From the NCBI RefSeq assembly GCF_004154955.1, contig NZ_CP011524.1, forward strand, positions 806,001 through 870,000: a stretch of 64,000 nucleotides of DNA. Reading direction: 5' to 3'. The notes under the pieces are model-generated. The model was not told the origin of the DNA. It worked only from the letters and a program-made list of their open reading frames with translations, and made no database searches. Shown here one piece after another: positions 1-64,000 of the stretch (position 1 is the stretch's first letter; every line of letters begins with the position of its first letter). Source of the DNA: Intestinimonas butyriciproducens. GTDB lineage: Bacteria; Bacillota; Clostridia; Oscillospirales; Oscillospiraceae. The position numbers and the translations under genes are program-made.

Positions 1-515
1 AGGATGCCGGGCACGGCGCGCGCCGCCGCTGCGCACAGGCCTTCGTCGCCGCTGGCAAACAGGGTGGGGACGCCCCGATAAGCGGCAGCATGGGCGGAGA
101 CCTCGAATTCTCCCCACAGGGCCCCGTTGACCATGAGCCGGAAAATGCGGGAGCTCACCATGGTATGGGAAGTGGGGTTGCCGGAGGCCGAGGCGGCATC
201 GTGAAAGCCCACCATCAGCATACCGTCGTAACTCTCGTCGAAGATACCGGTAAGGCCCACGATATCGTGGGTCACGCCCCGAAGGAGCCGGGCACCCTTG
301 GGGAGCAGAGCGCAGTCGATGTTGCAGCCGTCCCCGTGCCCATCCTCTATTATGACCTCGTCAGCCCCGGCGGAGAAGAGGCCGCGGGCCGCGGCGGCGG
401 CCTCCAAAGTCATTTCCCGGGCCATAGGCGCATAACAACTGTTGGCTGAGCGGGCCTCGTCCCAGCAGGACAGAGAAGCCACGCCCTCGATGTCACACAG
501 CACGTAAAATTTCAT
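1..515 (-). CDS. M55 D-aminopeptidase (DppA-type), 3' end off the window
   Basis: Zinc-dependent D-aminopeptidase of family M55, which releases N-terminal D-amino acids from peptides. The frame starts at an ATG preceded by CAGGAGGGAG and runs off the left edge after about 171 codons (family members are about 270). The expected metal ligands sit at the family positions: Asp8 and Glu10 in the N-terminal DIEG motif, His60 in EDGHGD, and His105 in GFHD; a later Glu (about 136) fits the last ligand. It is divergent from the peptide importer operon, as is common for M55 genes beside dpp loci, so it probably processes imported peptides or peptidoglycan-derived D-peptides. The C-terminus is not visible. 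Confidence 0.9.
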   Translation of the reverse strand, partial: MKFYVLCDIEGVASLSCWDEARSANSCYAPMAREMTLEAAAAARGLFSAGADEVIIEDGHGDGCNIDCALLPKGARLLRGVTHDIVGLTGIFDESYDGMLMVGFHDAASASGNPTSHTMVSSRIFRLMVNGALWGEFEVSAHAAAYRGVPTLFASGDEGLCAAAARAVPGI

Positions 516-587
516 GCATGCTCCCTCCTGTGATGATAGTAAGTGTAGGGATTCGACAAAAAATAAGGGCATTAAATAAATATCATG

Positions 588-616
588 TTGACAATTTATT
601 TTCCAACTGCTATGAT
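588..616 (+). promoter_or_regulatory. sigma-A promoter of the peptide importer operon
   Basis: TTGACA, 17-nt spacer, TATGAT with an upstream TGC giving an extended -10. It lies in an AT-rich patch between the divergent M55 gene and the binding protein; predicted leader is about 126 nt. Confidence 0.75.
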
Positions 617-749
617 TTTATTACATTGAAATGAAAAAGTAAATATGGAAATTAAATTTTATGTTTATGCGGTTATGTCCGGCATCGCTCTTATTTTGCT
701 TGCAAAGGCGCAGGTTCTAATAAGAAGGTTTTAGAAGGAGGAAACAGAT

Positions 750-2372
750 ATGAAAAAGAGAACACTTGCCCTGATCCTGTCCGCAGCCATGTGTCTGTCT
801 GTAGCCTTGTCCGGCTGTACGGCGGACGAACCCAGCCAGAGCGCCTCCACTCCCGCGCCCGGAGGAGAGACCAGCGCCCCCGCCGAGGAGGGCGGAAAAA
901 GTCTGACCATTGCGGTACTGAACGATGTCATCTCTCTGGACCCTGCGGCAAAGGACAGCAGCTCCGAGATGCAGATGGCGTCTCACCTGTACGATCCCCT
1001 GGTGGACTACGACGCCGACCTTACCAAAAAGCCCGGTCTGGCTGAGAGCTGGACCATCTTGGAGGACGGCGTGACTTGGGAGTTCAAGCTCCGCCAGGGC
1101 GTGAAATTCTCCAACGGAAACGATTTTAACGCCGATGATGTGGTATTCAGCTTTGAGCGGATCCTCAACGACCCCACCTTGGAGATGGGGGTGTACCTTA
1201 TGCGCCTCCAAGAGGTCAAGAAGGTGGATGATTACACCGTACAGTTGGTGACCAAGATCCCCTATCCTGTGTTTGCCGGCAGCCTGGTCCATATCATGAT
1301 GCTGGACAAGGAGACCTGTGAGGGCCTCACCAGTGAAGAGATTGCCGCCAATCCCGTGGGCACCGGGCGCTATCGCCTGGAGGAGCACGTGAAGGAATCC
1401 TACATCAAGCTGGTCCGCAACGACGATTACTGGGGTGAGCTCCCCGAGGCGGAGACCGTAGAGTTCCGCGTCATAGCCAACGCGGCCACCCGCACCACCG
1501 CCCTGATTAACGGCGAGGTGGATTTCATCTCCAACATCCCCGTGATGGACGTGGATCGCCTGAAGAGCGACGCCAACATTCAGGTGGTCACCAACCCCAG
1601 CCTTTCCTGCAGCTATATGGGCTTTGACCTCCTCAATGAGCACGGTTCCGCCGGCACCGACGACCCCAATCCGCTCCTCAACGTAAAGGTCCGCCAGGCC
1701 ATCTATCATGCCATCGACATCCAGACCATCATCGACACCGTAATGAACGGCTATGCCACTGTGGCCAACTCCTATATGCCCAGCATCTGCGTGGGATACA
1801 ATCCGGATGCAGAGCGTCCTGCCTATGATCCCGAGCTCGCCAAGCAGCTCCTCGCTGAGGCCGGCTATCCCGACGGCTTCTATCTCCGCATCGACGCCCG
1901 CAGCGACAGCGACATGAACGCCGACCAGGTGTCTCAGGCCATTGCCAGCTATCTGGAGAAGGTGGGCATCACCACTGAGGTGAACCTTCTGCCCCGCGCC
2001 TCCTTCTATGAGAAGGTGGATGCGGAGAATCTTCAGTCCTCCTTCTTTATGGCCGGCTGGGGCGACGGCTCCGGCGAGGGCATGGTCATCTTTAACGACA
2101 TGCTCTATACTTATAACGGCAAGCCCGGCATGGGCGAAGGCAACAAGGGCCACTACAGCAATCCCGAGGTGGACGCGCTGCTGGACGAAGCATCTGTTGA
2201 GGCCGACCAGGACAAGCGCGCGGCCCTGGTGGAGCAGGTGGATCAGATCGCCCGGGACGAGGCCGCCTATGTGCCCTTGTTCTTCAAGGATAATATCTTC
2301 GGCGTGCGCGCCGGGCTGCAGTACACCCCCCGCTCCGACGACCATATCCTGGCTTGGGATTTCACCTTTTAA
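750..2372 (+). CDS. Peptide ABC transporter substrate-binding lipoprotein (family 5)
   Basis: Extracytoplasmic peptide-binding protein (SBP family 5, DppA/OppA type) of 540 residues. Residues 1-23 form a lipoprotein signal peptide with lipobox LSGC, so Cys23 is the likely lipid anchor. It is followed by a Ser/Pro/Glu-rich linker and the SBP_bac_5 fold, including the typical stretch beginning WTILEDGVTWEFKLR and the FNADDVVFSFER motif. A clear RBS (GAAGGAGGAAA) precedes the ATG. It is the first gene of an importer operon with two permeases and two ATPases, followed by peptidases. That favours di- or oligopeptides as substrate over nickel or glutathione, which this family can also bind. Confidence 0.93.
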   Translation: MKKRTLALILSAAMCLSVALSGCTADEPSQSASTPAPGGETSAPAEEGGKSLTIAVLNDVISLDPAAKDSSSEMQMASHLYDPLVDYDADLTKKPGLAESWTILEDGVTWEFKLRQGVKFSNGNDFNADDVVFSFERILNDPTLEMGVYLMRLQEVKKVDDYTVQLVTKIPYPVFAGSLVHIMMLDKETCEGLTSEEIAANPVGTGRYRLEEHVKESYIKLVRNDDYWGELPEAETVEFRVIANAATRTTALINGEVDFISNIPVMDVDRLKSDANIQVVTNPSLSCSYMGFDLLNEHGSAGTDDPNPLLNVKVRQAIYHAIDIQTIIDTVMNGYATVANSYMPSICVGYNPDAERPAYDPELAKQLLAEAGYPDGFYLRIDARSDSDMNADQVSQAIASYLEKVGITTEVNLLPRASFYEKVDAENLQSSFFMAGWGDGSGEGMVIFNDMLYTYNGKPGMGEGNKGHYSNPEVDALLDEASVEADQDKRAALVEQVDQIARDEAAYVPLFFKDNIFGVRAGLQYTPRSDDHILAWDFTF

Positions 2373-2393
2373 GACAACGTAAGAACCATCGCT

Positions 2394-2430
2394 GGGAGGA
2401 GGAGGACGGGTGCCTTTCTCCTCCCCCTTT
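2394..2430 (+). terminator. Stem-loop between binding-protein and permease genes
   Basis: GGGAGGAG (2394-2401) pairs with CTCCTCCC (2418-2425), followed by CCTTT. In an operon this would act as a partial terminator or 3' stabiliser, keeping binding-protein mRNA in excess of permease mRNA. Comparable hairpins follow the other two binding-protein genes in the window. Confidence 0.5.
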
Positions 2431-2477
2431 CTACCTCCCGCCAACAGGGGTGCAGAGCCCATAAATGAGGTGTTACC

Positions 2478-3443
2478 GTGTTCAAGTATTTCCTGAAACG
2501 GCTGGCGCAGATGGTGGTCACCCTTTTCATCGTGTCCATCCTGGTGTTCGTTCTGGCCAACTTCATCGGCGATCCCGTCAATATGCTGGTCTCCCCCAAG
2601 GCTCCGCCCGAGGTCCGGGATCAGGTCCGGGAAGAACTGGGGCTCAACAAGCCCATTCTGGAGCAGTATGCGATCTTTGTTACCAATGCGCTCAAGGGAG
2701 ATTTCGGCAAGTCCTACATCTACAAGGAGGATGTACTCTCCCTGATTGCCCAGCGGGCACCCGCTACGCTGGAGCTGGTTTTCGTATCGGTGGTGCTGGC
2801 CCTCGTGATTTCCATCCCGCTGGGCGTATATGCGGGGGCCTTTCCAAAACGGAAATCCAGTACGCTGGTGATGGGCGGGTCCATTCTGGGCATTTCCCTG
2901 CCCTCCTTCTTCATCGGCATCATGCTGATCTACATCTTCTCCCTGCACCTGCACTGGTTCCCCTCCTCCGGACGGGGGGCAACGGCGACCTTCCTGGGAA
3001 TGAAGTTCAGCCTGTTTGTGCCCGGCGGGCTCAAATACATCATCCTGCCCGCCCTTACGCTGTCTGTGACCAACATAGCCTCCCTGGTACGGCTCACCCG
3101 GGCCGGTGTGATGGAGAACATGCGGCAGGACTACATCAAATTCGCCCGTGCCAAGGGCGTGTCCACCCGAAAGGTCCTTTTCGGTCACGCCCTGAAAAAT
3201 GCCCTGATCCCGGTCATCACGGTGTTCGGCATGGAGATCGGCTCGCTCATCGCCTTTACAACGGTGACTGAGACCATCTACTCCTGGCCGGGCCTCGGCA
3301 AGCTCCTCATCGACTCCATCAACTCGGTGGACCGGCCAGTCATCGTGGCCTATCTGATCCTCACCACCGTGCTGTTTGTGTTCATCAACTTTGTGGTCGA
3401 CCTCCTCTATACGGTCATCGACCCGAGAATCGAATTCAGGTGA
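2478..3443 (+). CDS. dppB: Peptide ABC transporter permease (DppB type)
   Basis: Inner-membrane permease of 321 residues, normal length for DppB/OppB. It begins at GTG, with GAGGTG upstream as RBS. The N-terminal MFKYFLKRLAQ amphipathic helix and first membrane span are typical, followed by about five more spans. The binding-protein-dependent transport signature (EAA-like loop) includes FARAKGVSTRKVLFGHALKNA, near residues 222-243. It pairs with the next gene to form the membrane channel, powered by the two ATPases downstream. It ends 6 bp before the next start, consistent with coupled translation. Confidence 0.94.
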   Translation: MFKYFLKRLAQMVVTLFIVSILVFVLANFIGDPVNMLVSPKAPPEVRDQVREELGLNKPILEQYAIFVTNALKGDFGKSYIYKEDVLSLIAQRAPATLELVFVSVVLALVISIPLGVYAGAFPKRKSSTLVMGGSILGISLPSFFIGIMLIYIFSLHLHWFPSSGRGATATFLGMKFSLFVPGGLKYIILPALTLSVTNIASLVRLTRAGVMENMRQDYIKFARAKGVSTRKVLFGHALKNALIPVITVFGMEIGSLIAFTTVTETIYSWPGLGKLLIDSINSVDRPVIVAYLILTTVLFVFINFVVDLLYTVIDPRIEFR

Positions 3444-3449
3444 TGCGCT

Positions 3450-4367
3450 ATGAGTGAAATGGAAAAAAAGAGCACAGCCCCCGACAAGAGCTGGCTCCAG
3501 CGCGCTGCTGAGTCCGAGTTCTTCCACAACTACAAGCGCAGTCCCTCCGCCATCATCGGCACGGTAATCGTGGTGCTGGTACTGTTCATCGCCCTTTGCG
3601 GGCCGCTGTTTGCCCCCCAGAACCCTTACGATGTGGGCTCTCTCTCCCTTACCGACTCCTACAAGCCTCCTATGTGGCAGGAGGGGGGCGAGCCTCATTT
3701 CATTTTTGGCACCGACAGTCAGGGGCGTGATATCTTCAGCTCCCTCATCTATGGAAGCCGCATCTCCCTCTTCATCGGCGTGGTGGGGACTCTGCTGGCC
3801 TGTGCGGTGGGCATCACCCTGGGGCTCATCTCGGGCTACTTCGGCGGGAAGGTGGACGCCCTCATCATGCGCCTGGCAGATATCCTGCTCTCTTTCCCGG
3901 ATATCCTGGTGGCCCTTTTCATCATGACCATGTTCGGGCGGGGCGTGAGCAAATTACTAGTGGTTTTTACTATTATTGGATGCGTCACATATATCCGCAC
4001 CGTCCGGGCCGAAGTGCTAACGGTGAAACAGATGGAATATGTGGATGCGGCCAGGGTCATCGGCATCCCCAATCTTCTTATTATCGCCAAGCACGTGCTG
4101 CCCAATGTCATGACCACCATCATCGTCCTCTCCACCATGAAGGTGGGCGGGCTCATTCTGGCTGAGGCCACCCTGAGCTTTCTGGGCGTGGGTGTCCCGG
4201 TCACGGAGCCCTCCTTGGGCATGCTGGTCAAGAACGGCTTCGACGTGCTGTTCAGCGGATACTGGTGGATCGCGGTGCTGCCGGGCATCTACATCATGCT
4301 GATCGTGTTTGGGATCAATCTTTTGGGGGATTTCCTGCGCGATGAGTTCAACCCGAAGCTGAAGTAA
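3450..4367 (+). CDS. dppC: Peptide ABC transporter permease (DppC type)
   Basis: Second membrane permease, 305 residues. It has the N-terminal OppC_N segment (first span about residues 30-52) and the motif FGTDSQGRDIFSSLIYGSR typical of DppC/OppC. Five further spans follow, with an EAA loop around DAARVIGIPNLLIIAKHVLPN. It forms the heterodimeric channel with the preceding permease. It sits between the first permease and the ATPases in the standard dpp order, with a 14-bp gap before the ATPase gene containing GGGGGAGGAGAG as RBS. Confidence 0.94.
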   Translation: MSEMEKKSTAPDKSWLQRAAESEFFHNYKRSPSAIIGTVIVVLVLFIALCGPLFAPQNPYDVGSLSLTDSYKPPMWQEGGEPHFIFGTDSQGRDIFSSLIYGSRISLFIGVVGTLLACAVGITLGLISGYFGGKVDALIMRLADILLSFPDILVALFIMTMFGRGVSKLLVVFTIIGCVTYIRTVRAEVLTVKQMEYVDAARVIGIPNLLIIAKHVLPNVMTTIIVLSTMKVGGLILAEATLSFLGVGVPVTEPSLGMLVKNGFDVLFSGYWWIAVLPGIYIMLIVFGINLLGDFLRDEFNPKLK

Positions 4368-4381
4368 GGGGGAGGAGAGAG

Positions 4382-5371
4382 ATGAGCGAAACACTGCTGC
4401 AGGTGGAAAATCTGCGGACCTATTTCCATACCTTCCGGGGCGTGGTCAAGGCGGTGGACGGCGTCAGCTTTTCCCTGGATGAGGGGCAGGTGCTGGGTAT
4501 CGTGGGCGAGTCGGGCAGCGGCAAATCCGTCAGCAGCTTTTCCATCCTCAAACTGATCGAGCCGCCCGGCGTGGTGGAGTCGGACAAGATCCTCTTCCGG
4601 GGCGAGGACATCAGCAAAAAGAGCGAAAAGGAAATGATGAAGATCAGGGGCAAGGAGATCTCCATGGTATTCCAGGACCCCATGACCTCCCTGAATCCGC
4701 TCTATACGATTGAAAAACAGATCACCGAGATGCTGGATCTCCACCAGAAGCAGATGTCCAAGCAGGAAAAACACGCGCGGTGTGTGGAGCTGCTGCATCT
4801 GGTGGGCATCCCCAACCCGGAGGACCGGCTCAAGTCCTATCCCCACCAGTTTTCCGGCGGTATGCGTCAGCGGGTCATCATCGCCATCGCCCTGGCGGCC
4901 AACCCCAAACTCATCATCGCCGACGAGCCCACCACTGCCCTGGACGTGACCATCCAGGCCCAGATCCTCAAGCTCATGGACAAGCTGGTGAAGGAGCAGG
5001 ACGCCGCCCTCATTCTCATTACCCACGACCTGGCGGTGGTCTCTCAGATGGCGGACCGTATCATCGTTATGTACTGCGGCAAGATCGTGGAGAGCGGCTC
5101 CCGGGACGACGTGATCCATCGCCCCAGCCACCCCTATACCGTGGGACTCCTCAACTCCATCCCCCGGATGGGAGAGGACCAGGACCGGCTGGAGTCCATC
5201 CCCGGCATGGTTCCCAGCATGCTGGACCTGCCCCAGGGGTGCTACTTTGCCCCCAGGTGCAAATACTGCCAGGATATCTGCCACACCAGGGCCCCTGAAA
5301 ATCATGAAGTGGGTCCGGGCCACTGTGCGGCCTGCCACTTTCCGCTGACAGGAGGTGGGAGCCATGAGTAA
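4382..5371 (+). CDS. dppD: Peptide ABC transporter ATPase (DppD type)
   Basis: Cytoplasmic ATPase of 329 residues. Walker A GESGSGKS is at about residues 42-49, the Q-loop follows MVFQDPMTSLNP, the signature is SGGMRQR, and Walker B ends in ADEPT with a downstream switch His in ITHDL. The C-terminal oligo/dipeptide-transporter extension has the usual cysteine cluster (APRCKYCQDICH). It works as a heterodimer with the next ATPase. Its stop overlaps the next start by 8 bp, indicating translational coupling. Confidence 0.95.
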   Translation: MSETLLQVENLRTYFHTFRGVVKAVDGVSFSLDEGQVLGIVGESGSGKSVSSFSILKLIEPPGVVESDKILFRGEDISKKSEKEMMKIRGKEISMVFQDPMTSLNPLYTIEKQITEMLDLHQKQMSKQEKHARCVELLHLVGIPNPEDRLKSYPHQFSGGMRQRVIIAIALAANPKLIIADEPTTALDVTIQAQILKLMDKLVKEQDAALILITHDLAVVSQMADRIIVMYCGKIVESGSRDDVIHRPSHPYTVGLLNSIPRMGEDQDRLESIPGMVPSMLDLPQGCYFAPRCKYCQDICHTRAPENHEVGPGHCAACHFPLTGGGSHE

Positions 5372-6359
5372 GATCCTTCAGGTGGAACACTTGGTGCAGG
5401 AGTTCAATCTCACCAAGGACTTTCTGGATAAGGTAAAATTCAAAAAGGGACGATTCTCTCTGGAGAATCAGGTGGTCCACGCGGTCAACGACGTCAGTTT
5501 CGACGTGGAGCAGGGCGAGGTGTTCAGCTTGGTGGGCGAGTCCGGATGCGGCAAATCCACCACGGCACGTACGGTCATCAAGCTCATCGAGCCAAAGGCG
5601 GGCAAGATCACGTTTGACGGGCGTGACATCACCCGCCTCAAGCCCCAGGAGATGCGCCCCGTCCGCCGGGAGATGCAGATGATCTTCCAGGACCCCTATG
5701 CCTCCCTCAACCCACGCCAGAAGGTCATGGAGATCCTCACCGAGCCGATGCTTTTCCACAAGCTGTGTACCAGAAAAGCGGAGGCGGAGGAGAAGGCGGT
5801 CAACCTGCTGGAGAGGGTAGGCCTCAGTTCCGAGCAGGCCAATCGCTACCCCCATCAGTTCTCCGGCGGCCAGCGCCAACGCATCGGCATCGCCCGGGCT
5901 TTGGCGGTGGAGCCCAAGTTCATCATCGCCGACGAGCCGGTATCCGCCCTGGACGTGTCCATCCAGGCCCAGATTTTGAACATTCTCATGGATCTGAAGG
6001 ACGAATTCCACTTCTCCTATCTGTTTATCGCCCACGACCTGAGCGTGGTCAAGCATATCAGCGACAGTCTGGGCGTCATGTATCTGGGCTCCATCGTGGA
6101 GCGGGCGCCCAAGAAGACCCTCTTCCGCAACCCGGTCCACCCCTATACCAAGGCGCTCTTTTCCGCAGCTCCTACCATTGACGAGAACAACATCGCCGAA
6201 TCTCAGGAGCTGCGTGGGGAGATCCCCAGTCCCATCCACCTGCCCTCCGGCTGTCTTTTCCACGATCGCTGCCCCATGGCCTGCCCGGACTGCGCTCGGA
6301 AGGTCCCGGAACTCAAAGAGGTGGAGCCCGGCCACTTCGCCGCCTGCCACCTGCTGTAA
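5364..6359 (+). CDS. dppF: Peptide ABC transporter ATPase (DppF type)
   Basis: Second ATPase of the importer, 331 residues from the ATG at 5364. This start is chosen over an in-frame GTG at 5355 because GGAGGTGG at 5351-5358 is correctly spaced for the ATG. Walker A GESGCGKST, signature SGGQRQR, Walker B ending ADEPV and the switch His in IAHDLSVV are all present. The C-terminus carries the oligo/dipeptide extension with its cysteine motif (HDRCPMACPDC). It is the last gene of the importer proper and is followed by a strong terminator. Confidence 0.95.
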   Translation: MSKILQVEHLVQEFNLTKDFLDKVKFKKGRFSLENQVVHAVNDVSFDVEQGEVFSLVGESGCGKSTTARTVIKLIEPKAGKITFDGRDITRLKPQEMRPVRREMQMIFQDPYASLNPRQKVMEILTEPMLFHKLCTRKAEAEEKAVNLLERVGLSSEQANRYPHQFSGGQRQRIGIARALAVEPKFIIADEPVSALDVSIQAQILNILMDLKDEFHFSYLFIAHDLSVVKHISDSLGVMYLGSIVERAPKKTLFRNPVHPYTKALFSAAPTIDENNIAESQELRGEIPSPIHLPSGCLFHDRCPMACPDCARKVPELKEVEPGHFAACHLL

Positions 6360-6374
6360 AAACAAGGGGATCCG

Positions 6375-6432
6375 GCGCGGGCGGACCAACCCGCGCACCC
6401 TTGCGGGGGCGGCCATGCCGCCCCCTCTTTTT
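6375..6432 (+). terminator. Double hairpin, rho-independent terminator
   Basis: A first stem GCGCGGG/CCCGCGC (6375-6396) is followed by GGGGGCGGC/GCCGCCCCC (6405-6425) with a 3-nt loop and the T-rich tail TCTTTTTG. It should end most importer transcripts, so the peptidase genes downstream are either read through or have their own weak promoter. Confidence 0.8.
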
Positions 6433-6473
6433 GATTGTCCATCGCGGAATGGACCATAAGGAGGAAGAAAAGT

Positions 6474-7955
6474 ATGGAACTGCAACTTGTGAGGGAGTAT
6501 GGCGCCAGACCTTGGGACGGCGTGGTGGTCCCGCTGGGAGAGGGGGACCTGGAGGGCTATCAGGGACCTTGGGAAAAGGAACTCGCCGCGGTCCGCGCCT
6601 CAGGGCGGTTTGCTGGAAAAGCGGGTGAGATCTACCGGTTTTCCGCCCTTACAGAGGGAGGGCTGACCCAGATCTTCCTGCTTGGACTGGGGAAGAACTG
6701 GGACCTGGAGCGGGTGCTGGACGACTGCGCCAAGGTCTACCGCCAGTGCCAGGAGCTGAGGCTGGGCGCGGTATGTACCGATCTGCGGGGGCTGGAGCCG
6801 CAGTTTACCCCGGCGCTCTTTCAAAAGGCGGCGGAGGCCGCGGCCCTCACCGGCTACCGCTTCGACAAGTATAAGACGGTCCCTACGCCGGCGGGGATCA
6901 GGACCGCCGCCTTTCTCTGCGAAGAGTCGGAGCGCTATGAGGCCGCTTTGGCGGAGGCGGAGGTGTCTGCCCGGGCCACCTGTATTGCGCGGGACCTCAT
7001 CAACGAGCCCCCGACGGTGCTCACCCCCGCTAAACTGGCCCAGGCGGCACAGAGCCTCTTTGAGGGTACGCCTGTGAGGGTGACCGTCTACGGCAGAGAT
7101 GAGGTGGAGCGCATCGGTCTCACCGCCTTTCTGGAAGTGGGGAAGGGCTCAATCCAAGAGCCCAAGCTCATTGTCATGGAGTATACCGGCGCGCAGGGGG
7201 AAAAGAGCCGCCTGGGACTGATCGGCAAAGGACTTACCTACGACAGCGGCGGCTATTCGCTCCAGTCGTCCGAATTCATGGAGACCATGCAGCACGATAT
7301 GAGCGGAGCGGCCGCCGTGATGGGCACCCTGTGGGCGGCTCAGAAGCGGGGCGTCCGGCTCAATGTCACCGGCGTGGTGGCCGCATGCGAGAATAAACTC
7401 TCGGCCACCGCCTATGTGCCCGGCGATGTGATCCGCTCTATGTCCGGGCGGTACATTGAGGTGAACAACACCGATGCGGAGGGCCGCATCACGCTGGCCG
7501 ACGCCGTGACCTATGCCAAGCAGTGCTGTGGGGTGGACCGCATCGTGGATATCGCCACCCTCACCGACGGCATCCAGACCGCTCTGGGGAACCGCCGCTG
7601 CGGGCTCTTCACCAACAGCCGAGCCTTGGCCGCACAGGTGGAGGCAGGAGCTGCCGCTGCCTGCGAGCGGGTGTGGGAGCTGCCCTGCGACGAGAATCTC
7701 CGCCGGGTGCTGGACTCCCGGGTGGCCCACCTGAAAAACAGCGCCATGGGCTCCAGCGTAGGTGGGTACGCCACTGTGGGGGCCATGTTCATCAAGGAGT
7801 TCGCCGAGGATACGCCTTGGGTCCATCTGGACATCGGCGGTACCGCGTGGACCACCGAGTGTGAGGGGATCTATACCAAGGGCGGCATCGGCTTCGGCAC
7901 CCGGATGCTCTATGAGACGCTCAAAGAGATGGAAAAGGAGGGGCAGCGGACATGA
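6474..7955 (+). CDS. Leucyl aminopeptidase family M17
   Basis: Cytoplasmic two-metal aminopeptidase, 493 residues from the ATG at 6474 (AAGGAGGAA upstream; an upstream GTG-type extension lacks support). The N-terminal macro-like domain is divergent. The C-terminal catalytic domain carries the conserved catalytic Lys252 in GKGLTYDSGG and the NTDAEGR motif at 332-338, with Asp334 and Glu336 as metal ligands and Arg338 as the second catalytic residue. It would release N-terminal amino acids from peptides brought in by the upstream importer. It overlaps the next start by 4 bp (ATGA). Confidence 0.93.
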   Translation: MELQLVREYGARPWDGVVVPLGEGDLEGYQGPWEKELAAVRASGRFAGKAGEIYRFSALTEGGLTQIFLLGLGKNWDLERVLDDCAKVYRQCQELRLGAVCTDLRGLEPQFTPALFQKAAEAAALTGYRFDKYKTVPTPAGIRTAAFLCEESERYEAALAEAEVSARATCIARDLINEPPTVLTPAKLAQAAQSLFEGTPVRVTVYGRDEVERIGLTAFLEVGKGSIQEPKLIVMEYTGAQGEKSRLGLIGKGLTYDSGGYSLQSSEFMETMQHDMSGAAAVMGTLWAAQKRGVRLNVTGVVAACENKLSATAYVPGDVIRSMSGRYIEVNNTDAEGRITLADAVTYAKQCCGVDRIVDIATLTDGIQTALGNRRCGLFTNSRALAAQVEAGAAAACERVWELPCDENLRRVLDSRVAHLKNSAMGSSVGGYATVGAMFIKEFAEDTPWVHLDIGGTAWTTECEGIYTKGGIGFGTRMLYETLKEMEKEGQRT

Positions 7956-9943
7956 AGAAGCTGGCGCTGACCGATTTCCTCAAATACCGGTATCCCTCCG
8001 CTCTGGAGCTCTCCCCTGACGGAAGATATCTGGCCTTTGCCCTCAAGGAGACCGACAGAGAGGGGGACGGCTACCGCTGGAATCTGTGGCTGTGCGATCT
8101 GGAGAGCGGGGAGAGCCGGCAGATCACCCGGGGAGACGCCCAGAGACAGGCCGTTTGGGAGGACGACACCCATGTTCTCTACAAGACCACAGAGCTGGAT
8201 GAGGCCCTGCGGACGCGGGGACTTGAGGAGGAGTGGACGGTATACCGCCGCCTGGACGTGCGCACCGGTGAAGAAAGCGAGGCGTTCCGCCTCCCTATGT
8301 CCGTGACCGGGATCTGGAGGATGGACCCAGGGCGCTACATCTTTACGGCCGAGACCCATTTGGACCGGCCCAATCTCCTGGAGCTGGCGGGAGAGGCCCG
8401 GGAAGGGGAGATCGCCCGCCGCCTGCGGACCAGAGGATATAAAGTTCTTACCGAACTCCCCTTGTGCGAGAACGGGGTGGGGATGTATAATCAAACCAGA
8501 AACACGCTGTTCCTCTACCTGGAGGCCACCGGAGAGTACCGCAGGCTCACTCCGGACGACTATGATGTGAACCATGTGAATGTCCGACCCGGCCAGGTGC
8601 TCTTCACCGCATTCCCCTTCCGGGATGTGAAGCCGGTCACCGAGGGGATGTACCGCTGGGATGCGGACCGGGATGAGACGGTCACTCTTATTCCACCTGA
8701 CAAATACAGCATCGACTATGTGGGATATCTGGGCCGGAAGGCCCTCTGCCTGGGACTCGTCATGCGGGACTACGGCGTATATGAGCATCCTACTTTCTTT
8801 GTGGTGGATAAGGAAGGGGAGGAGGACCTGGGCCGCTATGACCGCCGGGTCAACTCCGAGGTGGTCACCGACTGCTTCTCCGGCTCCACCACCGGACAGA
8901 GGATGGTGGGGGAGACCCTTTATTTCCTCAATACCGACGGTGTGGGCTCCTGCCTGTGCGCATGGGAGAGGGAGACCGGTGTGCAGCCACTCTTCGGCGG
9001 TGATGACTATCTCATCGATTTCGATACCAAGGACGGGAAGACATTCCTCTTCTCCGCCGCTGTGGGGCTGAAGCTCCCTGAGGTGTACCGCTGGAGCGGC
9101 GGAGAGCTGGAGCAGCTCACCAGTTTCAATGGGGATGTTCTGGAGGGGGTGACCCTCTCCGCACCGGAGCGGCTTACCTTTACCGACTCCGACGGGGTGG
9201 ATATCGACGGTTTCGTGATGAAGCCGGTGGGCTATGAGCCGGGCAAGCGGTATCCGGGCATCCTCCACATCCACGGCGGGCCTAAGATGGTGTTCGGTCC
9301 CGGCTTCCACCACGAGATGCAGCTCTGGGCGGCCTCCGGCTATTTTGTGTACTACTGCAACCCCAGGGGAAGCTGCGGCAAAGGTAATGCCTTTGCCGAC
9401 CTTCAGGGCAGATACGGGGATGTGGACTTCCGGGACCTGATGGAGTTCACGGACGAGGTCCTGCGACGGTATCCCGACCTGGACGCCGGACGGATGGGAG
9501 TAGCCGGCGGATCCTACGGCGGCTTTATGACCAACTGGGTCATCGGCCACACGGACCGTTTCCGCTGCGCCGTGTCCCAGCGGAGCATTGCCAACTATGT
9601 TGGGGACTATCTCCTCTCCGACATTGGATACTATTACGTGCCCGACCAGCAGCTTGGCACCATTTGGGATCACCCGGAGCGGCTGTGGAAGGCATCCCCC
9701 CTCACCTATGCCGACCAGGTCAAGACCCCCACGCTCTTCATTCACGCAGATAAGGATTACCGCTGTACGCTTGCCAATGGTCTGGAGATGTTCGCGGCCC
9801 TCAAACTCCACGGGGTGGAGAGCAAGCTGTGCATGTTCTATGGAGAGAACCATGGCCTGAGCCGGGAGGGCAAGCCCTCCAACCGAATCAGCCGGCTCAG
9901 TGAAATTCTGGGCTGGATGGAGGAGCACTTGAAGACAGAATAG
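7952..9943 (+). CDS. S9 family serine peptidase (acylaminoacyl/dipeptidyl type)
   Basis: Prolyl-oligopeptidase-clan serine peptidase of 663 residues without a signal peptide, so cytoplasmic. The N-terminal about 400 residues form a beta-propeller (the repeated SPDGRYLAF-type blade motif is at the start). The C-terminal alpha/beta hydrolase domain has the nucleophile Ser521 in GGSYGG, Asp600 in HADKD and His634 in ENHG, a plausible triad. It is translationally coupled to the M17 gene. It likely removes dipeptides or acylated residues from peptides the M17 enzyme cannot start on. Confidence 0.9.
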   Translation: MKKLALTDFLKYRYPSALELSPDGRYLAFALKETDREGDGYRWNLWLCDLESGESRQITRGDAQRQAVWEDDTHVLYKTTELDEALRTRGLEEEWTVYRRLDVRTGEESEAFRLPMSVTGIWRMDPGRYIFTAETHLDRPNLLELAGEAREGEIARRLRTRGYKVLTELPLCENGVGMYNQTRNTLFLYLEATGEYRRLTPDDYDVNHVNVRPGQVLFTAFPFRDVKPVTEGMYRWDADRDETVTLIPPDKYSIDYVGYLGRKALCLGLVMRDYGVYEHPTFFVVDKEGEEDLGRYDRRVNSEVVTDCFSGSTTGQRMVGETLYFLNTDGVGSCLCAWERETGVQPLFGGDDYLIDFDTKDGKTFLFSAAVGLKLPEVYRWSGGELEQLTSFNGDVLEGVTLSAPERLTFTDSDGVDIDGFVMKPVGYEPGKRYPGILHIHGGPKMVFGPGFHHEMQLWAASGYFVYYCNPRGSCGKGNAFADLQGRYGDVDFRDLMEFTDEVLRRYPDLDAGRMGVAGGSYGGFMTNWVIGHTDRFRCAVSQRSIANYVGDYLLSDIGYYYVPDQQLGTIWDHPERLWKASPLTYADQVKTPTLFIHADKDYRCTLANGLEMFAALKLHGVESKLCMFYGENHGLSREGKPSNRISRLSEILGWMEEHLKTE

Positions 9944-9952
9944 GAGGAGCCT

Positions 9953-11128
9953 ATGGGCCGGATCGACCTTGACCGCCCGGTGGAGCGCCGGGGTACTGAT
10001 TCCTTCAAATGGGATGCCGTGGGCCGTTTTTTCGGCCGGGAGGACGTCATCCCCATGTGGGTGGCGGATATGGACTTCCCCTGTGCGCCAGAGATTTTGG
10101 AGGCGTTTGAGGCGCACATCCGGCACGGAGTCATGGGCTATACGGTCCGGAACGATGGCTATCTGGCGGCGATCCGGAACTGGTTTTCCAGCCGCCACGG
10201 CTGGGATATCCCCGAAGAGCACTTGGCATTTTCACCGCCGGGCGTGATTTTTGCGGTGAACGTGCTTTTGGAGCTGTTGACGCAGCCGGGGGACCGGGTG
10301 GTGATGCAGACGCCCAATTATGACGCCCTGATGGATTCTGTAGAGAAAAGTGGTCTGGAGATCGCCAGGAATCCCCTGAAGGCAAAAGACGGGCGGTATG
10401 AGCTGGACTTTGACGGCCTGGAACCCCTCTTGGCCGATCCCAGGACCAAGGTCATGCTCATGGCAAATCCCAACAATCCCACGGGGCGGCTGTGGACGGA
10501 GGAGGAGCTGCGGCGGCTGGGCGAACTCTGCCTGGCCCATAAGGTCATGATTCTCACCGATGATATCCACTGCGATTTCGCCATGCAGGGGCACCGCTAT
10601 GTGCCCCTGCCGTCCCTGTCACCGGAGCTGGCGGAGCATACCGTGCTGTTTACCTCCACCAATAAGACCTTTAACCTGGGGGGACTTCAGACGGCCACTG
10701 TGGTCATCGGAGATGCAGAGCTGAGGGAGCGCTACTGCGGGGCTATGCTCCGCTATCAGACGCGGCTGGACAATCTATTTGGCGCCATTGCCTTGGAGAC
10801 TGCCTATGAGAAGTGCGGCTACTGGCTGGATGAAGTCCTCTCCTATGTGGCGGAGAACCGGCGGGTGTTGGCGGAATATGTGTTGGAACATCTGCCGGGC
10901 CTAAAGCTGTACCATATGGACGCGACCTATTTTGCATGGATCGATTTCAGCGGTCTTGGCAAGGAAGAGGGGCTGGAGGACTTCCTGGTGAAGGAGTGCG
11001 GCGTGGCCTTTACGCCGGGGCGGGAGTTCGGTTCCGGCTGCGGAACGTTCATGCGGGTCAATCTGGCCTGCCGGAGGGCGCTTATGCTGGAGGCGTTCCG
11101 GCGGATTGAAGCGGCGCTGAAAAAATGA
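9953..11128 (+). CDS. MalY/PatB-type PLP aminotransferase or cystathionine beta-lyase
   Basis: Fold-type I PLP enzyme of 391 residues, matching the MalY/PatB subgroup. The N-terminal RRGTDSFKWD and PMWVADMDFP motifs are diagnostic. The PLP lysine is Lys238 in STNKTFNLGG, and NPNNPTGR supports the cofactor. Subgroup members cleave C-S bonds of cystathionine or cysteine conjugates. After peptide hydrolysis this would release sulfide, pyruvate and ammonia from sulfur amino acids. It follows the S9 gene by 9 bp and ends the operon. An aminotransferase role is possible. Confidence 0.9.
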   Translation: MGRIDLDRPVERRGTDSFKWDAVGRFFGREDVIPMWVADMDFPCAPEILEAFEAHIRHGVMGYTVRNDGYLAAIRNWFSSRHGWDIPEEHLAFSPPGVIFAVNVLLELLTQPGDRVVMQTPNYDALMDSVEKSGLEIARNPLKAKDGRYELDFDGLEPLLADPRTKVMLMANPNNPTGRLWTEEELRRLGELCLAHKVMILTDDIHCDFAMQGHRYVPLPSLSPELAEHTVLFTSTNKTFNLGGLQTATVVIGDAELRERYCGAMLRYQTRLDNLFGAIALETAYEKCGYWLDEVLSYVAENRRVLAEYVLEHLPGLKLYHMDATYFAWIDFSGLGKEEGLEDFLVKECGVAFTPGREFGSGCGTFMRVNLACRRALMLEAFRRIEAALKK

Positions 11129-11130
11129 AA

Positions 11131-11185
11131 ACGGGCGGGAGTCCCTTCCATCTGGCGAGGGCCTCCCGCCTGTTCTGCATTTTGG
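11131..11185 (+). terminator. Terminator of the peptidase operon
   Basis: CGGGCGGGAG pairs with CTCCCGCCTG across a 20-nt loop, followed by TTCTGCATTTT. It starts immediately after the PLP-enzyme stop codon. Confidence 0.6.
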
Positions 11186-11277
11186 GAGGGACCTTTGCGG
11201 AGTACAGGATAGCCACCCGGATTGCAAAACAAAAGGTGCCATTTTATAAATGTAACAAAATGGATTTTGGCTTTCGG

Positions 11278-11306
11278 TTGATTTATAGTGGGGTTTGTAC
11301 TATAAT
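11278..11306 (+). promoter_or_regulatory. sigma-A promoter of the sigma-54 activator gene
   Basis: TTGATT, 17-nt spacer, TATAAT. The -10 to start-codon distance is about 155 nt, giving a long leader. Just upstream, CCATTTT and AAAATGG (11239-11263) form an inverted repeat that could be an operator. Confidence 0.7.
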
Positions 11307-11323
11307 AGCCGCTGAATGGAACG

Positions 11324-11400
11324 CCCTGTCGTCGATTTCAGCCATATCATTCCGACAGGGGCCGTCAAGAGGGGCAGCTCTTTTTGAGAAGGAAAGCTGC
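11324..11400 (+). other. Structured leader with two potential hairpins
   Basis: CCCTGTCG (11324-11331) pairs with CGACAGGG (11353-11360), and GCAGCT (11374-11379) pairs with AGCTGC (11395-11400). Both lie in the predicted untranslated leader of the activator gene. No known riboswitch consensus was recognised. The rest of the 11.13-11.46 kb gap holds only the terminator and promoter already listed. Confidence 0.35.
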
Positions 11401-11462
11401 GGAGCAATGTGTTCAGATGTCCAGGAAGGGACCATGCTGAGCGTTCAAGAAAGGCATAATGG

Positions 11463-12878
11463 ATGGAGAAATTTCCGTTTCTGAGCGAGGTTTTTGACAG
11501 CATCAACGAGGGAATTTATATTCTCAACCGGCAAGGAGATTATATCTACTGCAACAGCGCATTCCTCAAAATGGTAGGGGCCACCCGGGACGATGCACTG
11601 GGACTGAACGCCTTTCGGCTGGTGCCGGAAGGGCAGGTCTCCATCAGTGTGGCGGTGATGGCCTTTGAACAGAAGAAAAAGCTGTCGGTCATCAACAATG
11701 TGTGTACCCCCAAGGGATATCACTATCGGCAGTTGGCGACCGCAACGCCCATCTTTGACAGTGTGGGAGAGATCGAGTACATGCTGGTGGAGATGGTCCG
11801 GCTGGACCTCTTCAAAAAACGGTATCAGCAGGCGATCCTGGATGAGGATGCGGACTGCATTGAGGTTCCGGGCCTGGGGGAAGCGCTTGCGGATCGGCCG
11901 GAGACTTTTGTGGCAGAGAGCCAGAGCATGAGAGCGCTGCTGGATATGGCGAAACAGGTGGCCGGGGTGGACTCCACGATCCTCATCAGCGGAGAGACCG
12001 GCACGGGAAAAGAGGTCCTGGCCAATTTCATCCATAGGCACAGCCATCGCGCGGACCGGCCCATGGTAGAGATCAATTGCGCCGCTCTGCCGGAAAATCT
12101 GCTGGAGGCGGAGCTGTTCGGCTATGAAAAAGGCGCGTTCACCGGCGCGCTGAACACGGGCAAGCCCGGTATGGTGGAGGAGGCGAACGGCGGCACCCTG
12201 TTCTTGGACGAGATCAACTCCCTTCCCCTGGCGCTCCAGGGGAAGCTGCTCCGGGTGCTGGAGAGCCATAAGAGCAAACGCCTTGGAGCGGTATCCGAAC
12301 GGGAAATCGATTTCCGTCTATTGGCCGCCACCAATCAAGACCTGAAGACCTGTGTGGAGAAAGGGAGCTTTCGGGCCGACCTCTATTACCGGCTCAATGT
12401 CATCCCGCTGGAGATCCCTCCGCTGCGAAACCGCAGGGAGGATATCATACCTCTGGCGCTTTTCTTCCTGGACCATTTTTGCAAAAAATATGGGCGCACC
12501 AAGGTGTTTACCAAAGGTGTGTTCAACCAGATGATGTGTTACGATTGGCCGGGAAACGTGCGGGAACTGAAAAACGTGGTGGAGCGTCTTCTCATCACCA
12601 GTTCCGTGGGCACGATGGAAATCCGGCAGGTGCCGGAAAATCTGCTGGGGGAGGGCTCCGTCCCTCCGTCGCCGCCTGAAGTCTATCCGGCTGATTGGGA
12701 GAGCATTTACCAGTATGACCCAGAGGACTTTTCCCTGAAAAAATATATGAATTTTTGTGAAAAGCAGGTGGTGGCGGCAGCGCTGAAACGCTGCGGAAGC
12801 AGCTATAAGGCGGCAGAACTGCTGAAGACCGACCAGTCCACCATCATCCGAAAGCGGCAAAAATACGGCATATCATAA
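11463..12878 (+). CDS. Sigma-54-dependent transcriptional activator (PAS-AAA+-Fis)
   Basis: Bacterial enhancer-binding protein of 471 residues. A PAS sensor domain occupies about residues 5-110. The AAA+ domain has Walker A GETGTGKE at 177-184 and the sigma-54-contacting GAFTGA loop at 224-229, and Walker B is in GGTLFLDE. The C-terminus has a Fis-type helix-turn-helix (about 445-471). The PAS domain presumably senses a small ligand rather than a phosphate, as no receiver domain is present. It lies directly upstream of a perfect -24/-12 promoter and a catabolic operon, which it most likely activates. Another ATG lies 4 bp upstream, out of frame. Confidence 0.95.
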   Translation: MEKFPFLSEVFDSINEGIYILNRQGDYIYCNSAFLKMVGATRDDALGLNAFRLVPEGQVSISVAVMAFEQKKKLSVINNVCTPKGYHYRQLATATPIFDSVGEIEYMLVEMVRLDLFKKRYQQAILDEDADCIEVPGLGEALADRPETFVAESQSMRALLDMAKQVAGVDSTILISGETGTGKEVLANFIHRHSHRADRPMVEINCAALPENLLEAELFGYEKGAFTGALNTGKPGMVEEANGGTLFLDEINSLPLALQGKLLRVLESHKSKRLGAVSEREIDFRLLAATNQDLKTCVEKGSFRADLYYRLNVIPLEIPPLRNRREDIIPLALFFLDHFCKKYGRTKVFTKGVFNQMMCYDWPGNVRELKNVVERLLITSSVGTMEIRQVPENLLGEGSVPPSPPEVYPADWESIYQYDPEDFSLKKYMNFCEKQVVAAALKRCGSSYKAAELLKTDQSTIIRKRQKYGIS

Positions 12879-12885
12879 AGGGTAA

Positions 12886-12923
12886 AATGTGCAGGCAATG
12901 CATTTTCGCATTGTCTGCACATT
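12886..12923. promoter_or_regulatory. Long dyad, probable activator binding site (UAS)
   Basis: Two 16-nt arms (12886-12901 and 12908-12923) are inverted repeats with a single mismatch around a 6-nt centre; each arm contains ATGTGCAG.CAATGC. The dyad lies about 118 bp upstream of the -24 box, a typical distance for an enhancer bound by a sigma-54 activator. It also directly follows the activator gene, so it could double as a terminator, but no T-run follows. Confidence 0.6.
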
Positions 12924-13040
12924 TGCATTATGGAGAGCCCGAAAATAATGCGGATTTACATCGGCGCGGAGAAGACCGTATGGGGACTCCCACAAAGTTT
13001 TCCCAGGCAGTAGAAGGGGTTGCGGGGACAGCGAAAAAGT

Positions 13041-13056
13041 TGGCACACTGATTGCA
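13041..13056 (+). promoter_or_regulatory. Sigma-54 (-24/-12) promoter
   Basis: TGGCAC, five bases, TTGCA: an exact match to the sigma-54 consensus with the GG and GC dinucleotides ten bases apart. Predicted start is about 12 bp downstream of the GC, giving a leader of about 150 nt to the GntP-type permease. The adjacent GAFTGA activator makes this call strong. Confidence 0.9.
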
Positions 13057-13218
13057 TAAAGATAAAGGCGAGACCCGACGATCCGGAGCGGCGGGCAAGA
13101 AAGGGGGCACAATAGTATATTAAAGTTTCGAGCACATATTTGCGAATAGAGTAATGCAGAGTCCTGGACGGATACAGCTATGCGTACTGACTCAAGAAGA
13201 GAAAGGAGATTCGGTGCC

Positions 13219-14532
13219 GTGTCCACAAGTGTTCTGATCTCACTACTGGTTGTAGTGGTTGCATTTGCATTGTTTTTCTACCTCAGCTTTAAGGGGGTCA
13301 ATCTGTTCCTGACGGTGTTTGCCTGTACATTTCTGGTCACTCTTTGCACTGCGGATGGTATTACCTCAATTTTTACAAGTTTCTTACCTGCTGTAGGGAA
13401 CATGTTTCAGCAATTCTTTTTGCTATATACCATTGGCGGTGCCTTTGGCTTTTGCCTGATGGAGAGCGGACTGGGGTCGGCTATGGCTATACATCTGATC
13501 AAAGTCTTTGGAGAGAAATGGATTGCAGTGGTTTTGTTCGTTATCACCTGCCTGATGATGGCGGCTGGTGTAGCCTCTTATCAGTACGCTATTCTGGCGA
13601 TTGCCCTGCCGGTCCTGAAGAAGTTGAATATGTCCAGAAAGGTAGCTCTTGCTGCAATGTCTGCCGGGGCGGGCTCCGTGGCATATGGCACTCTCATTGG
13701 CATGCCCAATGCGCTAAATATTGCGCCTACTACCTATCTGGGCACCACCACTATGGCGGGTCCAGTGATCAGCCTGATCTGTACGGCGTTTTCTGTTGTT
13801 TTTATTGTCGCCTATCTGATGCTTCTCACCAACCGGTTGAAGAAAAAGGGCGAGGGCTTTGTAACCTATGAGGATGATCCCAAAAACGATCAGAATGAAT
13901 CTACGCTGCCTCCCGCATGGAAGGGATATATTTGCGTGGCGGCCATTATCGGGCTGAGTCTTCTGTTTCAGGGACTTGGAATCACGGCCCTGCAGGCGAC
14001 CACATATGCCCAGGTGCTGTCGATTATCCTGCTCTTCCTGCTTGTGGGGAAGAAGTTCCTGCCCCATGTGTTCCAGACCTGTGTGCGAGGGATTCAAGGC
14101 TCCCTGATTCCCGTCGTGTTCATCTCCATCGTGATTGGCTATGGTACTGTGGTGCAGCAGACGCCTGTGTTTAACTGGCTGGTTGAGAAAGTGCTGTCCA
14201 TGAATATGCACCCCTATCTGCTTACCTTTGTAGCGGTGAATCTGCTTGCCGGCATGACGGCGAACGGCACAGGCGGTGTGACCTTGTTTATGAAGACCTT
14301 TGGAGATTCGATCATCAATAATCCCGCCATTAATTTGGGCGCGCTCCACCGCATTGCTGCGATTTCTGGTGCTGGATTCGATTCTCTACCCCACAACGGC
14401 GCAATCGCATTCCAGTTGTCTGTATTCAAGCTGTCCTATAAGGAAGGATATTTCCAGCAGTTTATGATGTCTGTATTGGTCAATCTACTGGCAGGTCTGC
14501 TTGCAGTCATCATAGCGATGCTGTTCTATTAA
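13219..14532 (+). CDS. GntP-family carboxylate permease
   Basis: Integral membrane symporter of about 437 residues with some 12 hydrophobic spans. The late motif GAGFDSLPHNGAI is typical of the GntP family, which imports gluconate, 3-hydroxybutyrate and similar hydroxy- or oxo-carboxylates with protons. I place the start at the GTG at 13219 because AAAGGAG at 13202-13208 precedes it; an in-frame ATG at 13180 has no RBS. As first gene behind the sigma-54 promoter it probably imports the pathway substrate or an intermediate. Confidence 0.88.
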   Translation: MSTSVLISLLVVVVAFALFFYLSFKGVNLFLTVFACTFLVTLCTADGITSIFTSFLPAVGNMFQQFFLLYTIGGAFGFCLMESGLGSAMAIHLIKVFGEKWIAVVLFVITCLMMAAGVASYQYAILAIALPVLKKLNMSRKVALAAMSAGAGSVAYGTLIGMPNALNIAPTTYLGTTTMAGPVISLICTAFSVVFIVAYLMLLTNRLKKKGEGFVTYEDDPKNDQNESTLPPAWKGYICVAAIIGLSLLFQGLGITALQATTYAQVLSIILLFLLVGKKFLPHVFQTCVRGIQGSLIPVVFISIVIGYGTVVQQTPVFNWLVEKVLSMNMHPYLLTFVAVNLLAGMTANGTGGVTLFMKTFGDSIINNPAINLGALHRIAAISGAGFDSLPHNGAIAFQLSVFKLSYKEGYFQQFMMSVLVNLLAGLLAVIIAMLFY

Positions 14533-14592
14533 ACAAAATAAACATTTGGCCCATATGGACAACGAGTTTAATTTTATCAGGAGGTCATTATT

Positions 14593-15612
14593 ATGGGAAC
14601 CCCCATGGCTGATTATGTCAAGTTGCCGGAACTGGAAGAGTACAAGGAGTGGTTTAAGGACTTTGCCGACCTGTACCGTGAAGACGGCATCCTTCAGGTG
14701 ACTTGGAAAACGCTGGACGGCCCCATGCAGCACAGCGGAATGTCCCATCGTGCCATTGGACAACTGGTCCGTATCCTGTCCATGGATTTCAAGAATGAGA
14801 TCATTATTTTTACCCATATCGGAGATAGCTGGATGACGGAGTCCGACCCCAACGGGTGGGAGACCTACTCCAAATTGCCTACCGAGCGTTTCCAACACCA
14901 GTATTTTGATGATACGAATCTGATCAAAAACATGATTTTTGACCTGGACGTGCCTACAATCGGCGCGATTCCGGGGCCGGGGTTCCACTGGGATTCCGCC
15001 ATGCTCAGCGATGTGACCATTGCGTCTGAGGACACATGGATGGAAGTGCCCCATGCGCACGGCGGTCTGGTGCCAGGCGACGGCATGGGCCTGATGGCGC
15101 AGCACTACTTTGGCACAAAGCGCGGCAACTACTACATGATGACCGCACGCCAGTGGACCGCCCAGCAGATGCTGGACTGGGGCATGGTCAGCGAAGTCGT
15201 GCCCAAGGACCAGGTTATGGCCCGCGCATGGGAGATCGCCCGGATGTGGAAGACCATGCCTTATGAGAACCGCACCATCATGTCCAATCTGGCCAAGCGG
15301 CCGCTGAAAAAGCTGCTGGTGGAGGACTTGAAGCTCCACACCGTTTCCGAACAGTACGGCTCCCTGCTGCGCATCGCCGCCGGTGATATGGGTGACACCC
15401 ACGCTGGTCAGCAGGACGAGAAGTACATCAGCCAGACCAATGACTGGCGCTACTGCCACGATTGGATGCAGCAGCCCCCCACACGCAAGAGCTGGGACGG
15501 CTTCCGCACCAAGCCCTTCGAGTGGTTCAAAGAGGTCGAGGATGGGAAAGAGACTAATCCCTTCGACCCCTCCAAACCTGTCAAGCCCTATCGTCCCGAG
15601 CCCAAGGACTAA
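14593..15612 (+). CDS. Crotonase-fold hydrolase, 6-oxocamphor-hydrolase-like (copy 1)
   Basis: Crotonase-superfamily protein of 339 residues. By eye it aligns best with 6-oxocamphor hydrolase (OCH), which cleaves the C-C bond of cyclic beta-diketones by a retro-Claisen reaction without CoA. The OCH catalytic set appears conserved: His52, His132 (GPGFHWD), His154 (VPHAHGG), Asp163 (VPGDG) and Glu253; the 9-residue His154-Asp163 spacing matches OCH. Residues 1-30 and about 270-339 are extensions beyond the core. The likely role is ring opening of a cyclic diketone. An enoyl-CoA hydratase role is less likely, since the operon has a CoA-independent logic up to the BKACE step. Confidence 0.8.
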   Translation: MGTPMADYVKLPELEEYKEWFKDFADLYREDGILQVTWKTLDGPMQHSGMSHRAIGQLVRILSMDFKNEIIIFTHIGDSWMTESDPNGWETYSKLPTERFQHQYFDDTNLIKNMIFDLDVPTIGAIPGPGFHWDSAMLSDVTIASEDTWMEVPHAHGGLVPGDGMGLMAQHYFGTKRGNYYMMTARQWTAQQMLDWGMVSEVVPKDQVMARAWEIARMWKTMPYENRTIMSNLAKRPLKKLLVEDLKLHTVSEQYGSLLRIAAGDMGDTHAGQQDEKYISQTNDWRYCHDWMQQPPTRKSWDGFRTKPFEWFKEVEDGKETNPFDPSKPVKPYRPEPKD

Positions 15613-15642
15613 AACTTAACATGCTGAAAGGAGCGATTTATC

Positions 15643-16659
15643 ATGGGAAACCCCCTGGCTGATTACGTCAAGCTGCCTGAGTTTGACGAGTATAAAGAGT
15701 GGTTCAAGGCTTTTGCCGACCTTAAGCGGGAGGATGGCATTGTCCAGGTAACCTGGAAGACCAACGACGGCCCCATGCACCACAGCGGCATGTCCCACCG
15801 GGCCATCAGTCAGCTTGTGCGTTGGCTGTCCCTGGACTTCAAAAACGAGATTATCATCTTCACCCATATCGGCGACAACTGGATGATCGAGTCCGATGCC
15901 AACGGGTGGGAGACCTACTCCAAGCTGCCCACCGAGCGTTTCCAGCACCAGTACTTTGATGACACCAACCTCATAAAGAACATGATCTTTGATTTGGACG
16001 TGCCCACCATCGGCGCCATCCCCGGCCCTGGTTTCCACTGGGATTCCGCCATGCTGTGTGATGTAACCATCTGCTCCGAGGACGCAAAAATGGAGGTCCC
16101 CCACGCCCAGGGCGGTCTGGTGCCCGGCGACGGCATGGGCCTTATGGCCCAGCATTACTTCGGCACCAAGCGTGGCAACTACTATATGACCACCTCCCGC
16201 CAGTTCACCGCCCAGCAGATGCTGGACTGGGGCATGGTCAGTGAGGTCGTGCCCAAGGGTTCTGCCGTGGAGCGCGCTTGGGAGATTGCCCGGATGTGGA
16301 AGACCATGCCTTATGAGAACCGCACCATCATGTCCAACCTAGCCAAGCGGCCGCTGAAGAAACTGCTGGTAGATGATTTGAAGCTGCACACCGTCTCTGA
16401 GCAGTATGGCTCCCTGTTGCGGATCGCCGCCGGCGATATGGGAGACGGCACTGAGGGTGGCCAGCACGACGAGAAGTACATCAGCCGTATCGCCGACTGG
16501 CGCTATGCCACCCGCGACATGGAGGAGCCCCAGACCGCCGAGTCTTGGCGCAGCATGTACTCCAAGGCAGCCGAGTGGTGCAAAAGGGTTGCTGCAGGCG
16601 AGATCGAGAACCCCTTCGTGTTTGAACACAGCAACGAGCCCGAAGGCTATGAGGTTTAA
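15643..16659 (+). CDS. Crotonase-fold hydrolase, 6-oxocamphor-hydrolase-like (copy 2)
   Basis: Tandem paralogue of the preceding gene, 338 residues, identical at well over three quarters of positions by eye over the core. His52, His132, His154 and Asp163 are retained. The two copies differ most after residue 265 and near 135-156, where copy 1 has SDVTIASEDTWMEVPHAH and copy 2 CDVTICSEDAKMEVPHAQ. They may form a hetero-oligomer or act on different ring substrates or stereoisomers. A 30-bp gap with a GAAAGGAGCG RBS separates the copies. Confidence 0.8.
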   Translation: MGNPLADYVKLPEFDEYKEWFKAFADLKREDGIVQVTWKTNDGPMHHSGMSHRAISQLVRWLSLDFKNEIIIFTHIGDNWMIESDANGWETYSKLPTERFQHQYFDDTNLIKNMIFDLDVPTIGAIPGPGFHWDSAMLCDVTICSEDAKMEVPHAQGGLVPGDGMGLMAQHYFGTKRGNYYMTTSRQFTAQQMLDWGMVSEVVPKGSAVERAWEIARMWKTMPYENRTIMSNLAKRPLKKLLVDDLKLHTVSEQYGSLLRIAAGDMGDGTEGGQHDEKYISRIADWRYATRDMEEPQTAESWRSMYSKAAEWCKRVAAGEIENPFVFEHSNEPEGYEV

Positions 16660-16689
16660 TTAATTTCCATAGGAATGTCAACTATCGGA

Positions 16690-16725
16690 CAGGGAATGGG
16701 GCCCGTTTAGGGGTCCCATTCCCTG
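16690..16725 (+). other. Intercistronic stem-loop
   Basis: CAGGGAATGGG pairs with CCCATTCCCTG, with extra GGCCC/GGGG pairing possible. No T-run follows, so it is more likely an mRNA stabiliser or attenuator between the hydrolase pair and the BKACE gene than a full terminator. Confidence 0.4.
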
Positions 16726-16757
16726 CACTAACCCCAAATGGGAGGAGTCAACCTGCA

Positions 16758-17624
16758 ATGAGCAAAACAATTATCACCGCGGCCCTCACCGGCGCGGTCA
16801 CCCCGGCCGGCTATAACATTCCCGAGACCCCGGAGAAGATCGCCGAGGATGCCTATGCCTGCTGGAAGGCGGGCGCCGCCATCGTCCACCTTCATATGCG
16901 GGACGAACAGGGCCTGGGGACCATGGACGCCGCGCGCTTCAAGAAAACCATTGAACTCATCCGGGCCTATGAGGACTGCGATGTGGTCATCAACTGCACC
17001 TCCTCCGGCGACAACCGCGTCTCCGGCGGAGATCCCGCAGGCAATGCGATCCGGATGCTCCACATGCGCACCGTGGACGGCATCGAGATGGGCTCCTATG
17101 ACGCCGGGTCCTTCAACTGGATGCCCTCCGGCGTGTTCATGAATACCCCTCAGTTCCTCCAGGAGCTGGGCGATGTGTACATGGAGCGGGGCATCAAGCC
17201 GGAGTTTGAGATCTTTGACACCGGTATGCTGGACATCGTCAATTACTACGTAAAAAAGGGACACCTGCCTGCCGGAAGCTGCCACTACCAGTTCTGCCTG
17301 GGCGTGTTGGGCGGAATGCCCGCCACAGTGGAAAACCTCCTCTACCTGAAAAACCACATCCCGGCGGGCTCCACCTGGTCCGCTTTCGGCGTGGGCGCCG
17401 GACACCTTCCCATCCTGTATGCGACGCTGGCGCTGGGCGGCAATGTCCGCGTGGGCATGGAGGACAATGTGGTCTATGGCAAGGATAAGGACGGCAACAA
17501 GATCATGGCCACCAACCTGATGCTGGTGGAGCGCGCGGTCAGCGCCGTCAAGGTTTTTGGCAAGGAGCCCGCCACCTCCGCCGAGGCCCGCGAGATCCTG
17601 GGCATCAAGCCCCTGGCACGGTAA
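16758..17624 (+). CDS. Beta-keto acid cleavage enzyme (BKACE)
   Basis: Zinc-dependent TIM-barrel enzyme of 288 residues (former DUF849). It condenses a beta-keto acid with acetyl-CoA and splits it into acetoacetate plus a new acyl-CoA. The family motif HLHMRD gives metal ligands His44 and His46; Glu235 in VGMEDN is the conserved late ligand, and NCTSSGD and GHLPILY are typical. Family members include the 3-keto-5-aminohexanoate, dehydrocarnitine and triacetate cleavage enzymes. Neighbours argue for a 3-hydroxy/3-oxo acid from ring cleavage rather than lysine fermentation, since no aminomutase or 3-aminobutyryl-CoA lyase is present. Confidence 0.92.
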   Translation: MSKTIITAALTGAVTPAGYNIPETPEKIAEDAYACWKAGAAIVHLHMRDEQGLGTMDAARFKKTIELIRAYEDCDVVINCTSSGDNRVSGGDPAGNAIRMLHMRTVDGIEMGSYDAGSFNWMPSGVFMNTPQFLQELGDVYMERGIKPEFEIFDTGMLDIVNYYVKKGHLPAGSCHYQFCLGVLGGMPATVENLLYLKNHIPAGSTWSAFGVGAGHLPILYATLALGGNVRVGMEDNVVYGKDKDGNKIMATNLMLVERAVSAVKVFGKEPATSAEAREILGIKPLAR

Positions 17625-17637
17625 GGAGGAAATCGCC

Positions 17638-18600
17638 ATGAAGGTATCTGACATCAAGAAAGTGGCCTGTGTGGGAGGCGGCGTCATCGGTTCCAGTTGG
17701 GCGATCCAGTACGCAATGCGCGGCCTGAGCGTGGCCCTCTACGACATCAACGATGAGCAGCTTTTGAAGAGCCGGGGGCAGATGGAGAAGAGCCTGGACG
17801 CTCTGGTCGGTCACGACGCCATCACCCAGACACAGAAGGCCGAGATCGTTGCCAGGGTCCATCCCACGACCTCCATGGAAGAGGCGGTGTCCGACGCGCA
17901 GTTCATCCAGGAGAGCGGCCCGGAGCGCCTGGAGATCAAGCGGAGCATCCTGGCGCAGGTGGAGCAGTACGCCGCGTCCGACGCCCTATACGCCAGCAGC
18001 ACCTCCGGACTGCTGATTTCCGAGATCGTGGCTGAGGCCGCCCACCCGGAACGCTGTGTGGGCGCCCACCCCTATAATCCCCCCCACCTCATCCCGCTGG
18101 TAGAGATCACCCGGGGAGAGAAGAGCTCTGATGAGGTGGTCAAGACCGTATACGATTTCTATCAGTCCATCGGGAAAGAGGCTGTGCTCCTGCGCAAGGA
18201 GTGCCCGGGCTTTATCGCCAATCGGCTGCAACTGGCGCTGTACCGAGAGGTGCAGGATCTGGTGATGCGGGGCGTGTGCTCCGTGGAGGATGTGGACAAG
18301 GCCCTGGTGTATGGTCCCGGCATCCGCTGGGCCATCTTCGGCCATAACATGATCATGCAGATGGGTAATCCCGGCGGGCTCACCGGGATGGTAAAGATGC
18401 TGGGCAATTCCGGCGACGTGTGGCTGGCCGATATGGCCTCCTGGACCCATCAGCCCGACAATTGGAGCGAGGTGGCCCAGCCCGGCGTGGACGAGGAGAT
18501 GGCCCATTTCCCCGACTATGTGGGGCACACCAACGCCGACTGTATCGCCTACCGTGACAGGATGCTCATCGAGATCCTGAAGCTCCATAAGAAGCTGTGA
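17638..18600 (+). CDS. 3-hydroxyacid/3-hydroxyacyl dehydrogenase (carnitine dehydrogenase/lambda-crystallin type)
   Basis: NAD-dependent dehydrogenase of 320 residues. The start is the ATG at 17638 behind TAAGGAGGAA. An N-terminal Rossmann fold has GGGVIG at residues 13-18. The motif GAHPYNPPHLIPLVE marks the L-carnitine dehydrogenase/L-gulonate dehydrogenase branch rather than fatty-acid FadB, so the substrate may be a free 3-hydroxy acid. It lies 13 bp after the BKACE gene: the dehydrogenase would make the beta-keto acid that BKACE cleaves. Candidate substrates are 3-hydroxy-5-oxohexanoate or carnitine-like acids. Confidence 0.88.
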   Translation: MKVSDIKKVACVGGGVIGSSWAIQYAMRGLSVALYDINDEQLLKSRGQMEKSLDALVGHDAITQTQKAEIVARVHPTTSMEEAVSDAQFIQESGPERLEIKRSILAQVEQYAASDALYASSTSGLLISEIVAEAAHPERCVGAHPYNPPHLIPLVEITRGEKSSDEVVKTVYDFYQSIGKEAVLLRKECPGFIANRLQLALYREVQDLVMRGVCSVEDVDKALVYGPGIRWAIFGHNMIMQMGNPGGLTGMVKMLGNSGDVWLADMASWTHQPDNWSEVAQPGVDEEMAHFPDYVGHTNADCIAYRDRMLIEILKLHKKL

Positions 18601-19835
18601 GCCGGGCACAGGCATTTCAAAAGCGCCGCTGGATCTGCCTGGCCGCCGCTCTGGTCATCTGTGTCTGTGCCGGGTTTGGGTATGCCTGGAGTGTGCTCCA
18701 GAATCCCATCGTGGCCGCCCACGGATGGCCGGAGGGCCAGGTATCTCTGGCATATACCGTTACGGTTGTGTGTTCGACCATGGCGCCTCTCTTTTTCGGA
18801 GGCTTGATCCGATGCATCAGCACACGGATGTGCATCGCGCTTGGAGCGGTCCTCTTTGGCGGGGGACTGTTCCTAACGGGGGCGATGACCCAGCTATGGC
18901 AGCTCTTCCTGTTTTACGGTATCCTCTCCGGTCTGGGATGCGGCTTCATCTATCCCAGCATGATGGCCTACGTGGTCCGGCTGTTTCCGGACCGGTCCGG
19001 GCTGGCCTCCGGTCTCGGCACAGCGGCTTATGGCTCAGGGGCGATCCTCTGGGCGCCGACCTCTGCCGTGCTCATGAACACCTTTTCCCTTGTGTGGGCG
19101 TTCCGCATCTTGGGGGTCCTGTTTCTGGCGGTTATACTGGCAGCCTCCCTGCTCCTGGCGGAACCCCCGGAGGGGCTGCGGGAGGCATTGTGCCCCAGCA
19201 GTGAGCGGACGGCCTCCCCGGAGGAGGGGGGACTGTGCCGAAAGCAAATGGTGCGCACGCCTGCTTTTTATCTGATCGCGGCCACTTTTACCTGCGGTCT
19301 GATTGCCGGCGTGATCGTCATCAGCCAGGCGTCCCCCATTCTGCAGGCTACGCTCTCTTATCGCGCCGAGCGGGCGGCTGTTTTTGTCAGCGTATTCGCC
19401 GCGTGCAACATGGCGGGCCGCTTTGTCTGGGGCAGCCTCTCAGACAAGGTGGGGATCCGGAATACGATGGCTGCGGTCTTCGTCCTGTGCATCGCCTCCA
19501 TGCTGCTGCTAACAGTAGGGGAGCAGGATGTCCTGATTTTGGCGGCTATGGGTCTGGCGGCATCCTGCTACGGCGGATTTGCCTCCGTACTCACGCCATT
19601 GACCGCCCAAACCTTCGGCCCCAAGTACATTACGGAAAATTACGGTGTGATGTATGTCGTGTTTGGCTTGGCCAGCCTTATTGGCCCCAGTTTGGCCACC
19701 ACCTTTAAAACCGTAGGCAACGGCAGCTATACCGGTGCCTATTTGAGCGCCGCGGCCTTGGCGGCGGTGGGTCTGGCGCTCTCCCGCTTACTGAAACCCG
19801 TGTCCTGCAAAGGAGAATGTTATGGAACTGAGTAA
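18597..19835 (+). CDS. MFS transporter, OFA (oxalate/formate antiporter) type
   Basis: Twelve-span major facilitator of 412 residues, starting at a GTG that overlaps the upstream stop (GTGA). The N-terminal GFGYAWSVLQNPI and the mid-protein features match the oxalate:formate antiporter family, whose members exchange small mono- or dicarboxylates. The loop after span 6 is short and hydrophilic (about 190-220). It may export an acidic end product such as acetate or butyrate, or import substrate. It overlaps the next gene by 14 bp. Confidence 0.85.
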   Translation: MSRAQAFQKRRWICLAAALVICVCAGFGYAWSVLQNPIVAAHGWPEGQVSLAYTVTVVCSTMAPLFFGGLIRCISTRMCIALGAVLFGGGLFLTGAMTQLWQLFLFYGILSGLGCGFIYPSMMAYVVRLFPDRSGLASGLGTAAYGSGAILWAPTSAVLMNTFSLVWAFRILGVLFLAVILAASLLLAEPPEGLREALCPSSERTASPEEGGLCRKQMVRTPAFYLIAATFTCGLIAGVIVISQASPILQATLSYRAERAAVFVSVFAACNMAGRFVWGSLSDKVGIRNTMAAVFVLCIASMLLLTVGEQDVLILAAMGLAASCYGGFASVLTPLTAQTFGPKYITENYGVMYVVFGLASLIGPSLATTFKTVGNGSYTGAYLSAAALAAVGLALSRLLKPVSCKGECYGTE

Positions 19836-20475
19836 AGTACGCGCCCGGGAAGAGATCATCGCCAAGTTCCACGACGGGCAGATCATCGCCATCGGCGGTC
19901 AGACGGGGCAATATATGCCGGAGCGGCTGATCCAATGTGTGCTGGACAGCGGCGCCAGGCATTTGACCATCTACTCCATTGACACCAGCGATCCCGGAAC
20001 GGGGGTCGGAAGGCTGATCCGGGCTGGCGTGGTCGACCGGATCATCACCACCCACGTGGGTACCAACCCGGAGACCAACGCCCAGATCCAGGCAGGGACG
20101 TTGCGGGCCGAATTCAGCCCCATGGGCAGCTTCATCGAGCGGATCCGCTGCGGCGGGCTGGGTCTGGGCGGCGTGCTGACCAAAACGGGCCTGGGGACTG
20201 TGGTGGAGGACGCCAAGCAGACGGTGGAGGTCAACGGCGAACGTTATCTGCTGGAGCCCGCCCTGCGGGCCGATGTGGCCCTTACCCGCTGCCGTCAGGC
20301 GGACCCGTTGGGCAATCTGGTCTACCGGGGCAGCACCGGCCACGCCTCCCATCCCGTGGTCGCCACCTGCGGCGACCTGTCCATCGTGGAGTGCGACCAC
20401 TTCTGCGACCTGGGGGAGATCGGCCCGGATGAGGTCGGGGTGCCAGGGATGTTTGTGGACATGATCCTGGTGTAA
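19822..20475 (+). CDS. atoD: 3-oxoacid CoA-transferase subunit A
   Basis: Alpha subunit (217 residues) of a family I CoA-transferase, acetoacetate type. The GQIIAIGGQTGQ motif corresponds to the N-terminal glycine-rich loop, and the late segment SHPVVATCGDLSIVECD is typical of subunit A. It pairs with the next gene. Together they would move CoA between acyl-CoA and the acetoacetate released by BKACE, giving acetoacetyl-CoA for the thiolase. The overlap with the MFS gene and the 11-bp gap to subunit B indicate tight coupling. Confidence 0.9.
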   Translation: MELSKVRAREEIIAKFHDGQIIAIGGQTGQYMPERLIQCVLDSGARHLTIYSIDTSDPGTGVGRLIRAGVVDRIITTHVGTNPETNAQIQAGTLRAEFSPMGSFIERIRCGGLGLGGVLTKTGLGTVVEDAKQTVEVNGERYLLEPALRADVALTRCRQADPLGNLVYRGSTGHASHPVVATCGDLSIVECDHFCDLGEIGPDEVGVPGMFVDMILV

Positions 20476-20486
20476 GGAGGCAGAGC

Positions 20487-21131
20487 ATGGACAAGAGACA
20501 TTTGATTGCAAAGCGGGCCGCCCGCTATTTCCAAAGCGGTGATGTAGTAAACCTTGGCATTGGGATTCCAAGCCTGTGCGGAAACTACGCCGAGCCCGGC
20601 GTCTTCTTTCAGGCGGAGAACGGGTTCATCGGCGTGGGCGCCACGGCAGAGGGCCTGATGGTGAATGAACGCACTTATAATGCGGGCGGGGTGCCCTTTA
20701 TCCCTGTACCGGGCAGCAGCGGGTTCGATGTGGCGATGGCCTTTGGCGTCATCCGCTCCGGACGTCTGGCAGCCACGGTGCTGGGCGCCCTTCAGGTGTC
20801 GGAACGGGGCGATCTGGCCAACTGGTCCACGCCCGGACGCTCCTTCGGTATGGGAGGCGCCATGGACCTGGTCAACGGCGCCCGGAAGGTCATCGTAGCC
20901 ATGGAGCACTGTACCCGGGAGGGCGCGCCAAAGATCGTGAAGGAATGTACGCTGCCCTATACTGGACGGGGATGTGTGGATCATATCGTGACGGAGCTCT
21001 GTGTCATCGATGTCACGAAGGAGGGACTGCTCCTGCGGGAACTGGCCCCGGGGCACACCCTGGAAGAGGTGCAGGCCAAGACGGAAGCCGAGCTGAGCCT
21101 GGCCGAGGACCTGAGGGAAATGGTCATATGA
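20487..21131 (+). CDS. atoA: 3-oxoacid CoA-transferase subunit B
   Basis: Beta subunit (214 residues). The catalytic glutamate is Glu44 in the ENG motif (FQAENGFIGVG), which forms the covalent glutamyl-CoA intermediate. GIGIPS at 24-29 and the GGAMDLVNGARKVIVAMEH segment are family hallmarks. An AAGGAGG RBS precedes the ATG. It functions as a heteromer with the upstream subunit to activate acetoacetate. Confidence 0.92.
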   Translation: MDKRHLIAKRAARYFQSGDVVNLGIGIPSLCGNYAEPGVFFQAENGFIGVGATAEGLMVNERTYNAGGVPFIPVPGSSGFDVAMAFGVIRSGRLAATVLGALQVSERGDLANWSTPGRSFGMGGAMDLVNGARKVIVAMEHCTREGAPKIVKECTLPYTGRGCVDHIVTELCVIDVTKEGLLLRELAPGHTLEEVQAKTEAELSLAEDLREMVI

Positions 21132-21146
21132 AACGAGGAGAACAAT

Positions 21147-22319
21147 ATGGAAAAACAGCATAATGAAGCGGTGGTGGTGGCCTATGGCCGCTCCGCTGTT
21201 GCGAAGTCAGGAAAGAAGGGCGCGCTGCGCCAGATGCACCCCGTCACCATCGGGGGGCTGACGCTCAAAGGGGTGCTGGAAAAGGTACCGGAGCTGGACC
21301 CCGCCCTGGTGGAAGATGTGATCGTGGGCTGCGCCATCCCGGAGCGGAAGCAGGGATTCAACTTTGCCCGGCTTATGGTAGCGCGGGCAGGACTTCCGGA
21401 CAGTGTCTGCGGCATGACGGTGAACCGTTTCTGCTCCTCCGGACTCCAGGCCATTGCTCTGGCGGCCTCCCAGATTGAATGCGGGATTGCCGACGTGATC
21501 GTGGCCGGCGGCGTGGAGTCCATGACCGCCTGTCCCGTGAATCTGGACATCTCCGACACCTTTGACTCAGAGCTCCTGGCCATGCGCAAGGAGGAGTACA
21601 TCCCTATGGGCCTCACGGCGGAGAACGTGGCCGAGCGCTGCGGCATCACCCGCCGGGAAATGGAGGAGCTGGCGGTGGAGAGCCATCGCCGTGCAGCGGC
21701 CGCCCAGGATGCCGGAAAGTTTGATGACGAGATCATTCCTCTGCCCGGCGTGGACCCGGAGGGAAATGACATCGTCTTTGACAAGGACCAGGGGATCCGC
21801 CGGGATACCAACCTGGAGACGCTGGCCGGCATGAAGCCCTGCTTCAAAGAGAACGGTCGGGTCACCGCCGCGACCTCCTCCCAGACCAGCGATGCGGCGG
21901 CCTTTGTGGTGCTGATGTCCCGGTCCAAGGCGGAGGAGCTGGGCATCCCCCCGGTCGCCGTCCTGGAGGGCTATGCAGTGGCGGGCTGTGAGCCAGATTA
22001 CATGGGCCTGGGCCCCATCTATGCCGTGCCCAAGGTGATGAAGAAAACCGGGCTGACGGTTTCCGATATGGCTGTGGTGGAGCTCAACGAGGCCTTTGCC
22101 GCCCAGGCGATCCCCTGCATGAGAAAGCTGGGGTTGGACCCCGCCAAGACCAATCCCAACGGCGGTGCCATGGCCCTGGGCCATCCCCAGGGGGCCACCG
22201 GGGCCTTCCTTACCTGCAAATTACTGGGAGAGCTTCGCCGCACCGGCGGAAAATACGGCATGGTCACTATGTGCATTGGCGGCGGTATGGGCGCCGCAGG
22301 CATCTACAAGATGTGCTGA
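21147..22319 (+). CDS. Acetyl-CoA acetyltransferase (thiolase)
   Basis: Thiolase of 390 residues. The acyl-accepting cysteine is Cys96 in NRFCSSGLQ, the catalytic His346 lies in GHPQGATG and the second cysteine is Cys376 in CIGGG. It would cleave acetoacetyl-CoA with CoA to two acetyl-CoA, or act on a longer 3-ketoacyl-CoA. It is the last gene of the sigma-54 operon and closes the pathway by returning the acetyl-CoA consumed by BKACE. Confidence 0.93.
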   Translation: MEKQHNEAVVVAYGRSAVAKSGKKGALRQMHPVTIGGLTLKGVLEKVPELDPALVEDVIVGCAIPERKQGFNFARLMVARAGLPDSVCGMTVNRFCSSGLQAIALAASQIECGIADVIVAGGVESMTACPVNLDISDTFDSELLAMRKEEYIPMGLTAENVAERCGITRREMEELAVESHRRAAAAQDAGKFDDEIIPLPGVDPEGNDIVFDKDQGIRRDTNLETLAGMKPCFKENGRVTAATSSQTSDAAAFVVLMSRSKAEELGIPPVAVLEGYAVAGCEPDYMGLGPIYAVPKVMKKTGLTVSDMAVVELNEAFAAQAIPCMRKLGLDPAKTNPNGGAMALGHPQGATGAFLTCKLLGELRRTGGKYGMVTMCIGGGMGAAGIYKMC

Positions 22320-22329
22320 ACATGCAAAT

Positions 22330-22412
22330 CCCCTCGGGGCTTACTCCGAGGGGAAAGAAAGGGAAAACAGGGACGCTGGCCCCGGGGATCAGATGATCTC
22401 CGGGGCCAGCGT
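22330..22412. terminator. Bidirectional terminator pair
   Basis: CCCCTCGG/CCGAGGGG (22330-22353) follows the thiolase stop. A longer 16-bp stem (22373-22388 with 22397-22412, 8-nt loop) comes next. On the minus strand the second stem is followed by CCCTGTTTTCC, so it can also end the convergent kinase transcript. Confidence 0.7.
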
Positions 22413-22466
22413 TTGGCAGCGGCAGGGCAGGAGCACATGGCGGAAAGGGCGGCTGGTGGCAGAGGC

Positions 22467-23420
22467 TCAGCCCTGTAGGGAGAGAATCCGCTCCAGGGTG
22501 GGCATGGCGGGAATGGCGCCCTTGGCGGCGGTGGTGAGCCCTCCGGCGGCGTTGCCGAAGCGGACGATCTCCCGCAGCTCCTCCTCTCCCAGACGGCGGA
22601 TCTCCTCCAGCGTTTTATGGCGCAGACGGTGCAGGATAGCCCCCAGAAAGGCGTCTCCGGCGCCGGTGGTATCGACGGTGTCCACCTGAAAAGCAGGGAC
22701 TAGGCCGCAGAGCGCGCCGCGCCGGAAATAGGCGCCTCTCTCAGCCAGGGAAATGAGGATCAAAGCGGGACCCTGGACGGCAAGCGCCGCTGTGCCGGTG
22801 TCCAAGCCGGTTTCTCCGGTGAGCAGGGTGAGCTCCTCCTCTGAAAGCTTCAGGATATCCGCCAGAGGGAGCAGTTTCAGCATGGCGGTCCTGGCCGCAT
22901 CTTGAGAGGGCCAGAGGGGAGGACGATAGTTAGGATCGTAGCTGATGAGACATCCGCTCTCCCTGGCCGCATGGACTGCCGCCACAGTGGCGCTCCGGGC
23001 GGGCTCATCGGTGAGGGAGAGGGAGCCAAAATGAAAGATATGGCTCTGACGGATGAGTTCGTAGTCCACTTCGCTTTCCCGGAGCAGAATATCCGCGCCG
23101 GGGTTCCGGTAAAAGGAGAAGGAGCGGTCTCCGCAGGCGTCCAACTGGACAAAGGCCAAGGTGGTGTGGACTTCTTCGGAGGTCACCAGAGCCCGGGTAT
23201 CAATACCGTTGCGCTCCATAACGGAGCGGAGAAACGTGCCGAAACTGTCCTGCCCCACTTTGCCGATGAAGGCGGTCCGGCTTCCCAGTAGGGCGCTCTG
23301 CGCCAGCACGTTGGCCGGTGCGCCGCCCGGATTTTGGGTATAGAGGGGCATGCCCATGCCGTTGGTTCCGCTGGGGGTGAAGTCGATGAGGATCTCTCCC
23401 AGGGCAGTGATGTCAAACAT
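22467..23420 (-). CDS. PfkB-family sugar kinase (fructokinase-like)
   Basis: Carbohydrate kinase of 317 residues with the N-terminal GEILIDFTP and GGAPANVLAQSALLG motifs and the C-terminal DTTGAGDAFLG signature carrying the catalytic Asp and anion hole. The fructokinase branch of PfkB fits best, but substrate cannot be set from sequence. It is monocistronic, flanked by a convergent catabolic operon and a giant peptidase gene with its own terminator. AAGGAGG lies upstream of the ATG. Confidence 0.88.
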   Translation of the reverse strand: MFDITALGEILIDFTPSGTNGMGMPLYTQNPGGAPANVLAQSALLGSRTAFIGKVGQDSFGTFLRSVMERNGIDTRALVTSEEVHTTLAFVQLDACGDRSFSFYRNPGADILLRESEVDYELIRQSHIFHFGSLSLTDEPARSATVAAVHAARESGCLISYDPNYRPPLWPSQDAARTAMLKLLPLADILKLSEEELTLLTGETGLDTGTAALAVQGPALILISLAERGAYFRRGALCGLVPAFQVDTVDTTGAGDAFLGAILHRLRHKTLEEIRRLGEEELREIVRFGNAAGGLTTAAKGAIPAMPTLERILSLQG

Positions 23421-23528
23421 AGCCGTCCTCCTTACAGCATCTGGCCGAATTTATAAAACAGACTTTCCGGGCAAAAATACCATACAATGTTTATTGCCGC
23501 ATTGTCAACCGTTAAAATAGGAAGGAAG

Positions 23529-23575
23529 AGCATGGGAAGGCCCCGCGTCCGATGGACGCGGGGCCTTCCCATGCT
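23529..23575. terminator. Perfect 22-bp hairpin terminator
   Basis: A 22-nt arm (23529-23550) is perfectly complementary to 23554-23575 with a 3-nt loop. It sits 13 bp past the stop of the giant peptidase gene and about 110 bp before the kinase start, insulating both minus-strand genes. Confidence 0.8.
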
Positions 23576-23587
23576 GAAGGAGGAAGA

Positions 23588-26500
23588 CTAACGGGAGAGG
23601 AACCGCATGAGGATCGTTGCGACCTCGGCACGGGTGGCGGTGCCCAGAGGATCCAGGCGGCCGTCGTCCTTGCCGGAGATGAGACCGAAGGAAACGGCCC
23701 ATTTTACAGAGTCGCCGGCCCAGGTGCTGACGCTGCCGTTGTCGGGGAAGTTGGTCAGATCAGCGGTGGCGCTGGTATCCATGCCCTTGTAGGCGGCATA
23801 GCGGTACAGAATGGCCGCCAGTTGCTCACGGGTAATGGAATCGTCGGGAGCGAACTGCGTGTCGGAATAGCCGGTGACGATGCCATTGGCGGCGGCCCAA
23901 CTCACAGCGTCGGTGTACCAGGTGTCACTGGCCACATCGGCGAAGCTGTTTCCGCTGGCCGCGGGGGTGCCCTCCAGGCGATGGAGGATGGTGACCAGCA
24001 TGCTGCGGGTGAGCGTGGAGTTGGGGGAGAATGTGGTGTCGCTCACGCCGTTCATGAGACCGCGGTCCACCACATAGCGGATGGCATCCTGCGCCCAATG
24101 TCCGGAAATGTCGGTGAACTTGTCGGCTCCGGATTCACCGGAGGCGGTCGTGGCCTTGAAGGTGGTCTTGATGGTCACGGTGCCGTCGGGCTGCGTGTAG
24201 GTGTAAGTGCCGTCGCCGTTGTTGATGAAGGCGATGGCTTTGCCGGACTTATCGGTGATGGTAATGGTGTCCAGCTCAAAGCCGCTGTCCGGCTTCACAG
24301 TGACGGTGACCTTGTCGCCCTTAACCGGGGACTTGGGGGAAGTGGTGACGGAACCACCCTTGCCCGCGCTGATATCCACGGAAGAGGAGGAAGAAGAGGA
24401 AGAGCCGCCACCGCCACCGCCGCTGCCGGTGGACGGGATGCTCATGAGAGTGTCGGAGAGCATCTTGGAGTAGATGGTGTTGGTAGCAAACAGATAGTCA
24501 TCCTGCTGATGTGCACGGTTGACGATGGAGTTGGCAAAGACGGTGATGTCCATGCCGTTTCCGGTCCAAGCGATGGCCTCTACGCCACCGTCCATGCTGC
24601 CGTCAGGCATGCAGCCCACGATGAAGCTGTCTGTATCCGCGCCCTGAATCAGGATCTCAGCGTCTGCGGGATAAGAGGTCAAGACCGTACAGTTCAGGGA
24701 GTAGATCACGGTGTCGCCGTCGGCCGCCTGACTGGCGGTGATCAGACTGTCAGAGGGATATACGACGTTGTGAAGGGCTTCCTGACCATTGCCCTTGGAG
24801 GCCAGTTCGGTGATCAGGTTATTCTGGATGTAGCGCAGGGGGCTGGAGCCGGTGGAGATGTAAGGCGTACCGGCCTTAACAGCCTCCACAGCTTCGCTGC
24901 CATAAGCGCCGCTGTTCAGCGCCACAGAACCAATGATGACATCGGCATCGGCGGGATCCTCAACGATCTTGAAGCCCAACTGTTCGCCGTAGGCCATCAA
25001 ATCATAGTTGGAGGTACCATTATTGTGGATGTTGTCATAGTTGACAAAGCCGTAGCCATCCGCAAACCACTTTGTGTAGTAACCAGAGCTGACCTTGTCG
25101 TCGCCGAAATCGGTATTACGGCCGACCAGGAACAGAGAGGGCTGGCTGATCTCGTGGGCCACGGGCATATCGCTCACACCGGTGGCGGAGAGGATGAACT
25201 CGTCGCGATACTTGACAAAGTCCTTGTAGGAGACGACGAAGTCGCCCTTATAGTCGCCCTCGGTGACGAGGCCCACAGAGATGCCGTCATCCAGCATGGC
25301 GTTGACGGCCCGGACGGCCTCGTTGCCGTTGTTGGAGATGATCACGGCGCGGGAGGTGGAACCGGTAAACTCGGTCTTGCCGGTCACTTCAGTGAGTTCT
25401 TCCAGCTTGCCGGAGAAGGCGTCGATGGTATCAATGGCGATGCAATCGAAGCCGCGCATGCTGGGGAAGCTGGAGACGGACTCGGAATACAGTCTGGGGA
25501 ATCCGGAAGAAGATGCGTCATAGCCCAAGTTCAGTACGCAGTTGGCGTAGTTGCGCTTGGCCTGATACATATCCACGACCAGGCTGCCGGCCTTGTAGGT
25601 GACGTCCCCCACCTTGGTGTCCTCGGTGAGCTCAGAGACCTTGACGCCGTTGCGCATCAAGAACTCGGCCATCTCATAGGCGTCGGCGATGTCGCGCTGA
25701 GAGTCGGCGTCCACGGGGATCACATAGTACTCGGGGAAGTACTTGTTGTTGCCCGGATAGGGGACGCGCCAAGCGTCGGAGGGCAGCGTCTCATTGGACA
25801 TATCAACATACCAAGACTCCATCTTATCGCGATGGTCCTCGTTGTTGATGGCGCGGCGGAAGAATTCCAGCTGATCCTTGTAGCAGGTGTCCTTACAGTC
25901 AGCCAGGAACTGCCACAGGCCGTACATGCCGGATTCCAGCAGGCGGACGCTGGACTCGCCGCCGGAGGGAGTCTCGATGGTAAAGCCCATGGAGCCGCAG
26001 TTGAGCATGGCATAGCTGGGGGTATAGTTGGTGCTCAAATCGTCCCATGCATCCCAGCCGCTTTCAGTATCGTAGCTGTCGCGGAGCGGGGTGTAATAGG
26101 TCTGATACTTGGTTTCAAACTCATCCTTATGCTGCACGGACATAGTGGCCAGAGCCGCATTGCCGTAAGCTTCGGCACCCAGCAGGAACTGATCCACAAA
26201 GAGGTCGTACTCCAGGTTGGGCTCGTGAGGAGGCGTGCAGGGCTCCACCAGGAACTGAGCGGTAAAGCCGTGGAACTCGATAAAGGCCACGGGGTTCCAC
26301 TCGCTGATGAGCTTGCCGATGTTGCGGGTCTCCGCCTGGGTCTGGTTGGAGGCGTCGCGGTTGAGGTCGAAGCCGTTGCCGTTGGGACGGGTGTTGTAGG
26401 CACGGCCGTCGGGGTTCTCATCGGGGCTGACAATAATGATCAGGTCGCTCAGAATCTCATTGACATCCAGCACCTTATCCTCGCTGAAGGTATAATATTC

Positions 26501-29500
26501 GCTGGCGTCGGTGCGGCCATCATTGCCGTTGCCGTTGATATCCGTGGCGCTGATCTTTAGGCCATAGCCGGTAAAGCCGTATTCGGTATTCCCGTCGTCG
26601 CTCGTGAGCTCAAAGTCCACGATCTTGGGATCATACTGGCTCTCATCGACAGTGCCGTCTACCAGGCCGACGATGGTGTTCCAGGTCACAGTATCCTCAG
26701 TGGCCAGGGTGCGCAGCAGGTTCGTGTGGGCATCCACGCCGCCGGCCTCGTCAGAGTGGACGTTGTTGAGCATGATGGGCATACGGTAGTCTTCTCCGGC
26801 CGTGATTTTAGCCAGAACAGCCTCAGGATCGGCCTGCGCCAGCTCGTTCATGGCCTTGAAGTCTGTGACAGACTTCTCGCTGTCAGACACAACCACGTAC
26901 CACTGCTCGCGTCCGTCTGTGCTCTTGCCGCAGGACTGTACATCGAAGTAGCGGCCCTTTTCCTCAGCCAGAGCCTTGATCTCCATCAGCTCGGCGTACA
27001 GATCGTCGTAGCGGACGTTGCTCTCGTAGACGTTGATCTCCATGGGAGCCTTGGCGAGCACCTCTCCGTCGACTTCAGCGGCCAAAGTATAATTGCCGAT
27101 GAAGCTGGGCCACACGTTGCGGGCATAGCGGAAGGTGCTGCTGCCGATGGCCTGGAGAGCGTTGGTTACCAGGGGAAGCTTCTCATCCTTCATGTTGAAG
27201 AAGATGCCGTGGCTGAAGTTCAGAGTCACAACGGCTTTGCCGTCCGCGACAGATACTTCAGGTTCTTCAAGCGTGAAATAGGGCTCGCCGTTGGCGCCAT
27301 GCTGGTTGATAGTGCCCCAGCTCATCCAGTTCTCCAAATAGTCACCCGTATAAATATTGGGATACAATTCGGGGTCCTGAACATCGACGCTGCCACGGGT
27401 CAGGCTCCAGCGAATGTTGGAAGCCCACTCAGCCCACTGCTCTGCGGTCCAGTCCTTGTTCTCTTCGGTTACGGAGATTGCAAGGGTGGCGACAAAGTCT
27501 TCCTTACTCTGGTCCAGAGTGAGCAAGCTGTCGTTCAGGATGAGGCCGGAATCATAGAAAGTGACCTTCGCGTTGGCCAGGGCCAGAGTCTCGATCTTGT
27601 CGATCTCAGCCAGATAGGGCGCGGCAGTCGCAGCGTCGGAAGCAAAGTACCGGGCACAGGATGCAATGGCCTCGCGGTACCAGTCGCCCCAGGCCTTGAG
27701 GACCTCGACCTCCAGGGCGTAGGCGTCGTCCACACTGCTCTTGGTGGCATCGGCCCAAGCCTTGTGAGCTTCCGTATTCTCCTTGGCCTCACTGGCAAAG
27801 CGGTCCGCCGCAGCATCCACCAGGATCTCCAGCATCTCGTTGGTATACTGGGTGGGGTTGGCGGCGAAATAGCCGGCGGCCAGAGAGGTGATGCCCACGC
27901 TCTCCAGTTCGTCCGCACTGGCCATGTACAGGGTATCGACGGTGGTGTGATAGACGTAGTCGGTGAAGTGCCAGGTCAGCACCGCGGGCACGCCCCGCTC
28001 CAGGAAGCGGCTGTGGTCGCTGCCGCCCTCATAGGGGCACACGTCAACCTGGAAGTCATAGCCCAGGGTATCCGCCACGACCGTGCGGGTGGACTGGGCG
28101 GAGGCCATATAGAGGTCGTTGATAAAGATGCCGCCCAAGTCATAGTCGCCGGGATCGCCGGCGCCCCAAAGGGTATGGGAGTCGGGCAGACGGACGAAAT
28201 TGCCATCTGCGTCGCTGCGGTTGTCGTCGTAATAGAGGGGATCTTCGGGGATGTTGTCCAGGGTGTAGTTATAGTAGGCGGAGGGATCAGGGGCCTTCTC
28301 AATGCGCATGGGGCCGCCGGTCTTGGCCGGGTCCTCGCCCACCATGTCCAGATCGATACAGCAGATGATATCATCCACTTCGTCAGGATGGGCATTCAGG
28401 TATAGGCGGGAGAAGGACATCTCGTCGCCCCACATGAAGACGATGGTGCGCTCGGGCCGGGCGATCTTGCCGTCATCGATGAGTTTCTTCATCTTGACGG
28501 CCAGCTCCAGGTTCAGGGCCACGCCGGTGGCGTTGTCGTCGCAGCCGGGCTCCTGGACGTGAGCGGCCAGGACCACACGCTCATGCTGCAGATCGGGGTT
28601 GGAGCCCTTGATCTCGGCGATGGCGGTGAGCTGTCCTTGGGCACCGGGATGAGAGCCGCTCATCTCGTACATTTCGCCCACAGTGGCCACGTTCATCTTG
28701 ACGGTATAGCCCCGGTCGATCAGGGTGCGGAGGGAGTTATACTGGTCGGGAGAAATGTTCCACTCCACGATGGGCTTGCCGGCGTCCATGGCTTTCTTAT
28801 TGGCGTCTGCGCCCCGCCCGCCAGCGAACCGGGCGGAGTCGGTGTACCACTCGTTTTCACCGTCATACCACTCGGTGTACCAGTCGGCTACAGCCCCCTC
28901 AGGACCGTACCAATCTCCAGACTCGATGGGGTTGCTGAAGTTGGACAGGGAGGCGGTGGTCATCACGGAGACAGCACCGACTTTCTGGGCGAAATCAAAG
29001 TTTGTACGGTTGGAAGAGTCACACAGCAGGATTTTACCAGCCAACTCGGAAGTGTCGCCCGTATACTTGCTCACGTTACCGACATAAACCACTTCGCCGG
29101 TTTTTCCAGCGACCAAGTTACGGACATCGCCAGGATTTTCACGGATAGCTTCCAGCTCATTTTCCGTAACGTTGAAGCCGGCATTGGTGGCCAGATGGGC
29201 CCGCTCATTCAGGTGGGCCTCGGGGCCGCGGGGATCGCCGGGATCCTCACCATAGGGGAAGACATTGACCCGAGTACCGCCGCTGTCCTTCTCATTGATC
29301 CAGCCGGACATCTTCTTTACAAAGTCGTCAGTATCGCCCGGCGTGGCGCCAAGAGAATAGACGTCGTTGTAGTGCGCCTGATAGATATCACTGGTGGGGT
29401 CAAAGGCATAGGACTCCACGTTCACCACGTCCCGCAGGGCGTAGAGGGGATCGGTGTCGTCCAATTCCTGGCCGCCCTTGGTGATGGAGGTGATCTCCAT

Positions 29501-29920
29501 GCGGGCGTACTCAGGGGCCCATACCAGGGAGGTGGAATCGTCGTGCTGGACCCAGAAAAAGTCATCGCTGTAGTCGTGAGTCCAGTCGGTGAAATCAGTG
29601 CCTTTGTTGGTCCAGGAGTCGCCGGCGTCTGTATACCCGGCGTCAACCATGGTCTGTCCAACAAAATCATTGATCACATAGTTCTGCCAGGGGCCGCCGG
29701 TGGTCCGCCAGCCCAGGAAAACGGTGCCGAGATAGTCAAAGGCGGATTCTCCGTCCACACCGTCCGCGCCACTGAGGAGTTCCACAATGGCGTCCAAATC
29801 GTCTGGGTAGTCAGAGATGGGGGCCGCTGCCGCTGCGGGGATGACCAACATGGACAGGAGCATGGAAAGCGTCAGGAGCAGGGAAAGGACTTTGTTAAGC
29901 CGTTTCTTGCGTTGCTTCAC
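23588..29920 (-). CDS. Giant secreted M28 + M14 metallopeptidase with S-layer anchor
   Basis: A 2110-residue exported protein starting at GTG with AAGGAGG upstream. Residues 1-33 are a signal peptide ending in AAAAAP. The first half is an M28 peptidase with an inserted PA-like segment; zinc-site features include His454 and Asp461 in HVQEPGCDD, then GDE, DLDMVG and a late HTTVDT. The second peptidase is M14 zinc carboxypeptidase: His1055/Glu1058 in HSDE, NPDG, His1217 in FIEFHGF and catalytic Glu1316 in IETP. A Gly/Ser linker (near 1830-1850) and a beta repeat domain follow, then three SLH domains (about 1934-2110). It probably digests dietary or host peptides at the cell wall, feeding the importer and intracellular peptidases. 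Confidence 0.92.
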   Translation of the reverse strand: MKQRKKRLNKVLSLLLTLSMLLSMLVIPAAAAAPISDYPDDLDAIVELLSGADGVDGESAFDYLGTVFLGWRTTGGPWQNYVINDFVGQTMVDAGYTDAGDSWTNKGTDFTDWTHDYSDDFFWVQHDDSTSLVWAPEYARMEITSITKGGQELDDTDPLYALRDVVNVESYAFDPTSDIYQAHYNDVYSLGATPGDTDDFVKKMSGWINEKDSGGTRVNVFPYGEDPGDPRGPEAHLNERAHLATNAGFNVTENELEAIRENPGDVRNLVAGKTGEVVYVGNVSKYTGDTSELAGKILLCDSSNRTNFDFAQKVGAVSVMTTASLSNFSNPIESGDWYGPEGAVADWYTEWYDGENEWYTDSARFAGGRGADANKKAMDAGKPIVEWNISPDQYNSLRTLIDRGYTVKMNVATVGEMYEMSGSHPGAQGQLTAIAEIKGSNPDLQHERVVLAAHVQEPGCDDNATGVALNLELAVKMKKLIDDGKIARPERTIVFMWGDEMSFSRLYLNAHPDEVDDIICCIDLDMVGEDPAKTGGPMRIEKAPDPSAYYNYTLDNIPEDPLYYDDNRSDADGNFVRLPDSHTLWGAGDPGDYDLGGIFINDLYMASAQSTRTVVADTLGYDFQVDVCPYEGGSDHSRFLERGVPAVLTWHFTDYVYHTTVDTLYMASADELESVGITSLAAGYFAANPTQYTNEMLEILVDAAADRFASEAKENTEAHKAWADATKSSVDDAYALEVEVLKAWGDWYREAIASCARYFASDAATAAPYLAEIDKIETLALANAKVTFYDSGLILNDSLLTLDQSKEDFVATLAISVTEENKDWTAEQWAEWASNIRWSLTRGSVDVQDPELYPNIYTGDYLENWMSWGTINQHGANGEPYFTLEEPEVSVADGKAVVTLNFSHGIFFNMKDEKLPLVTNALQAIGSSTFRYARNVWPSFIGNYTLAAEVDGEVLAKAPMEINVYESNVRYDDLYAELMEIKALAEEKGRYFDVQSCGKSTDGREQWYVVVSDSEKSVTDFKAMNELAQADPEAVLAKITAGEDYRMPIMLNNVHSDEAGGVDAHTNLLRTLATEDTVTWNTIVGLVDGTVDESQYDPKIVDFELTSDDGNTEYGFTGYGLKISATDINGNGNDGRTDASEYYTFSEDKVLDVNEILSDLIIIVSPDENPDGRAYNTRPNGNGFDLNRDASNQTQAETRNIGKLISEWNPVAFIEFHGFTAQFLVEPCTPPHEPNLEYDLFVDQFLLGAEAYGNAALATMSVQHKDEFETKYQTYYTPLRDSYDTESGWDAWDDLSTNYTPSYAMLNCGSMGFTIETPSGGESSVRLLESGMYGLWQFLADCKDTCYKDQLEFFRRAINNEDHRDKMESWYVDMSNETLPSDAWRVPYPGNNKYFPEYYVIPVDADSQRDIADAYEMAEFLMRNGVKVSELTEDTKVGDVTYKAGSLVVDMYQAKRNYANCVLNLGYDASSSGFPRLYSESVSSFPSMRGFDCIAIDTIDAFSGKLEELTEVTGKTEFTGSTSRAVIISNNGNEAVRAVNAMLDDGISVGLVTEGDYKGDFVVSYKDFVKYRDEFILSATGVSDMPVAHEISQPSLFLVGRNTDFGDDKVSSGYYTKWFADGYGFVNYDNIHNNGTSNYDLMAYGEQLGFKIVEDPADADVIIGSVALNSGAYGSEAVEAVKAGTPYISTGSSPLRYIQNNLITELASKGNGQEALHNVVYPSDSLITASQAADGDTVIYSLNCTVLTSYPADAEILIQGADTDSFIVGCMPDGSMDGGVEAIAWTGNGMDITVFANSIVNRAHQQDDYLFATNTIYSKMLSDTLMSIPSTGSGGGGGGSSSSSSSSVDISAGKGGSVTTSPKSPVKGDKVTVTVKPDSGFELDTITITDKSGKAIAFINNGDGTYTYTQPDGTVTIKTTFKATTASGESGADKFTDISGHWAQDAIRYVVDRGLMNGVSDTTFSPNSTLTRSMLVTILHRLEGTPAASGNSFADVASDTWYTDAVSWAAANGIVTGYSDTQFAPDDSITREQLAAILYRYAAYKGMDTSATADLTNFPDNGSVSTWAGDSVKWAVSFGLISGKDDGRLDPLGTATRAEVATILMRFLSR

Positions 29921-30046
29921 TTTTTAGTTCCTCCTTCTATTGGACTTCGGATTCCTGCAGGGATTGGCAAATGGGAATTGGTTATGCTGCAGATGGCCTC
30001 GACCAGCGGAAAGAAAATATCCATCCTCCTTCCTGAAGATTCCAGT

Positions 30047-30134
30047 GTCCGGAGACTAGTCTCCGGACATGAAAGGGCATGCCCTTTCATGTCCGGAGAC
30101 TAGTCTCCGGACATGAAAGGGCATGCCCTTTCAT
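30047..30134. repeat. Two tandem 44-bp units, four 22-bp perfect palindromes (A-B-A-B)
   Basis: Unit 30047-30090 is repeated exactly at 30091-30134. Each unit has palindrome A (GTCCGGAGACT then its reverse complement) and palindrome B (ATGAAAGGGCA then its reverse complement). Because A and B are each self-complementary, A-B-A (30047-30112) is also a 66-bp perfect palindrome. The array lies between the predicted promoter and the giant peptidase start, so it would be in the leader RNA. Confidence 0.95.
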
Positions 30135-30164
30135 AAATACCACTGCTCAAGGTTCCTTAAAAAC

Positions 30165-30193
30165 AGTATATCGGAGTCTCTGCAACATTGCAA
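30165..30193 (-). promoter_or_regulatory. Predicted promoter of the giant peptidase gene
   Basis: On the minus strand: TTGCAA, 17-nt spacer, TATACT. Predicted start near 30158 gives a leader of about 240 nt that contains the palindrome array. The remainder of the 30.2-30.46 kb gap is AT-rich with repeated ACAATAAAAT motifs and no recognisable gene. Confidence 0.6.
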
Positions 30194-30463
30194 TATATAC
30201 AATAAAATTTTGACATATGCACAATAAAATGTGAATATAGCTCAACGTGTAAAAGAAATTCATTCGGATGGGGAAAAATGGAATGGAATGGTAGCACCAT
30301 CTAAAGTGCAAATTTTAAGCGGAAAACATAATTTGGGTGGGAGGTAATCCACGCATAAATGAAGGAAATCATGCAAATGAGAGAGGGAGAGGTAAGCGAA
30401 ACTCTCCTATAACGACCTTGTGCAGGGGAGTCAAAAATATTTGCAACCAGGCCTGTCCAGCGC

Positions 30464-30511
30464 GCAAACGCCCCCGGCACAGAACCTGCTTTCCGTGCCG
30501 GGGGCGTTTGC
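30464..30511 (-). terminator. Terminator of the M18 aminopeptidase gene
   Basis: 17-nt arms (30464-30480 and 30495-30511) are perfectly complementary with a 14-nt loop, 10 bp beyond the minus-strand stop. Confidence 0.75.
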
Positions 30512-30521
30512 AGAGAGGTGC

Positions 30522-31820
30522 CTACCAGCGGTAAGCGCCGTTGAACTCCGGGTGAAGAGGGGCGCTGAAAAAGGTCGCGCAGGCTTGGGAGAGATATGCC
30601 GGGTCCCGGCTGCCGGCAGTCTCCACAGCGGAGTGCATGGCGAGCTGGGCCATTCCGATGTCCACCATGGGGATGCTCACAGCATGGCTGAGGAGATTTC
30701 CCAGCGTACTGCCGCCCGGCTCGTCCGCACGATTGGCAAAGATCTGTACCGGTACACCGGCACGCCGGCAGATGGAACGGAAAAGCCCCCAAGTCAGCCC
30801 AGTGGTGGTATATTTCTGACTGGCGTTGAGCTTGATGACCACACCGCCGTTGAGGTAAGGCCGGTTCTCCGGATCGGCCTTTTCGGTAAAGTTGGGATGG
30901 ACGGCATGGCCGTTGTCGGCACTGAGCAGCAGGCTGCTGGCCAGGGCCTGACGCTGCGCCTGCGCGCTCATGCCCAGGATTTCGGCCGTCCGGGCAAGTA
31001 CGTCGGGAAGGAAACTGCTCAGAGCCCCCTGCCGGGTACCGCTGCCCACCTCTTCATTGTCGAAGAGGCAGTAGACCTGACCAAGACGGGGGGAGGGAGA
31101 GGCGGTGAGAAGCCCTTCCAGGGTGGCATATGCACAGCCGAGATCATCGATGCGGGGCGCCTGAAAGAATTCTCCCTCGGGTCCGATGCAAACGGGCTTC
31201 TGACGGGGACAGAGGACCAGATCGGTGGCCAGGATATCACGGTCCTCCACACCGAGGGCCTCGGCCAGCAGGTGGGTAAGGGATGGGGCCTCCTCTGCAC
31301 CGTACAGAGGTTGCATGTCCCGCTGAAGGTTGTAGTCGTGGCCTTTGTTCACATCCCGCTGCTGATGGATGGCGAGGCTGGGAATGGTCAGCAGGTCACG
31401 GTCCAGATGGACCAGGCACCCCTCTACGCCGGCGGGCGTCTCCACCACGGCGCGCCCGGCCACGGTGAGCGGGCGGTCCAGCCAAGAGGCGCAGTTCATG
31501 CCGCCGTAGCCCTCCACCTCCAGACGAATGTAACCTTTGTCTCCGGACATAGAGTCACTTTTGACACGGAAGGTGGGGGAGTCGCTGTGGGCGGCAGTCA
31601 TGCGCCAGCCGGTCAGGGCGGCGGTCGGGAGACGGAAGGCGATGAGACTGCTCTGATTCCGGGTGACGTAATAGGCGCCGCCCTCCTCCAGCCGCCACTC
31701 GCGGGACTCCTCCAGTCGGACAAATCCGGCCTCTTCCAACAGCGCGGCGGCGCTACGGACCGCGTGAAAAGGGCTGGGGCTTTTTTCAATATAGGCCATA
31801 AGGCGCGCCAATGTATCCAT
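30522..31820 (-). CDS. M18 aspartyl-type aminopeptidase
   Basis: Cytosolic metallo-aminopeptidase of 432 residues, full length for M18. TAAHSDSPTFR carries the first metal-binding His and Asp, DNEEVGSGT gives the catalytic Glu pair, and the His in the C-terminal MVDIGMAQLAMHSAVET segment completes the site. M18 enzymes prefer N-terminal Asp or Glu, complementing the M17 enzyme elsewhere in this window. The RBS AGGAGG precedes the ATG. Monocistronic, with its own promoter and terminator. Confidence 0.93.
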   Translation of the reverse strand: MDTLARLMAYIEKSPSPFHAVRSAAALLEEAGFVRLEESREWRLEEGGAYYVTRNQSSLIAFRLPTAALTGWRMTAAHSDSPTFRVKSDSMSGDKGYIRLEVEGYGGMNCASWLDRPLTVAGRAVVETPAGVEGCLVHLDRDLLTIPSLAIHQQRDVNKGHDYNLQRDMQPLYGAEEAPSLTHLLAEALGVEDRDILATDLVLCPRQKPVCIGPEGEFFQAPRIDDLGCAYATLEGLLTASPSPRLGQVYCLFDNEEVGSGTRQGALSSFLPDVLARTAEILGMSAQAQRQALASSLLLSADNGHAVHPNFTEKADPENRPYLNGGVVIKLNASQKYTTTGLTWGLFRSICRRAGVPVQIFANRADEPGGSTLGNLLSHAVSIPMVDIGMAQLAMHSAVETAGSRDPAYLSQACATFFSAPLHPEFNGAYRW

Positions 31821-31858
31821 GATAAAACCTCCTGAAAATCAGCGTTGCGAATATTCCT

Positions 31859-31887
31859 ATTATAGTGCCTCCGGGTAGAGACCGCAA
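31859..31887 (-). promoter_or_regulatory. Promoter of the M18 gene
   Basis: Minus strand TTGCGG, 17-nt spacer, TATAAT, about 40 bp upstream of the start codon. Confidence 0.65.
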
Positions 31888-31926
31888 GCCGGGAGAAGCT
31901 GCCGGTATAAAAATAGAAAAAGAGAG

Positions 31927-31966
31927 GGGAAGAGGCCCCGCCGCTCTTGCGGCGGGGCCTCTTCCC
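31927..31966 (-). terminator. Rho-independent terminator after the LpdD-like gene
   Basis: 18-nt perfect arms (31927-31944 and 31949-31966) with loop TCTT, followed on the minus strand by TCTCTTTTTCTATTTTT. It ends the LacI-controlled operon. Confidence 0.9.
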
Positions 31967-31978
31967 GATGGGAAAGGG

Positions 31979-32320
31979 TTATTGGAGGGAAAGGAGAAGC
32001 TGTTGCTCCAGAGCGCGGACATGGTCGCAGAGAAGGGAGATTTCCTGAGCGGATGCCTGGTCAATGTGGATACCACAGTTGACAAGGACTGTGCGGCCGG
32101 TAGCTCTGCAGATGTCTTCCGCGCAAAAGCGGGTCAGTGCTTCCTCACGGTGGCCGGGAACAGAGAGCGTGTGGACATCCGTACGACCGGATTCCCGGTG
32201 TGCCAAGGCGGCGGCACCGATATGAGGGGTCTCGCCGCCGATGATGGAAACGTACAGGTCCTCTCCGACGAAATGCCAGTCCATGGCGACCCAGGAGCGG
32301 CCGGAACCGATCTGGATCAT
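31979..32320 (-). CDS. LpdD-like prenylated-flavin chaperone domain protein
   Basis: Small protein of 113 residues resembling the LpdD/gallate decarboxylase subunit D family, thought to help handle prenylated FMN for UbiD-type decarboxylases. Supporting features are the N-terminal MIQIGSGRS, the central GGETPHIGAAALA and the C-terminal CGIHIDQASAQEI stretch. The start is the ATG at 32320 behind AGGAGG. Its ATG overlaps the stop of the upstream ubiX remnant (ATGA), the usual ubiX-lpdD coupling. No ubiD gene is in the window, so its present role is unclear. Confidence 0.75.
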   Translation of the reverse strand: MIQIGSGRSWVAMDWHFVGEDLYVSIIGGETPHIGAAALAHRESGRTDVHTLSVPGHREEALTRFCAEDICRATGRTVLVNCGIHIDQASAQEISLLCDHVRALEQQLLLSLQ

Positions 32321-32790
32321 CCGCCCCACCTCCTGTAGTCCGCCGGGATGCCCAGCCGGTCCAGGACTTTGCCTATCAGATGCCGTATCATGTCGTCTAC
32401 AGTTTGCGGACCGCTATAAAAGGTCATCATATAAGACAGCAGCACCAGCAGGAACAGCAATTTTTTCCCGGGGAATGTAAATTTAGCAAAAGCATACCCC
32501 GCCATGCCGTTAAACAGGATACCCACGGCCACTGTGAGAAGGGCGATCAGCAGTGAATTCAGCAGGGCCTTTCCAAAGCCATGTTCCACAAAAATGGTCT
32601 GATATGCCTCCAGAGTGAAATGCTCTGGAATAAACGTTTTCCAGGAAAGCGGACTGACGTAGCGATAGATGTCCTCCATGGGGCGGAAGGAGGAGGTGAA
32701 CGCAAAGATTAACGGCAGGAACACAAAAAGCAGCAGGACCATATGCAGCGTATAGAGCGGGAGTTTCCTGTTGGGATTGATGCGGTTCAT
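32317..32790 (-). pseudogene. Chimeric ORF: truncated sugar ABC permease fused to ubiX 3' end
   Basis: A 157-residue frame. Residues 1 to about 121 match the N-terminal half of a MalG/UgpE-type permease (three membrane spans, AGYAFAKFTFPGKKLLF) but lack the EAA loop and the last spans; family length is about 275. From about residue 123 the sequence changes to FYSGPQTVDDMI...GKVLDRLGI...YRRWGG, the classic C-terminus of flavin prenyltransferase UbiX, without its FMN-binding core. The junction lies near 32420-32435. Neither half should work. The simplest explanation is a deletion joining two neighbouring operons, or an assembly chimera. Confidence 0.8.
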
Positions 32791-32797
32791 TGTCTCT

Positions 32798-33670
32798 TCA
32801 CTCCCTTTCCCGCAGGAGATAACTCTCAATGCCGATGATGACCACCAGCAGGAGAAGCAGAATCACAATCATAGCGGACGCCTGATTGATATTGGAGTAT
32901 TTGTATGCGGTGCGGTAGATGCGGTACATTAAAAAATCAGTGGAACCTTCCGGACCGCCGCCCGTCAGTATATAGGCTGGAACAAACAGAATAAAATTGG
33001 AGATGGTGTCGGAAATAATGACAAATTTAAAAGTCCGCTTCATTTGCGGCAGAGTGACGTAGCGCAGCGTTTTCCAGTAGCCGGCGCCGTCGATAGAGGC
33101 GGCCTCGTATAGCTGTGAAGGGATCTCTTCCAGCCCAGTGATAAAGAACAGAGCCCAATAGCCCAACCCTTTCCAGGTGGCAATGACCATGACCCAGGCC
33201 AGGGCCTGCTTGCTGTTGTTCAGAAAGGCCTGATTTGAAATGCCGAACAAGTTCAGAATGGAATTCATAAGGCCCTGCTCCGGGCTCAGGAATACGCCCC
33301 AAAGGGTGCAGGCGATGGTAAAGGACACCGTGATGGGAATAATATGGACCGTACGAAAGACTCTCTGACCTCTAAGCTTAACCATGAGCAACAATGCCAG
33401 CCCAAAAGAGAGAACCACTTGGATGGGATTGACGATCACATTAAAAAACAGGGTGACCTTCAGGGAATTTTGAAAAGATGCGTCCTTTAAAACCGTGATG
33501 TAATTGTCCAGGCCGGCAAACAGGGTGGCCTTGTTGACAAAGGAATAGGAAAACAGGCTGTCATAAATACCCAGCAGGATGGGATAGATTTTAAATATGA
33601 CAAGCAGGGCCATAGCTGGAATAAGAAAAGCCGCAACGACCGGATAGTGCCTTTTCATGACATCGTCCAC
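32798..33670 (-). CDS. Sugar ABC transporter permease (MalF/UgpA type)
   Basis: Membrane permease of 290 residues with six spans and an intact EAA loop (EAASIDGAGYWKTLRYVTLPQ). It would pair with a MalG-type partner, but the only downstream partner is the truncated chimera, so this importer is probably inactive unless it borrows another permease. The operon lacks its own ATPase, as is usual where a shared MsmX-type ATPase serves several sugar importers (established knowledge). Confidence 0.92.
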   Translation of the reverse strand: MDDVMKRHYPVVAAFLIPAMALLVIFKIYPILLGIYDSLFSYSFVNKATLFAGLDNYITVLKDASFQNSLKVTLFFNVIVNPIQVVLSFGLALLLMVKLRGQRVFRTVHIIPITVSFTIACTLWGVFLSPEQGLMNSILNLFGISNQAFLNNSKQALAWVMVIATWKGLGYWALFFITGLEEIPSQLYEAASIDGAGYWKTLRYVTLPQMKRTFKFVIISDTISNFILFVPAYILTGGGPEGSTDFLMYRIYRTAYKYSNINQASAMIVILLLLLVVIIGIESYLLRERE

Positions 33671-33678
33671 CCTTTAGG

Positions 33679-33717
33679 AATTGGGACAAGAGGGTACGCA
33701 ACCCCCTTGTCCCAATT
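33679..33717 (-). other. Stem-loop between binding-protein and permease genes
   Basis: AATTGGGACAAG-A-GGG pairs with the complementary 16 nt at 33702-33717 with one mismatch. It lies just after the binding-protein stop on the minus strand and lacks a T-run; a processing or stabilising hairpin is likely. Confidence 0.5.
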
Positions 33718-33728
33718 TGCTGGTTTGA

Positions 33729-35051
33729 TTACTGCTGATACTTGGCGATCAAGCTGTCGATTTCCTCTACGGCTGCGTCCAGAGCAGCCTGGGGATCGGA
33801 GCCGTTCTTGATATCGCTATAAGTCTCCTGCATCACCGACTGCCACTCTTCATACCCCACCATTTGGGGCCGGGCCACAGCGGTATTCATAGCCTCGTAG
33901 ACGTTGAGCGCAGCCACGGTGCCTTCATTGGCGGAATCCTGCTCGATAGAGTCCAGCACGCTGATGTTACAGGGCAGATTCTGCATGATGGAGTAGGTCT
34001 TCTGACAAGTCTCATCGTCGGTGGTGAGCCATTCCACGAATTTGGAGGCAAGCTCCTTGTTCTCAGAGTAGTTGGAGACGCCCATGTACCAGCTGCCTGT
34101 GGGAGTCACGGCTTCGCCGCCTTCAAAATAGGGGTGCGGAGCCACGCCCCAGTTCATTCCGGCGCTGTCCATGGAAGAAATCTGCCAGGAGCCCCCAACG
34201 AACATGGCCACTTGGCCGGCGGTGAAATAGCCGGTGGATTCGGAGCCGTCGATTTTGGGGCTGATGTTCCAGGTGTTGAAAGTGTCGTAATAAAATTGGC
34301 CGGCCTTTACCACCGCCTCGGCATTGGTGTAGCCTTCGGTGGAGGTCTGATCGTCGTTGATATACTGCACGGTGCCCAGACTCTGAGAGAGGGGGAGCAG
34401 CTGATACGGCGTATCTATTTGCTCAAAGGTGAGGCCGTAGATTTGGCTGCCATTTTCATCCGTATAGGTGAGCTGCTGGGCCAACGTTACGATTTCCTCC
34501 CAGGTCAGCCGCTCCGAGGGGTCGATGCTGGGATAAGGCAGTCCCTTGGCATCAAACAGGTCTTTGTTATAGTACAGATTCACGCAAGAACTATACAGAG
34601 GCAGGGCCATTATCTCACCGTCCACCGTGCCGCCTGCAAGGGAGGCGGAAGTGATGCGCGAGGTGGAGTCTGCGGAGATATATTCGCTCATACTTCCAAG
34701 ATAATTCTTGGCGGCATAGTTGGTAATCAGGGGGGCATCCGCCACCAGTACGTCGACAAAGGATTCTCCTGTGCCCAAGCGGACCTCAATGGTGTTGAAG
34801 ATTTCAGAATAAGGCACGGACTCTACCTGGATGGAGATGCCATTTGCCTGTGCAAACTCCTGGAACACCGGCTCCAAGGGTTCCAGATCGGAGACGATAA
34901 GTACATTCAGAGTGGTGTCGGAAGCCGGAACCGGGTCACTGCCGGCGGGCGTGGGGGAAGCGCCGGAGGTGCCCTGAGAGGAGCAGGCGGCCAGAGACGA
35001 GGCCAGGCCAAGCGCCAGTGCCAGAGACAAGAGTTTTTTCAGTTTCATCAT
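33729..35051 (-). CDS. Sugar ABC transporter substrate-binding lipoprotein
   Basis: Family 1 solute-binding protein of 440 residues. The signal peptide ends in LAAC, with Cys23 as likely lipid anchor, followed by a Ser/Thr/Pro linker. The mature part is a two-lobed binding protein with conserved GSWQISSMDSAG and EWLTTDDETCQ segments. Genes upstream for nucleoside hydrolase and ribokinase suggest a ribose-containing ligand such as a nucleoside or ribosyl sugar, although this subfamily more often binds oligosaccharides. Confidence 0.92.
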   Translation of the reverse strand: MMKLKKLLSLALALGLASSLAACSSQGTSGASPTPAGSDPVPASDTTLNVLIVSDLEPLEPVFQEFAQANGISIQVESVPYSEIFNTIEVRLGTGESFVDVLVADAPLITNYAAKNYLGSMSEYISADSTSRITSASLAGGTVDGEIMALPLYSSCVNLYYNKDLFDAKGLPYPSIDPSERLTWEEIVTLAQQLTYTDENGSQIYGLTFEQIDTPYQLLPLSQSLGTVQYINDDQTSTEGYTNAEAVVKAGQFYYDTFNTWNISPKIDGSESTGYFTAGQVAMFVGGSWQISSMDSAGMNWGVAPHPYFEGGEAVTPTGSWYMGVSNYSENKELASKFVEWLTTDDETCQKTYSIMQNLPCNISVLDSIEQDSANEGTVAALNVYEAMNTAVARPQMVGYEEWQSVMQETYSDIKNGSDPQAALDAAVEEIDSLIAKYQQ

Positions 35052-35065
35052 ACAGTCCTCCTAGT

Positions 35066-36043
35066 TCATTTTTGTTGTAGCTGGGCGCAGGGGATTTTAT
35101 ATTGACAAATCCGGTCCATCAGCAGAGACATAAAGCGGTCGGCGTCCACTTCAAGACAGACCTTTACCTTTCCGGCTGGAGCCGGTTTTTCCAGATCCTC
35201 AGGTGGGGTCCAGGGGGTTCTGGGCAGGGAACAGATCGTATGTCCCGTGGGATGGCGGTGATCGTATTCAACCTCTACATTCATCTGCGGCCCCCGACAG
35301 AAGGTGGGATCAAAGGCCAGCGCCACGCAAAGCGGATCATTCATGGCAGTATAGTCCCGTTTCCAGTACTGAAGCCAGATGCGGACCATTCGGGCCATGG
35401 CGCGGTTGAGCGCGCTCCCGCTCTCCTCCAGACGCCGGATATGGGGTTCCCGCACCAGGACCTGCCGGGTGACGTCATAGCCGCACATTACGATGGGAGC
35501 TCCACTTCGGAAAAGAAGAGCCGCAGATTCCGGGTCCCTGCTCACGTTGTGGTCGGAGTGCTCCAACTCAGCGGCGTTGCACCCCAGCCGGGCGCTGCCG
35601 CCCATGATGATAATTTGCTTGACATAATCTGCAATACGCGGTTCTCTGGCCAGTGCAATGGCGAAATTGGTGAAGGGCCCAATGCCGATGAGCGTGACCT
35701 CTTTCGGGTTTTTCATCACGGTATCGATGATAAAATCTACGGCGTGGCGGCGGTCATAGGCAAGGTCCCGGTCGGCTTCGGTAAGAAGGCCCTCGCCTTC
35801 ATGGCCCAACCACCAAATTTCCCGGTTGCGCAGCAATACGTCCCGAGAGCCTGCCATGACGGGGATATCCTCCCTGCCCAGCATGTGCAATACCTTCGTC
35901 ACCATTCTGGCGCGCAGGTCCACGTCGCCGTAGACTGTGGTAATGCCCTCCACCTTTAATTCTGGCGAGACAGCGGCCAACGCCACGGCCATCACATCGT
36001 CTACATCCGTGCCAATATCGGTATCTAAAATAATGCGTTCCAT
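35066..36043 (-). CDS. Inosine-uridine-preferring nucleoside hydrolase
   Basis: Nucleoside N-ribohydrolase of 325 residues. The calcium-binding DTDIGTDVDD motif is at the N-terminus (DxDxxxDD signature), and the late segment around YTAMNDPLCVALAFDP provides the remaining Asp. It splits nucleosides to base plus ribose. The start is the ATG at 36043 behind GGAGGG. Two bp separate it from the ribokinase gene, so the ribose it releases can be phosphorylated directly. Confidence 0.93.
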   Translation of the reverse strand: MERIILDTDIGTDVDDVMAVALAAVSPELKVEGITTVYGDVDLRARMVTKVLHMLGREDIPVMAGSRDVLLRNREIWWLGHEGEGLLTEADRDLAYDRRHAVDFIIDTVMKNPKEVTLIGIGPFTNFAIALAREPRIADYVKQIIIMGGSARLGCNAAELEHSDHNVSRDPESAALLFRSGAPIVMCGYDVTRQVLVREPHIRRLEESGSALNRAMARMVRIWLQYWKRDYTAMNDPLCVALAFDPTFCRGPQMNVEVEYDHRHPTGHTICSLPRTPWTPPEDLEKPAPAGKVKVCLEVDADRFMSLLMDRICQYKIPCAQLQQK

Positions 36044-36045
36044 AC

Positions 36046-36999
36046 TTAACCCTCCGCCACGTAGGACATATCGTCCCGAGAGAACATCTGCCACAACGAT
36101 TCCAAGTCCTCCAAAGTAGGCATGGAAGTCAAGGCACCTCTGCGGGTTACGCTGATAGAAGCGGCCAGATTGGCCCTGAGCACAGCTTTCTCCAAGGGCA
36201 TTCCGGCACTCAGCGCGACGGCCAGTACGCCATTGAAGCAGTCTCCTGCGCCTGTTGTATCCACTGCGGACACTTTGCGGGCCGGGACCAGAAGCGCACC
36301 ATTTTGGTTCACGATCAATGACCCTCGAGCGCCTAAAGTGACCACCACATTTCGGACGCCTTTCTGCAGCAGGAGTTTTGCGCTCTGCTCAATTTCCTCT
36401 ACGGTTCCGGCCGGGCCTCCCGTCAGAACAGACAGCTCCGTTTCATTCGGAGTGATTACATCCACCAACGGAAAGAGATCTTCGGGAATGTCCTGACGGG
36501 CTGGGGCGGGATTCAGGATGACCAGCTTACCCAGTGCCTTGGCTTGGCGGATGGCGCTGCACACGCTCTCCAACGGGATCTCCAGTTGCAGAAGCACGCA
36601 GGCGGCTTTAGAAAAGAGTTCTGCATTTTCAGCCAGATACTCTGATGAGCAGGTAGAGTTGGCGCCGGGGACCACCACGATGCTGTTGCTTCCATCCGTA
36701 CCGGTCAGGACAAAAGCCGTTCCAGTGGATTGTCCCGAATCTCTCTGAATATCCATTACCTGTACGCCCGCCTTTTCCAGCAGCTCAAGCATGCGCACGC
36801 CATATTTGTCTGTTCCAACACTGCCCAACATGGCGACCTGCCCTCCGGCGAGCCTGGCGGCATAAGCCTGATTCGCGCCCTTCCCACCCGGATTATTCCA
36901 GTATTCCTCTCCCAAAACGGTTTCACCTAAGGCTGGCAGGCGCTCCATCCGCACAACGACGTCCATATTCAGACTGCCAATCACCAATATTTGATTCAT
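36046..36999 (-). CDS. rbsK: Ribokinase
   Basis: PfkB-family kinase of 317 residues, start ATG at 36999. GSLNMDVVVRMERLPALGET and WNNPGGKGANQAYAARLAGG are ribokinase signatures, and DTTGAGDCFNGVLAVAL is the C-terminal PfkB motif with the catalytic Asp. It converts ribose to ribose 5-phosphate. Partner of the nucleoside hydrolase in a LacI-controlled nucleoside salvage operon. Confidence 0.93.
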   Translation of the reverse strand: MNQILVIGSLNMDVVVRMERLPALGETVLGEEYWNNPGGKGANQAYAARLAGGQVAMLGSVGTDKYGVRMLELLEKAGVQVMDIQRDSGQSTGTAFVLTGTDGSNSIVVVPGANSTCSSEYLAENAELFSKAACVLLQLEIPLESVCSAIRQAKALGKLVILNPAPARQDIPEDLFPLVDVITPNETELSVLTGGPAGTVEEIEQSAKLLLQKGVRNVVVTLGARGSLIVNQNGALLVPARKVSAVDTTGAGDCFNGVLAVALSAGMPLEKAVLRANLAASISVTRRGALTSMPTLEDLESLWQMFSRDDMSYVAEG

Positions 37000-37010
37000 A
37001 TCGCGATCCT

Positions 37011-38018
37011 TCACCTCGATCTTGTACTCTCGCGCTGGACTAGAGTGGTACTCATGCATTCGCTCTTAGCCCCCTCGGGATCCCCACCGATCAACGCCAG
37101 CAACTTCCGTGCGGCCCGATAGCCCATTTCATAGATAGGCTGTGCCACCGTTGTGAGGGCGGGGGTGAGGTCGGCGCTGAGCATGATATTATCAAACCCT
37201 AATACACTCACCTGCCCAGGTACAGGAATGTTCAGTTCACGGAGCGCTCTCAGTACACCAATGGCAATGGTATCCGCACCGGCAAAAATGGCGTCCGTCT
37301 CGGGGTAGGCCTCTATGATGTGGCGGACCCTTTCATAGCCGGATGCGGTGCTGTAAGCGCCATAAGTGATGTATTCTTTTTGAAAGGGGATCTCCGCCTC
37401 GCGAAGAGCCTGCCGGTATCCTTTCAGACGCTCTCCTGTGGTGTATACCCCCTTTGGCCCGCCCAGGAAAAGGATCTTGCGGCACCCTGTATCAATGAGG
37501 TGAGTTACACCGGAATAAGCGGCCTCCTGGTTGTCAACATAGACGCCGGGTTTGTCTGTAAAATCCCTGGATTTTCGATCCAGCAGAACCATTGGGATTC
37601 CGCTTTGACAGACAGAGCGATAGAGGCTTCGATCTTCCAATTCTCCGCAAGTATTGACCAAAATACCGTCTACCCGTTTTTCCAAAAAGGCCCGTAAATA
37701 CTGTTGCTCTTTGTGGATGTTGGAATCGGAATTACATAGAAACAGGGTATACCCGTTTTCCATTGCGCAGTCTTCCACGCCGCGCACCATCTGAGGGAAA
37801 AACATATTCTGTATATCTGGAATGATTAAGCCAATGGTTTTGGTGCGGGCCAATGTGATACTCCCGGCGACCCGATTGGGTATATATCCGACCTCTTCGA
37901 TCAACTCCAGGATGCGTTGGCGGGTCTGTTCAGAAACACCTTGCGGGTTATGATTTATGACGCGGGAGACCGTTCCCTTGGAAACGCCCGCCATGCGGGC
38001 AATGTCGTTGATCGTCAC
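37011..38018 (-). CDS. LacI-family transcriptional regulator
   Basis: Regulator of 335 residues. The N-terminal helix-turn-helix (TINDIARMAGVSKGTVSRVIN) and hinge helix (about residues 45-60) are followed by a periplasmic-binding-like effector domain. It is the first gene of the ribokinase/nucleoside hydrolase/ABC operon and has a symmetric operator in its own promoter region, so autoregulation plus control of the operon is expected. The effector is probably ribose or a related sugar. Confidence 0.94.
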   Translation of the reverse strand: MTINDIARMAGVSKGTVSRVINHNPQGVSEQTRQRILELIEEVGYIPNRVAGSITLARTKTIGLIIPDIQNMFFPQMVRGVEDCAMENGYTLFLCNSDSNIHKEQQYLRAFLEKRVDGILVNTCGELEDRSLYRSVCQSGIPMVLLDRKSRDFTDKPGVYVDNQEAAYSGVTHLIDTGCRKILFLGGPKGVYTTGERLKGYRQALREAEIPFQKEYITYGAYSTASGYERVRHIIEAYPETDAIFAGADTIAIGVLRALRELNIPVPGQVSVLGFDNIMLSADLTPALTTVAQPIYEMGYRAARKLLALIGGDPEGAKSECMSTTLVQRESTRSR

Positions 38019-38045
38019 GGCACGACTCTCTCCTTTCGTAAGAGA

Positions 38046-38057
38046 TAAACCGGTTTA
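38046..38057. promoter_or_regulatory. LacI-type operator
   Basis: TAAACCGGTTTA, a perfect 12-bp palindrome with central CG as favoured by LacI-family proteins. It lies just downstream of the predicted transcription start, 28 bp before the lacI-type start codon. A second inverted repeat, CTAGT-AA-ACTAG, is at 38137-38148. Confidence 0.7.
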
Positions 38058-38069
38058 GTAACTATAAAA

Positions 38070-38098
38070 AGTATAGCTCTTTCCACAAAATATGTCAA
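38070..38098 (-). promoter_or_regulatory. Promoter of the LacI-ribokinase-nucleoside hydrolase operon
   Basis: Minus strand TTGACA, 17-nt spacer, TATACT. Predicted start near 38063 places the operator at about +6 to +17, a position for direct repression. Confidence 0.8.
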
Positions 38099-38253
38099 CA
38101 ATCATCCGGCGGCCTTGCACATTTTTGTCACACCTGCTAGTAAACTAGACTAAACTTTAAGAAAAAGCACCAAAGCATCCGTTTGCGCTAAAGTGATTAG
38201 AAATTAGAATGAGCAGGCTTTGCCGATGATAGAGTATGAAAATATAGGAAAGG

Positions 38254-38295
38254 CGACAGCGCCGCCGGCATGCAATCATGCCGGCGGCGCTGTCG
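38254..38295 (-). terminator. Terminator after the ferredoxin-type gene
   Basis: 19-nt perfect arms (38254-38272 and 38277-38295) with loop CAAT. On the minus strand it follows the ferredoxin-type stop by 38 bp. Confidence 0.7.
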
Positions 38296-38333
38296 TTGAG
38301 GGCGGGTGCCGTTGGGAAAGACGGCGGAGAGCG

Positions 38334-39038
38334 CTATACGTCTCTGCGCGTCCCGTCGGTACCGATGATGACGACTTGCCAGGGGATCAGTTTGCCGCAG
38401 TTCTCCAGGGCCCGGCGGACAGCCTGTTCGATCCCGCCGCAACAGGGGACTTCCATGCGGACCACAGTTACGCTCCTGATCGTATTCTCCCGCAAAATGG
38501 CAGTAAGCTTTTCGGCGTAGTCGCCCTCATCCAGTTTGGGGCAGCCGATGAGGGTGATGCGGTCCCGAATAAAGTCCTGATGAAAGTTTCCATAGGCATA
38601 AGCGGTACAGTCGGCGGCGACGAGCAGCTTGGCGCCGTCAAAATAAGGGGCGTTTACCGGTACCAGTTTGATCTGTACAGGCCACTGAGAGAGCTCGCTG
38701 TCCACTGTGGCGGTATCCCGCGCGGCGGGAGCGGGGACGCGCGGGATACGCTTGGACTGGGTGCCGGGGCAGCCGCAGGGGAGCGGAGCGCCGATGGCCT
38801 TGGCCTGCTGGGCGGCACGGACCGCCTCGGCATCATAGGCGGGGGCCTCCCGCACCTCAAAGCTGATGGCACCCACCGGGCAGGCGGGGAGGCAATCGCC
38901 CAGGCCGTCGCAATAGTCCTCACGCAAAAGGCGGGCCCTCCCGTCCACCATGCCGATGGCACCCTCATGACAGGCGGCGGCGCAGAGACCGCAGCCGTTA
39001 CAGCGTTCGACGTCGATTTTGATGATTTTTCGCTCCAT
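38334..39038 (-). CDS. 4Fe-4S ferredoxin-type protein
   Basis: Protein of 234 residues. Two 4Fe-4S motifs are at the N-terminus: CNGCGLCAAAC then, after a gap, CDGLGDCLPACP. A variable Pro/Ala region with CGCPG follows. The C-terminal about 120 residues are a separate domain with GCPKLDEGDYAEKL and PCCGGIEQAV, known beside Hcp genes. It may supply electrons to the hybrid cluster protein. A dyad that fits a Crp/Fnr site lies upstream. Confidence 0.88.
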   Translation of the reverse strand: MERKIIKIDVERCNGCGLCAAACHEGAIGMVDGRARLLREDYCDGLGDCLPACPVGAISFEVREAPAYDAEAVRAAQQAKAIGAPLPCGCPGTQSKRIPRVPAPAARDTATVDSELSQWPVQIKLVPVNAPYFDGAKLLVAADCTAYAYGNFHQDFIRDRITLIGCPKLDEGDYAEKLTAILRENTIRSVTVVRMEVPCCGGIEQAVRRALENCGKLIPWQVVIIGTDGTRRDV

Positions 39039-39097
39039 GTTCTATTCCATCCTTTCAGAAGTGGGTTCTGATACCCGTACAATCATTTTCTGGCCTG

Positions 39098-39142
39098 ATT
39101 ATCCCACATGGGAAGAGCGCTGTCTGTTGGTTTGCCAACAGA
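39098..39142 (-). promoter_or_regulatory. Ferredoxin-gene promoter with Crp/Fnr-type dyad
   Basis: Minus strand -10 GATAAT (39098-39103) has only a weak -35. TCTGTTGG-TTTG-CCAACAGA (39123-39142) is a perfect inverted repeat centred about 41.5 bp upstream of the predicted start, the classic class II activator position. The neighbouring Crp/Fnr gene is the obvious candidate binder. Confidence 0.55.
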
Positions 39143-39193
39143 ATAAGAAAAATGAAACAAAAATGGAGTGGAGAGACGGGGGCACCCCTTCGC

Positions 39194-39871
39194 TTATGAT
39201 CCAAATCCGTGGCTGTCATACATAAGCTCGAAACGACTTTTATCCACCTTTAGCAGGCCTTCTTTTTGCATTTTGCTCAGCTCGTTGGACAGCGCGCTCC
39301 GGTCCACATTGAGGTAGTCGGCCAACTGCTGGCGGTTAAAGGGGATGGTGAAGCTGTGGCTTCCGCTGCGGATGGCCTGGTAGGACAGATAGGAAGACAG
39401 CCGCCCTCGGATGGATTTGGAGGCGGTGTGAAAAATTTTTCGGGATAGGTTTAAGTTTTTCTGAGCCGATATGGACAGCAGATTTCGGATCAGTCTGTTG
39501 TGGTGGGTGCAGGCGTGAGAGCAGACCTGAAGCACGCGGTCCATGTTCAGGAAAAGCACATCCACCGGTTCGGCGGCCACCACGTTGACCATCAGGGGTT
39601 CGCCGGAAGTGCAGGCATAGGTCTCGGCGAAGATCTGCCCCGGCCCAACGCTGTCCAGAACGGTGGTATTGCCCCACAGGTCGTTGTTTTCGATCAGGAC
39701 GCTGCCGGTCAGCACCATGCCCAAGGCCGTGACGATATCTCCAGTGCGGCAGATCATTTCGCCTTTGGAAAAATGCCGCTGCTCCGCACCAAGGCAGGAC
39801 AGCATCTTCTCTGTCTCCTGGGGGGTGGTGCCGCGGAAAAGGGCTGTTTTCGATAAGCTGATGAAATCCAT
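39194..39871 (-). CDS. Crp/Fnr-family transcriptional regulator
   Basis: Regulator of 225 residues. A cyclic-nucleotide-binding-like beta-barrel covers about residues 15-120 and includes GEMICRTGDIVTALGMVLTGSV. A C-terminal winged helix contains FNRQQLADYLNVDRSALSNELSKMQ. It lacks an FNR-type cysteine cluster. Its place between the ferredoxin and hcp genes matches HcpR-like regulators of nitrosative stress, some of which use heme (established knowledge); the binding ligand here is not visible. Confidence 0.9.
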   Translation of the reverse strand: MDFISLSKTALFRGTTPQETEKMLSCLGAEQRHFSKGEMICRTGDIVTALGMVLTGSVLIENNDLWGNTTVLDSVGPGQIFAETYACTSGEPLMVNVVAAEPVDVLFLNMDRVLQVCSHACTHHNRLIRNLLSISAQKNLNLSRKIFHTASKSIRGRLSSYLSYQAIRSGSHSFTIPFNRQQLADYLNVDRSALSNELSKMQKEGLLKVDKSRFELMYDSHGFGS

Positions 39872-39916
39872 ATACGTTACCTCTTGCGTTGTTATACAAA
39901 CATACTTGTTGCTCTG

Positions 39917-39945
39917 ACTATATTATACTGTGTCCAGAAAGTCAA
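39917..39945 (-). promoter_or_regulatory. Crp/Fnr gene promoter overlapping the hcp control region
   Basis: Minus strand TTGACT, 17-nt spacer, TATAGT. On the plus strand TATACT (39924-39929) could be the hcp -10, with a small dyad TTGT-TAT-ACAA (39889-39899) centred about 42 bp upstream of its start. The two promoters overlap, so they may compete. Confidence 0.45.
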
Positions 39946-40000
39946 GAAACACACAATTCTTTAGAAAACCGATACATGGATGAAACTGGGAGGAATTATT

Positions 40001-41641
40001 GTGGAAAATAAGATGTTTTGCTATCAATGTCAAGAAACCGCCGGCTGCACGGGCTGTACGCAGTCGGGCGTCTGCGGTAAAAAACCGGATGTAGCTGCCA
40101 TGCAGGATCTGCTGGTCTATGTGACAAAGGGGATCTCCGCTGTGGCGGCCCAGCTTCGGGCCGAGGGGAAGGAGGTGGCTCCGGCGGTAAACCATCTGGT
40201 CACGCTGAACCTGTTTACCACCATTACCAATGCCAATTTTGACAAGGAGGCCATCGTTACCCGCATTCACGCCACATTGGAGGTCAAACAGGAGCTGCTT
40301 TCCCAGGTGGAGCACGCCGATGGGCTGCCGGAGGCCGCTCGCTGGACCGCCTCCGAGCCCATGTTTGCGGCCAAAGCCGCCCAAGTGGGGGTGCTGTCCA
40401 CCGGGGATGAGGACATCCGTTCCCTGCGGGAGCTCGTCACCTATGGTCTCAAGGGCCTATCTGCCTACTCCAAACATGCCAACGCTCTGCTGCAGGAGGA
40501 CACTGAAGTGGACGTCTTCCTCCAACGGGCCCTGGCCGCCACTTTGGATGACGCTCTGACGACAGAGGACCTGGTGGCGCTGGCCCTGGAGACGGGCAAA
40601 TACGGCGTCAGCGGTATGGCTCTGCTGGACAAGGCCAACACGGGGGCCTACGGCAATCCCGAAATCACAAAAGTGAACATTGGCGTGGGCACACGACCCG
40701 GCATCCTGGTCTCCGGCCATGACCTGCGGGACCTGGAGATGCTGCTTGAGCAGACACAGGGAACCGGCGTGGACGTCTACACCCACTCCGAGATGCTTCC
40801 CGCCCACTACTATCCGGCATTTAAACAGTACCCCAACTTTGTGGGCAACTACGGCAACGCCTGGTGGAAACAGAAAGAGGAATTTGAGACCTTCAACGGG
40901 CCCATCCTGATGACCACCAACTGTATCGTACCGCCCAAGGACAGCTACAAAGAGCGGCTGTACACCACCGGCGCGGCCGGATATCCCGGCTGCAAGCATA
41001 TCGCCGGCGGGGTCGGCACGGAGAAGGATTTTTCCGCCCTCATCGCCCATGCCAAACGCTGTGCGCCCCCGGCAGAGATCGAGCGGGGCGAGATCACCGG
41101 CGGTTTTGCCCACGCCCAGGTGATGGCCTTGGCGGATCAGATCGTGAGCGCAGTCCAAAGCGGTGCGATCAAAAAATTTGTGGTGATGGCCGGCTGTGAT
41201 GGCCGGGCCAAGAGCCGCGATTACTACACGGAATTTGCGAAGGCCCTGCCCAGAGACGCCGTGATTCTCACCGCCGGTTGTGCCAAATACAAGTATAACA
41301 AGCTGGACCTGGGCGATATCGGCGGCATTCCCCGGGTGCTGGACGCCGGCCAGTGCAACGACTCCTATTCCCTGGCGGTCATCGCCATGAAGCTCAAAGA
41401 GGTCTTTGGCTTGGCGGACATCAACGAGCTGCCCATCATCTACAACATTGCCTGGTATGAGCAGAAGGCGGTGATCGTCCTGCTGGCCCTGCTGTATCTG
41501 GGGGTGAAGAATATTCACCTGGGCCCCACGCTTCCCGCTTTCCTCAGCCCCAACGTGGCCAAAGTCCTGGTGGAGAACTTCGGCATTGCCGGCATCGGCT
41601 CTGTGGAGGATGATCTGGAGCTCTTTTTCGGTAAGGCGTAA
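40001..41641 (+). CDS. hcp: Hybrid cluster protein (hydroxylamine reductase)
   Basis: Hcp of 546 residues from GTG at 40001 behind GGGAGGA. The N-terminal cluster motif is [19 protein letters not shown], and downstream Cys, His and Glu ligands of the hybrid Fe-S-O cluster appear in the usual [16 protein letters not shown] and TAGCAKYK contexts. Hcp reduces NO to N2O and can reduce hydroxylamine. Divergent Crp/Fnr and ferredoxin genes form its likely regulator and electron supply, a standard anaerobe response to reactive nitrogen. Confidence 0.95.
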
Positions 41642-41764
41642 GGAGAGACGTCCACACAAAGGAGGCAGACAAGCGGGAAATTCACGGGCGGGCTCTGTTT
41701 TTCCATTGCCTGCACCTGGACAGCATCTGTGTTATAGCGCGCCCGGAAATCGGGTGCGAAATGA

Positions 41765-41802
41765 GAGAAACGGCGAGCGGATGAGTCCGCTCGCCGTTTC
41801 TC
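41765..41802. terminator. Bidirectional terminator between convergent hcp and GH112 genes
   Basis: 17-nt perfect arms (41765-41781 and 41786-41802) with loop TGAG, followed on the plus strand by AATTATT. Confidence 0.8.
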
Positions 41803-41804
41803 AA

Positions 41805-43991
41805 TTATTCCAATGATTCGGATGGGAACTCGTACCACTTGATCTCGTTGGCGCCCAAGTCCAGCGTGAAGCTGGAGCCGTCGCCCCGGTAGACCGTGGT
41901 GGACTGCGGCTCGTAGGTATTGTTCACCACGCAGTATTTGCCGCTTTTCACATAGGCATGGACCTCCACATTACAGTTGGAGGAGAACCACCTGTGGAGG
42001 CGATCCTCGCTGTGGGAGGCCCAGAGGATGGAGCGGTAGAGGACGCGGCTGTTTTCAAAGGAATAGGGGAGACCGCTGAGATAGACGCACCGGCCCGCAC
42101 CGAAGCCGTGGACGGCCATCTGGACCTCTTTTTCCCGCTGGACCAGGATCTCGGTGCCTTCCAGGGCGTAAATACTCTTTTTGCCCTCTCCAAAATCCAC
42201 CGGATGGGTACAGTCGGCGAGGATAAAGTGATCGGGGTGCTCCTCCCAGTTGTACTTGTCGTACCCCAGGGTAAAGCCGGTCTCCTTCTCCACGCCCAGG
42301 GCGGTGGCAAGCTGGAAATAGTGGCCCTGGTACTGGTGGCCAGAGGGCTCGCCCACGCCGATGAAGCCGCCGCCGTTCCAAATGAAGCGCCGGACAGCCG
42401 CGGCGACGGCCGGGTCCTCCCAGACAGCGCCGCCGGTATGGGCGGTGTCCCCGTCCCCCACATTGAGGAGGACGCTGGCGCCCTCCAGCGCATGGGGATC
42501 GTTCCTGAGGTCGTCAAAGCTGAGGAATACCACATCAAATGGGGCGCCGGACAGCGCCTCGATGACGCCGGCGTAGCTGTAGTTCTGCTTTTGATAGAGC
42601 GCGTGATGGACCATATGGCAGCCCCAGGAGCGCATTTTTCCCCAGCAGTTGAGGACGGCCACTTTACCCACGCAGTAGGGCGTGGCACCGCGGATGTTGG
42701 TGTACAGTTCCCGGAATTCGTTGCATACGCGCTCCACATAGTCGATGAAGTCAGGGAACCGACAGGCCAGCTTCAGATAACCGCCATAGCCGATGCGGTC
42801 GATGGGACTGCGCAGGATGGCCCGCCGGGCGGTCACCCAGTTCTCCTTGGCCTCCCGCACGGGGTCGCCCCCCTCGTGAAAGGTATCGGGGAAAAAGTAG
42901 GGGAGAAAACGGCCCTCGGTATATGCTACGCCGGGGATATCGGAGATAAGCCGCAGGGTGGAGCCGTTGCCGACGCTGCCCACTACCGCGTCCAGGCCAA
43001 TGGTCTGAAATTCAGGGAGGAACGGCTCGGTGCCGATCCAGTGATCGCCCAGGAACATCATAGCTTCCTTGCCCTTTTCATGGGTGATATCCACCATCTC
43101 GCGGGCCAGCTTGGCCACCTCCCGGCGCTGAAAGGCCTGAAAGTCCAGAAATTCCCTGGAGGGGACCCGGTACTGGTTGTTGTAGTACCCCTGATCGATG
43201 ATGTACTCGGGGCGGAAGGGGTAGCCGACCTCGCGCTCGAACCGCTCCAAGATGTAAGGGGAGACGGAGGCGGAGTAGCCGTACCAGTCCACATATTTTT
43301 CCCGCCTGAGCTCATCGAAGACCAGTGTGAACTGGTGGAAGAAGGTGGTATAGCGGATCACATCCACATAGGGGTGGTCGTCGATGAATTTCCGGAGCCG
43401 CTCCATGGTATATGCGTGGGTCTTGGGCTGGCGGACGTCAAAGGTGATCTGGTGCTCGAAATCCGTCCAGCCATTGGTGACGGCGTTGTACATGTGGACG
43501 GGGTCCCAGATGAGGTAGGCCAGAAAGCTCACCGTATACTCATGGAACGCAGCCGGGCGGTCCAGTACCACCTGTGCCGCAGCCGCATCATAACGCCAGT
43601 CGGCGGGGGGCACCACCGTTCCGGCGGTGCGGTCCACCACCTCCCACCAGCGCTTGATATCGTCCCGGGTATTGGGCTCCATGAGCTCAGGGCTCACGCC
43701 CTGCATCAGGGGAATGGAGAGGGCCCCTTCCTCGGCGGTGTGAAAGCCGGTCATGATATAGCACTGCTGTACCTCGTCGGGGTTCGCCTTTGCCCAGGCG
43801 TTGTCCTTTCGAGTGGTATAGTAGGTAGAGTAGACTTTGGCATCTACCCCCTTGAGGGTGTCGGGATAATCGGTGCCGTCACAGTCGCGGATGGCGTCGG
43901 CGCCCCAGCGCTTCAACAGCTCCAATGTCTCCGGCACCACATCCACATCCGTGGGGATTGTGACACGGCCTCTGCGGGCTTGCTCACTCAT
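41805..43991 (-). CDS. lnpA: 1,3-beta-galactosyl-N-acetylhexosamine phosphorylase (GH112)
   Basis: Cytosolic phosphorylase of 728 residues, full length for GH112. It splits galacto-N-biose or lacto-N-biose I with phosphate into galactose 1-phosphate and GalNAc or GlcNAc. The motif FLGDHWIGTEPF contains Asp316, close to the catalytic Asp313 of characterised bifidobacterial enzymes (recalled). The barrel, the flavodoxin-like segment and the C-terminal beta domain are all covered. It ends an importer operon on this strand; nahK, galE and a nucleotidyltransferase for the products lie in the divergent operon. Confidence 0.95.
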   Translation of the reverse strand: MSEQARRGRVTIPTDVDVVPETLELLKRWGADAIRDCDGTDYPDTLKGVDAKVYSTYYTTRKDNAWAKANPDEVQQCYIMTGFHTAEEGALSIPLMQGVSPELMEPNTRDDIKRWWEVVDRTAGTVVPPADWRYDAAAAQVVLDRPAAFHEYTVSFLAYLIWDPVHMYNAVTNGWTDFEHQITFDVRQPKTHAYTMERLRKFIDDHPYVDVIRYTTFFHQFTLVFDELRREKYVDWYGYSASVSPYILERFEREVGYPFRPEYIIDQGYYNNQYRVPSREFLDFQAFQRREVAKLAREMVDITHEKGKEAMMFLGDHWIGTEPFLPEFQTIGLDAVVGSVGNGSTLRLISDIPGVAYTEGRFLPYFFPDTFHEGGDPVREAKENWVTARRAILRSPIDRIGYGGYLKLACRFPDFIDYVERVCNEFRELYTNIRGATPYCVGKVAVLNCWGKMRSWGCHMVHHALYQKQNYSYAGVIEALSGAPFDVVFLSFDDLRNDPHALEGASVLLNVGDGDTAHTGGAVWEDPAVAAAVRRFIWNGGGFIGVGEPSGHQYQGHYFQLATALGVEKETGFTLGYDKYNWEEHPDHFILADCTHPVDFGEGKKSIYALEGTEILVQREKEVQMAVHGFGAGRCVYLSGLPYSFENSRVLYRSILWASHSEDRLHRWFSSNCNVEVHAYVKSGKYCVVNNTYEPQSTTVYRGDGSSFTLDLGANEIKWYEFPSESLE

Positions 43992-44002
43992 GGCTCTCTC
44001 TC

Positions 44003-44215
44003 CTAAGGCTCAGATTTTGGGTTCTTCGGCTCTTCAAAGGGTTTGTTGTAGAGGCACAGCGCGGCCAGCAGCAGGAGTATGCCCAGGAGCATCAGCCCCA
44101 GCCCGGACAGTTTTCCAGTCATGCGCCACCCGTACAGCAGCAGTGCGAGACCCGCCCCAAAAAACAGGGCGATGAGGACCACGCGTAGTGTTTTATGTTC
44201 CTTCCAGTATTTCAT
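44003..44215 (-). CDS. Small two-span membrane protein
   Basis: A 70-residue protein with two hydrophobic segments (about residues 11-28 and 35-54) separated by a short Gly/Lys turn, and a charged C-terminus. The start is the ATG at 44215 (a GTG two codons earlier is possible) with TAAGGTG upstream. It lies between the permease and GH112 genes with short gaps, so it is co-transcribed. No family was recognised. It might be a transporter accessory subunit, but function is unknown. Confidence 0.65.
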   Translation of the reverse strand: MKYWKEHKTLRVVLIALFFGAGLALLLYGWRMTGKLSGLGLMLLGILLLLAALCLYNKPFEEPKNPKSEP

Positions 44216-44224
44216 GCACACACC

Positions 44225-45118
44225 TTACCCTTTCAGACCTCCCACGGTCATACCCTGGGTCAGTTTCTTCTGGACGCAGATATAAAGAATGAGGGTGGGC
44301 AGCATCACAAGCACCAGTCCAGCGTAGAGAATACCGTATTCGGCCTTGGACTGCTGGGCCTGCATCAGATTCAGCAGCCCCACCGGGAGAGTGCGGGGCC
44401 CTTTGGCGGAGCTCATAAGGGTCATGGAGATGATGTACTCATTCCAGAAAGAGAGAAAATTAAAGAGGATGATGGTGATGATGGAGGGCTGCGCCATGGG
44501 AAAGATGATTTTGATCATGGTTTTGCCGTAGCCCGCGCCGTCGATATACGCGGCCTCCTCAAAATCGTGGGGCAGAGTGGCAAAATAACCTGAGAGGAGA
44601 TAGATGGTAAAGGGAAGGGCTGTGGAGGCGTATACCACCGCCAGAACAAAGAGGTTGTTGAGCAGAAAGCCGCTGCCGAGGATGCCCTTCAGAAAGCTGT
44701 CGCCGTCCCGGAGCATCAGGAAGATGGGGACCACGATGTAGTTGACATTGATAAAGAGGCCGGCCATAAAGCAGGTGTTGAGGAAACGGCATCCCTTAAA
44801 GTGGAAACGGGAGAGGCAGTAGGCTGCCGGGAGAGCCACCACCAGCAGCAGGAGAAGGGCCAGGGCGGTGACGATGACCGAATTGAGCATGTAATCGCCC
44901 ATATTGGCCGCGTTCCAGGCATCTACGAAATTCTGCCAGTAGAAGCTGGCGGGCAGGGTCCACGGGTTGCCGTAAAACTCGCTGTTCTGTTTGATGGAGG
45001 CGAGAAAGACCCAGGCCACCGGGACGAGGATGCACACCGCCAGGGCGATGAGGACCACATAGATAAAGATTTGATAGAGTCGGTCGCCGGTCCCGTGTTT
45101 TTTCACTTCCTGATCCAT
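44225..45118 (-). CDS. Sugar ABC transporter permease (MalG type)
   Basis: Full-length permease of 297 residues with six spans and the EAA loop EEAAYIDGAGYGKTMIKIIFPMAQP. It forms the membrane channel with the MalF-type protein encoded 12 bp upstream. By context the importer carries galacto-N-biose/lacto-N-biose released from mucin or human milk glycans. Confidence 0.93.
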   Translation of the reverse strand: MDQEVKKHGTGDRLYQIFIYVVLIALAVCILVPVAWVFLASIKQNSEFYGNPWTLPASFYWQNFVDAWNAANMGDYMLNSVIVTALALLLLLVVALPAAYCLSRFHFKGCRFLNTCFMAGLFINVNYIVVPIFLMLRDGDSFLKGILGSGFLLNNLFVLAVVYASTALPFTIYLLSGYFATLPHDFEEAAYIDGAGYGKTMIKIIFPMAQPSIITIILFNFLSFWNEYIISMTLMSSAKGPRTLPVGLLNLMQAQQSKAEYGILYAGLVLVMLPTLILYICVQKKLTQGMTVGGLKG

Positions 45119-45130
45119 ATCCGCACCCCC

Positions 45131-46015
45131 TTAGAATTCCAGAGGTTCCCGCTTGGTGACCTTGTTCACCAGGGCGGAGAGCAGGAAGGAGAAGAGGAAG
45201 ATGACTACGCCGATGGCCATGGAGTAGCCGTAGAGTCCGGCATCCTTCTGGCCGTACATATAGGAGAGGGCTACCTCGGAGGCGCCGTTGGGGCCGCCGC
45301 TGGTCATGGCCTTGACGAAGAGGAAGGCCATATTAATGGTGGAGATGATGAAGAAGGTGAGGGTGGTGCGGATGTTGGTCCAGATGAGGGGAATGGTGAT
45401 TTGGAAAAACTGCGTCACCCGCCCGGCCCCGTCCAGGCCCGCGCTCTCATAGAGGCTCTGGGGCACACTGGACATAGAGGCCATATACATGACCATGTAA
45501 TAGCCGACGGCCTGCCACACCATGGCGATGATAATACTCACCATGACCAGGGGCTCGTCCTTCCAGAGGACCATGACGGCCTTGCCGGAGAGCATGGACA
45601 GGATGCTGTTGAGCATGCCGTTTTCCGGCTTGTAGATGGCGGAGAAGATACCGGAGATGACCACCACAGAGAGGATGTTGGGGATGTAAAAGACCACGCG
45701 GAAGAAATTTTGCCCTCTGATCTTCTCACGGGTCAGGATGCCGGCAAACACCAACGCGAGAGCAAAGGTGATGACGGTGACGACCACGATGAGGAGGATG
45801 GTGTTCTGCATGGAGCGGATGAATTGACTGTCGCGGAAAAGCATCTGAAAATTTTTAAGGCCGACAAAGGTCTCGGTGGGCGAGTAAGCGCCGCGCTCAA
45901 AGAGGGACATGCGGAATACGTTCAGAGTGGGAAGAATCATAAAAATAAAGAACAGGATCGCCGCGGGGGCGACACACAGCGTGATGAACCGGCTGCGTCC
46001 CCTGTGTTTCTCCAT
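45131..46015 (-). CDS. Sugar ABC transporter permease (MalF type)
   Basis: Permease of 294 residues, start ATG at 46015 behind AAAGGAG. Six spans are present, and the EAA loop is ESAGLDGAGRVTQFFQITIPLIW. It partners with the MalG-type subunit. Separated from the binding-protein gene by a hairpin. Confidence 0.93.
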   Translation of the reverse strand: MEKHRGRSRFITLCVAPAAILFFIFMILPTLNVFRMSLFERGAYSPTETFVGLKNFQMLFRDSQFIRSMQNTILLIVVVTVITFALALVFAGILTREKIRGQNFFRVVFYIPNILSVVVISGIFSAIYKPENGMLNSILSMLSGKAVMVLWKDEPLVMVSIIIAMVWQAVGYYMVMYMASMSSVPQSLYESAGLDGAGRVTQFFQITIPLIWTNIRTTLTFFIISTINMAFLFVKAMTSGGPNGASEVALSYMYGQKDAGLYGYSMAIGVVIFLFSFLLSALVNKVTKREPLEF

Positions 46016-46137
46016 ATGCTCAGCTCCTTTCAAGCTCTGCTGCGGCACGTACGGGCGGAGCGCATAAACCGGCTCCCGACCGCAGAAATACGGCTGCGGG
46101 GGAGCAGATTTATCCGCTCCGTACGGTTTTGGGAAAA

Positions 46138-46173
46138 AGGGACGGTGAGTAGGTCGCGCTACTCACCGTCCCT
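46138..46173 (-). terminator. Hairpin between binding-protein and permease genes
   Basis: 14-nt perfect arms (46138-46151 and 46160-46173) with an 8-nt loop, followed on the minus strand by TTTTTCCC. Probably a partial terminator that keeps binding-protein mRNA in excess. Confidence 0.65.
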
Positions 46174-46214
46174 CAAGCCTGCTCTGTGGAAGGAGGGGGC
46201 GACCTCGGAGGGGA

Positions 46215-47579
46215 TCAGCTCTGCAGATTGACCCGCATCTGATCGCTGGCCGACTTTACGGAGGCGATCCAGTCGTCCTCGGTCATGGAGCCGCTCACCA
46301 GGGAGTTCACGGGATCAAAGAACACGCCGCGCACCTCGATGCCGGGGATGGGGGTGAAGGTGGCGAAGTTGCCCATGGCGGCTTTGGCGCCGTTGTCATA
46401 GATGGAGTAGAAGAGCTGATTGTTGCCCTCCAGCTTGTCGGCGATGTTCAGCACGGGCTGGATGGCACCGGCCTTGGCAAAGATTTCACAGGCGCTGTCG
46501 CTGTACAGGAAAGCGATGAACGCCTTGGCGGCGTCGGGATGCTCTGCGCCGGCGGGGATCCAGGCCTGCTCGAACCAGGTATAGCTGTAACTGTCGCCGC
46601 CCTCTTCAACGGCGGGCAGGGCGGTCATGCCCCACTGGAAGCCGTCGGCCCTGGGAGCGTCGGCCATCTCGCCTACGATCCAGGTGCCGTTGGGCATGAA
46701 CAGGGCCTTGTTGTCCAGCACCAGCTGCTGGTTCTGGGTGAAGTCCTGGTCATTGGCCTGGGCGGGGGTGACGGGGTTGGTGTAGGTCGCAAGCTTGGCC
46801 ACGATATCGAAACAGGTCTTGGCCTCCGGGGTGTCCCAAATACCCTCGGCATAGTGGGTGGCCTGGTCAAAGAACTCGGGGCCGCCGGCGGAGTACATCA
46901 AAGCGTAGAAGAAGGCGTCGAAATAGCCTGTGGTGGGATAGGTGAAGAGGGCGATATCCTCGGCGGCGGCTTTGTCGCCCAACGCCCACATCTCCTCCCA
47001 GGTGGTGGGAACGGTCCAGCCCTTTTCTTCAAAGAGACCGGCGTTGTAGAACAGGCCGCAGGGAGAATAGAACATGGGGGCGAGATAGGTCTTGCCATCA
47101 CCATAGGGGTTGGTGAGTGAGGTGTCGGTGAAGCCGCCGGCGATCTTGTCGGAGACCTTGGCCTCTTCGCCGGGTACGGTCATGGAGAGCACGTCGGTGA
47201 TCTCCAGAATGTTGTGGTCCTTGATAAACTGTTCGGTGAGGCCGGCTTCGCGGCCGGTGGCCAGGTGGATCACGTCGGGGAACTCGCCGCCCTGCATGGA
47301 AGGCCCGATGACGTCTTCGAGCTTCTTGTCGGTGATGAGGTCCACGGCGATCCCGGTCTGTGCGGTGAAGGCGTCGGCCACCTCCTGCCACATGTCGGCA
47401 CCGTAGGCTGTTTCAATGGCGGCCACCTGGATGGTTTCAGCGGCGGGGGAGCCGGTGTCGGCGGGGGAGCCGGTATCCGCGGGTGCGGGTGTGGCGGACG
47501 AACCGCCGCCGCAGCCGGCCAGCAGGGAGAGGGCCATTGTGCCCGCCAGAGCGGCGCTGAACGCTTTCTTCATTTTCAT
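46215..47579 (-). CDS. Sugar-binding lipoprotein, probable galacto-N-biose/lacto-N-biose binder
   Basis: Family 1 solute-binding protein of 454 residues. The signal peptide ends LLAGC, with Cys23 lipidated, then a Ser/Thr/Pro/Asp-rich linker containing repeated ADTGSPA. The mature protein has typical features such as MQGGEFPDVIHLATG and NGTWIVGEMAD. The two-ATG start follows AGGAGG. Neighbouring GH112 points to galacto-N-biose/lacto-N-biose as ligand (inference). The operon has no ATPase of its own. Confidence 0.92.
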   Translation of the reverse strand: MKMKKAFSAALAGTMALSLLAGCGGGSSATPAPADTGSPADTGSPAAETIQVAAIETAYGADMWQEVADAFTAQTGIAVDLITDKKLEDVIGPSMQGGEFPDVIHLATGREAGLTEQFIKDHNILEITDVLSMTVPGEEAKVSDKIAGGFTDTSLTNPYGDGKTYLAPMFYSPCGLFYNAGLFEEKGWTVPTTWEEMWALGDKAAAEDIALFTYPTTGYFDAFFYALMYSAGGPEFFDQATHYAEGIWDTPEAKTCFDIVAKLATYTNPVTPAQANDQDFTQNQQLVLDNKALFMPNGTWIVGEMADAPRADGFQWGMTALPAVEEGGDSYSYTWFEQAWIPAGAEHPDAAKAFIAFLYSDSACEIFAKAGAIQPVLNIADKLEGNNQLFYSIYDNGAKAAMGNFATFTPIPGIEVRGVFFDPVNSLVSGSMTEDDWIASVKSASDQMRVNLQS

Positions 47580-47644
47580 TTCCTCTTACCTCCTAATATT
47601 GATGATGACACTGTGAACGGCGGCATTGGAGCGTGGGCCGACCG

Positions 47645-47660
47645 CTTAAAGTACTTTAAG
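47645..47660. promoter_or_regulatory. 16-bp palindrome upstream of the binding-protein gene
   Basis: CTTAAAGTACTTTAAG is a perfect palindrome 66 bp before the binding-protein start and could be a regulator site. Confidence 0.45.
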
Positions 47661-47762
47661 TATATCGGATGGAGAGGCCAATTCAATTTTATTCTTGTCA
47701 CCATTTTTATATAAATTGCTTTTTTGATATTTGGGATAATAATTTTTGAGAATAAAAACAAA

Positions 47763-47785
47763 TTTTGTGCATGATGTCCACAAAA
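47763..47785. promoter_or_regulatory. Inverted repeat in the divergent control region
   Basis: TTTTGTG, nine bases, CACAAAA, centred between the divergent AraC-type and binding-protein genes. A direct repeat ACGAAAC/GACGAAAC follows at about 47800-47815; AraC proteins usually bind direct repeats. The rest of the 47.58-47.96 kb gap is AT-rich and non-coding. Confidence 0.4.
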
Positions 47786-47867
47786 AGAAAGAACCGTTTT
47801 TTAACGAAACGACGAAACACTGAATTTTACGACAGAGAACACCCCCAATATTTTTCTTTTTTATGGA

Positions 47868-47896
47868 TTGCACAAGAAGGAAAGGTGTGCTATGAT
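47868..47896 (+). promoter_or_regulatory. Promoter of the AraC-galE-nahK operon
   Basis: TTGCAC, 17-nt spacer, TATGAT with upstream TGC (extended -10), about 62 bp before the AraC-type start codon. Confidence 0.7.
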
Positions 47897-47958
47897 CAGA
47901 ACGCTGCAAGTTTAAGTTTCAAACGCAAGAATCCTAAATCCTGAACGGGAGTCCTGCT

Positions 47959-48870
47959 ATGAGTAACGACCGTTATGAGTTCCCTGGAGGGATCGCCAGC
48001 CCCATTGACCGCTCCGCCACCAAGCTCCTGTACGTGAGCACGGCCAAATATGGAGGAGACTGGCACAGCCTGCTGCACACCCATACCTGTGCGGAACTTT
48101 TTTATGTAGTTGGCGGGGTGGGGCAGTTCAAGGTGGCCGGGCGGATGCTGCCTGTGGCTGCGGATGATCTGGTCATCGTCAACCCCAATGTGGAGCACAC
48201 CGAGGTCAGCCTCAACTCCAGCCCATTGGAGTATATCGTCCTGGGGGTGGAGGGACTGGAGTTCGGTCCGGACGGGGCGGCAGACGCCCCCTATGAGGTC
48301 ATCCATTTCCGGGGCGGCGGGGAGGAGATGCTCTTTTATCTCCGGGCCATGCTCCGGGAGATCGAGACCAAGGCGGCGGGGTACGAGGTGGTCTGCCAGG
48401 ATCTGCTGGAGGTCCTTCTGATCCGTGTCCTGCGGCATACCGATTTTTCGCTCACTGTGGCGCCGGCCGGACGCAGGGCCAGCAAGGAGTGCGCCGCGGT
48501 GCGCCGGTACATTGACGGACATTTCAAAGAGAATATTAGTCTGGATATGCTTGCGGAGCTCACACATATCAATAAGTACTATATGGTGCATGCCTTCAGC
48601 AGGGAATACGGCGTGTCTCCGATCAACTATCTGATCTCGCGCCGCATTCAGGAGAGCCGATACCTCCTCAGCGACACCGACCATTCGCTGTCTCAAATTT
48701 CTCATATGCTGGGCTTTTCTTCTCCCAGCTACTTCTCCCAGAGCTTCCGCAAGCTGGAGGGGATGAGCCCCATGGAGTACCGCAAACGGCGGGCCGGGGA
48801 ACATGGGCCCAGAGAGGGAGGGATGGCTTCAGATTCGCGCCTATCCACAGTGGACAGCAGGGGGAAATAG
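47959..48870 (+). CDS. AraC-family transcriptional regulator
   Basis: Regulator of 303 residues. The N-terminal cupin domain (WHSLLHTHTCAELFYVVGGVG) would bind a sugar. Two helix-turn-helix motifs lie in the C-terminal 100 residues (ISLDMLAELTHINKYYMVHAFSREYG and SLSQISHMLGFSS). It is the first gene of a plus-strand operon with galE, nucleotidyltransferase and nahK and is divergent from the importer/GH112 operon, so it likely controls both. Confidence 0.92.
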   Translation: MSNDRYEFPGGIASPIDRSATKLLYVSTAKYGGDWHSLLHTHTCAELFYVVGGVGQFKVAGRMLPVAADDLVIVNPNVEHTEVSLNSSPLEYIVLGVEGLEFGPDGAADAPYEVIHFRGGGEEMLFYLRAMLREIETKAAGYEVVCQDLLEVLLIRVLRHTDFSLTVAPAGRRASKECAAVRRYIDGHFKENISLDMLAELTHINKYYMVHAFSREYGVSPINYLISRRIQESRYLLSDTDHSLSQISHMLGFSSPSYFSQSFRKLEGMSPMEYRKRRAGEHGPREGGMASDSRLSTVDSRGK

Positions 48871-48933
48871 GAGTAAAATACCATAGATTAAATGGGCCGA
48901 ACGGCCATTGAAAAAGGCAGAGGGAGTGACGTT

Positions 48934-49950
48934 ATGTCTATTCTGGTCAGCGGCGGAGCCGGCTACATCGGCAGCCACACCTGCGTGGAACTCATCCAAG
49001 CGGGCTACGACATTGTGGTGGCGGATAATCTGGTTAATGCCAGCGAGGAGGCGGTCCGCCGGGTGGAACGGATCGTGGGAAGGGCCGTGCCCTTCGTCAA
49101 GGTGGACCTGTGTGACCCGGCGGGGGTGGAGGCCCTGTTCGCAGAGTACCCGGACATCGACGCCGTGATCCACTTCGCCGCCCTTAAGGCGGTGGGAGAG
49201 AGCGTGGCCAAGCCCCTGGAGTATTATACCAACAATCTGGTCAATACCCTGACGGTGCTCAACGCCATGCGCAGGCATGGGGTAAAGAATTTTGTCTTTT
49301 CCTCCTCCGCCACCGTCTACGGCGATCCCCACACCGTGCCGATCCGGGAGGACTTTCCGCTCTCCACCACCAACCCCTACGGCACCACCAAGCTGTTCAT
49401 CGAGCGTATCCTTACCGATTGCTGTGCCGCCGATCCCACGCTGAATGTGGCGCTGCTGCGATACTTCAACCCCATCGGAGCGCACGCCTCCGGCCTCATC
49501 GGAGAGGACCCAAACGGTATCCCCAACAATCTGGTCCCCTATATCGCCAAGGTGGCGGTTGGGCAGCTCAAGGAGCTCCATGTGTTCGGCAGCGACTGGC
49601 CCACCCACGACGGCACCGGCGTGCGGGACTACATCCATGTGGTGGATCTGGCCCGCGGCCATGTGGCTGCTCTCAAAAAGCTGTCTCAGAACTGTGGACT
49701 CTTCCTCTGCAACCTGGGCACCGGCAAGGGCTACAGCGTGCTGGACGTGCTCCACGCCTACGAGAAAGCCTGCGGCAAGCCTCTGCCTTACGTCATCGAT
49801 CCCCGCCGCCCAGGGGATATCGCCGCGTGCTGGGCCGATCCGTCCAAGGCCCGAGAAGAACTGGGCTGGGAGGCGCAGTACGGCATTGAGGAGATGTGCG
49901 CGTCCTCCTGGAAGTGGCAGAGCATGAACCCCAACGGATATGAAGGCTGA
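48934..49950 (+). CDS. galE: UDP-glucose 4-epimerase
   Basis: Extended SDR epimerase of 338 residues; start ATG at 48934 behind AGGGAG. The NAD-binding GGAGYIGS motif is at the N-terminus, and the active-site Ser lies in SSSATVYG with Tyr/Lys in NPYGTTK. It interconverts UDP-galactose and UDP-glucose (some also act on the GlcNAc/GalNAc forms), draining galactose from the GH112 reaction. It ends 12 bp before the nucleotidyltransferase start. Confidence 0.95.
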   Translation: MSILVSGGAGYIGSHTCVELIQAGYDIVVADNLVNASEEAVRRVERIVGRAVPFVKVDLCDPAGVEALFAEYPDIDAVIHFAALKAVGESVAKPLEYYTNNLVNTLTVLNAMRRHGVKNFVFSSSATVYGDPHTVPIREDFPLSTTNPYGTTKLFIERILTDCCAADPTLNVALLRYFNPIGAHASGLIGEDPNGIPNNLVPYIAKVAVGQLKELHVFGSDWPTHDGTGVRDYIHVVDLARGHVAALKKLSQNCGLFLCNLGTGKGYSVLDVLHAYEKACGKPLPYVIDPRRPGDIAACWADPSKAREELGWEAQYGIEEMCASSWKWQSMNPNGYEG

Positions 49951-49962
49951 GGTGAGGCGGAG

Positions 49963-50895
49963 ATGAAAAAACCGGTTCTGGTGGTCATGGCGGCAGGCAT
50001 GGGGAGCCGCTACGGCGGACTCAAGCAGCTCGACCCCGTGGGAGGACACGGACAGCTTATTATCGATTATTCCATTTACGATGCCAAACGGGCTGGGTTT
50101 GAAACCGTGGTCTTTGTCATCAAGCATGCGATCGAGGAATCCTTCAAGGCCGGCATTGGAGACCGGCTGGCAAAAGTGATGGAGGTGAAGTACGCCTACC
50201 AGGAACTGGACGACCTGCCGGTGGGCTATGCCGTCCCGGAGGGGCGGGTTAAGCCCTGGGGCACATGCCATGCCGTCCTGGCGGCGCGGCACGTGGTGGA
50301 GGGTCCCTTTGCCGTCATCAACGCCGACGACTATTACGGCCCGGAGGCTTTTCAGGAGATCTACAGCTACCTGTGCAGCCATCCGGACAGCCGGGATACC
50401 TATGAGTACGCCATGGTGGGGTATCTCCTGGGCAATACCGTCACCGAGCACGGCCATGTTGCCCGCGGGATCTGTGAAGAGGCAGAAGGACACTTCCTCC
50501 GGGCAGTCACGGAGCGCACCCACATCGAAAAGGCGGGGCATGACGCCCGCTATACCGAGGACGGTGGTGTCACATGGACCGCGCTTCCCGGGGGTACCAT
50601 CGTGTCCATGAACCTGTGGGGCTTTACGGCCAGCTTCCTCTCGGAGGCCCAGCGCCGCTTTCCTTCCTTCCTGGACCGGGCACTGGCCGGGGACCCGATG
50701 AAAGGGGAGTACTTCCTGCCCAGCGTGGTGAGTGCGCTCATCGAGGAGGGACGGGCACGGGTAAGGGTGCTCAGGAGCCGGGACCGCTGGTACGGCGTGA
50801 CCTATCAGGACGACAAGCCCGTGGTGGTACAGGCCGTGTCCGATATGACGGAGAAGGGGCTTTACCCGGAAAATCTTTGGGGAGGAGAGCGCTGA
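49963..50895 (+). CDS. Sugar-1-phosphate nucleotidyltransferase
   Basis: NTP-transferase fold, 310 residues. The GMGSRYGGLKQL loop near residue 11 is the nucleotide-binding signature and NADDYYG carries the metal Asp. In bifidobacteria the equivalent locus uses a GalT-type enzyme (lnpC); here this different family sits between galE and nahK, so it may make a UDP-sugar from galactose 1-phosphate or from GlcNAc/GalNAc 1-phosphate (inference). The exact substrate is unknown. Confidence 0.85.
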   Translation: MKKPVLVVMAAGMGSRYGGLKQLDPVGGHGQLIIDYSIYDAKRAGFETVVFVIKHAIEESFKAGIGDRLAKVMEVKYAYQELDDLPVGYAVPEGRVKPWGTCHAVLAARHVVEGPFAVINADDYYGPEAFQEIYSYLCSHPDSRDTYEYAMVGYLLGNTVTEHGHVARGICEEAEGHFLRAVTERTHIEKAGHDARYTEDGGVTWTALPGGTIVSMNLWGFTASFLSEAQRRFPSFLDRALAGDPMKGEYFLPSVVSALIEEGRARVRVLRSRDRWYGVTYQDDKPVVVQAVSDMTEKGLYPENLWGGER

Positions 50896-52005
50896 ATGGG
50901 AAAGGCGGAGGATTATATCGAGGAGGCTCTGGCCGCCTATGAGCTGGGGGCCCCTGTGGTGGGGTCGGTCCGATTCGGGGAGGGCCATATCAACGATACC
51001 TTCTGCGTTCATACCCAGCCTCCGGATGGGGCGTGCAGACGTTTTATTCTCCAGCGCATCAGCGCCGCCGCCTTTGGGAATCCGGAACAGCTCATGCGGA
51101 ATGTGGTGGGCGTCACCGACTATCTGAAGAAGGTGATCGCCTGGGAGGGGGGAGATCCCGACCGGGAGACACTGACCATCCTGCGCACCCGGACCGGGAC
51201 GTGCTACTTCACCGACCGTGCGGGCGGGGCCTGGCGGTGCACCCCCTTTATTGAACATACGGTCTGCCTCCAGGCGGCGGAGACGCCGGAGCTGTTTTAT
51301 GCCTCTGCCAAGGCGTTCGGGCGATTTCAGCGCCTGTTGAAGGACTATCCCGCGGACACGCTTTTTGAGACCATTGAAAAGTTTCACGATACGGAAAACC
51401 GGCTGCGGAATTTCCGAAAGGCGCTGGAGGCGGACAAGCTGGGCCGGGCGGCCGGGGTGAGGGATGAGGTGGAATTTGTGCTCCGGCGGTCGGCGGACTG
51501 TTCCGTGGCGCTGGAGGCGCAGAGGGCGGGGAAACTCCCCCTGCGCGTCACCCATAACGACACCAAGCTCAACAACGTGCTCATGGACGAGAAGACGGGA
51601 GAGGGGATCTGCGTCATCGATCTGGATACCGTGATGCCCGGCCTGGCCATCAATGATTTCGGGGACTCCATCCGCTTCGGCGCCAACCACTCCGCCGAGG
51701 ACGAACGGGATCTCTCCAAGGTGAATTTTGACTTGGGCCTTTTTGAGGTCTATACCAAGGGCTTCCTAGAGGGCTGCGGAGGGATCCTCACGCCCGCGGA
51801 ACTGGAGTATCTGCCATGGGGGGCCAAACTCATGACGCTGGAGTGCGGGATCCGCTTCCTCACCGACTATCTGGAGGGCGATCATTACTTTGCCGTCCAC
51901 CGGGCAGGGCAGAATTTGGACCGCTGCCGCACCCAGTTCAAGCTGGTCTCCGATATGGAGCGGTGCTGGGATGATATGGCGGCGGCCGTTCGGAAGTACG
52001 CATGA
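50896..52005 (+). CDS. nahK: N-acetylhexosamine 1-kinase
   Basis: Aminoglycoside-phosphotransferase-fold kinase of 369 residues, matching NahK (lnpB) in length and motifs. GEGHINDTF forms the N-terminal nucleotide loop, HNDTKLNN contains the catalytic Asp, and DLDTVM binds the metal. It phosphorylates the GlcNAc or GalNAc freed by GH112. The start overlaps closely with the preceding stop, so expression is coupled. Confidence 0.92.
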   Translation: MGKAEDYIEEALAAYELGAPVVGSVRFGEGHINDTFCVHTQPPDGACRRFILQRISAAAFGNPEQLMRNVVGVTDYLKKVIAWEGGDPDRETLTILRTRTGTCYFTDRAGGAWRCTPFIEHTVCLQAAETPELFYASAKAFGRFQRLLKDYPADTLFETIEKFHDTENRLRNFRKALEADKLGRAAGVRDEVEFVLRRSADCSVALEAQRAGKLPLRVTHNDTKLNNVLMDEKTGEGICVIDLDTVMPGLAINDFGDSIRFGANHSAEDERDLSKVNFDLGLFEVYTKGFLEGCGGILTPAELEYLPWGAKLMTLECGIRFLTDYLEGDHYFAVHRAGQNLDRCRTQFKLVSDMERCWDDMAAAVRKYA

Positions 52006-52020
52006 TCCCATCCGCAAAAG

Positions 52021-52057
52021 GAAAACGCGCGGTGATCTGTCACCGCGCGTTTTCCCG
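52021..52057 (+). terminator. Terminator of the AraC-galE-nahK operon
   Basis: 15-nt perfect arms GAAAACGCGCGGTGA/TCACCGCGCGTTTTC with loop TCTG, ending in a short T stretch. Confidence 0.85.
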
Positions 52058-52128
52058 CTCTTTTCCACAAAACGGCAGGACGCTTTTTGTGGGAATATGA
52101 AAACTGCACAAAGTTTATCAAAATTAAC

Positions 52129-52157
52129 TTGACAACAACTATCCACATTGCTATGAT
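52129..52157 (+). promoter_or_regulatory. Promoter of the Rrf2-type regulator gene
   Basis: TTGACA, 17-nt spacer, TATGAT with upstream TGC extended -10; start predicted about 40 bp before the GTG start codon. Confidence 0.8.
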
Positions 52158-52203
52158 GGCACTAGAACAAAATGGCAATGGAGACACAGGGGAGGGATGC
52201 GGC

Positions 52204-52617
52204 GTGCTGATTACCAGAGAGACGGATTATGCCCTTCGGGTCCTTCGGGCGCTGTCGGAGGGGGAGCAGCTCACAGCGGGAGACATCTCTGAACAGCAGA
52301 TGGTGCCCAAGCCGTTTGCCTATAAGATCATCAAGAAGCTGAGCAAGGCGGGATTCGTGCGCATTACCAGAGGTGCTGACGGCGGTTGCCGTCTGGCTGT
52401 GGGACTGGACAAGGTGACGCTTTATGATCTGATGGCGGCAATGGAAGAGGACAGTGCAGTCATCGCCTGCATGGAGCCGGGCTATTCCTGCCCTTGGCGG
52501 GAAGCCCACGGAGGCTGCATGGTTCACTGCCGGCTGGGGCTTGTACAGCAAAGGCTGCATGAGGAGCTGCGGGGACATACGCTCCAGGAGCTGATTTTTG
52601 GCACGGCTGCGGAGTGA
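52204..52617 (+). CDS. Rrf2-family transcriptional regulator
   Basis: Regulator of 137 residues from GTG at 52204 behind GGGGAGGG. The N-terminal winged helix is LITRETDYALRVLRAL. The C-terminal half has four cysteines in CMEPGYSCPWREAHGGCMVHC; three such cysteines usually hold an Fe-S cluster in Rrf2 proteins (IscR, NsrR, RsrR). It probably senses O2, NO or redox state. The fusion dehydrogenase and flavodiiron genes follow directly, with a symmetric site between. Confidence 0.92.
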   Translation: MLITRETDYALRVLRALSEGEQLTAGDISEQQMVPKPFAYKIIKKLSKAGFVRITRGADGGCRLAVGLDKVTLYDLMAAMEEDSAVIACMEPGYSCPWREAHGGCMVHCRLGLVQQRLHEELRGHTLQELIFGTAAE

Positions 52618-52622
52618 GTTTT

Positions 52623-52658
52623 TTATCCAAATTGTGGATAAAATTTATCCAATATAAT
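52623..52658 (+). promoter_or_regulatory. Probable Rrf2 operator and promoter of the fusion gene
   Basis: TTATCCA-AATTG-TGGATAA (52623-52641) is a perfect inverted repeat; a third half-site TTTATCC follows at 52644-52650. A -10 TATAAT is at 52653-52658, so the operator overlaps the -35 region. The predicted leader is very short, with the AAAGGAGG RBS at 52667. Confidence 0.6.
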
Positions 52659-52681
52659 CAATGACCAAAGGAGGCAGAGAT

Positions 52682-54589
52682 ATGAATTTCCAGACAACAA
52701 AGCAGCACGAGGAATTTCGGGCCAAGGTGAGAGCCTTTGCCGAATCCGAGGTGAAGCCGGTGGCGTTTCTTCTGGACAAAGAGAACCGCTTCCCGGACGA
52801 GATCGTAAGCAAGATGGGAGCACTGGGCCTGATGGGTGTGCCCTATCCCACGGAATACGGCGGGGCGGGATTGGACGTGCTCAGCTATGCCATTGCCGTG
52901 GAGGAGCTCTCGCGGGTAGACGGCGGCACCGGCGTGATCCTCTCTGCCCATGTATCCCTGGGCTCATGGCCCATCTTCGCCTACGGTACGGATGAGCAGA
53001 AGAGGAAATACCTGGCGCCTCTGGCCAGGGGGGAGAAGATCGGCGCGTTCGGACTCACGGAGCCCAACGCAGGCTCCGATGCCGGCGGTACGGAGACCAC
53101 CGCCGTCCTCAAGGGCGACCACTATATCCTGAACGGGGGAAAGATCTTTATTACCAACGCCCCCAAGGCGGATACCTATGTGGTGTTTGCCGTCACCACG
53201 CCGGACATCGGCACCCGAGGCATCAGCGCTTTTATCGTGGAAAAGGATTTCCCCGGCTTTGATTTCGGCGACCACTATGACAAAATGGGCATCCGCTCCT
53301 CTTCCACCGCGGAACTGATTTTCAATAACGTGCCGGTACCCAGAGAGAACCTGCTAGGCAAGGAGGGAGAGGGCTTCAAGATTGCCATGGCGACTCTGGA
53401 TGGAGGGCGTATCGGCATTGCCTCCCAGGCTCTGGGGATCGCACAGGGGGCCTATGACTCGGCTGTGGAATATGCCAAGGAACGGGTCCAGTTTGGAAAG
53501 CCCATCGGGTTCCAGCAGTCCATCTCCTTCAAGCTGGCGGATATGGCCACCAAGCTGCGCTGTGCCCGGATGCTGATTTATTCGGCGGCCGAGCTCAAAG
53601 AGCACCACGAGCCTTACGGCATGGAGTCCGCCATGGCCAAGATGTACGCCTCCGACATCGCGCTGGAAGTCACCAACGACGCGCTCCAGATCTATGGCGG
53701 CGCCGGCTTCATGAAGGGTATGGATGTGGAGCGTGCCTACCGGGACGCGAAGATCACCACGATTTATGAAGGCACCAACGAGATCCAGCGGGTGGTCATC
53801 GCCTCTCACATTCTGGGCAAGCCGCCCAGGGATGCGGGGTCCTCCAGCCAGCCGAAGAAGCCGGCGCCCGTCACCGGCGTGCGGAAAAAGCGCATTCTCA
53901 GGGACGGCTCCGCCGAAGAGCAGGTGCAGGAGCTGGTGGAGTGTCTCAAAAAGGATGGCCACGACTTCACTGTAGGGATCCCCATGGACACCCCCATTGC
54001 CCGGGCCGAGCGGGTGGTCTCCGCCGGACAGGGCATCGGAGACCAGAAGAATATGAAGCTCATTGAGCGGCTGGCCAAGGCCGCCGGAGCTGCGGTGGGC
54101 GCCTCCCGCCCCGTGGCGGAGACACTTAAATATGTGCCTCTGGACCGGTATGTGGGCATGTCTGGTCAGAAGTTCACCGGCAATCTGTACATCGCCTGCG
54201 GAATCTCCGGCGCGGTTCAGCACCTCAAGGGCATCAAAGACGCCTCCACCATCGTGGCCATCAACAAGAACGCCGGCGCTCCCATTTTCAAAAACTGCGA
54301 CTACGGCATCGTGGGCGATGTAAATGAGATCCTGCCCCTGCTGGCCAAAGCCTTGGGTACAGGCGACAAGCTGCCCGCCCCGCCCATGGTCAAAATGAAG
54401 CGTCCCACGCCTCCCAAGCCGGAGCCCATCGGAAAACGGTATGTCTGCGGCGGCTGCGGCTACGAGTATGTCCCTGAGCTGGGAGACGAGGACGCAGAGA
54501 TCGCCCCGGGCACCCTTTTTGAGAAGCTGCCGGAGGATTGGGTCTGTCCCGAATGCGCCGAGGGTAAGCACATGTTCATTGAAGTATGA
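52682..54589 (+). CDS. Acyl-CoA dehydrogenase-EtfA FAD domain-rubredoxin fusion
   Basis: A 635-residue fusion starting at ATG 52682 behind AAAGGAGG. Residues 1 to about 385 are a complete acyl-CoA dehydrogenase with FAD contacts ([23 protein letters not shown]) and catalytic Glu363 in IYEGTNEIQ. About 395-565 is the FAD-binding C-terminal half of Etf alpha ([51 protein letters not shown]), with no EtfB or EtfA N-terminal half. The last about 50 residues are rubredoxin: Cys589/Cys592 and Cys622/Cys625. Electrons can pass from acyl-CoA via two FADs to the rubredoxin iron and on to the flavodiiron protein encoded next. Confidence 0.95.
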
Positions 54590-54608
54590 CTGAGAGGGGG
54601 ATTTTAAG

Positions 54609-55814
54609 ATGTATTGCGTGAGAAATGTCACCGAGGACCTCTACTGGGTGGGGGCCAACGATCACCGGCTGGCCCTCTTTGAGAATATCCATCCCATCCC
54701 CAGAGGGGTGTCCTACAACGCCTACCTGCTGCTGGACGAGAAGTCCGTTCTCTTCGACACGGTGGACTGGTCGGCCTGCCGCCAGCTCCTGGAGAATGTG
54801 GAGCACCTCCTGGGCGGGAGGGGGCTGGATTACCTGGTCATCAATCATATGGAGCCCGACCACGGGGCCTCCATCGAGGAGATCCTGCTTCGCTATCCGA
54901 AGGTGAAGATCATCTCCACGGAGAAGGCATTTATGCTCATGCGCCAGTTCGGGTTTCAAGTGGACGGTCACGAGTTGATCGAGGTAAAAGAGGGGGACAC
55001 ACAGTCCTTTGGAAAGCACGTGGTCACCTTTGTAGCCGCCCCCATGGTCCACTGGCCGGAGGCCATGGTCACCTTCGATACCACCAACGGGGTCCTGTTC
55101 TCCGCCGACGCGTTCGGCGCCTTCGGAGCGCTGGACGGCAAGCTCTTTGCCGATGAGGTAGACTTTGACCGCGACTGGATCGATGACGCCCGAAGGTACT
55201 ATACCAATATTGTGGGCAAGTATGGCCCTCACGTCATGCACTTGCTGAAAAAAGCGGGGACCATTGATATCAAGATGCTCTGCCCCCTCCATGGTCCCGT
55301 TTGGCGGGAGAATATCCCCTATCTTCTGGATAAGTATGTCCACTGGGCCACCTATGAGCCGGAAGAGAAAGGTGTGGTGGTGGCGTACGCCTCCATGTAC
55401 GGAAACACTGAGGCGGCGGCCCAGGCGTTGGCGTCCAAACTGTGCGAAAAGGGCATGACCAATGTATGGCTGTATGACGTGAGCAATACCCACGTTTCCT
55501 ATCTCATTTCCGAGACCTTCCGCCTGTCCCATGTGGTGCTGGCCTCAGTGACTTACAATTTGGGCATCTATCCTGTCATGCACGGTTTTCTCCAGGATAT
55601 GAAGGCCCTCAACCTGCAAAAGCGCACTGTGGCCATCGTGGAGAATGGCTCCTGGGCCTGTAAATCAGGCGATCTCATGCAGAAGTTCCTGGACGATGAG
55701 ATGAAGGGCATGACCGTACTGAATGAGAGGCTCAGTCTGGCCTCCTCCCTGGGGGAGGGCAAAGAGGCGGAGCTGGACGCCTTGGCCAACGCCATTCTGG
55801 CATCTATGCAGTGA
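54609..55814 (+). CDS. Flavodiiron protein (A-type flavoprotein)
   Basis: Flavodiiron protein of 401 residues that reduces O2 to water and/or NO to N2O. The N-terminal metallo-beta-lactamase-fold domain has diiron ligands His80, Glu82, Asp84 and His85 in HMEPDH, then His in MVHWPE, Asp in SADAFG and His in LHGPVW. The C-terminal flavodoxin domain (from about residue 255) has ASMYGNTE for FMN. Rubredoxin is the usual donor, and here it is fused to the dehydrogenase encoded 19 bp upstream. Confidence 0.95.
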   Translation: MYCVRNVTEDLYWVGANDHRLALFENIHPIPRGVSYNAYLLLDEKSVLFDTVDWSACRQLLENVEHLLGGRGLDYLVINHMEPDHGASIEEILLRYPKVKIISTEKAFMLMRQFGFQVDGHELIEVKEGDTQSFGKHVVTFVAAPMVHWPEAMVTFDTTNGVLFSADAFGAFGALDGKLFADEVDFDRDWIDDARRYYTNIVGKYGPHVMHLLKKAGTIDIKMLCPLHGPVWRENIPYLLDKYVHWATYEPEEKGVVVAYASMYGNTEAAAQALASKLCEKGMTNVWLYDVSNTHVSYLISETFRLSHVVLASVTYNLGIYPVMHGFLQDMKALNLQKRTVAIVENGSWACKSGDLMQKFLDDEMKGMTVLNERLSLASSLGEGKEAELDALANAILASMQ

Positions 55815-55887
55815 TACGGCCCCCTCCGCCCGCCCAGGGCGCCGCCGCGTATTCCCACTCAGGGACCAGTCGTTTTGGGGGTCCCGT

Positions 55888-55931
55888 AAAGAGACGTCCT
55901 CCGTGCTGTTCAGCACGGAGGACGTCTCTTT
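55888..55931. terminator. Bidirectional terminator
   Basis: 20-nt perfect arms (55888-55907 and 55912-55931) with loop GTTC, ending CTCTTTTG on the plus strand. It separates the flavodiiron gene from the convergent SDR gene. Confidence 0.85.
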
Positions 55932-55965
55932 TGTGCGTTGTGATCGCCGTGACGGCGGCGGGAAT

Positions 55966-56748
55966 TCAGACCATGTGTTCCCAGCCATACTGCGGATTCT
56001 GCGTACAGAATTTTCCGCCCGAGATGTAGACCTCGGTGCCGTTCATATATTCTGCGATGTCGCTGCTCAAAAAGACCAGCACTTTGGCCAGATCCTCAGG
56101 GCGGCCAAACCGACGGCAGGGGATGGCGGAGAGCAGGGCGTCCCGATTTCTGGCAATGTGATCCCTGGTGATCTCGGTGGCGATCAAGCCGGGGACATAG
56201 GCCAGCACCCGGATCTGGTCGGGGGCCAGCTCGGCGGCAAAGGAGCGCGTGAGAGAACTCACCGCGGATTTACACGCGCTGTAGGGCGCACGTCCGGCAT
56301 TCGGGATGACGGCGGAATAAGATGAGGCGTTCAGAATGACGCCGCCTCCGGTCTTGCGCATGTGCGCCGCCGCGATCTTGCATCCGGCAAAGACCGAGAT
56401 GAGCAGGGCCTCTGTACTGCTGCGGAATTCGTCGTAGCTGTAATCCATCAGGGACTTTGTCTGGTTGGAGGCGGCATTGTTGTACCAGACGTCAATTTTG
56501 CCGTAGGCCTCCGCCACTTCGTCGGCGAAGCGCTCCACGGCGGGGTAGTCGGTCACATCCAGGCTGCGGGCAAAAACGGAGTAGCCCGCGGCCTGAAACT
56601 CCCGGACCGCATCCTCCAGGCGGGCCTGTCCGCGGGAGCAGATGGCCACATGGCAGCCCTCCTTCAGATACTCCCACGCAACGGCCTTCCCAATGCCGCT
56701 GGAACCGCCGGTGATGACGACGGTCCGGCCGGTTAAACCAAGTTCCAT
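55966..56748 (-). CDS. SDR-family oxidoreductase
   Basis: Short-chain dehydrogenase of 260 residues; start ATG at 56748 behind GGGAGGT. The cofactor motif is TGGSSGIGKA, the catalytic set is Ser in ASSYS with Tyr and Lys in YSACK, and the substrate loop follows PGLIATEI. R and S features near the N-terminus favour NADP, though this is uncertain. The product is unknown. It is co-transcribed with the upstream metallo-beta-lactamase-fold gene. Confidence 0.88.
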   Translation of the reverse strand: MELGLTGRTVVITGGSSGIGKAVAWEYLKEGCHVAICSRGQARLEDAVREFQAAGYSVFARSLDVTDYPAVERFADEVAEAYGKIDVWYNNAASNQTKSLMDYSYDEFRSSTEALLISVFAGCKIAAAHMRKTGGGVILNASSYSAVIPNAGRAPYSACKSAVSSLTRSFAAELAPDQIRVLAYVPGLIATEITRDHIARNRDALLSAIPCRRFGRPEDLAKVLVFLSSDIAEYMNGTEVYISGGKFCTQNPQYGWEHMV

Positions 56749-56792
56749 ACATGATGACCTCCCATGTCGATTCGTTTTTGGAACGCAAGATC

Positions 56793-57626
56793 TTATGCTT
56801 TGAAGGCGCTTTGCTGTTCCAACGCATCCAACTGTGCCAGAAAGCTGTCGGCCATTTCGGCCCAAAGGGCGGGGTCACACTGCGGATAGTCCCGGTCTCC
56901 ATACTGTTTCAGCCGTTCCAACATGGATGTGTTTTCCGGATGAGAGCCCAGGGCGATGTCCACGGGCAGAGCGCGGAGCCGCTCCATGGAACGGCGGTAT
57001 TCCCCGCGCAGAGATACGGGCAGGCCGGTGTGGCGCAGAAAGCCGTCACTGAGCGTGTTGAGTCCCAAACCGCCGTGCATGGCACAGCGGTAGAGCCTCC
57101 CTGTCGCCTCGTCTGTGTCCTCAAAATAGAAGGAAGTGCAGCCGGGCGTGTGCCCCGGGGTAGAGAACGTGTGGATCGAAAAGCGCCCTTGTACAATGGG
57201 CGTGTCCTCCCGATACACCTCATCTACGGCAAAGGGCGTAAAGGGGTAGCGGTCCGGGTAGATAAGGCTTTGGTGGGACTCCTCCAGGAAAAACAAATCT
57301 CGCTCTCCGAGGTAGATCCGGGCCTGGGGGGCGAGTCCCTGCAGAAAGCGGGCGCCGCCACAGTGATCATAATGGGCGTGGCTCAGGAGAATAGCACGGA
57401 TATCCTTGGGGTCGAAACCCAGCGTGCAGATGGAGTAGACCAACAGGTGGAGGGTGGGCTGCATCGCGGTATCCAGCAGCAGCAGCCCGTCACCGGTATC
57501 GAAGAGATAGGCGCCTACCCAGCGATTCCCGCTGACATAATAGACATGGGGCGCGACGTGGAAGGGGGGCTGCCACCAGTCCCAGGGGCTGTCGCAGCAG
57601 GCGCGCATATATTCGGTGGGCCGCAT
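56793..57626 (-). CDS. Metallo-beta-lactamase-fold hydrolase
   Basis: MBL-fold protein of 277 residues; start ATG at 57626 behind GGGAGGA. The metal-binding HAHYDHCGG motif and later GHTPGCTSFY His are present, with a final His near GSHPENTS. No signal peptide is seen. Substrate is unknown; lactonases, thioesterases and glyoxalases share this fold. The gene precedes the SDR gene by 44 bp on the same strand. Confidence 0.87.
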   Translation of the reverse strand: MRPTEYMRACCDSPWDWWQPPFHVAPHVYYVSGNRWVGAYLFDTGDGLLLLDTAMQPTLHLLVYSICTLGFDPKDIRAILLSHAHYDHCGGARFLQGLAPQARIYLGERDLFFLEESHQSLIYPDRYPFTPFAVDEVYREDTPIVQGRFSIHTFSTPGHTPGCTSFYFEDTDEATGRLYRCAMHGGLGLNTLSDGFLRHTGLPVSLRGEYRRSMERLRALPVDIALGSHPENTSMLERLKQYGDRDYPQCDPALWAEMADSFLAQLDALEQQSAFKA

Positions 57627-57689
57627 AAGAACATTCCTCCCGGCGGGAAAGGTCCGGCACATCAGGGGATGGACCTCCGATTTTTGACT

Positions 57690-57718
57690 AGTATAAATCG
57701 GGTGTGGCCAGAAGGCAA
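57690..57718 (-). promoter_or_regulatory. Promoter of the MBL-SDR operon
   Basis: Minus strand TTGCCT, 17-nt spacer, TATACT, about 65 bp upstream of the start codon. Confidence 0.6.
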
Positions 57719-57778
57719 GCAAAAAATAAAAAATTTTTCTCAGTGTGTTTTTTGAACCGGCGCATATTTCTTGAGCGG

Positions 57779-57790
57779 GCAAACGTTTGC
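57779..57790. promoter_or_regulatory. LacI/PurR-like palindrome
   Basis: GCAAACGTTTGC, a perfect 12-bp palindrome with central CG in the divergent gap between the MBL and MaoC genes. The remaining 57.63-57.94 kb is AT-rich with no gene. Confidence 0.4.
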
Positions 57791-57938
57791 GGGGAAACAT
57801 TAGATCAAAAAATAACAAATGATAATTTGATTAGTAATGTACAAAAAGAGATGGAAGAAATACAATCCGAATAAACAAAGTGCCGAAAAATAAGGCTTGT
57901 TTCAAAAAAGAGAGAAAATTTTAGAGGGGGATCAAGCG

Positions 57939-58412
57939 ATGAAAAAAGACTTGGAGCAGCAGATATATTTTGAGGATATGGAGATCGGGGACAAGGTGGT
58001 AAGCGTGGGGCGGACGATCACCGAGGCGGATATCGTGAGCTTCGCGGGGCTGACTGGGGACTACAATACGCTGCACACGGACGCGGAGTTTGCCAAGGGA
58101 TCCATTGCCGGGCAGCGACTGGCCCACGGTATGCTGCCCCTTACATACTCCTCGGGGCTTTTCACACGGACGAGCTACAACCAGGCCATGATGGCGCAAA
58201 TGGCGGCGCTGACGGAGATCAACTGGAAGTTCAAAAAGCCGGTTCTCATTGGGGATACGATCCACGTGGAGCAGGAGGTCATCGAAAAGGCGGACCCCCG
58301 GCCGGAGAGCGATATGGGGAAGGTCACCTTCCTGCGCACCATCTTCAACCAGCGGGGCGAGATCGTCCAGCAGGGTGAGTTCAAGCAGTTGATCCGTAAA
58401 TATCCGAAATAA
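57939..58412 (+). CDS. MaoC-family (R)-enoyl-CoA hydratase
   Basis: Hot-dog-fold dehydratase of 157 residues; ATG at 57939 behind GAGGGGG. The catalytic Asp/His lie in GDYNTLHTD and the AGQRLAHGML segment is typical of MaoC. It hydrates enoyl-CoA to (R)-3-hydroxyacyl-CoA or the reverse. As first gene of the dehydratase operon it may act on the enoyl-CoA product, or serve a bypass. Confidence 0.88.
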   Translation: MKKDLEQQIYFEDMEIGDKVVSVGRTITEADIVSFAGLTGDYNTLHTDAEFAKGSIAGQRLAHGMLPLTYSSGLFTRTSYNQAMMAQMAALTEINWKFKKPVLIGDTIHVEQEVIEKADPRPESDMGKVTFLRTIFNQRGEIVQQGEFKQLIRKYPK

Positions 58413-58459
58413 AGACAAATAAGAGGATTCAAAAACAAAATTGGAAGGGAAGGGTATTC

Positions 58460-59641
58460 ATGCAGGCTCTGGAAGGATTGAAAGTAGTTGAAGTAGGCAA
58501 TATTCTGGCAGGCCCGTGGTGTGGGACGATGATGGCGGATTTCGGCGCCGACGTCATCAAGGTGGAACCCCCCAAGGGCGGCGACCTCATGCGGAATATG
58601 GGGCGCATCAAAGACATGTGGTACGCGGTGGAGGGACGGAATAAACGCTGCGTCACGCTGAACCTGAAGTCGGAGAAGGGCAAGGAGATGCTCACCGACC
58701 TGATCAAAGATGCGGATATCCTGATCGAGAACTTCCGCCCGGGCGTATTCAAGCGGCTGGGCTTTACATGGGAGTCCCTGCATGCCCTCAACCCCCGGCT
58801 GGTGTATGTAACGTCATCCGGATACGGACAGACCGGACCCAACAGCCACAAGCCCGGGTTTGACCGCATTGGCCTGGCGCTGGGCGGGTTCCTGGAGATC
58901 ACCGGTTTCCCCGGCGAGCCCCCTGTGAAGCCCGGCATCTCGGTGGCCGACTTCTACACGGCCATGTTTGCGTGTATGGGCGCCATGTTCGCCATCTATA
59001 ACCGGGATGTGGTCGGGACCGGAGAAGGGCAGATGATCGACTGCTGCCTGACGGAATCGATGCTCCGCCTCCAGGAGAGCATTATCGCGGAGTACAGCTA
59101 TGACGGCACGATCCGGACCCGTATCGGCAACGGTACGCTGGTGACGGTCCCCTCCGGACACTTCCTCACCAAGGACGGAAAGTACTTGGTGCTCTCCGTC
59201 TCGGGCGACAAACTGTTCAAGCAGTGGTGCGAATCCATCGGCAGGCCGGAGTTGGCGGAGGTCGAAGACTATAAGACCGGCGCGGGGAGGACGGCCAACC
59301 GGGAGGAGATCAATGCTATCTGCGCCGAATGGGCCAGGGAGCACACCATTGAGGAGTGCCTGGAGGTCTTGGGCGACGACATTCCCAACTGTCCTGTCTA
59401 CAATGTGGCGGACATCATGCAGGACGAGCATTTCAAGGCACGCAACGCCATCGTGGATGTGGATACGGAACAGTTCGGCACACTGAAAATGCAGAACTGC
59501 GTGCCGAAGATGTATGGTACGCCCGGCGAGATCAAGTGGGCGGGCGCCCCTCTGGGCAAATTCAACGAGGAGGTTTACGGCGAAAAGCTGGGACTTACGC
59601 CGGAAGACTTGGCAAAACTCAAAGAGGAAGGCGTCATCTGA
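58460..59641 (+). CDS. Family III CoA-transferase (CaiB/HadA/FldA type)
   Basis: CoA-transferase of 393 residues. The catalytic aspartate is Asp164 in ISVADFYT, and the N-terminal LEGLKVVEVGNILAGPWCG is typical. In 2-hydroxyacid fermentations this class moves CoA from the enoate or acyl-CoA product onto the 2-hydroxyacid. It lies between MaoC and the activator gene, the standard arrangement. The exact acid cannot be deduced. Confidence 0.92.
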   Translation: MQALEGLKVVEVGNILAGPWCGTMMADFGADVIKVEPPKGGDLMRNMGRIKDMWYAVEGRNKRCVTLNLKSEKGKEMLTDLIKDADILIENFRPGVFKRLGFTWESLHALNPRLVYVTSSGYGQTGPNSHKPGFDRIGLALGGFLEITGFPGEPPVKPGISVADFYTAMFACMGAMFAIYNRDVVGTGEGQMIDCCLTESMLRLQESIIAEYSYDGTIRTRIGNGTLVTVPSGHFLTKDGKYLVLSVSGDKLFKQWCESIGRPELAEVEDYKTGAGRTANREEINAICAEWAREHTIEECLEVLGDDIPNCPVYNVADIMQDEHFKARNAIVDVDTEQFGTLKMQNCVPKMYGTPGEIKWAGAPLGKFNEEVYGEKLGLTPEDLAKLKEEGVI

Positions 59642-59687
59642 ACCTATGACCCTCCGGATGAGAAAAGTTCGAAAGGCGGAGAGAAGA

Positions 59688-60470
59688 ATGTTGACGATGG
59701 GAGTAGATATCGGGTCAACGGCGTGCAAGTGCATCATCATGGAGGATGGGCGAGAGATCAAAGCACGCGCGGTGGTACCGTTGGGGACGGGGACGCAGGG
59801 GTCCAGGACGGTGTTCGAGGCGGCGCTGAGAAAAGCGGGGAAAACGCGGGAGGAGATCGAACGGATCCTAGTGACGGGATATGGACGGTTCACGTTCGAG
59901 GCGGCGGACAGCCAGAAGAGCGAGATCACGTGCCATGCCACGGGGGTCCATTACCTGCTGCCCACAGCCCGAACCGTGGTCGACATTGGCGGGCAGGATG
60001 TAAAGGCACTCCGCCTGAGTGAGGATGGTCTTCTGGATAACTTCGTGATGAACGACAAATGCGCGGCAGGGACCGGCCGCTTTCTGGACGTGATGGCCGG
60101 TGTGCTGGATGTGAAGACGGAGGAGCTGGGGGAGCTGTCATCGCAAGCCCGGTCGGAAGTGAGCATCAGCAACACATGCACGGTATTTGCCGAGTCGGAG
60201 GTCATCTCACAGCTTTCGAACAATGTACCGCTGCCGGATCTGGTGGCGGGGATTCACGCGTCGGTGGCAAAGCGAGTGGCGGCGCTGGTATTCCGGAACG
60301 GGCTGGTGAAGGATGTGGCGATGAGCGGCGGGGTGGCGCTGAACAGCGGAGTTGTTCGGGCGCTGAGCCGGGAGCTCAAGAGCGAGATTCTGGTCCACGA
60401 GGACTGCCAGCTGGCCGGGGCCATCGGGGCCGCGATTCTGGCATACCGGGAGGCAAAACGAGTCTCCTGA
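59688..60470 (+). CDS. 2-hydroxyacyl-CoA dehydratase activator (HadI/HgdC type)
   Basis: ASKHA-fold ATPase of 260 residues; start ATG at 59688. GVDIGSTACKCI binds phosphate. Cysteines in NDKCAAGTGRF and NTCTVFAESEV are the ligands for the single 4Fe-4S cluster bridging the homodimer. It injects one high-energy electron into the dehydratase using ATP. Oxygen-sensitive by nature, as expected in strict anaerobes. Confidence 0.93.
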   Translation: MLTMGVDIGSTACKCIIMEDGREIKARAVVPLGTGTQGSRTVFEAALRKAGKTREEIERILVTGYGRFTFEAADSQKSEITCHATGVHYLLPTARTVVDIGGQDVKALRLSEDGLLDNFVMNDKCAAGTGRFLDVMAGVLDVKTEELGELSSQARSEVSISNTCTVFAESEVISQLSNNVPLPDLVAGIHASVAKRVAALVFRNGLVKDVAMSGGVALNSGVVRALSRELKSEILVHEDCQLAGAIGAAILAYREAKRVS

Positions 60471-60515
60471 GCAAGTGAGAAGCAAGCAAGAAGAAAAAGA
60501 AGAGGAGTGATCGAA

Positions 60516-61790
60516 ATGGCAGAACACACCGCGCCGGCGGCGAAGCCGAAGAAGCCGCTGCCCAAGTCCCGCCAGATGATGAACGAGCAGACGGCAAAGT
60601 GCTATGCCGACGCCTGGGCGGCGAAGAAGCGTGGAGAGCCGGTGGGCTGGTCCACCGCCATCTTCCCCCAGGAGATCTGCGAGACATTTGGCGTACCGGT
60701 CCTGTACCCGGAGAACAACTGCGCCTCCGTATCCGCCAAGCACATGGGGGACCAGTTCATCTCCCACTCGGAGGGAGAGCTGGGCTATCCCATCAATATC
60801 TGCTCCTATGCCCGTCTGAACCTGGGGATCGCGGATACCTTCGACGATCCCAACTATGACTATGAGCCCAAGCTGCCCCGGCCGGACTTCCTGCTGCTGG
60901 CCAACAACAGCTGCACCCAGCTGATGAAGTGGTATGAGAACCTGGCTCGGAAGCTGAACATCCCCATCTTCTTTGTGGACTGCCTCTTCAACTACTATGA
61001 GGAGGACCCGGCCCCCCACAAGATCAAGTACGTACGCAGCCAGATCGAAAACTATATCAAGGATATGGAGAAGTTCCTGGGGCGGAAGTTCGACTGGGAT
61101 AAGTTCCTGGAGGTGCAGAAGCGCTCCCAGATCAACTGCCACCTCTTTGACGAGATCGTGGCGCTGAACCAGCGCAAGCCCGCGCCCATGAGCGGCTTCG
61201 ACCTCTTCAACTACATGGCGGCCCTGGTACTGTGCCGGGGCAAGGAGTCCACCACGGCCATCTTCGAGCAGCTCAAGGCGGAGGTTCTGGAGCACATCGC
61301 CAACGATACCAGCACCTTCCCCGCGGAGGAGAAGTACCGCGTCCACTGGGAGGGCATCGCCTGCTGGCCGAACCTGGGCTACAACCTGAAGACACTGAAA
61401 AACTACAATGTCAACGCGGTGATGAACGGGTATGTCACTGCGTGGGATGTGCTGTACGAGCCCGGGGATTTGGACGGCATGGCCCGGGCATACCAGATCT
61501 CCTCCACCAACAGCCTGTCCACCCCCTCCATCATGGGCAAGCGTGCCCAGAGCATCAAGGACTTCGGCTGTGACGGGATGCTCTGCCACGTGAACCGGAG
61601 CTGCAAGCTGATGACCTTCCACATCTTCACAGGCCGGGATATGATCGAGGAGCAGGCGGGCGTGCCGGTGGCGAACTTCGACGGAGACCAGTCGGATACG
61701 CGGGTGTTCTCCGAGGCGCAGTTCGAGACCCGCCTCCAGGGCCTGGTGGAGATCATGGATGAGAAAAAGAAGAAGGGGGCGGCGGAATAA
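60516..61790 (+). CDS. 2-hydroxyacyl-CoA dehydratase subunit B
   Basis: Subunit of 424 residues; start ATG at 60516 behind AGAGGAG. Cysteines in NNCASVS and NNSCTQLMKWY are placed as cluster ligands. With the next gene it forms the radical dehydratase that turns 2-hydroxyacyl-CoA into enoyl-CoA. HadB/FldB/LcdB members are alike by eye, so the substrate may be a hydroxy acid from leucine, phenylalanine, glutamate or lactate. Confidence 0.92.
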   Translation: MAEHTAPAAKPKKPLPKSRQMMNEQTAKCYADAWAAKKRGEPVGWSTAIFPQEICETFGVPVLYPENNCASVSAKHMGDQFISHSEGELGYPINICSYARLNLGIADTFDDPNYDYEPKLPRPDFLLLANNSCTQLMKWYENLARKLNIPIFFVDCLFNYYEEDPAPHKIKYVRSQIENYIKDMEKFLGRKFDWDKFLEVQKRSQINCHLFDEIVALNQRKPAPMSGFDLFNYMAALVLCRGKESTTAIFEQLKAEVLEHIANDTSTFPAEEKYRVHWEGIACWPNLGYNLKTLKNYNVNAVMNGYVTAWDVLYEPGDLDGMARAYQISSTNSLSTPSIMGKRAQSIKDFGCDGMLCHVNRSCKLMTFHIFTGRDMIEEQAGVPVANFDGDQSDTRVFSEAQFETRLQGLVEIMDEKKKKGAAE

Positions 61791-62914
61791 TGTCGGAGAT
61801 CAAGGCGATACTGGAAGAGCTGGCGGAGGTATCCGGGAATCCCCGGAAGCAGATGGAGAAATATCTGTCGGCGGGGAAGAAGGTCGTGGGCTGCTTCCCT
61901 GTGTACACGCCGGAGGAGCTGGTGCACGCCGGGGGTATGATCCCCATGGGCCTGTGGGGCGGACAGATCACGCCGTCTGTGGCGGGAAAGTATAACCCGA
62001 TCTTCACATGCTCCATCATGCGCTCCTGTATGGAATACGGGATGACGGGGGTGTACGAGGGCCTGACGTGCGCGGTGATGCCGATGCTGTGCGACACGTT
62101 CCGCGGCATGAGCGCGGCGTGGCGGTCCGGTGTGAAGGACATCCCGCTGGTGTCGTTCATCCACCCGCAGAACCGGACGGACTCCGATGCATTTTCGTTC
62201 CTGGTGGAGGAGTACCGGGCGGCGGCGAAGAAGCTGGAGGAAGTGACGGGATGCACCATTACGGAGGAGTCTCTGGCGCAGAGCATCGAGGTGTATAACG
62301 AGCACTCGGCGACGATGATGGCGTTTGCGAAGGCGGCCAACGACCACCTGGACGTGATCACGCCGGTGGCGCGGCACGCGGTGTTCAAGAGCGCGCTGTT
62401 CATGGAGAAGGGGGAGCACACGGAGAAGGTGAAGGAGCTCCTCTCGGCTCTGGAGGGGCTGCCGAAGTATGAGCACAAGGGGAAGAAAGTGATCCTGACG
62501 GGGATCACGGCGGAGCCCGACGAGTTTTTGGAGCTGTTCACGGAGTGCGGGATTGCGGTGGTCGGGGACGATCTGGCGCAGGAGTCCCGGCTGTACCGGA
62601 CGGCGATCCCGAAGCGTGGAACGGCGCTGGAGGATCTGGCGGGGCAGTGGTTTGAGCGGAAGGGATGCTCGATGGTGCATGAGGTGGAAAGCACACGGGG
62701 CTCCATGCTGGTGGAGATGGCGCAGGCCGCGGGGGCCCAGGGGATCGTGGTGTGCCTGATGCGCTTCTGCGATGTGGAGGAGTACGACTATCCCATGATC
62801 GCACAGTCCGCCAAAGAGGCCGGCCTGCGCTGCCTCTGCCTGGAGATCGACCAGAGCACCCAGAACAACGAGCAGTCCCACACCAAGATCCAGAGCTTCG
62901 CTGAGATGGCATAG
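61790..62914 (+). CDS. 2-hydroxyacyl-CoA dehydratase subunit C
   Basis: Partner subunit of 374 residues. Its ATG overlaps the upstream TAA by 1 bp. Cysteines in KVVGCFPVYTPEE and FTCSIMRSCMEYG are the likely cluster ligands. The operon lacks the acyl-CoA dehydrogenase and EtfBA usually found downstream of hadBC, so the enoyl-CoA must be reduced by enzymes elsewhere or used by the MaoC hydratase. Confidence 0.92.
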   Translation: MSEIKAILEELAEVSGNPRKQMEKYLSAGKKVVGCFPVYTPEELVHAGGMIPMGLWGGQITPSVAGKYNPIFTCSIMRSCMEYGMTGVYEGLTCAVMPMLCDTFRGMSAAWRSGVKDIPLVSFIHPQNRTDSDAFSFLVEEYRAAAKKLEEVTGCTITEESLAQSIEVYNEHSATMMAFAKAANDHLDVITPVARHAVFKSALFMEKGEHTEKVKELLSALEGLPKYEHKGKKVILTGITAEPDEFLELFTECGIAVVGDDLAQESRLYRTAIPKRGTALEDLAGQWFERKGCSMVHEVESTRGSMLVEMAQAAGAQGIVVCLMRFCDVEEYDYPMIAQSAKEAGLRCLCLEIDQSTQNNEQSHTKIQSFAEMA

Positions 62915-63070
62915 GCCACTTTGACCCAATAGACTTTGACCGGTTGGGCATCAGGCCCTCCCCCGCACAGGGACTTTGGTAAATGGGATCTCTGTGTCGG
63001 AGGGGGGCGGCCCGACAGGGTATCTGCGCGAAATGAATTACAAATAATTCTTTTAATGTAAGTATATAGG

Positions 63071-63205
63071 TGGAATGTCCCCTCTTTGGCGCTGTCACTG
63101 CATAACAACCCCCCACTGCGGCACGCCGGAGAGGGTTTCCAGCGGACCGAAGTGGGGGCGGCCAGCAGCTAAGGGGACATGGCAGGCAAAGCATGTGCCG
63201 CCGGA
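63071..63205 (+). ncRNA. Candidate structured RNA
   Basis: Nested pairings in the 62.92-63.22 kb gap: ATGTCCCCT (63075-63083) with AGGGGACAT (63172-63180); TGGCGCTG (63087-63094) with CAGC-A-GCTA (63163-63171); CCCCCACT (63110-63117) with AGTGGGGG (63151-63158); CGCcGGA (63124-63130) with TCCaGCG (63138-63144). A 15-nt single-stranded 5' loop (63095-63109) faces four bases, a rod with a central bubble reminiscent of 6S RNA but shorter. An AT-rich promoter-like patch (TTACAA and TATATA, 63039-63068) lies just upstream. No known family sequence was recognised and no clear terminator follows. Strand is uncertain. Confidence 0.4.
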
Positions 63206-63224
63206 GGGGTACTCTCAGCGGAAG

Positions 63225-64000
63225 CTAACCCTCAGTATTCTGGTACTGCTCCATGTACTTGATCAGGAAAGAGCGGAATTGATGGGCCGCGACGGAGAGC
63301 TTGCGCCCTTTGTGCCAGGCAATGACCTGGGTCCGGGGGACAAGGGGCTGTGACAGCTTGGCATATTCAAACGTGCTGAGTATGTTGCTGGCGATTCCCA
63401 GCACAGAGGAGAAGCCGATCCCATAATTGGCCCGGAGCATTTCGGTGCGGAGCTGGTAATCGCACTCGACGACCACGTTGGGCTTAAAGCCGGAGGCGGC
63501 ACAGATCTCGTCAAACCAGCGGCGGGAGGAATAGCCCTGGGAGAGCGCAACGAAAGGTTCGTTTTTGGCCTCCAACAGGTCCAGGGTCTTCCGGCCGTGG
63601 AAGCGGTGGCTGGAGTTGAATACCAGAACCGGCCAGTCGTGATAGAGTACTTCGTAGTCCCATTCTCCACAGTCCAGGTCCCTGAGGGCGGTGACAATGA
63701 AATCGTATTTGGAAGAGGTCATGTGCTGGTTGAGGTCGTCCAGCTTGATGGCCGTGTGCTGTACCAGAATGTCGGGGTAGGTCTCAAGAAATTTGTGGAT
63801 CGCACGGGTCCAGAGAGACTCGGCCGTGGAGGCCACGGTGAAGCAGTTGTCCCGGCGTACGCCGGCGTCCTTGAGTTCCGTCTTGGCATTTTGCAGAGCG
63901 TCGAAGATTTCATTCACATAGCGCTGGAGAATGCGTCCGTTTTCATTCAGGCGGATGTTGCGGCCCACGCGGTCGAAGAGCTTGACGCCAAGTTCGTTTT
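63225..64000 (-). CDS. LysR-family transcriptional regulator, 5' end off the window
   Basis: C-terminal 258 residues of a LysR-type regulator; the start lies beyond the right edge, as the frame stays open through ELGVKLFDRVGRNIRLNENG, which is the end of the winged-helix domain. The linker helix and the two-lobed effector-binding domain follow. It converges on the dehydratase operon, so a link to it is possible but not shown by position. Confidence 0.92.
   Translation of the reverse strand, partial: NELGVKLFDRVGRNIRLNENGRILQRYVNEIFDALQNAKTELKDAGVRRDNCFTVASTAESLWTRAIHKFLETYPDILVQHTAIKLDDLNQHMTSSKYDFIVTALRDLDCGEWDYEVLYHDWPVLVFNSSHRFHGRKTLDLLEAKNEPFVALSQGYSSRRWFDEICAASGFKPNVVVECDYQLRTEMLRANYGIGFSSVLGIASNILSTFEYAKLSQPLVPRTQVIAWHKGRKLSVAAHQFRSFLIKYMEQYQNTEG

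Follow-up and report, generated by a model that had tools for sequence, protein, structure and literature searches.

Background

Butyryl-CoA oxygen oxidoreductase (BOOR), which consists of a fusion protein (BCR) and a flavodiiron protein (FDP), has been shown biochemically in the oral bacterium Fusobacterium nucleatum (Bystrom & Wolthers 2024, via the accessible text of PMC12288474 and PMC12630350). According to the accessible text of PMC12288474, the enzyme was purified as an alpha4-beta4 complex that reduces O2 to water in a butyryl-CoA-dependent manner and does not reduce NO. Its electrons are described there as passing from acyl-CoA through the dehydrogenase FAD, the Etf FAD, rubredoxin and the FDP to O2, independently of NADH and EtfB, and O2 consumption with butyryl-CoA is reported for many butyrate producers. 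In gut Clostridia, an Rrf2 regulator (C0FN14) adjoins BOOR, as stated in the accessible part of a preprint (PMC13404960). The FDP of C. difficile is characterized as an NADH:O2 oxidoreductase in the accessible part of PMC6033852.

A BOOR-type pair in Intestinimonas butyriciproducens

The window analysed here is a stretch of 64,000 nt from Intestinimonas butyriciproducens (GCF_004154955.1, NZ_CP011524.1, positions 806,001-870,000, forward strand), and all coordinates below are counted within it. A three-gene unit at 52204-55814 on the plus strand encodes an Rrf2-family regulator, followed by a BCR fusion and an FDP. Judged by sequence, the latter two very probably form a pair of the BOOR type that reduces O2 with electrons from acyl-CoA. 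Like its Fusobacterium counterpart, the pair comprises a three-domain fusion and an adjoining class A FDP; the BCR is 76% identical over 633 aa, and the FDP 71% identical, to the proteins of Fusobacterium gastrosuis, a congener standing in for F. nucleatum. The window pair differs in being known from its genes alone, in having an Rrf2 gene upstream within the unit and in belonging to another phylum. A reading of the arrangement as a novel electron wire was rejected, since the fusion architecture, its pairing with an FDP and the underlying chemistry have all been published; the window copy is an ordinary one. What the window adds is one gut-type anaerobe apparently able to burn O2 with the weak reductant butyryl-CoA rather than NADH. 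The genes and domains of the unit are as follows.

52204-52617, plus strand: Rrf2-family regulator (P0003, 137 aa, GTG start; Pfam PF02082, E 2.1e-25)
52682-54589, plus strand: BCR (P0001, 635 aa), acyl-CoA dehydrogenase + EtfA domain II + rubredoxin (Pfam, sequence comparison)
52697-53812, plus strand: acyl-CoA dehydrogenase part, residues 6-377, catalytic base Glu363 (Pfam, PDB match, fold match)
53996-54238, plus strand: EtfA domain II, the FAD-binding half, residues 439-519 (Pfam ETF_alpha; alignment to 1EFP_A and 5OL2_A)
54437-54577, plus strand: rubredoxin domain with Cys589, Cys592, Cys622 and Cys625 (Pfam PF00301, 65.8 bits; PDB rubredoxins)
54609-55814, plus strand: FDP (P0002, 401 aa), class A, metallo-beta-lactamase + flavodoxin with no extra domain (Pfam ODP, Flavodoxin_1)
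55890-55929, plus strand: hairpin with a perfect 19-bp stem and a 2-base loop, then TTTG, a possible terminator of the unit (sequence reading)

The terminator scan, set to loops of 3-8 and a longer stretch of T, does not list the hairpin. A single unit with the downstream cluster of MaoC, CoA-transferase III, BadF-type ATPase and HGD-D pair genes (57939-62914) was considered and rejected, because two minus-strand genes (55966-57818) and the hairpin intervene.

Domain composition of the BCR fusion and the FDP

A single reading frame joining a complete acyl-CoA dehydrogenase, only the FAD-binding half of EtfA and a four-Cys rubredoxin had been predicted, and each part was confirmed by Pfam and a residue check (Acyl-CoA_dh_N 6-118, Acyl-CoA_dh_M 122-217, Acyl-CoA_dh_1 229-377, ETF_alpha 439-519, Rubredoxin 586-632). 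The start is better placed at the ATG at 52682, since AGGAGG directly precedes it. The catalytic base Glu363 lies within IYEGTNE and is kept in 128 of 128 readable BCR sequences, a sum over four groups in which a few genomes are counted twice. The best PDB match of the dehydrogenase part is 5OL2_C, the Bcd of the C. difficile Bcd-Etf complex (E 4.5e-148), and both the PDB search and the fold match give butyryl-CoA dehydrogenase as the nearest solved dehydrogenase. The top named model is acryloyl-CoA reductase AcrC, at 495 bits and under its cut-off of 640.

Alignment of the Etf part is confined to a C-terminal stretch of ~120 residues in EtfA (189-304 in 1EFP_A, 206-325 in 5OL2_A), and domain I is absent. 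No EtfB frame was found among the open reading frames of the three-gene unit. The fusion thus resembles the bifurcating Bcd-EtfAB of C. difficile (5OL2) in its dehydrogenase part (61% identical by fold match) and its homologous EtfA domain II but, as it has neither EtfB nor EtfA domain I, the bifurcating FAD site is presumably lacking. In the predicted BCR model (mean pLDDT 78.6, pTM 0.59), residues 577-583 and some of the first linker score below 50, and the placement of the domains relative to one another is untrustworthy.

The FDP contains the predicted intact HMEPDH motif at residues 80-85, and together with His148, Asp167 and His228 all seven iron ligands are present. These ligands are kept in 124 of 124 readable FDPs, again summed over four groups with a few genomes counted twice. 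Delivery of electrons to an FDP via rubredoxin is a feature shared with flavorubredoxin NorV (7R1J and others) and the C. difficile FDP. In both of those systems NADH is the electron source and rubredoxin is fused to the FDP, whereas the window pair would draw on acyl-CoA and has its rubredoxin fused to the donor.

Distribution of the fusion and its linkage to FDP genes

The full-length fusion was found in at least 31 of 391 genomes of the class, the window genome included; this is a lower bound, as no more than three candidates per genome were scored. Such recurrence shows that the three-domain fusion is not a chance product. In 29 of 29 other genomes an FDP lies directly next to the fusion. 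Among 66 named loci an FDP is close by in 65 and within 400 bp in 62, and it is linked in all eight loci from the same genus and near kin (L159-L166). These counts leave out 13 of 80 loci (L106-L118) with partial matches of the EtfA kind. The homology search proposed with the original prediction, in which a fusion mostly devoid of FDP neighbours would have counted against the pairing, therefore came out in favour of it.

For the phylogeny, partial sequences and those with stops or unknown letters were dropped, leaving 136, of which 93 have at least four rubredoxin Cys, 31 have none and 12 have no rubredoxin. Near-copies and Cys-less sequences were then thinned to 99 plus one outgroup. In the resulting quick tree, F. 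gastrosuis falls in the window's group of 72 sequences (SH-aLRT 96), while L031, L145, L105 and the outgroup sit on long branches of unsure placement.

That the fusion acts mainly reductively or serves another acceptor, such as rubrerythrin, with an incidental FDP neighbour, is exceedingly improbable given a linkage that spans several phyla. Consistent with such a role are the further rubredoxins in the window genome and the rubredoxin-less paralogues seen with no FDP nearby, for example L032 and L145, whose flanking genes resemble hbd and CoA transferase by eye.

Proposed electron route and substrate

Butyryl-CoA as substrate, O2-reducing activity and regulation by Rrf2 are what we infer for the window organism. 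BCR would oxidize a short-chain acyl-CoA, with butyryl-CoA the likeliest candidate, and so form the enoyl-CoA. The electrons would leave the dehydrogenase FAD for the FAD bound by the fused EtfA domain II and move on to the rubredoxin iron. From there they would reach the FMN and then the diiron site of the FDP, where O2 would be reduced to water. The crotonyl-CoA formed could be reduced again, as EtfB-EtfA-Bcd and an RnfD-family protein are encoded in the genome. As a route from acyl-CoA to O2 that bypasses NADH and EtfB, the predicted wire agrees with the F. nucleatum relative, as far as the accessible text of PMC12288474 describes it; the obligatory rubredoxin relay that it also assumed is put in doubt by the Anaerococcus enzymes described below.

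NO had been named as an alternative substrate, and this part is not supported: according to the accessible text of PMC12288474, the BCR-FDP complex of F. nucleatum showed no NO reductase activity. A system that is chiefly an acyl-CoA-fed NO reductase under an NO-sensing Rrf2 protein is very unlikely for this reason, and also because a second FDP in the window genome, a 475-aa frame of the flavorubredoxin kind, appears better placed for NO. The idea draws on the best-scoring solved FDPs, which carry NO reductase names (6ETB, 4D02, 1YCF; the rubredoxin:oxygen oxidoreductase 1E5D is close behind), and on the NsrR-like Asp8 and three Cys of the regulator, although the latter scores far below the NsrR cut-off given in the next section. 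O2 is retained as the preferred acceptor.

The Rrf2 regulator and a predicted operator

The Rrf2 protein is probably an Fe-S sensor and repressor of the BCR-FDP unit. It was originally described as a four-Cys regulator; the window protein in fact has five Cys (62, 89, 96, 105 and 109). Among 29 BCR-adjacent Rrf2 sequences, which include the window and in which L037 repeats L004, Cys89 and Cys96 are present in all 29, Cys105 in 28 (the remaining one is not covered) and Asp8 in 27 (of the other two, one has Glu and one is not covered). Cys109 is present in only five, and the conserved set is therefore three Cys plus Asp8, not four Cys. This set, present in the window protein, corresponds to the Fe-S ligands of NsrR and is shared with C0FN14, likewise located beside BCR and FDP, according to the accessible part of PMC13404960. 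The window protein scores 45.8 bits against the NCBIfam NsrR equivalog, short of the cut-off of 182, and was for this reason filed as Rrf2 family rather than NsrR. Since no more than 27 of 97 BCR loci were seen to have an adjoining Rrf2 gene, such control would not be general.

The following sites upstream of the regulator and BCR genes were considered.

52129-52157, plus strand: promoter-like TTGACA, 17 nt, TATGAT ahead of the Rrf2 gene (promoter match 11/12)
52129-52145, plus strand: predicted operator TTGAC-N8-TCCA, which begins at the -35 box and extends into the spacer (motif conservation)
52622-52642, no strand assigned: weaker candidate second operator upstream of BCR, inverted repeat TTTATCCA-AATTG-TGGATAAA (sequence; repeat found by script)
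52635-52651, no strand assigned: TGGA-N8-ATCCA upstream of BCR, overlapping the inverted repeat and part of the same candidate second operator (sequence)

The promoter scan gave 2 sites in 4 kb compared with 1.6 in shuffled sequences, and the 11/12 match alone is weak. The motif TTGAC-N8-TCCA over the regulator's promoter is likely an operator. From 104 candidate loci, 97 with a readable fusion start were retained; two of the 27 Rrf2-linked ones were left out because the upstream sequence was too short or the regulator truncated, leaving 25. The motif is exact in 16 of these 25 upstream regions against 0.03 expected, a comparison to be read with the fact that it was first spotted by eye and then scored in the same, related sequences. 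On the forward strand a spacing of 8 occurs in 14 of the 25 regions and other spacings in none or one. Because the motif overlaps the -35 box, only the TCCA at fixed distance is independent information. A longer form of the pattern has a single match genome-wide, at the window site. The Rrf2 protein would probably repress the unit from this site until its Fe-S cluster is oxidized or nitrosylated. The main text of the preprint on C0FN14 (PMC13404960) uses none of the terms operator, motif, promoter or binding site. The candidate operator given here appears new as far as the literature was searched. It would provide a direct handle on when the BCR-FDP pair switches on.

An inverted copy of the motif, with at most one mismatch, occurs in the Rrf2-BCR gap of 7 of the 27 loci (exact in L039 and L046; one mismatch in L003, L049, L082, L159 and L164). 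With two mismatches, the copy ahead of BCR in the window is not among these seven. The window inverted repeat was rejected as a general operator, because no other compared locus carries it, and TTGAC-N8-TCCA took its place.

Cys-less rubredoxin domains in Anaerococcus

In all 29 Anaerococcus genomes that hold the full fusion, the rubredoxin domain lacks every Cys and carries D,S,S,S at the four positions, yet the FDP stays directly downstream. Some paralogues have no rubredoxin at all, several of them adjoining a second FDP, and a Tissierellia fusion of this type (L105) lies 112 bp ahead of an FDP. Given this linkage to an FDP, iron in the rubredoxin domain may be dispensable as a relay in enzymes of the acyl-CoA:O2 oxidoreductase type. 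We tentatively consider it possible that in Anaerococcus electrons pass directly from the Etf FAD to the FDP flavin, while the iron-free rubredoxin fold serves for docking or positioning, and that docking is perhaps half of the window domain's job.

A mainly docking function of the rubredoxin domain, with transfer from Etf FAD to FDP flavin possible without it, is rather doubtful. The Cys-less Anaerococcus domain is under purifying selection (pN/pS 0.18), which counts in favour of this function, but the neighbouring linker, the sole comparison, gives about the same value (0.20). One separate intact rubredoxin is encoded in each of the two Anaerococcus genomes checked and could carry the electrons, and the 93 other rubredoxin-bearing sequences of the tree set, the window included, all retain at least four Cys in this domain. 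Electron transfer through the rubredoxin iron is kept as the preferred route for the window pair. The Cys-less rubredoxin domain in BOOR appears new as far as the literature was searched, and the Anaerococcus enzymes represent a natural experiment on whether rubredoxin needs iron in the BOOR wire. The loss of Cys concerns these relatives; the rubredoxin of the window is intact.

Characterization of the fusion-flavodiiron locus

Three genes in the same direction occupy positions 52204-55814 of the window:

52204-52617, first gene: Rrf2 regulator
52682-54589, second gene: fusion protein, henceforth BCR, 635 aa
54609-55814, third gene: flavodiiron protein (FDP), 401 aa

ATG 52682 was preferred as the start of the BCR gene because AGGAGG precedes it; ATG 52661 is less likely. 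In the Pfam analysis the fusion matched all three domains of an acyl-CoA dehydrogenase, together with EtfA domain II and a rubredoxin, and the FDP matched ODP and flavodoxin with no additional domain. The Etf stretch aligns only with EtfA residues 189-304 (1EFP) or 206-325 (5OL2), indicating that EtfA domain I is absent. Residues fitting the respective functions are present in both proteins, namely Glu363 and four rubredoxin cysteines in the fusion, and HMEPDH, His148, Asp167 and His228 in the FDP. The architecture originally observed, a dehydrogenase joined to the FAD-binding half of EtfA and a four-Cys rubredoxin beside an FDP with intact HMEPDH, was thereby confirmed. By both sequence and fold, the closest solved structure to the dehydrogenase is the Bcd subunit in the Bcd-Etf complex of C. 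difficile.

Bystrom and Wolthers (Biochemistry 2024) characterized an equivalent pair from Fusobacterium nucleatum, FN1423-FN1424, and gave it the name butyryl-CoA oxygen oxidoreductase (BOOR). In PMC12288474 and PMC12630350, the F. nucleatum fusion and FDP are described as an alpha4-beta4 complex that oxidizes butyryl-CoA, reduces O2 to H2O and is without NO reductase activity; the former also states that BOOR is encoded by many obligate anaerobes of the Firmicutes. A link to Rrf2 is likewise in print: for a related Rrf2 cluster, 123 of the 149 neighbourhoods are reported to show the BCR architecture (preprint PMC13404960). Since the window fusion and FDP are also 76% and 71% identical, respectively, to the F. 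gastrosuis pair, the locus belongs to BOOR and what was found is already known. The window pair is very probably a butyryl-CoA:O2 oxidoreductase, with activity, complex and substrate predicted solely by homology. The core of the original interpretation therefore stands; its proposal of NO as a substrate is unsupported, given the activities described for F. nucleatum, and its implied novelty is superseded by the published pair and Rrf2 link.

Elsewhere, the genome encodes etfB-etfA-bcd (L035), one RnfD-family gene, a second FDP carrying its own rubredoxin (475-aa frame) and two small rubredoxins, a complement that fits the published butyryl-CoA/crotonyl-CoA cycle. Separately, positions 57939-62914 of the window hold a MaoC-like hydratase, a family III CoA-transferase, a BadF-type ATPase and two HGD-D subunits. 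This cluster is a 2-hydroxyacyl-CoA dehydratase pathway, and no acyl-CoA dehydrogenase was found among the seven neighbours scanned there.

Association of the fusion with an FDP gene

Full-length fusions were found in at least 31 of 391 genomes of the class, window genome included, a lower bound as up to three candidates were scored per genome. The original prediction would be refuted by fusions mostly lacking an FDP neighbour; an FDP adjoins the fusion in all 30 class genomes with loci (window genome included), in the thirty-first (L034), and is present in 65 of 66 further loci (L039-L104) among the best 80 matches, a few of which duplicate class loci. The distance from the fusion to the FDP start is at most 400 bp in 62 of these 66. 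An extra open frame of unassigned function lies between BCR and FDP in L057 (5736-6572) and L067 (5806-6276), the gap is 847 bp in L061, and the L069 contig stops 428 bases past the fusion. One long fusion frame was observed in 58 of the 66; the frame with the EtfA-rubredoxin end is shorter in L042, L044, L051 and L104, and the fusion frame is cut by a contig end in L061, L062, L092 and L093. A second FDP gene was seen on the opposite side of the fusion in L013, L022 and L023.

Distribution of the fusion is patchy. Holders comprise 8 of 11 genomes of the window's own genus, 1 of 14 from other genera of the family and 1 of 15 from the rest of the order, counts that include some incomplete genomes. 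The matches listed also include Fusobacterium, Brachyspira, a Synergistaceae MAG and an Erysipelotrichaceae bacterium.

Rrf2 regulator and predicted operator

Of 97 loci, 27 have Rrf2 immediately before the fusion, as detected by similarity to the window Rrf2, which divergent members may escape. Alignment of 29 Rrf2 rows (L037 duplicating L004) showed conservation of three cysteines and Asp8 but not of the fourth cysteine, so the four-Cys regulator originally proposed was not upheld.

Upstream of Rrf2, exact TTGAC-N8-TCCA on either strand was present in 16 of 25 usable regions versus a mean of 0.03 expected from 200 first-order resamplings, and in 19 versus 0.56 when one mismatch was allowed; these related loci are also the sequences in which the word had been spotted by eye beforehand, and part of the word coincides with the -35 box. 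Forward-strand spacing between TTGAC and TCCA was 8 in 14 regions, 3 in one, and 4-7 or 9-15 in none. The predicted window operator spans the -35 box into the spacer of a promoter-like site at 52129-52157 (the scan is weak on its own, with 2 sites versus 1.6 in shuffles), a placement that a repressor site could have. A longer form of the pattern matches only this site in the whole window genome.

Copies with at most one mismatch also occur in the Rrf2-BCR gap of 7 of 27 loci (resampled mean 0.28; exact in two), and are inverted in 6 of the 7. The window's inverted repeat before BCR (52622-52651) has two mismatches and falls outside these seven. For the 70 loci lacking an adjacent Rrf2, the region upstream of BCR contained an exact site in 1 (0.06 resampled) and a site with at most one mismatch in 6 (1.64 resampled).

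Fusions lacking rubredoxin or its cysteines

Rubredoxin-less paralogues occur in 15 of 31 Anaerococcus genomes. A second, divergent FDP lies beside the paralogue in 8 of ten loci read (L141-L144, L146, L148, L149 and L158), separated from it by one open frame in L146; none was found beside it in L145 or L147. Genome G351 has two such paralogues, one of them interrupted; the truncated, interrupted copy at L033 (6126-7355), with a divergent FDP alongside, seems to be a decaying gene. A rubredoxin-less fusion in Tissierellia (L105, 86-3100) has an FDP 112 bp downstream. By eye, those at L032 (6117-7808) and L145 (3713-5419) are flanked by hbd-like and CoA transferase-like genes, with no FDP seen nearby, and are perhaps EtfB-free butyryl-CoA enzymes.

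Full-length fusions were identified in 29 of 31 Anaerococcus genomes (L029, L030, L119-L137 and L150-L157), and in all 29 the rubredoxin domain is devoid of cysteine, the ligand places being occupied by D, S, S and S. L096-L098 are likewise Cys-less, L097 and L098 duplicating two of the 29. Every other rubredoxin-bearing row of the tree set (93 of 93) has at least four cysteines in this stretch. Throughout the 29 genomes and L096-L098, the FDP match starts 31-38 bases past the last aligned fusion codon (in L030 the FDP frame opens 6 bases after the fusion stop), and all seven ligands are present in 27 of 27 Anaerococcus FDPs. No report of the Cys-less domain was found in the literature searched, mostly outside subscription papers; the 2024 BOOR article may mention it.

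The Cys-less domain still matches rubredoxins (E 1.2e-15), and confidence in its predicted structure is good, with block means of 86-91. Across the 29 genes, pN/pS was 0.18 for this domain, 0.10 for the dehydrogenase, 0.15 for EtfA-II, and 0.45 and 0.20 for the first and second linkers. The value of 0.18 points to purifying selection: the domain is kept and not decaying, under constraint no stricter than that of the preceding linker. One of its PDB matches was 1QCV, entered as rubredoxin variant PFRD-XC4, a designed protein that folds without metal.

Thinning left 7 of the 31 Cys-less rows, which phylogenetic analysis placed in one group with support of 97, inside a group of 16 that also contains two four-Cys rows and seven rubredoxin-less paralogues. 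Genomes G351 and G117 each encode one separate, intact rubredoxin, so a free rubredoxin could carry out the work.
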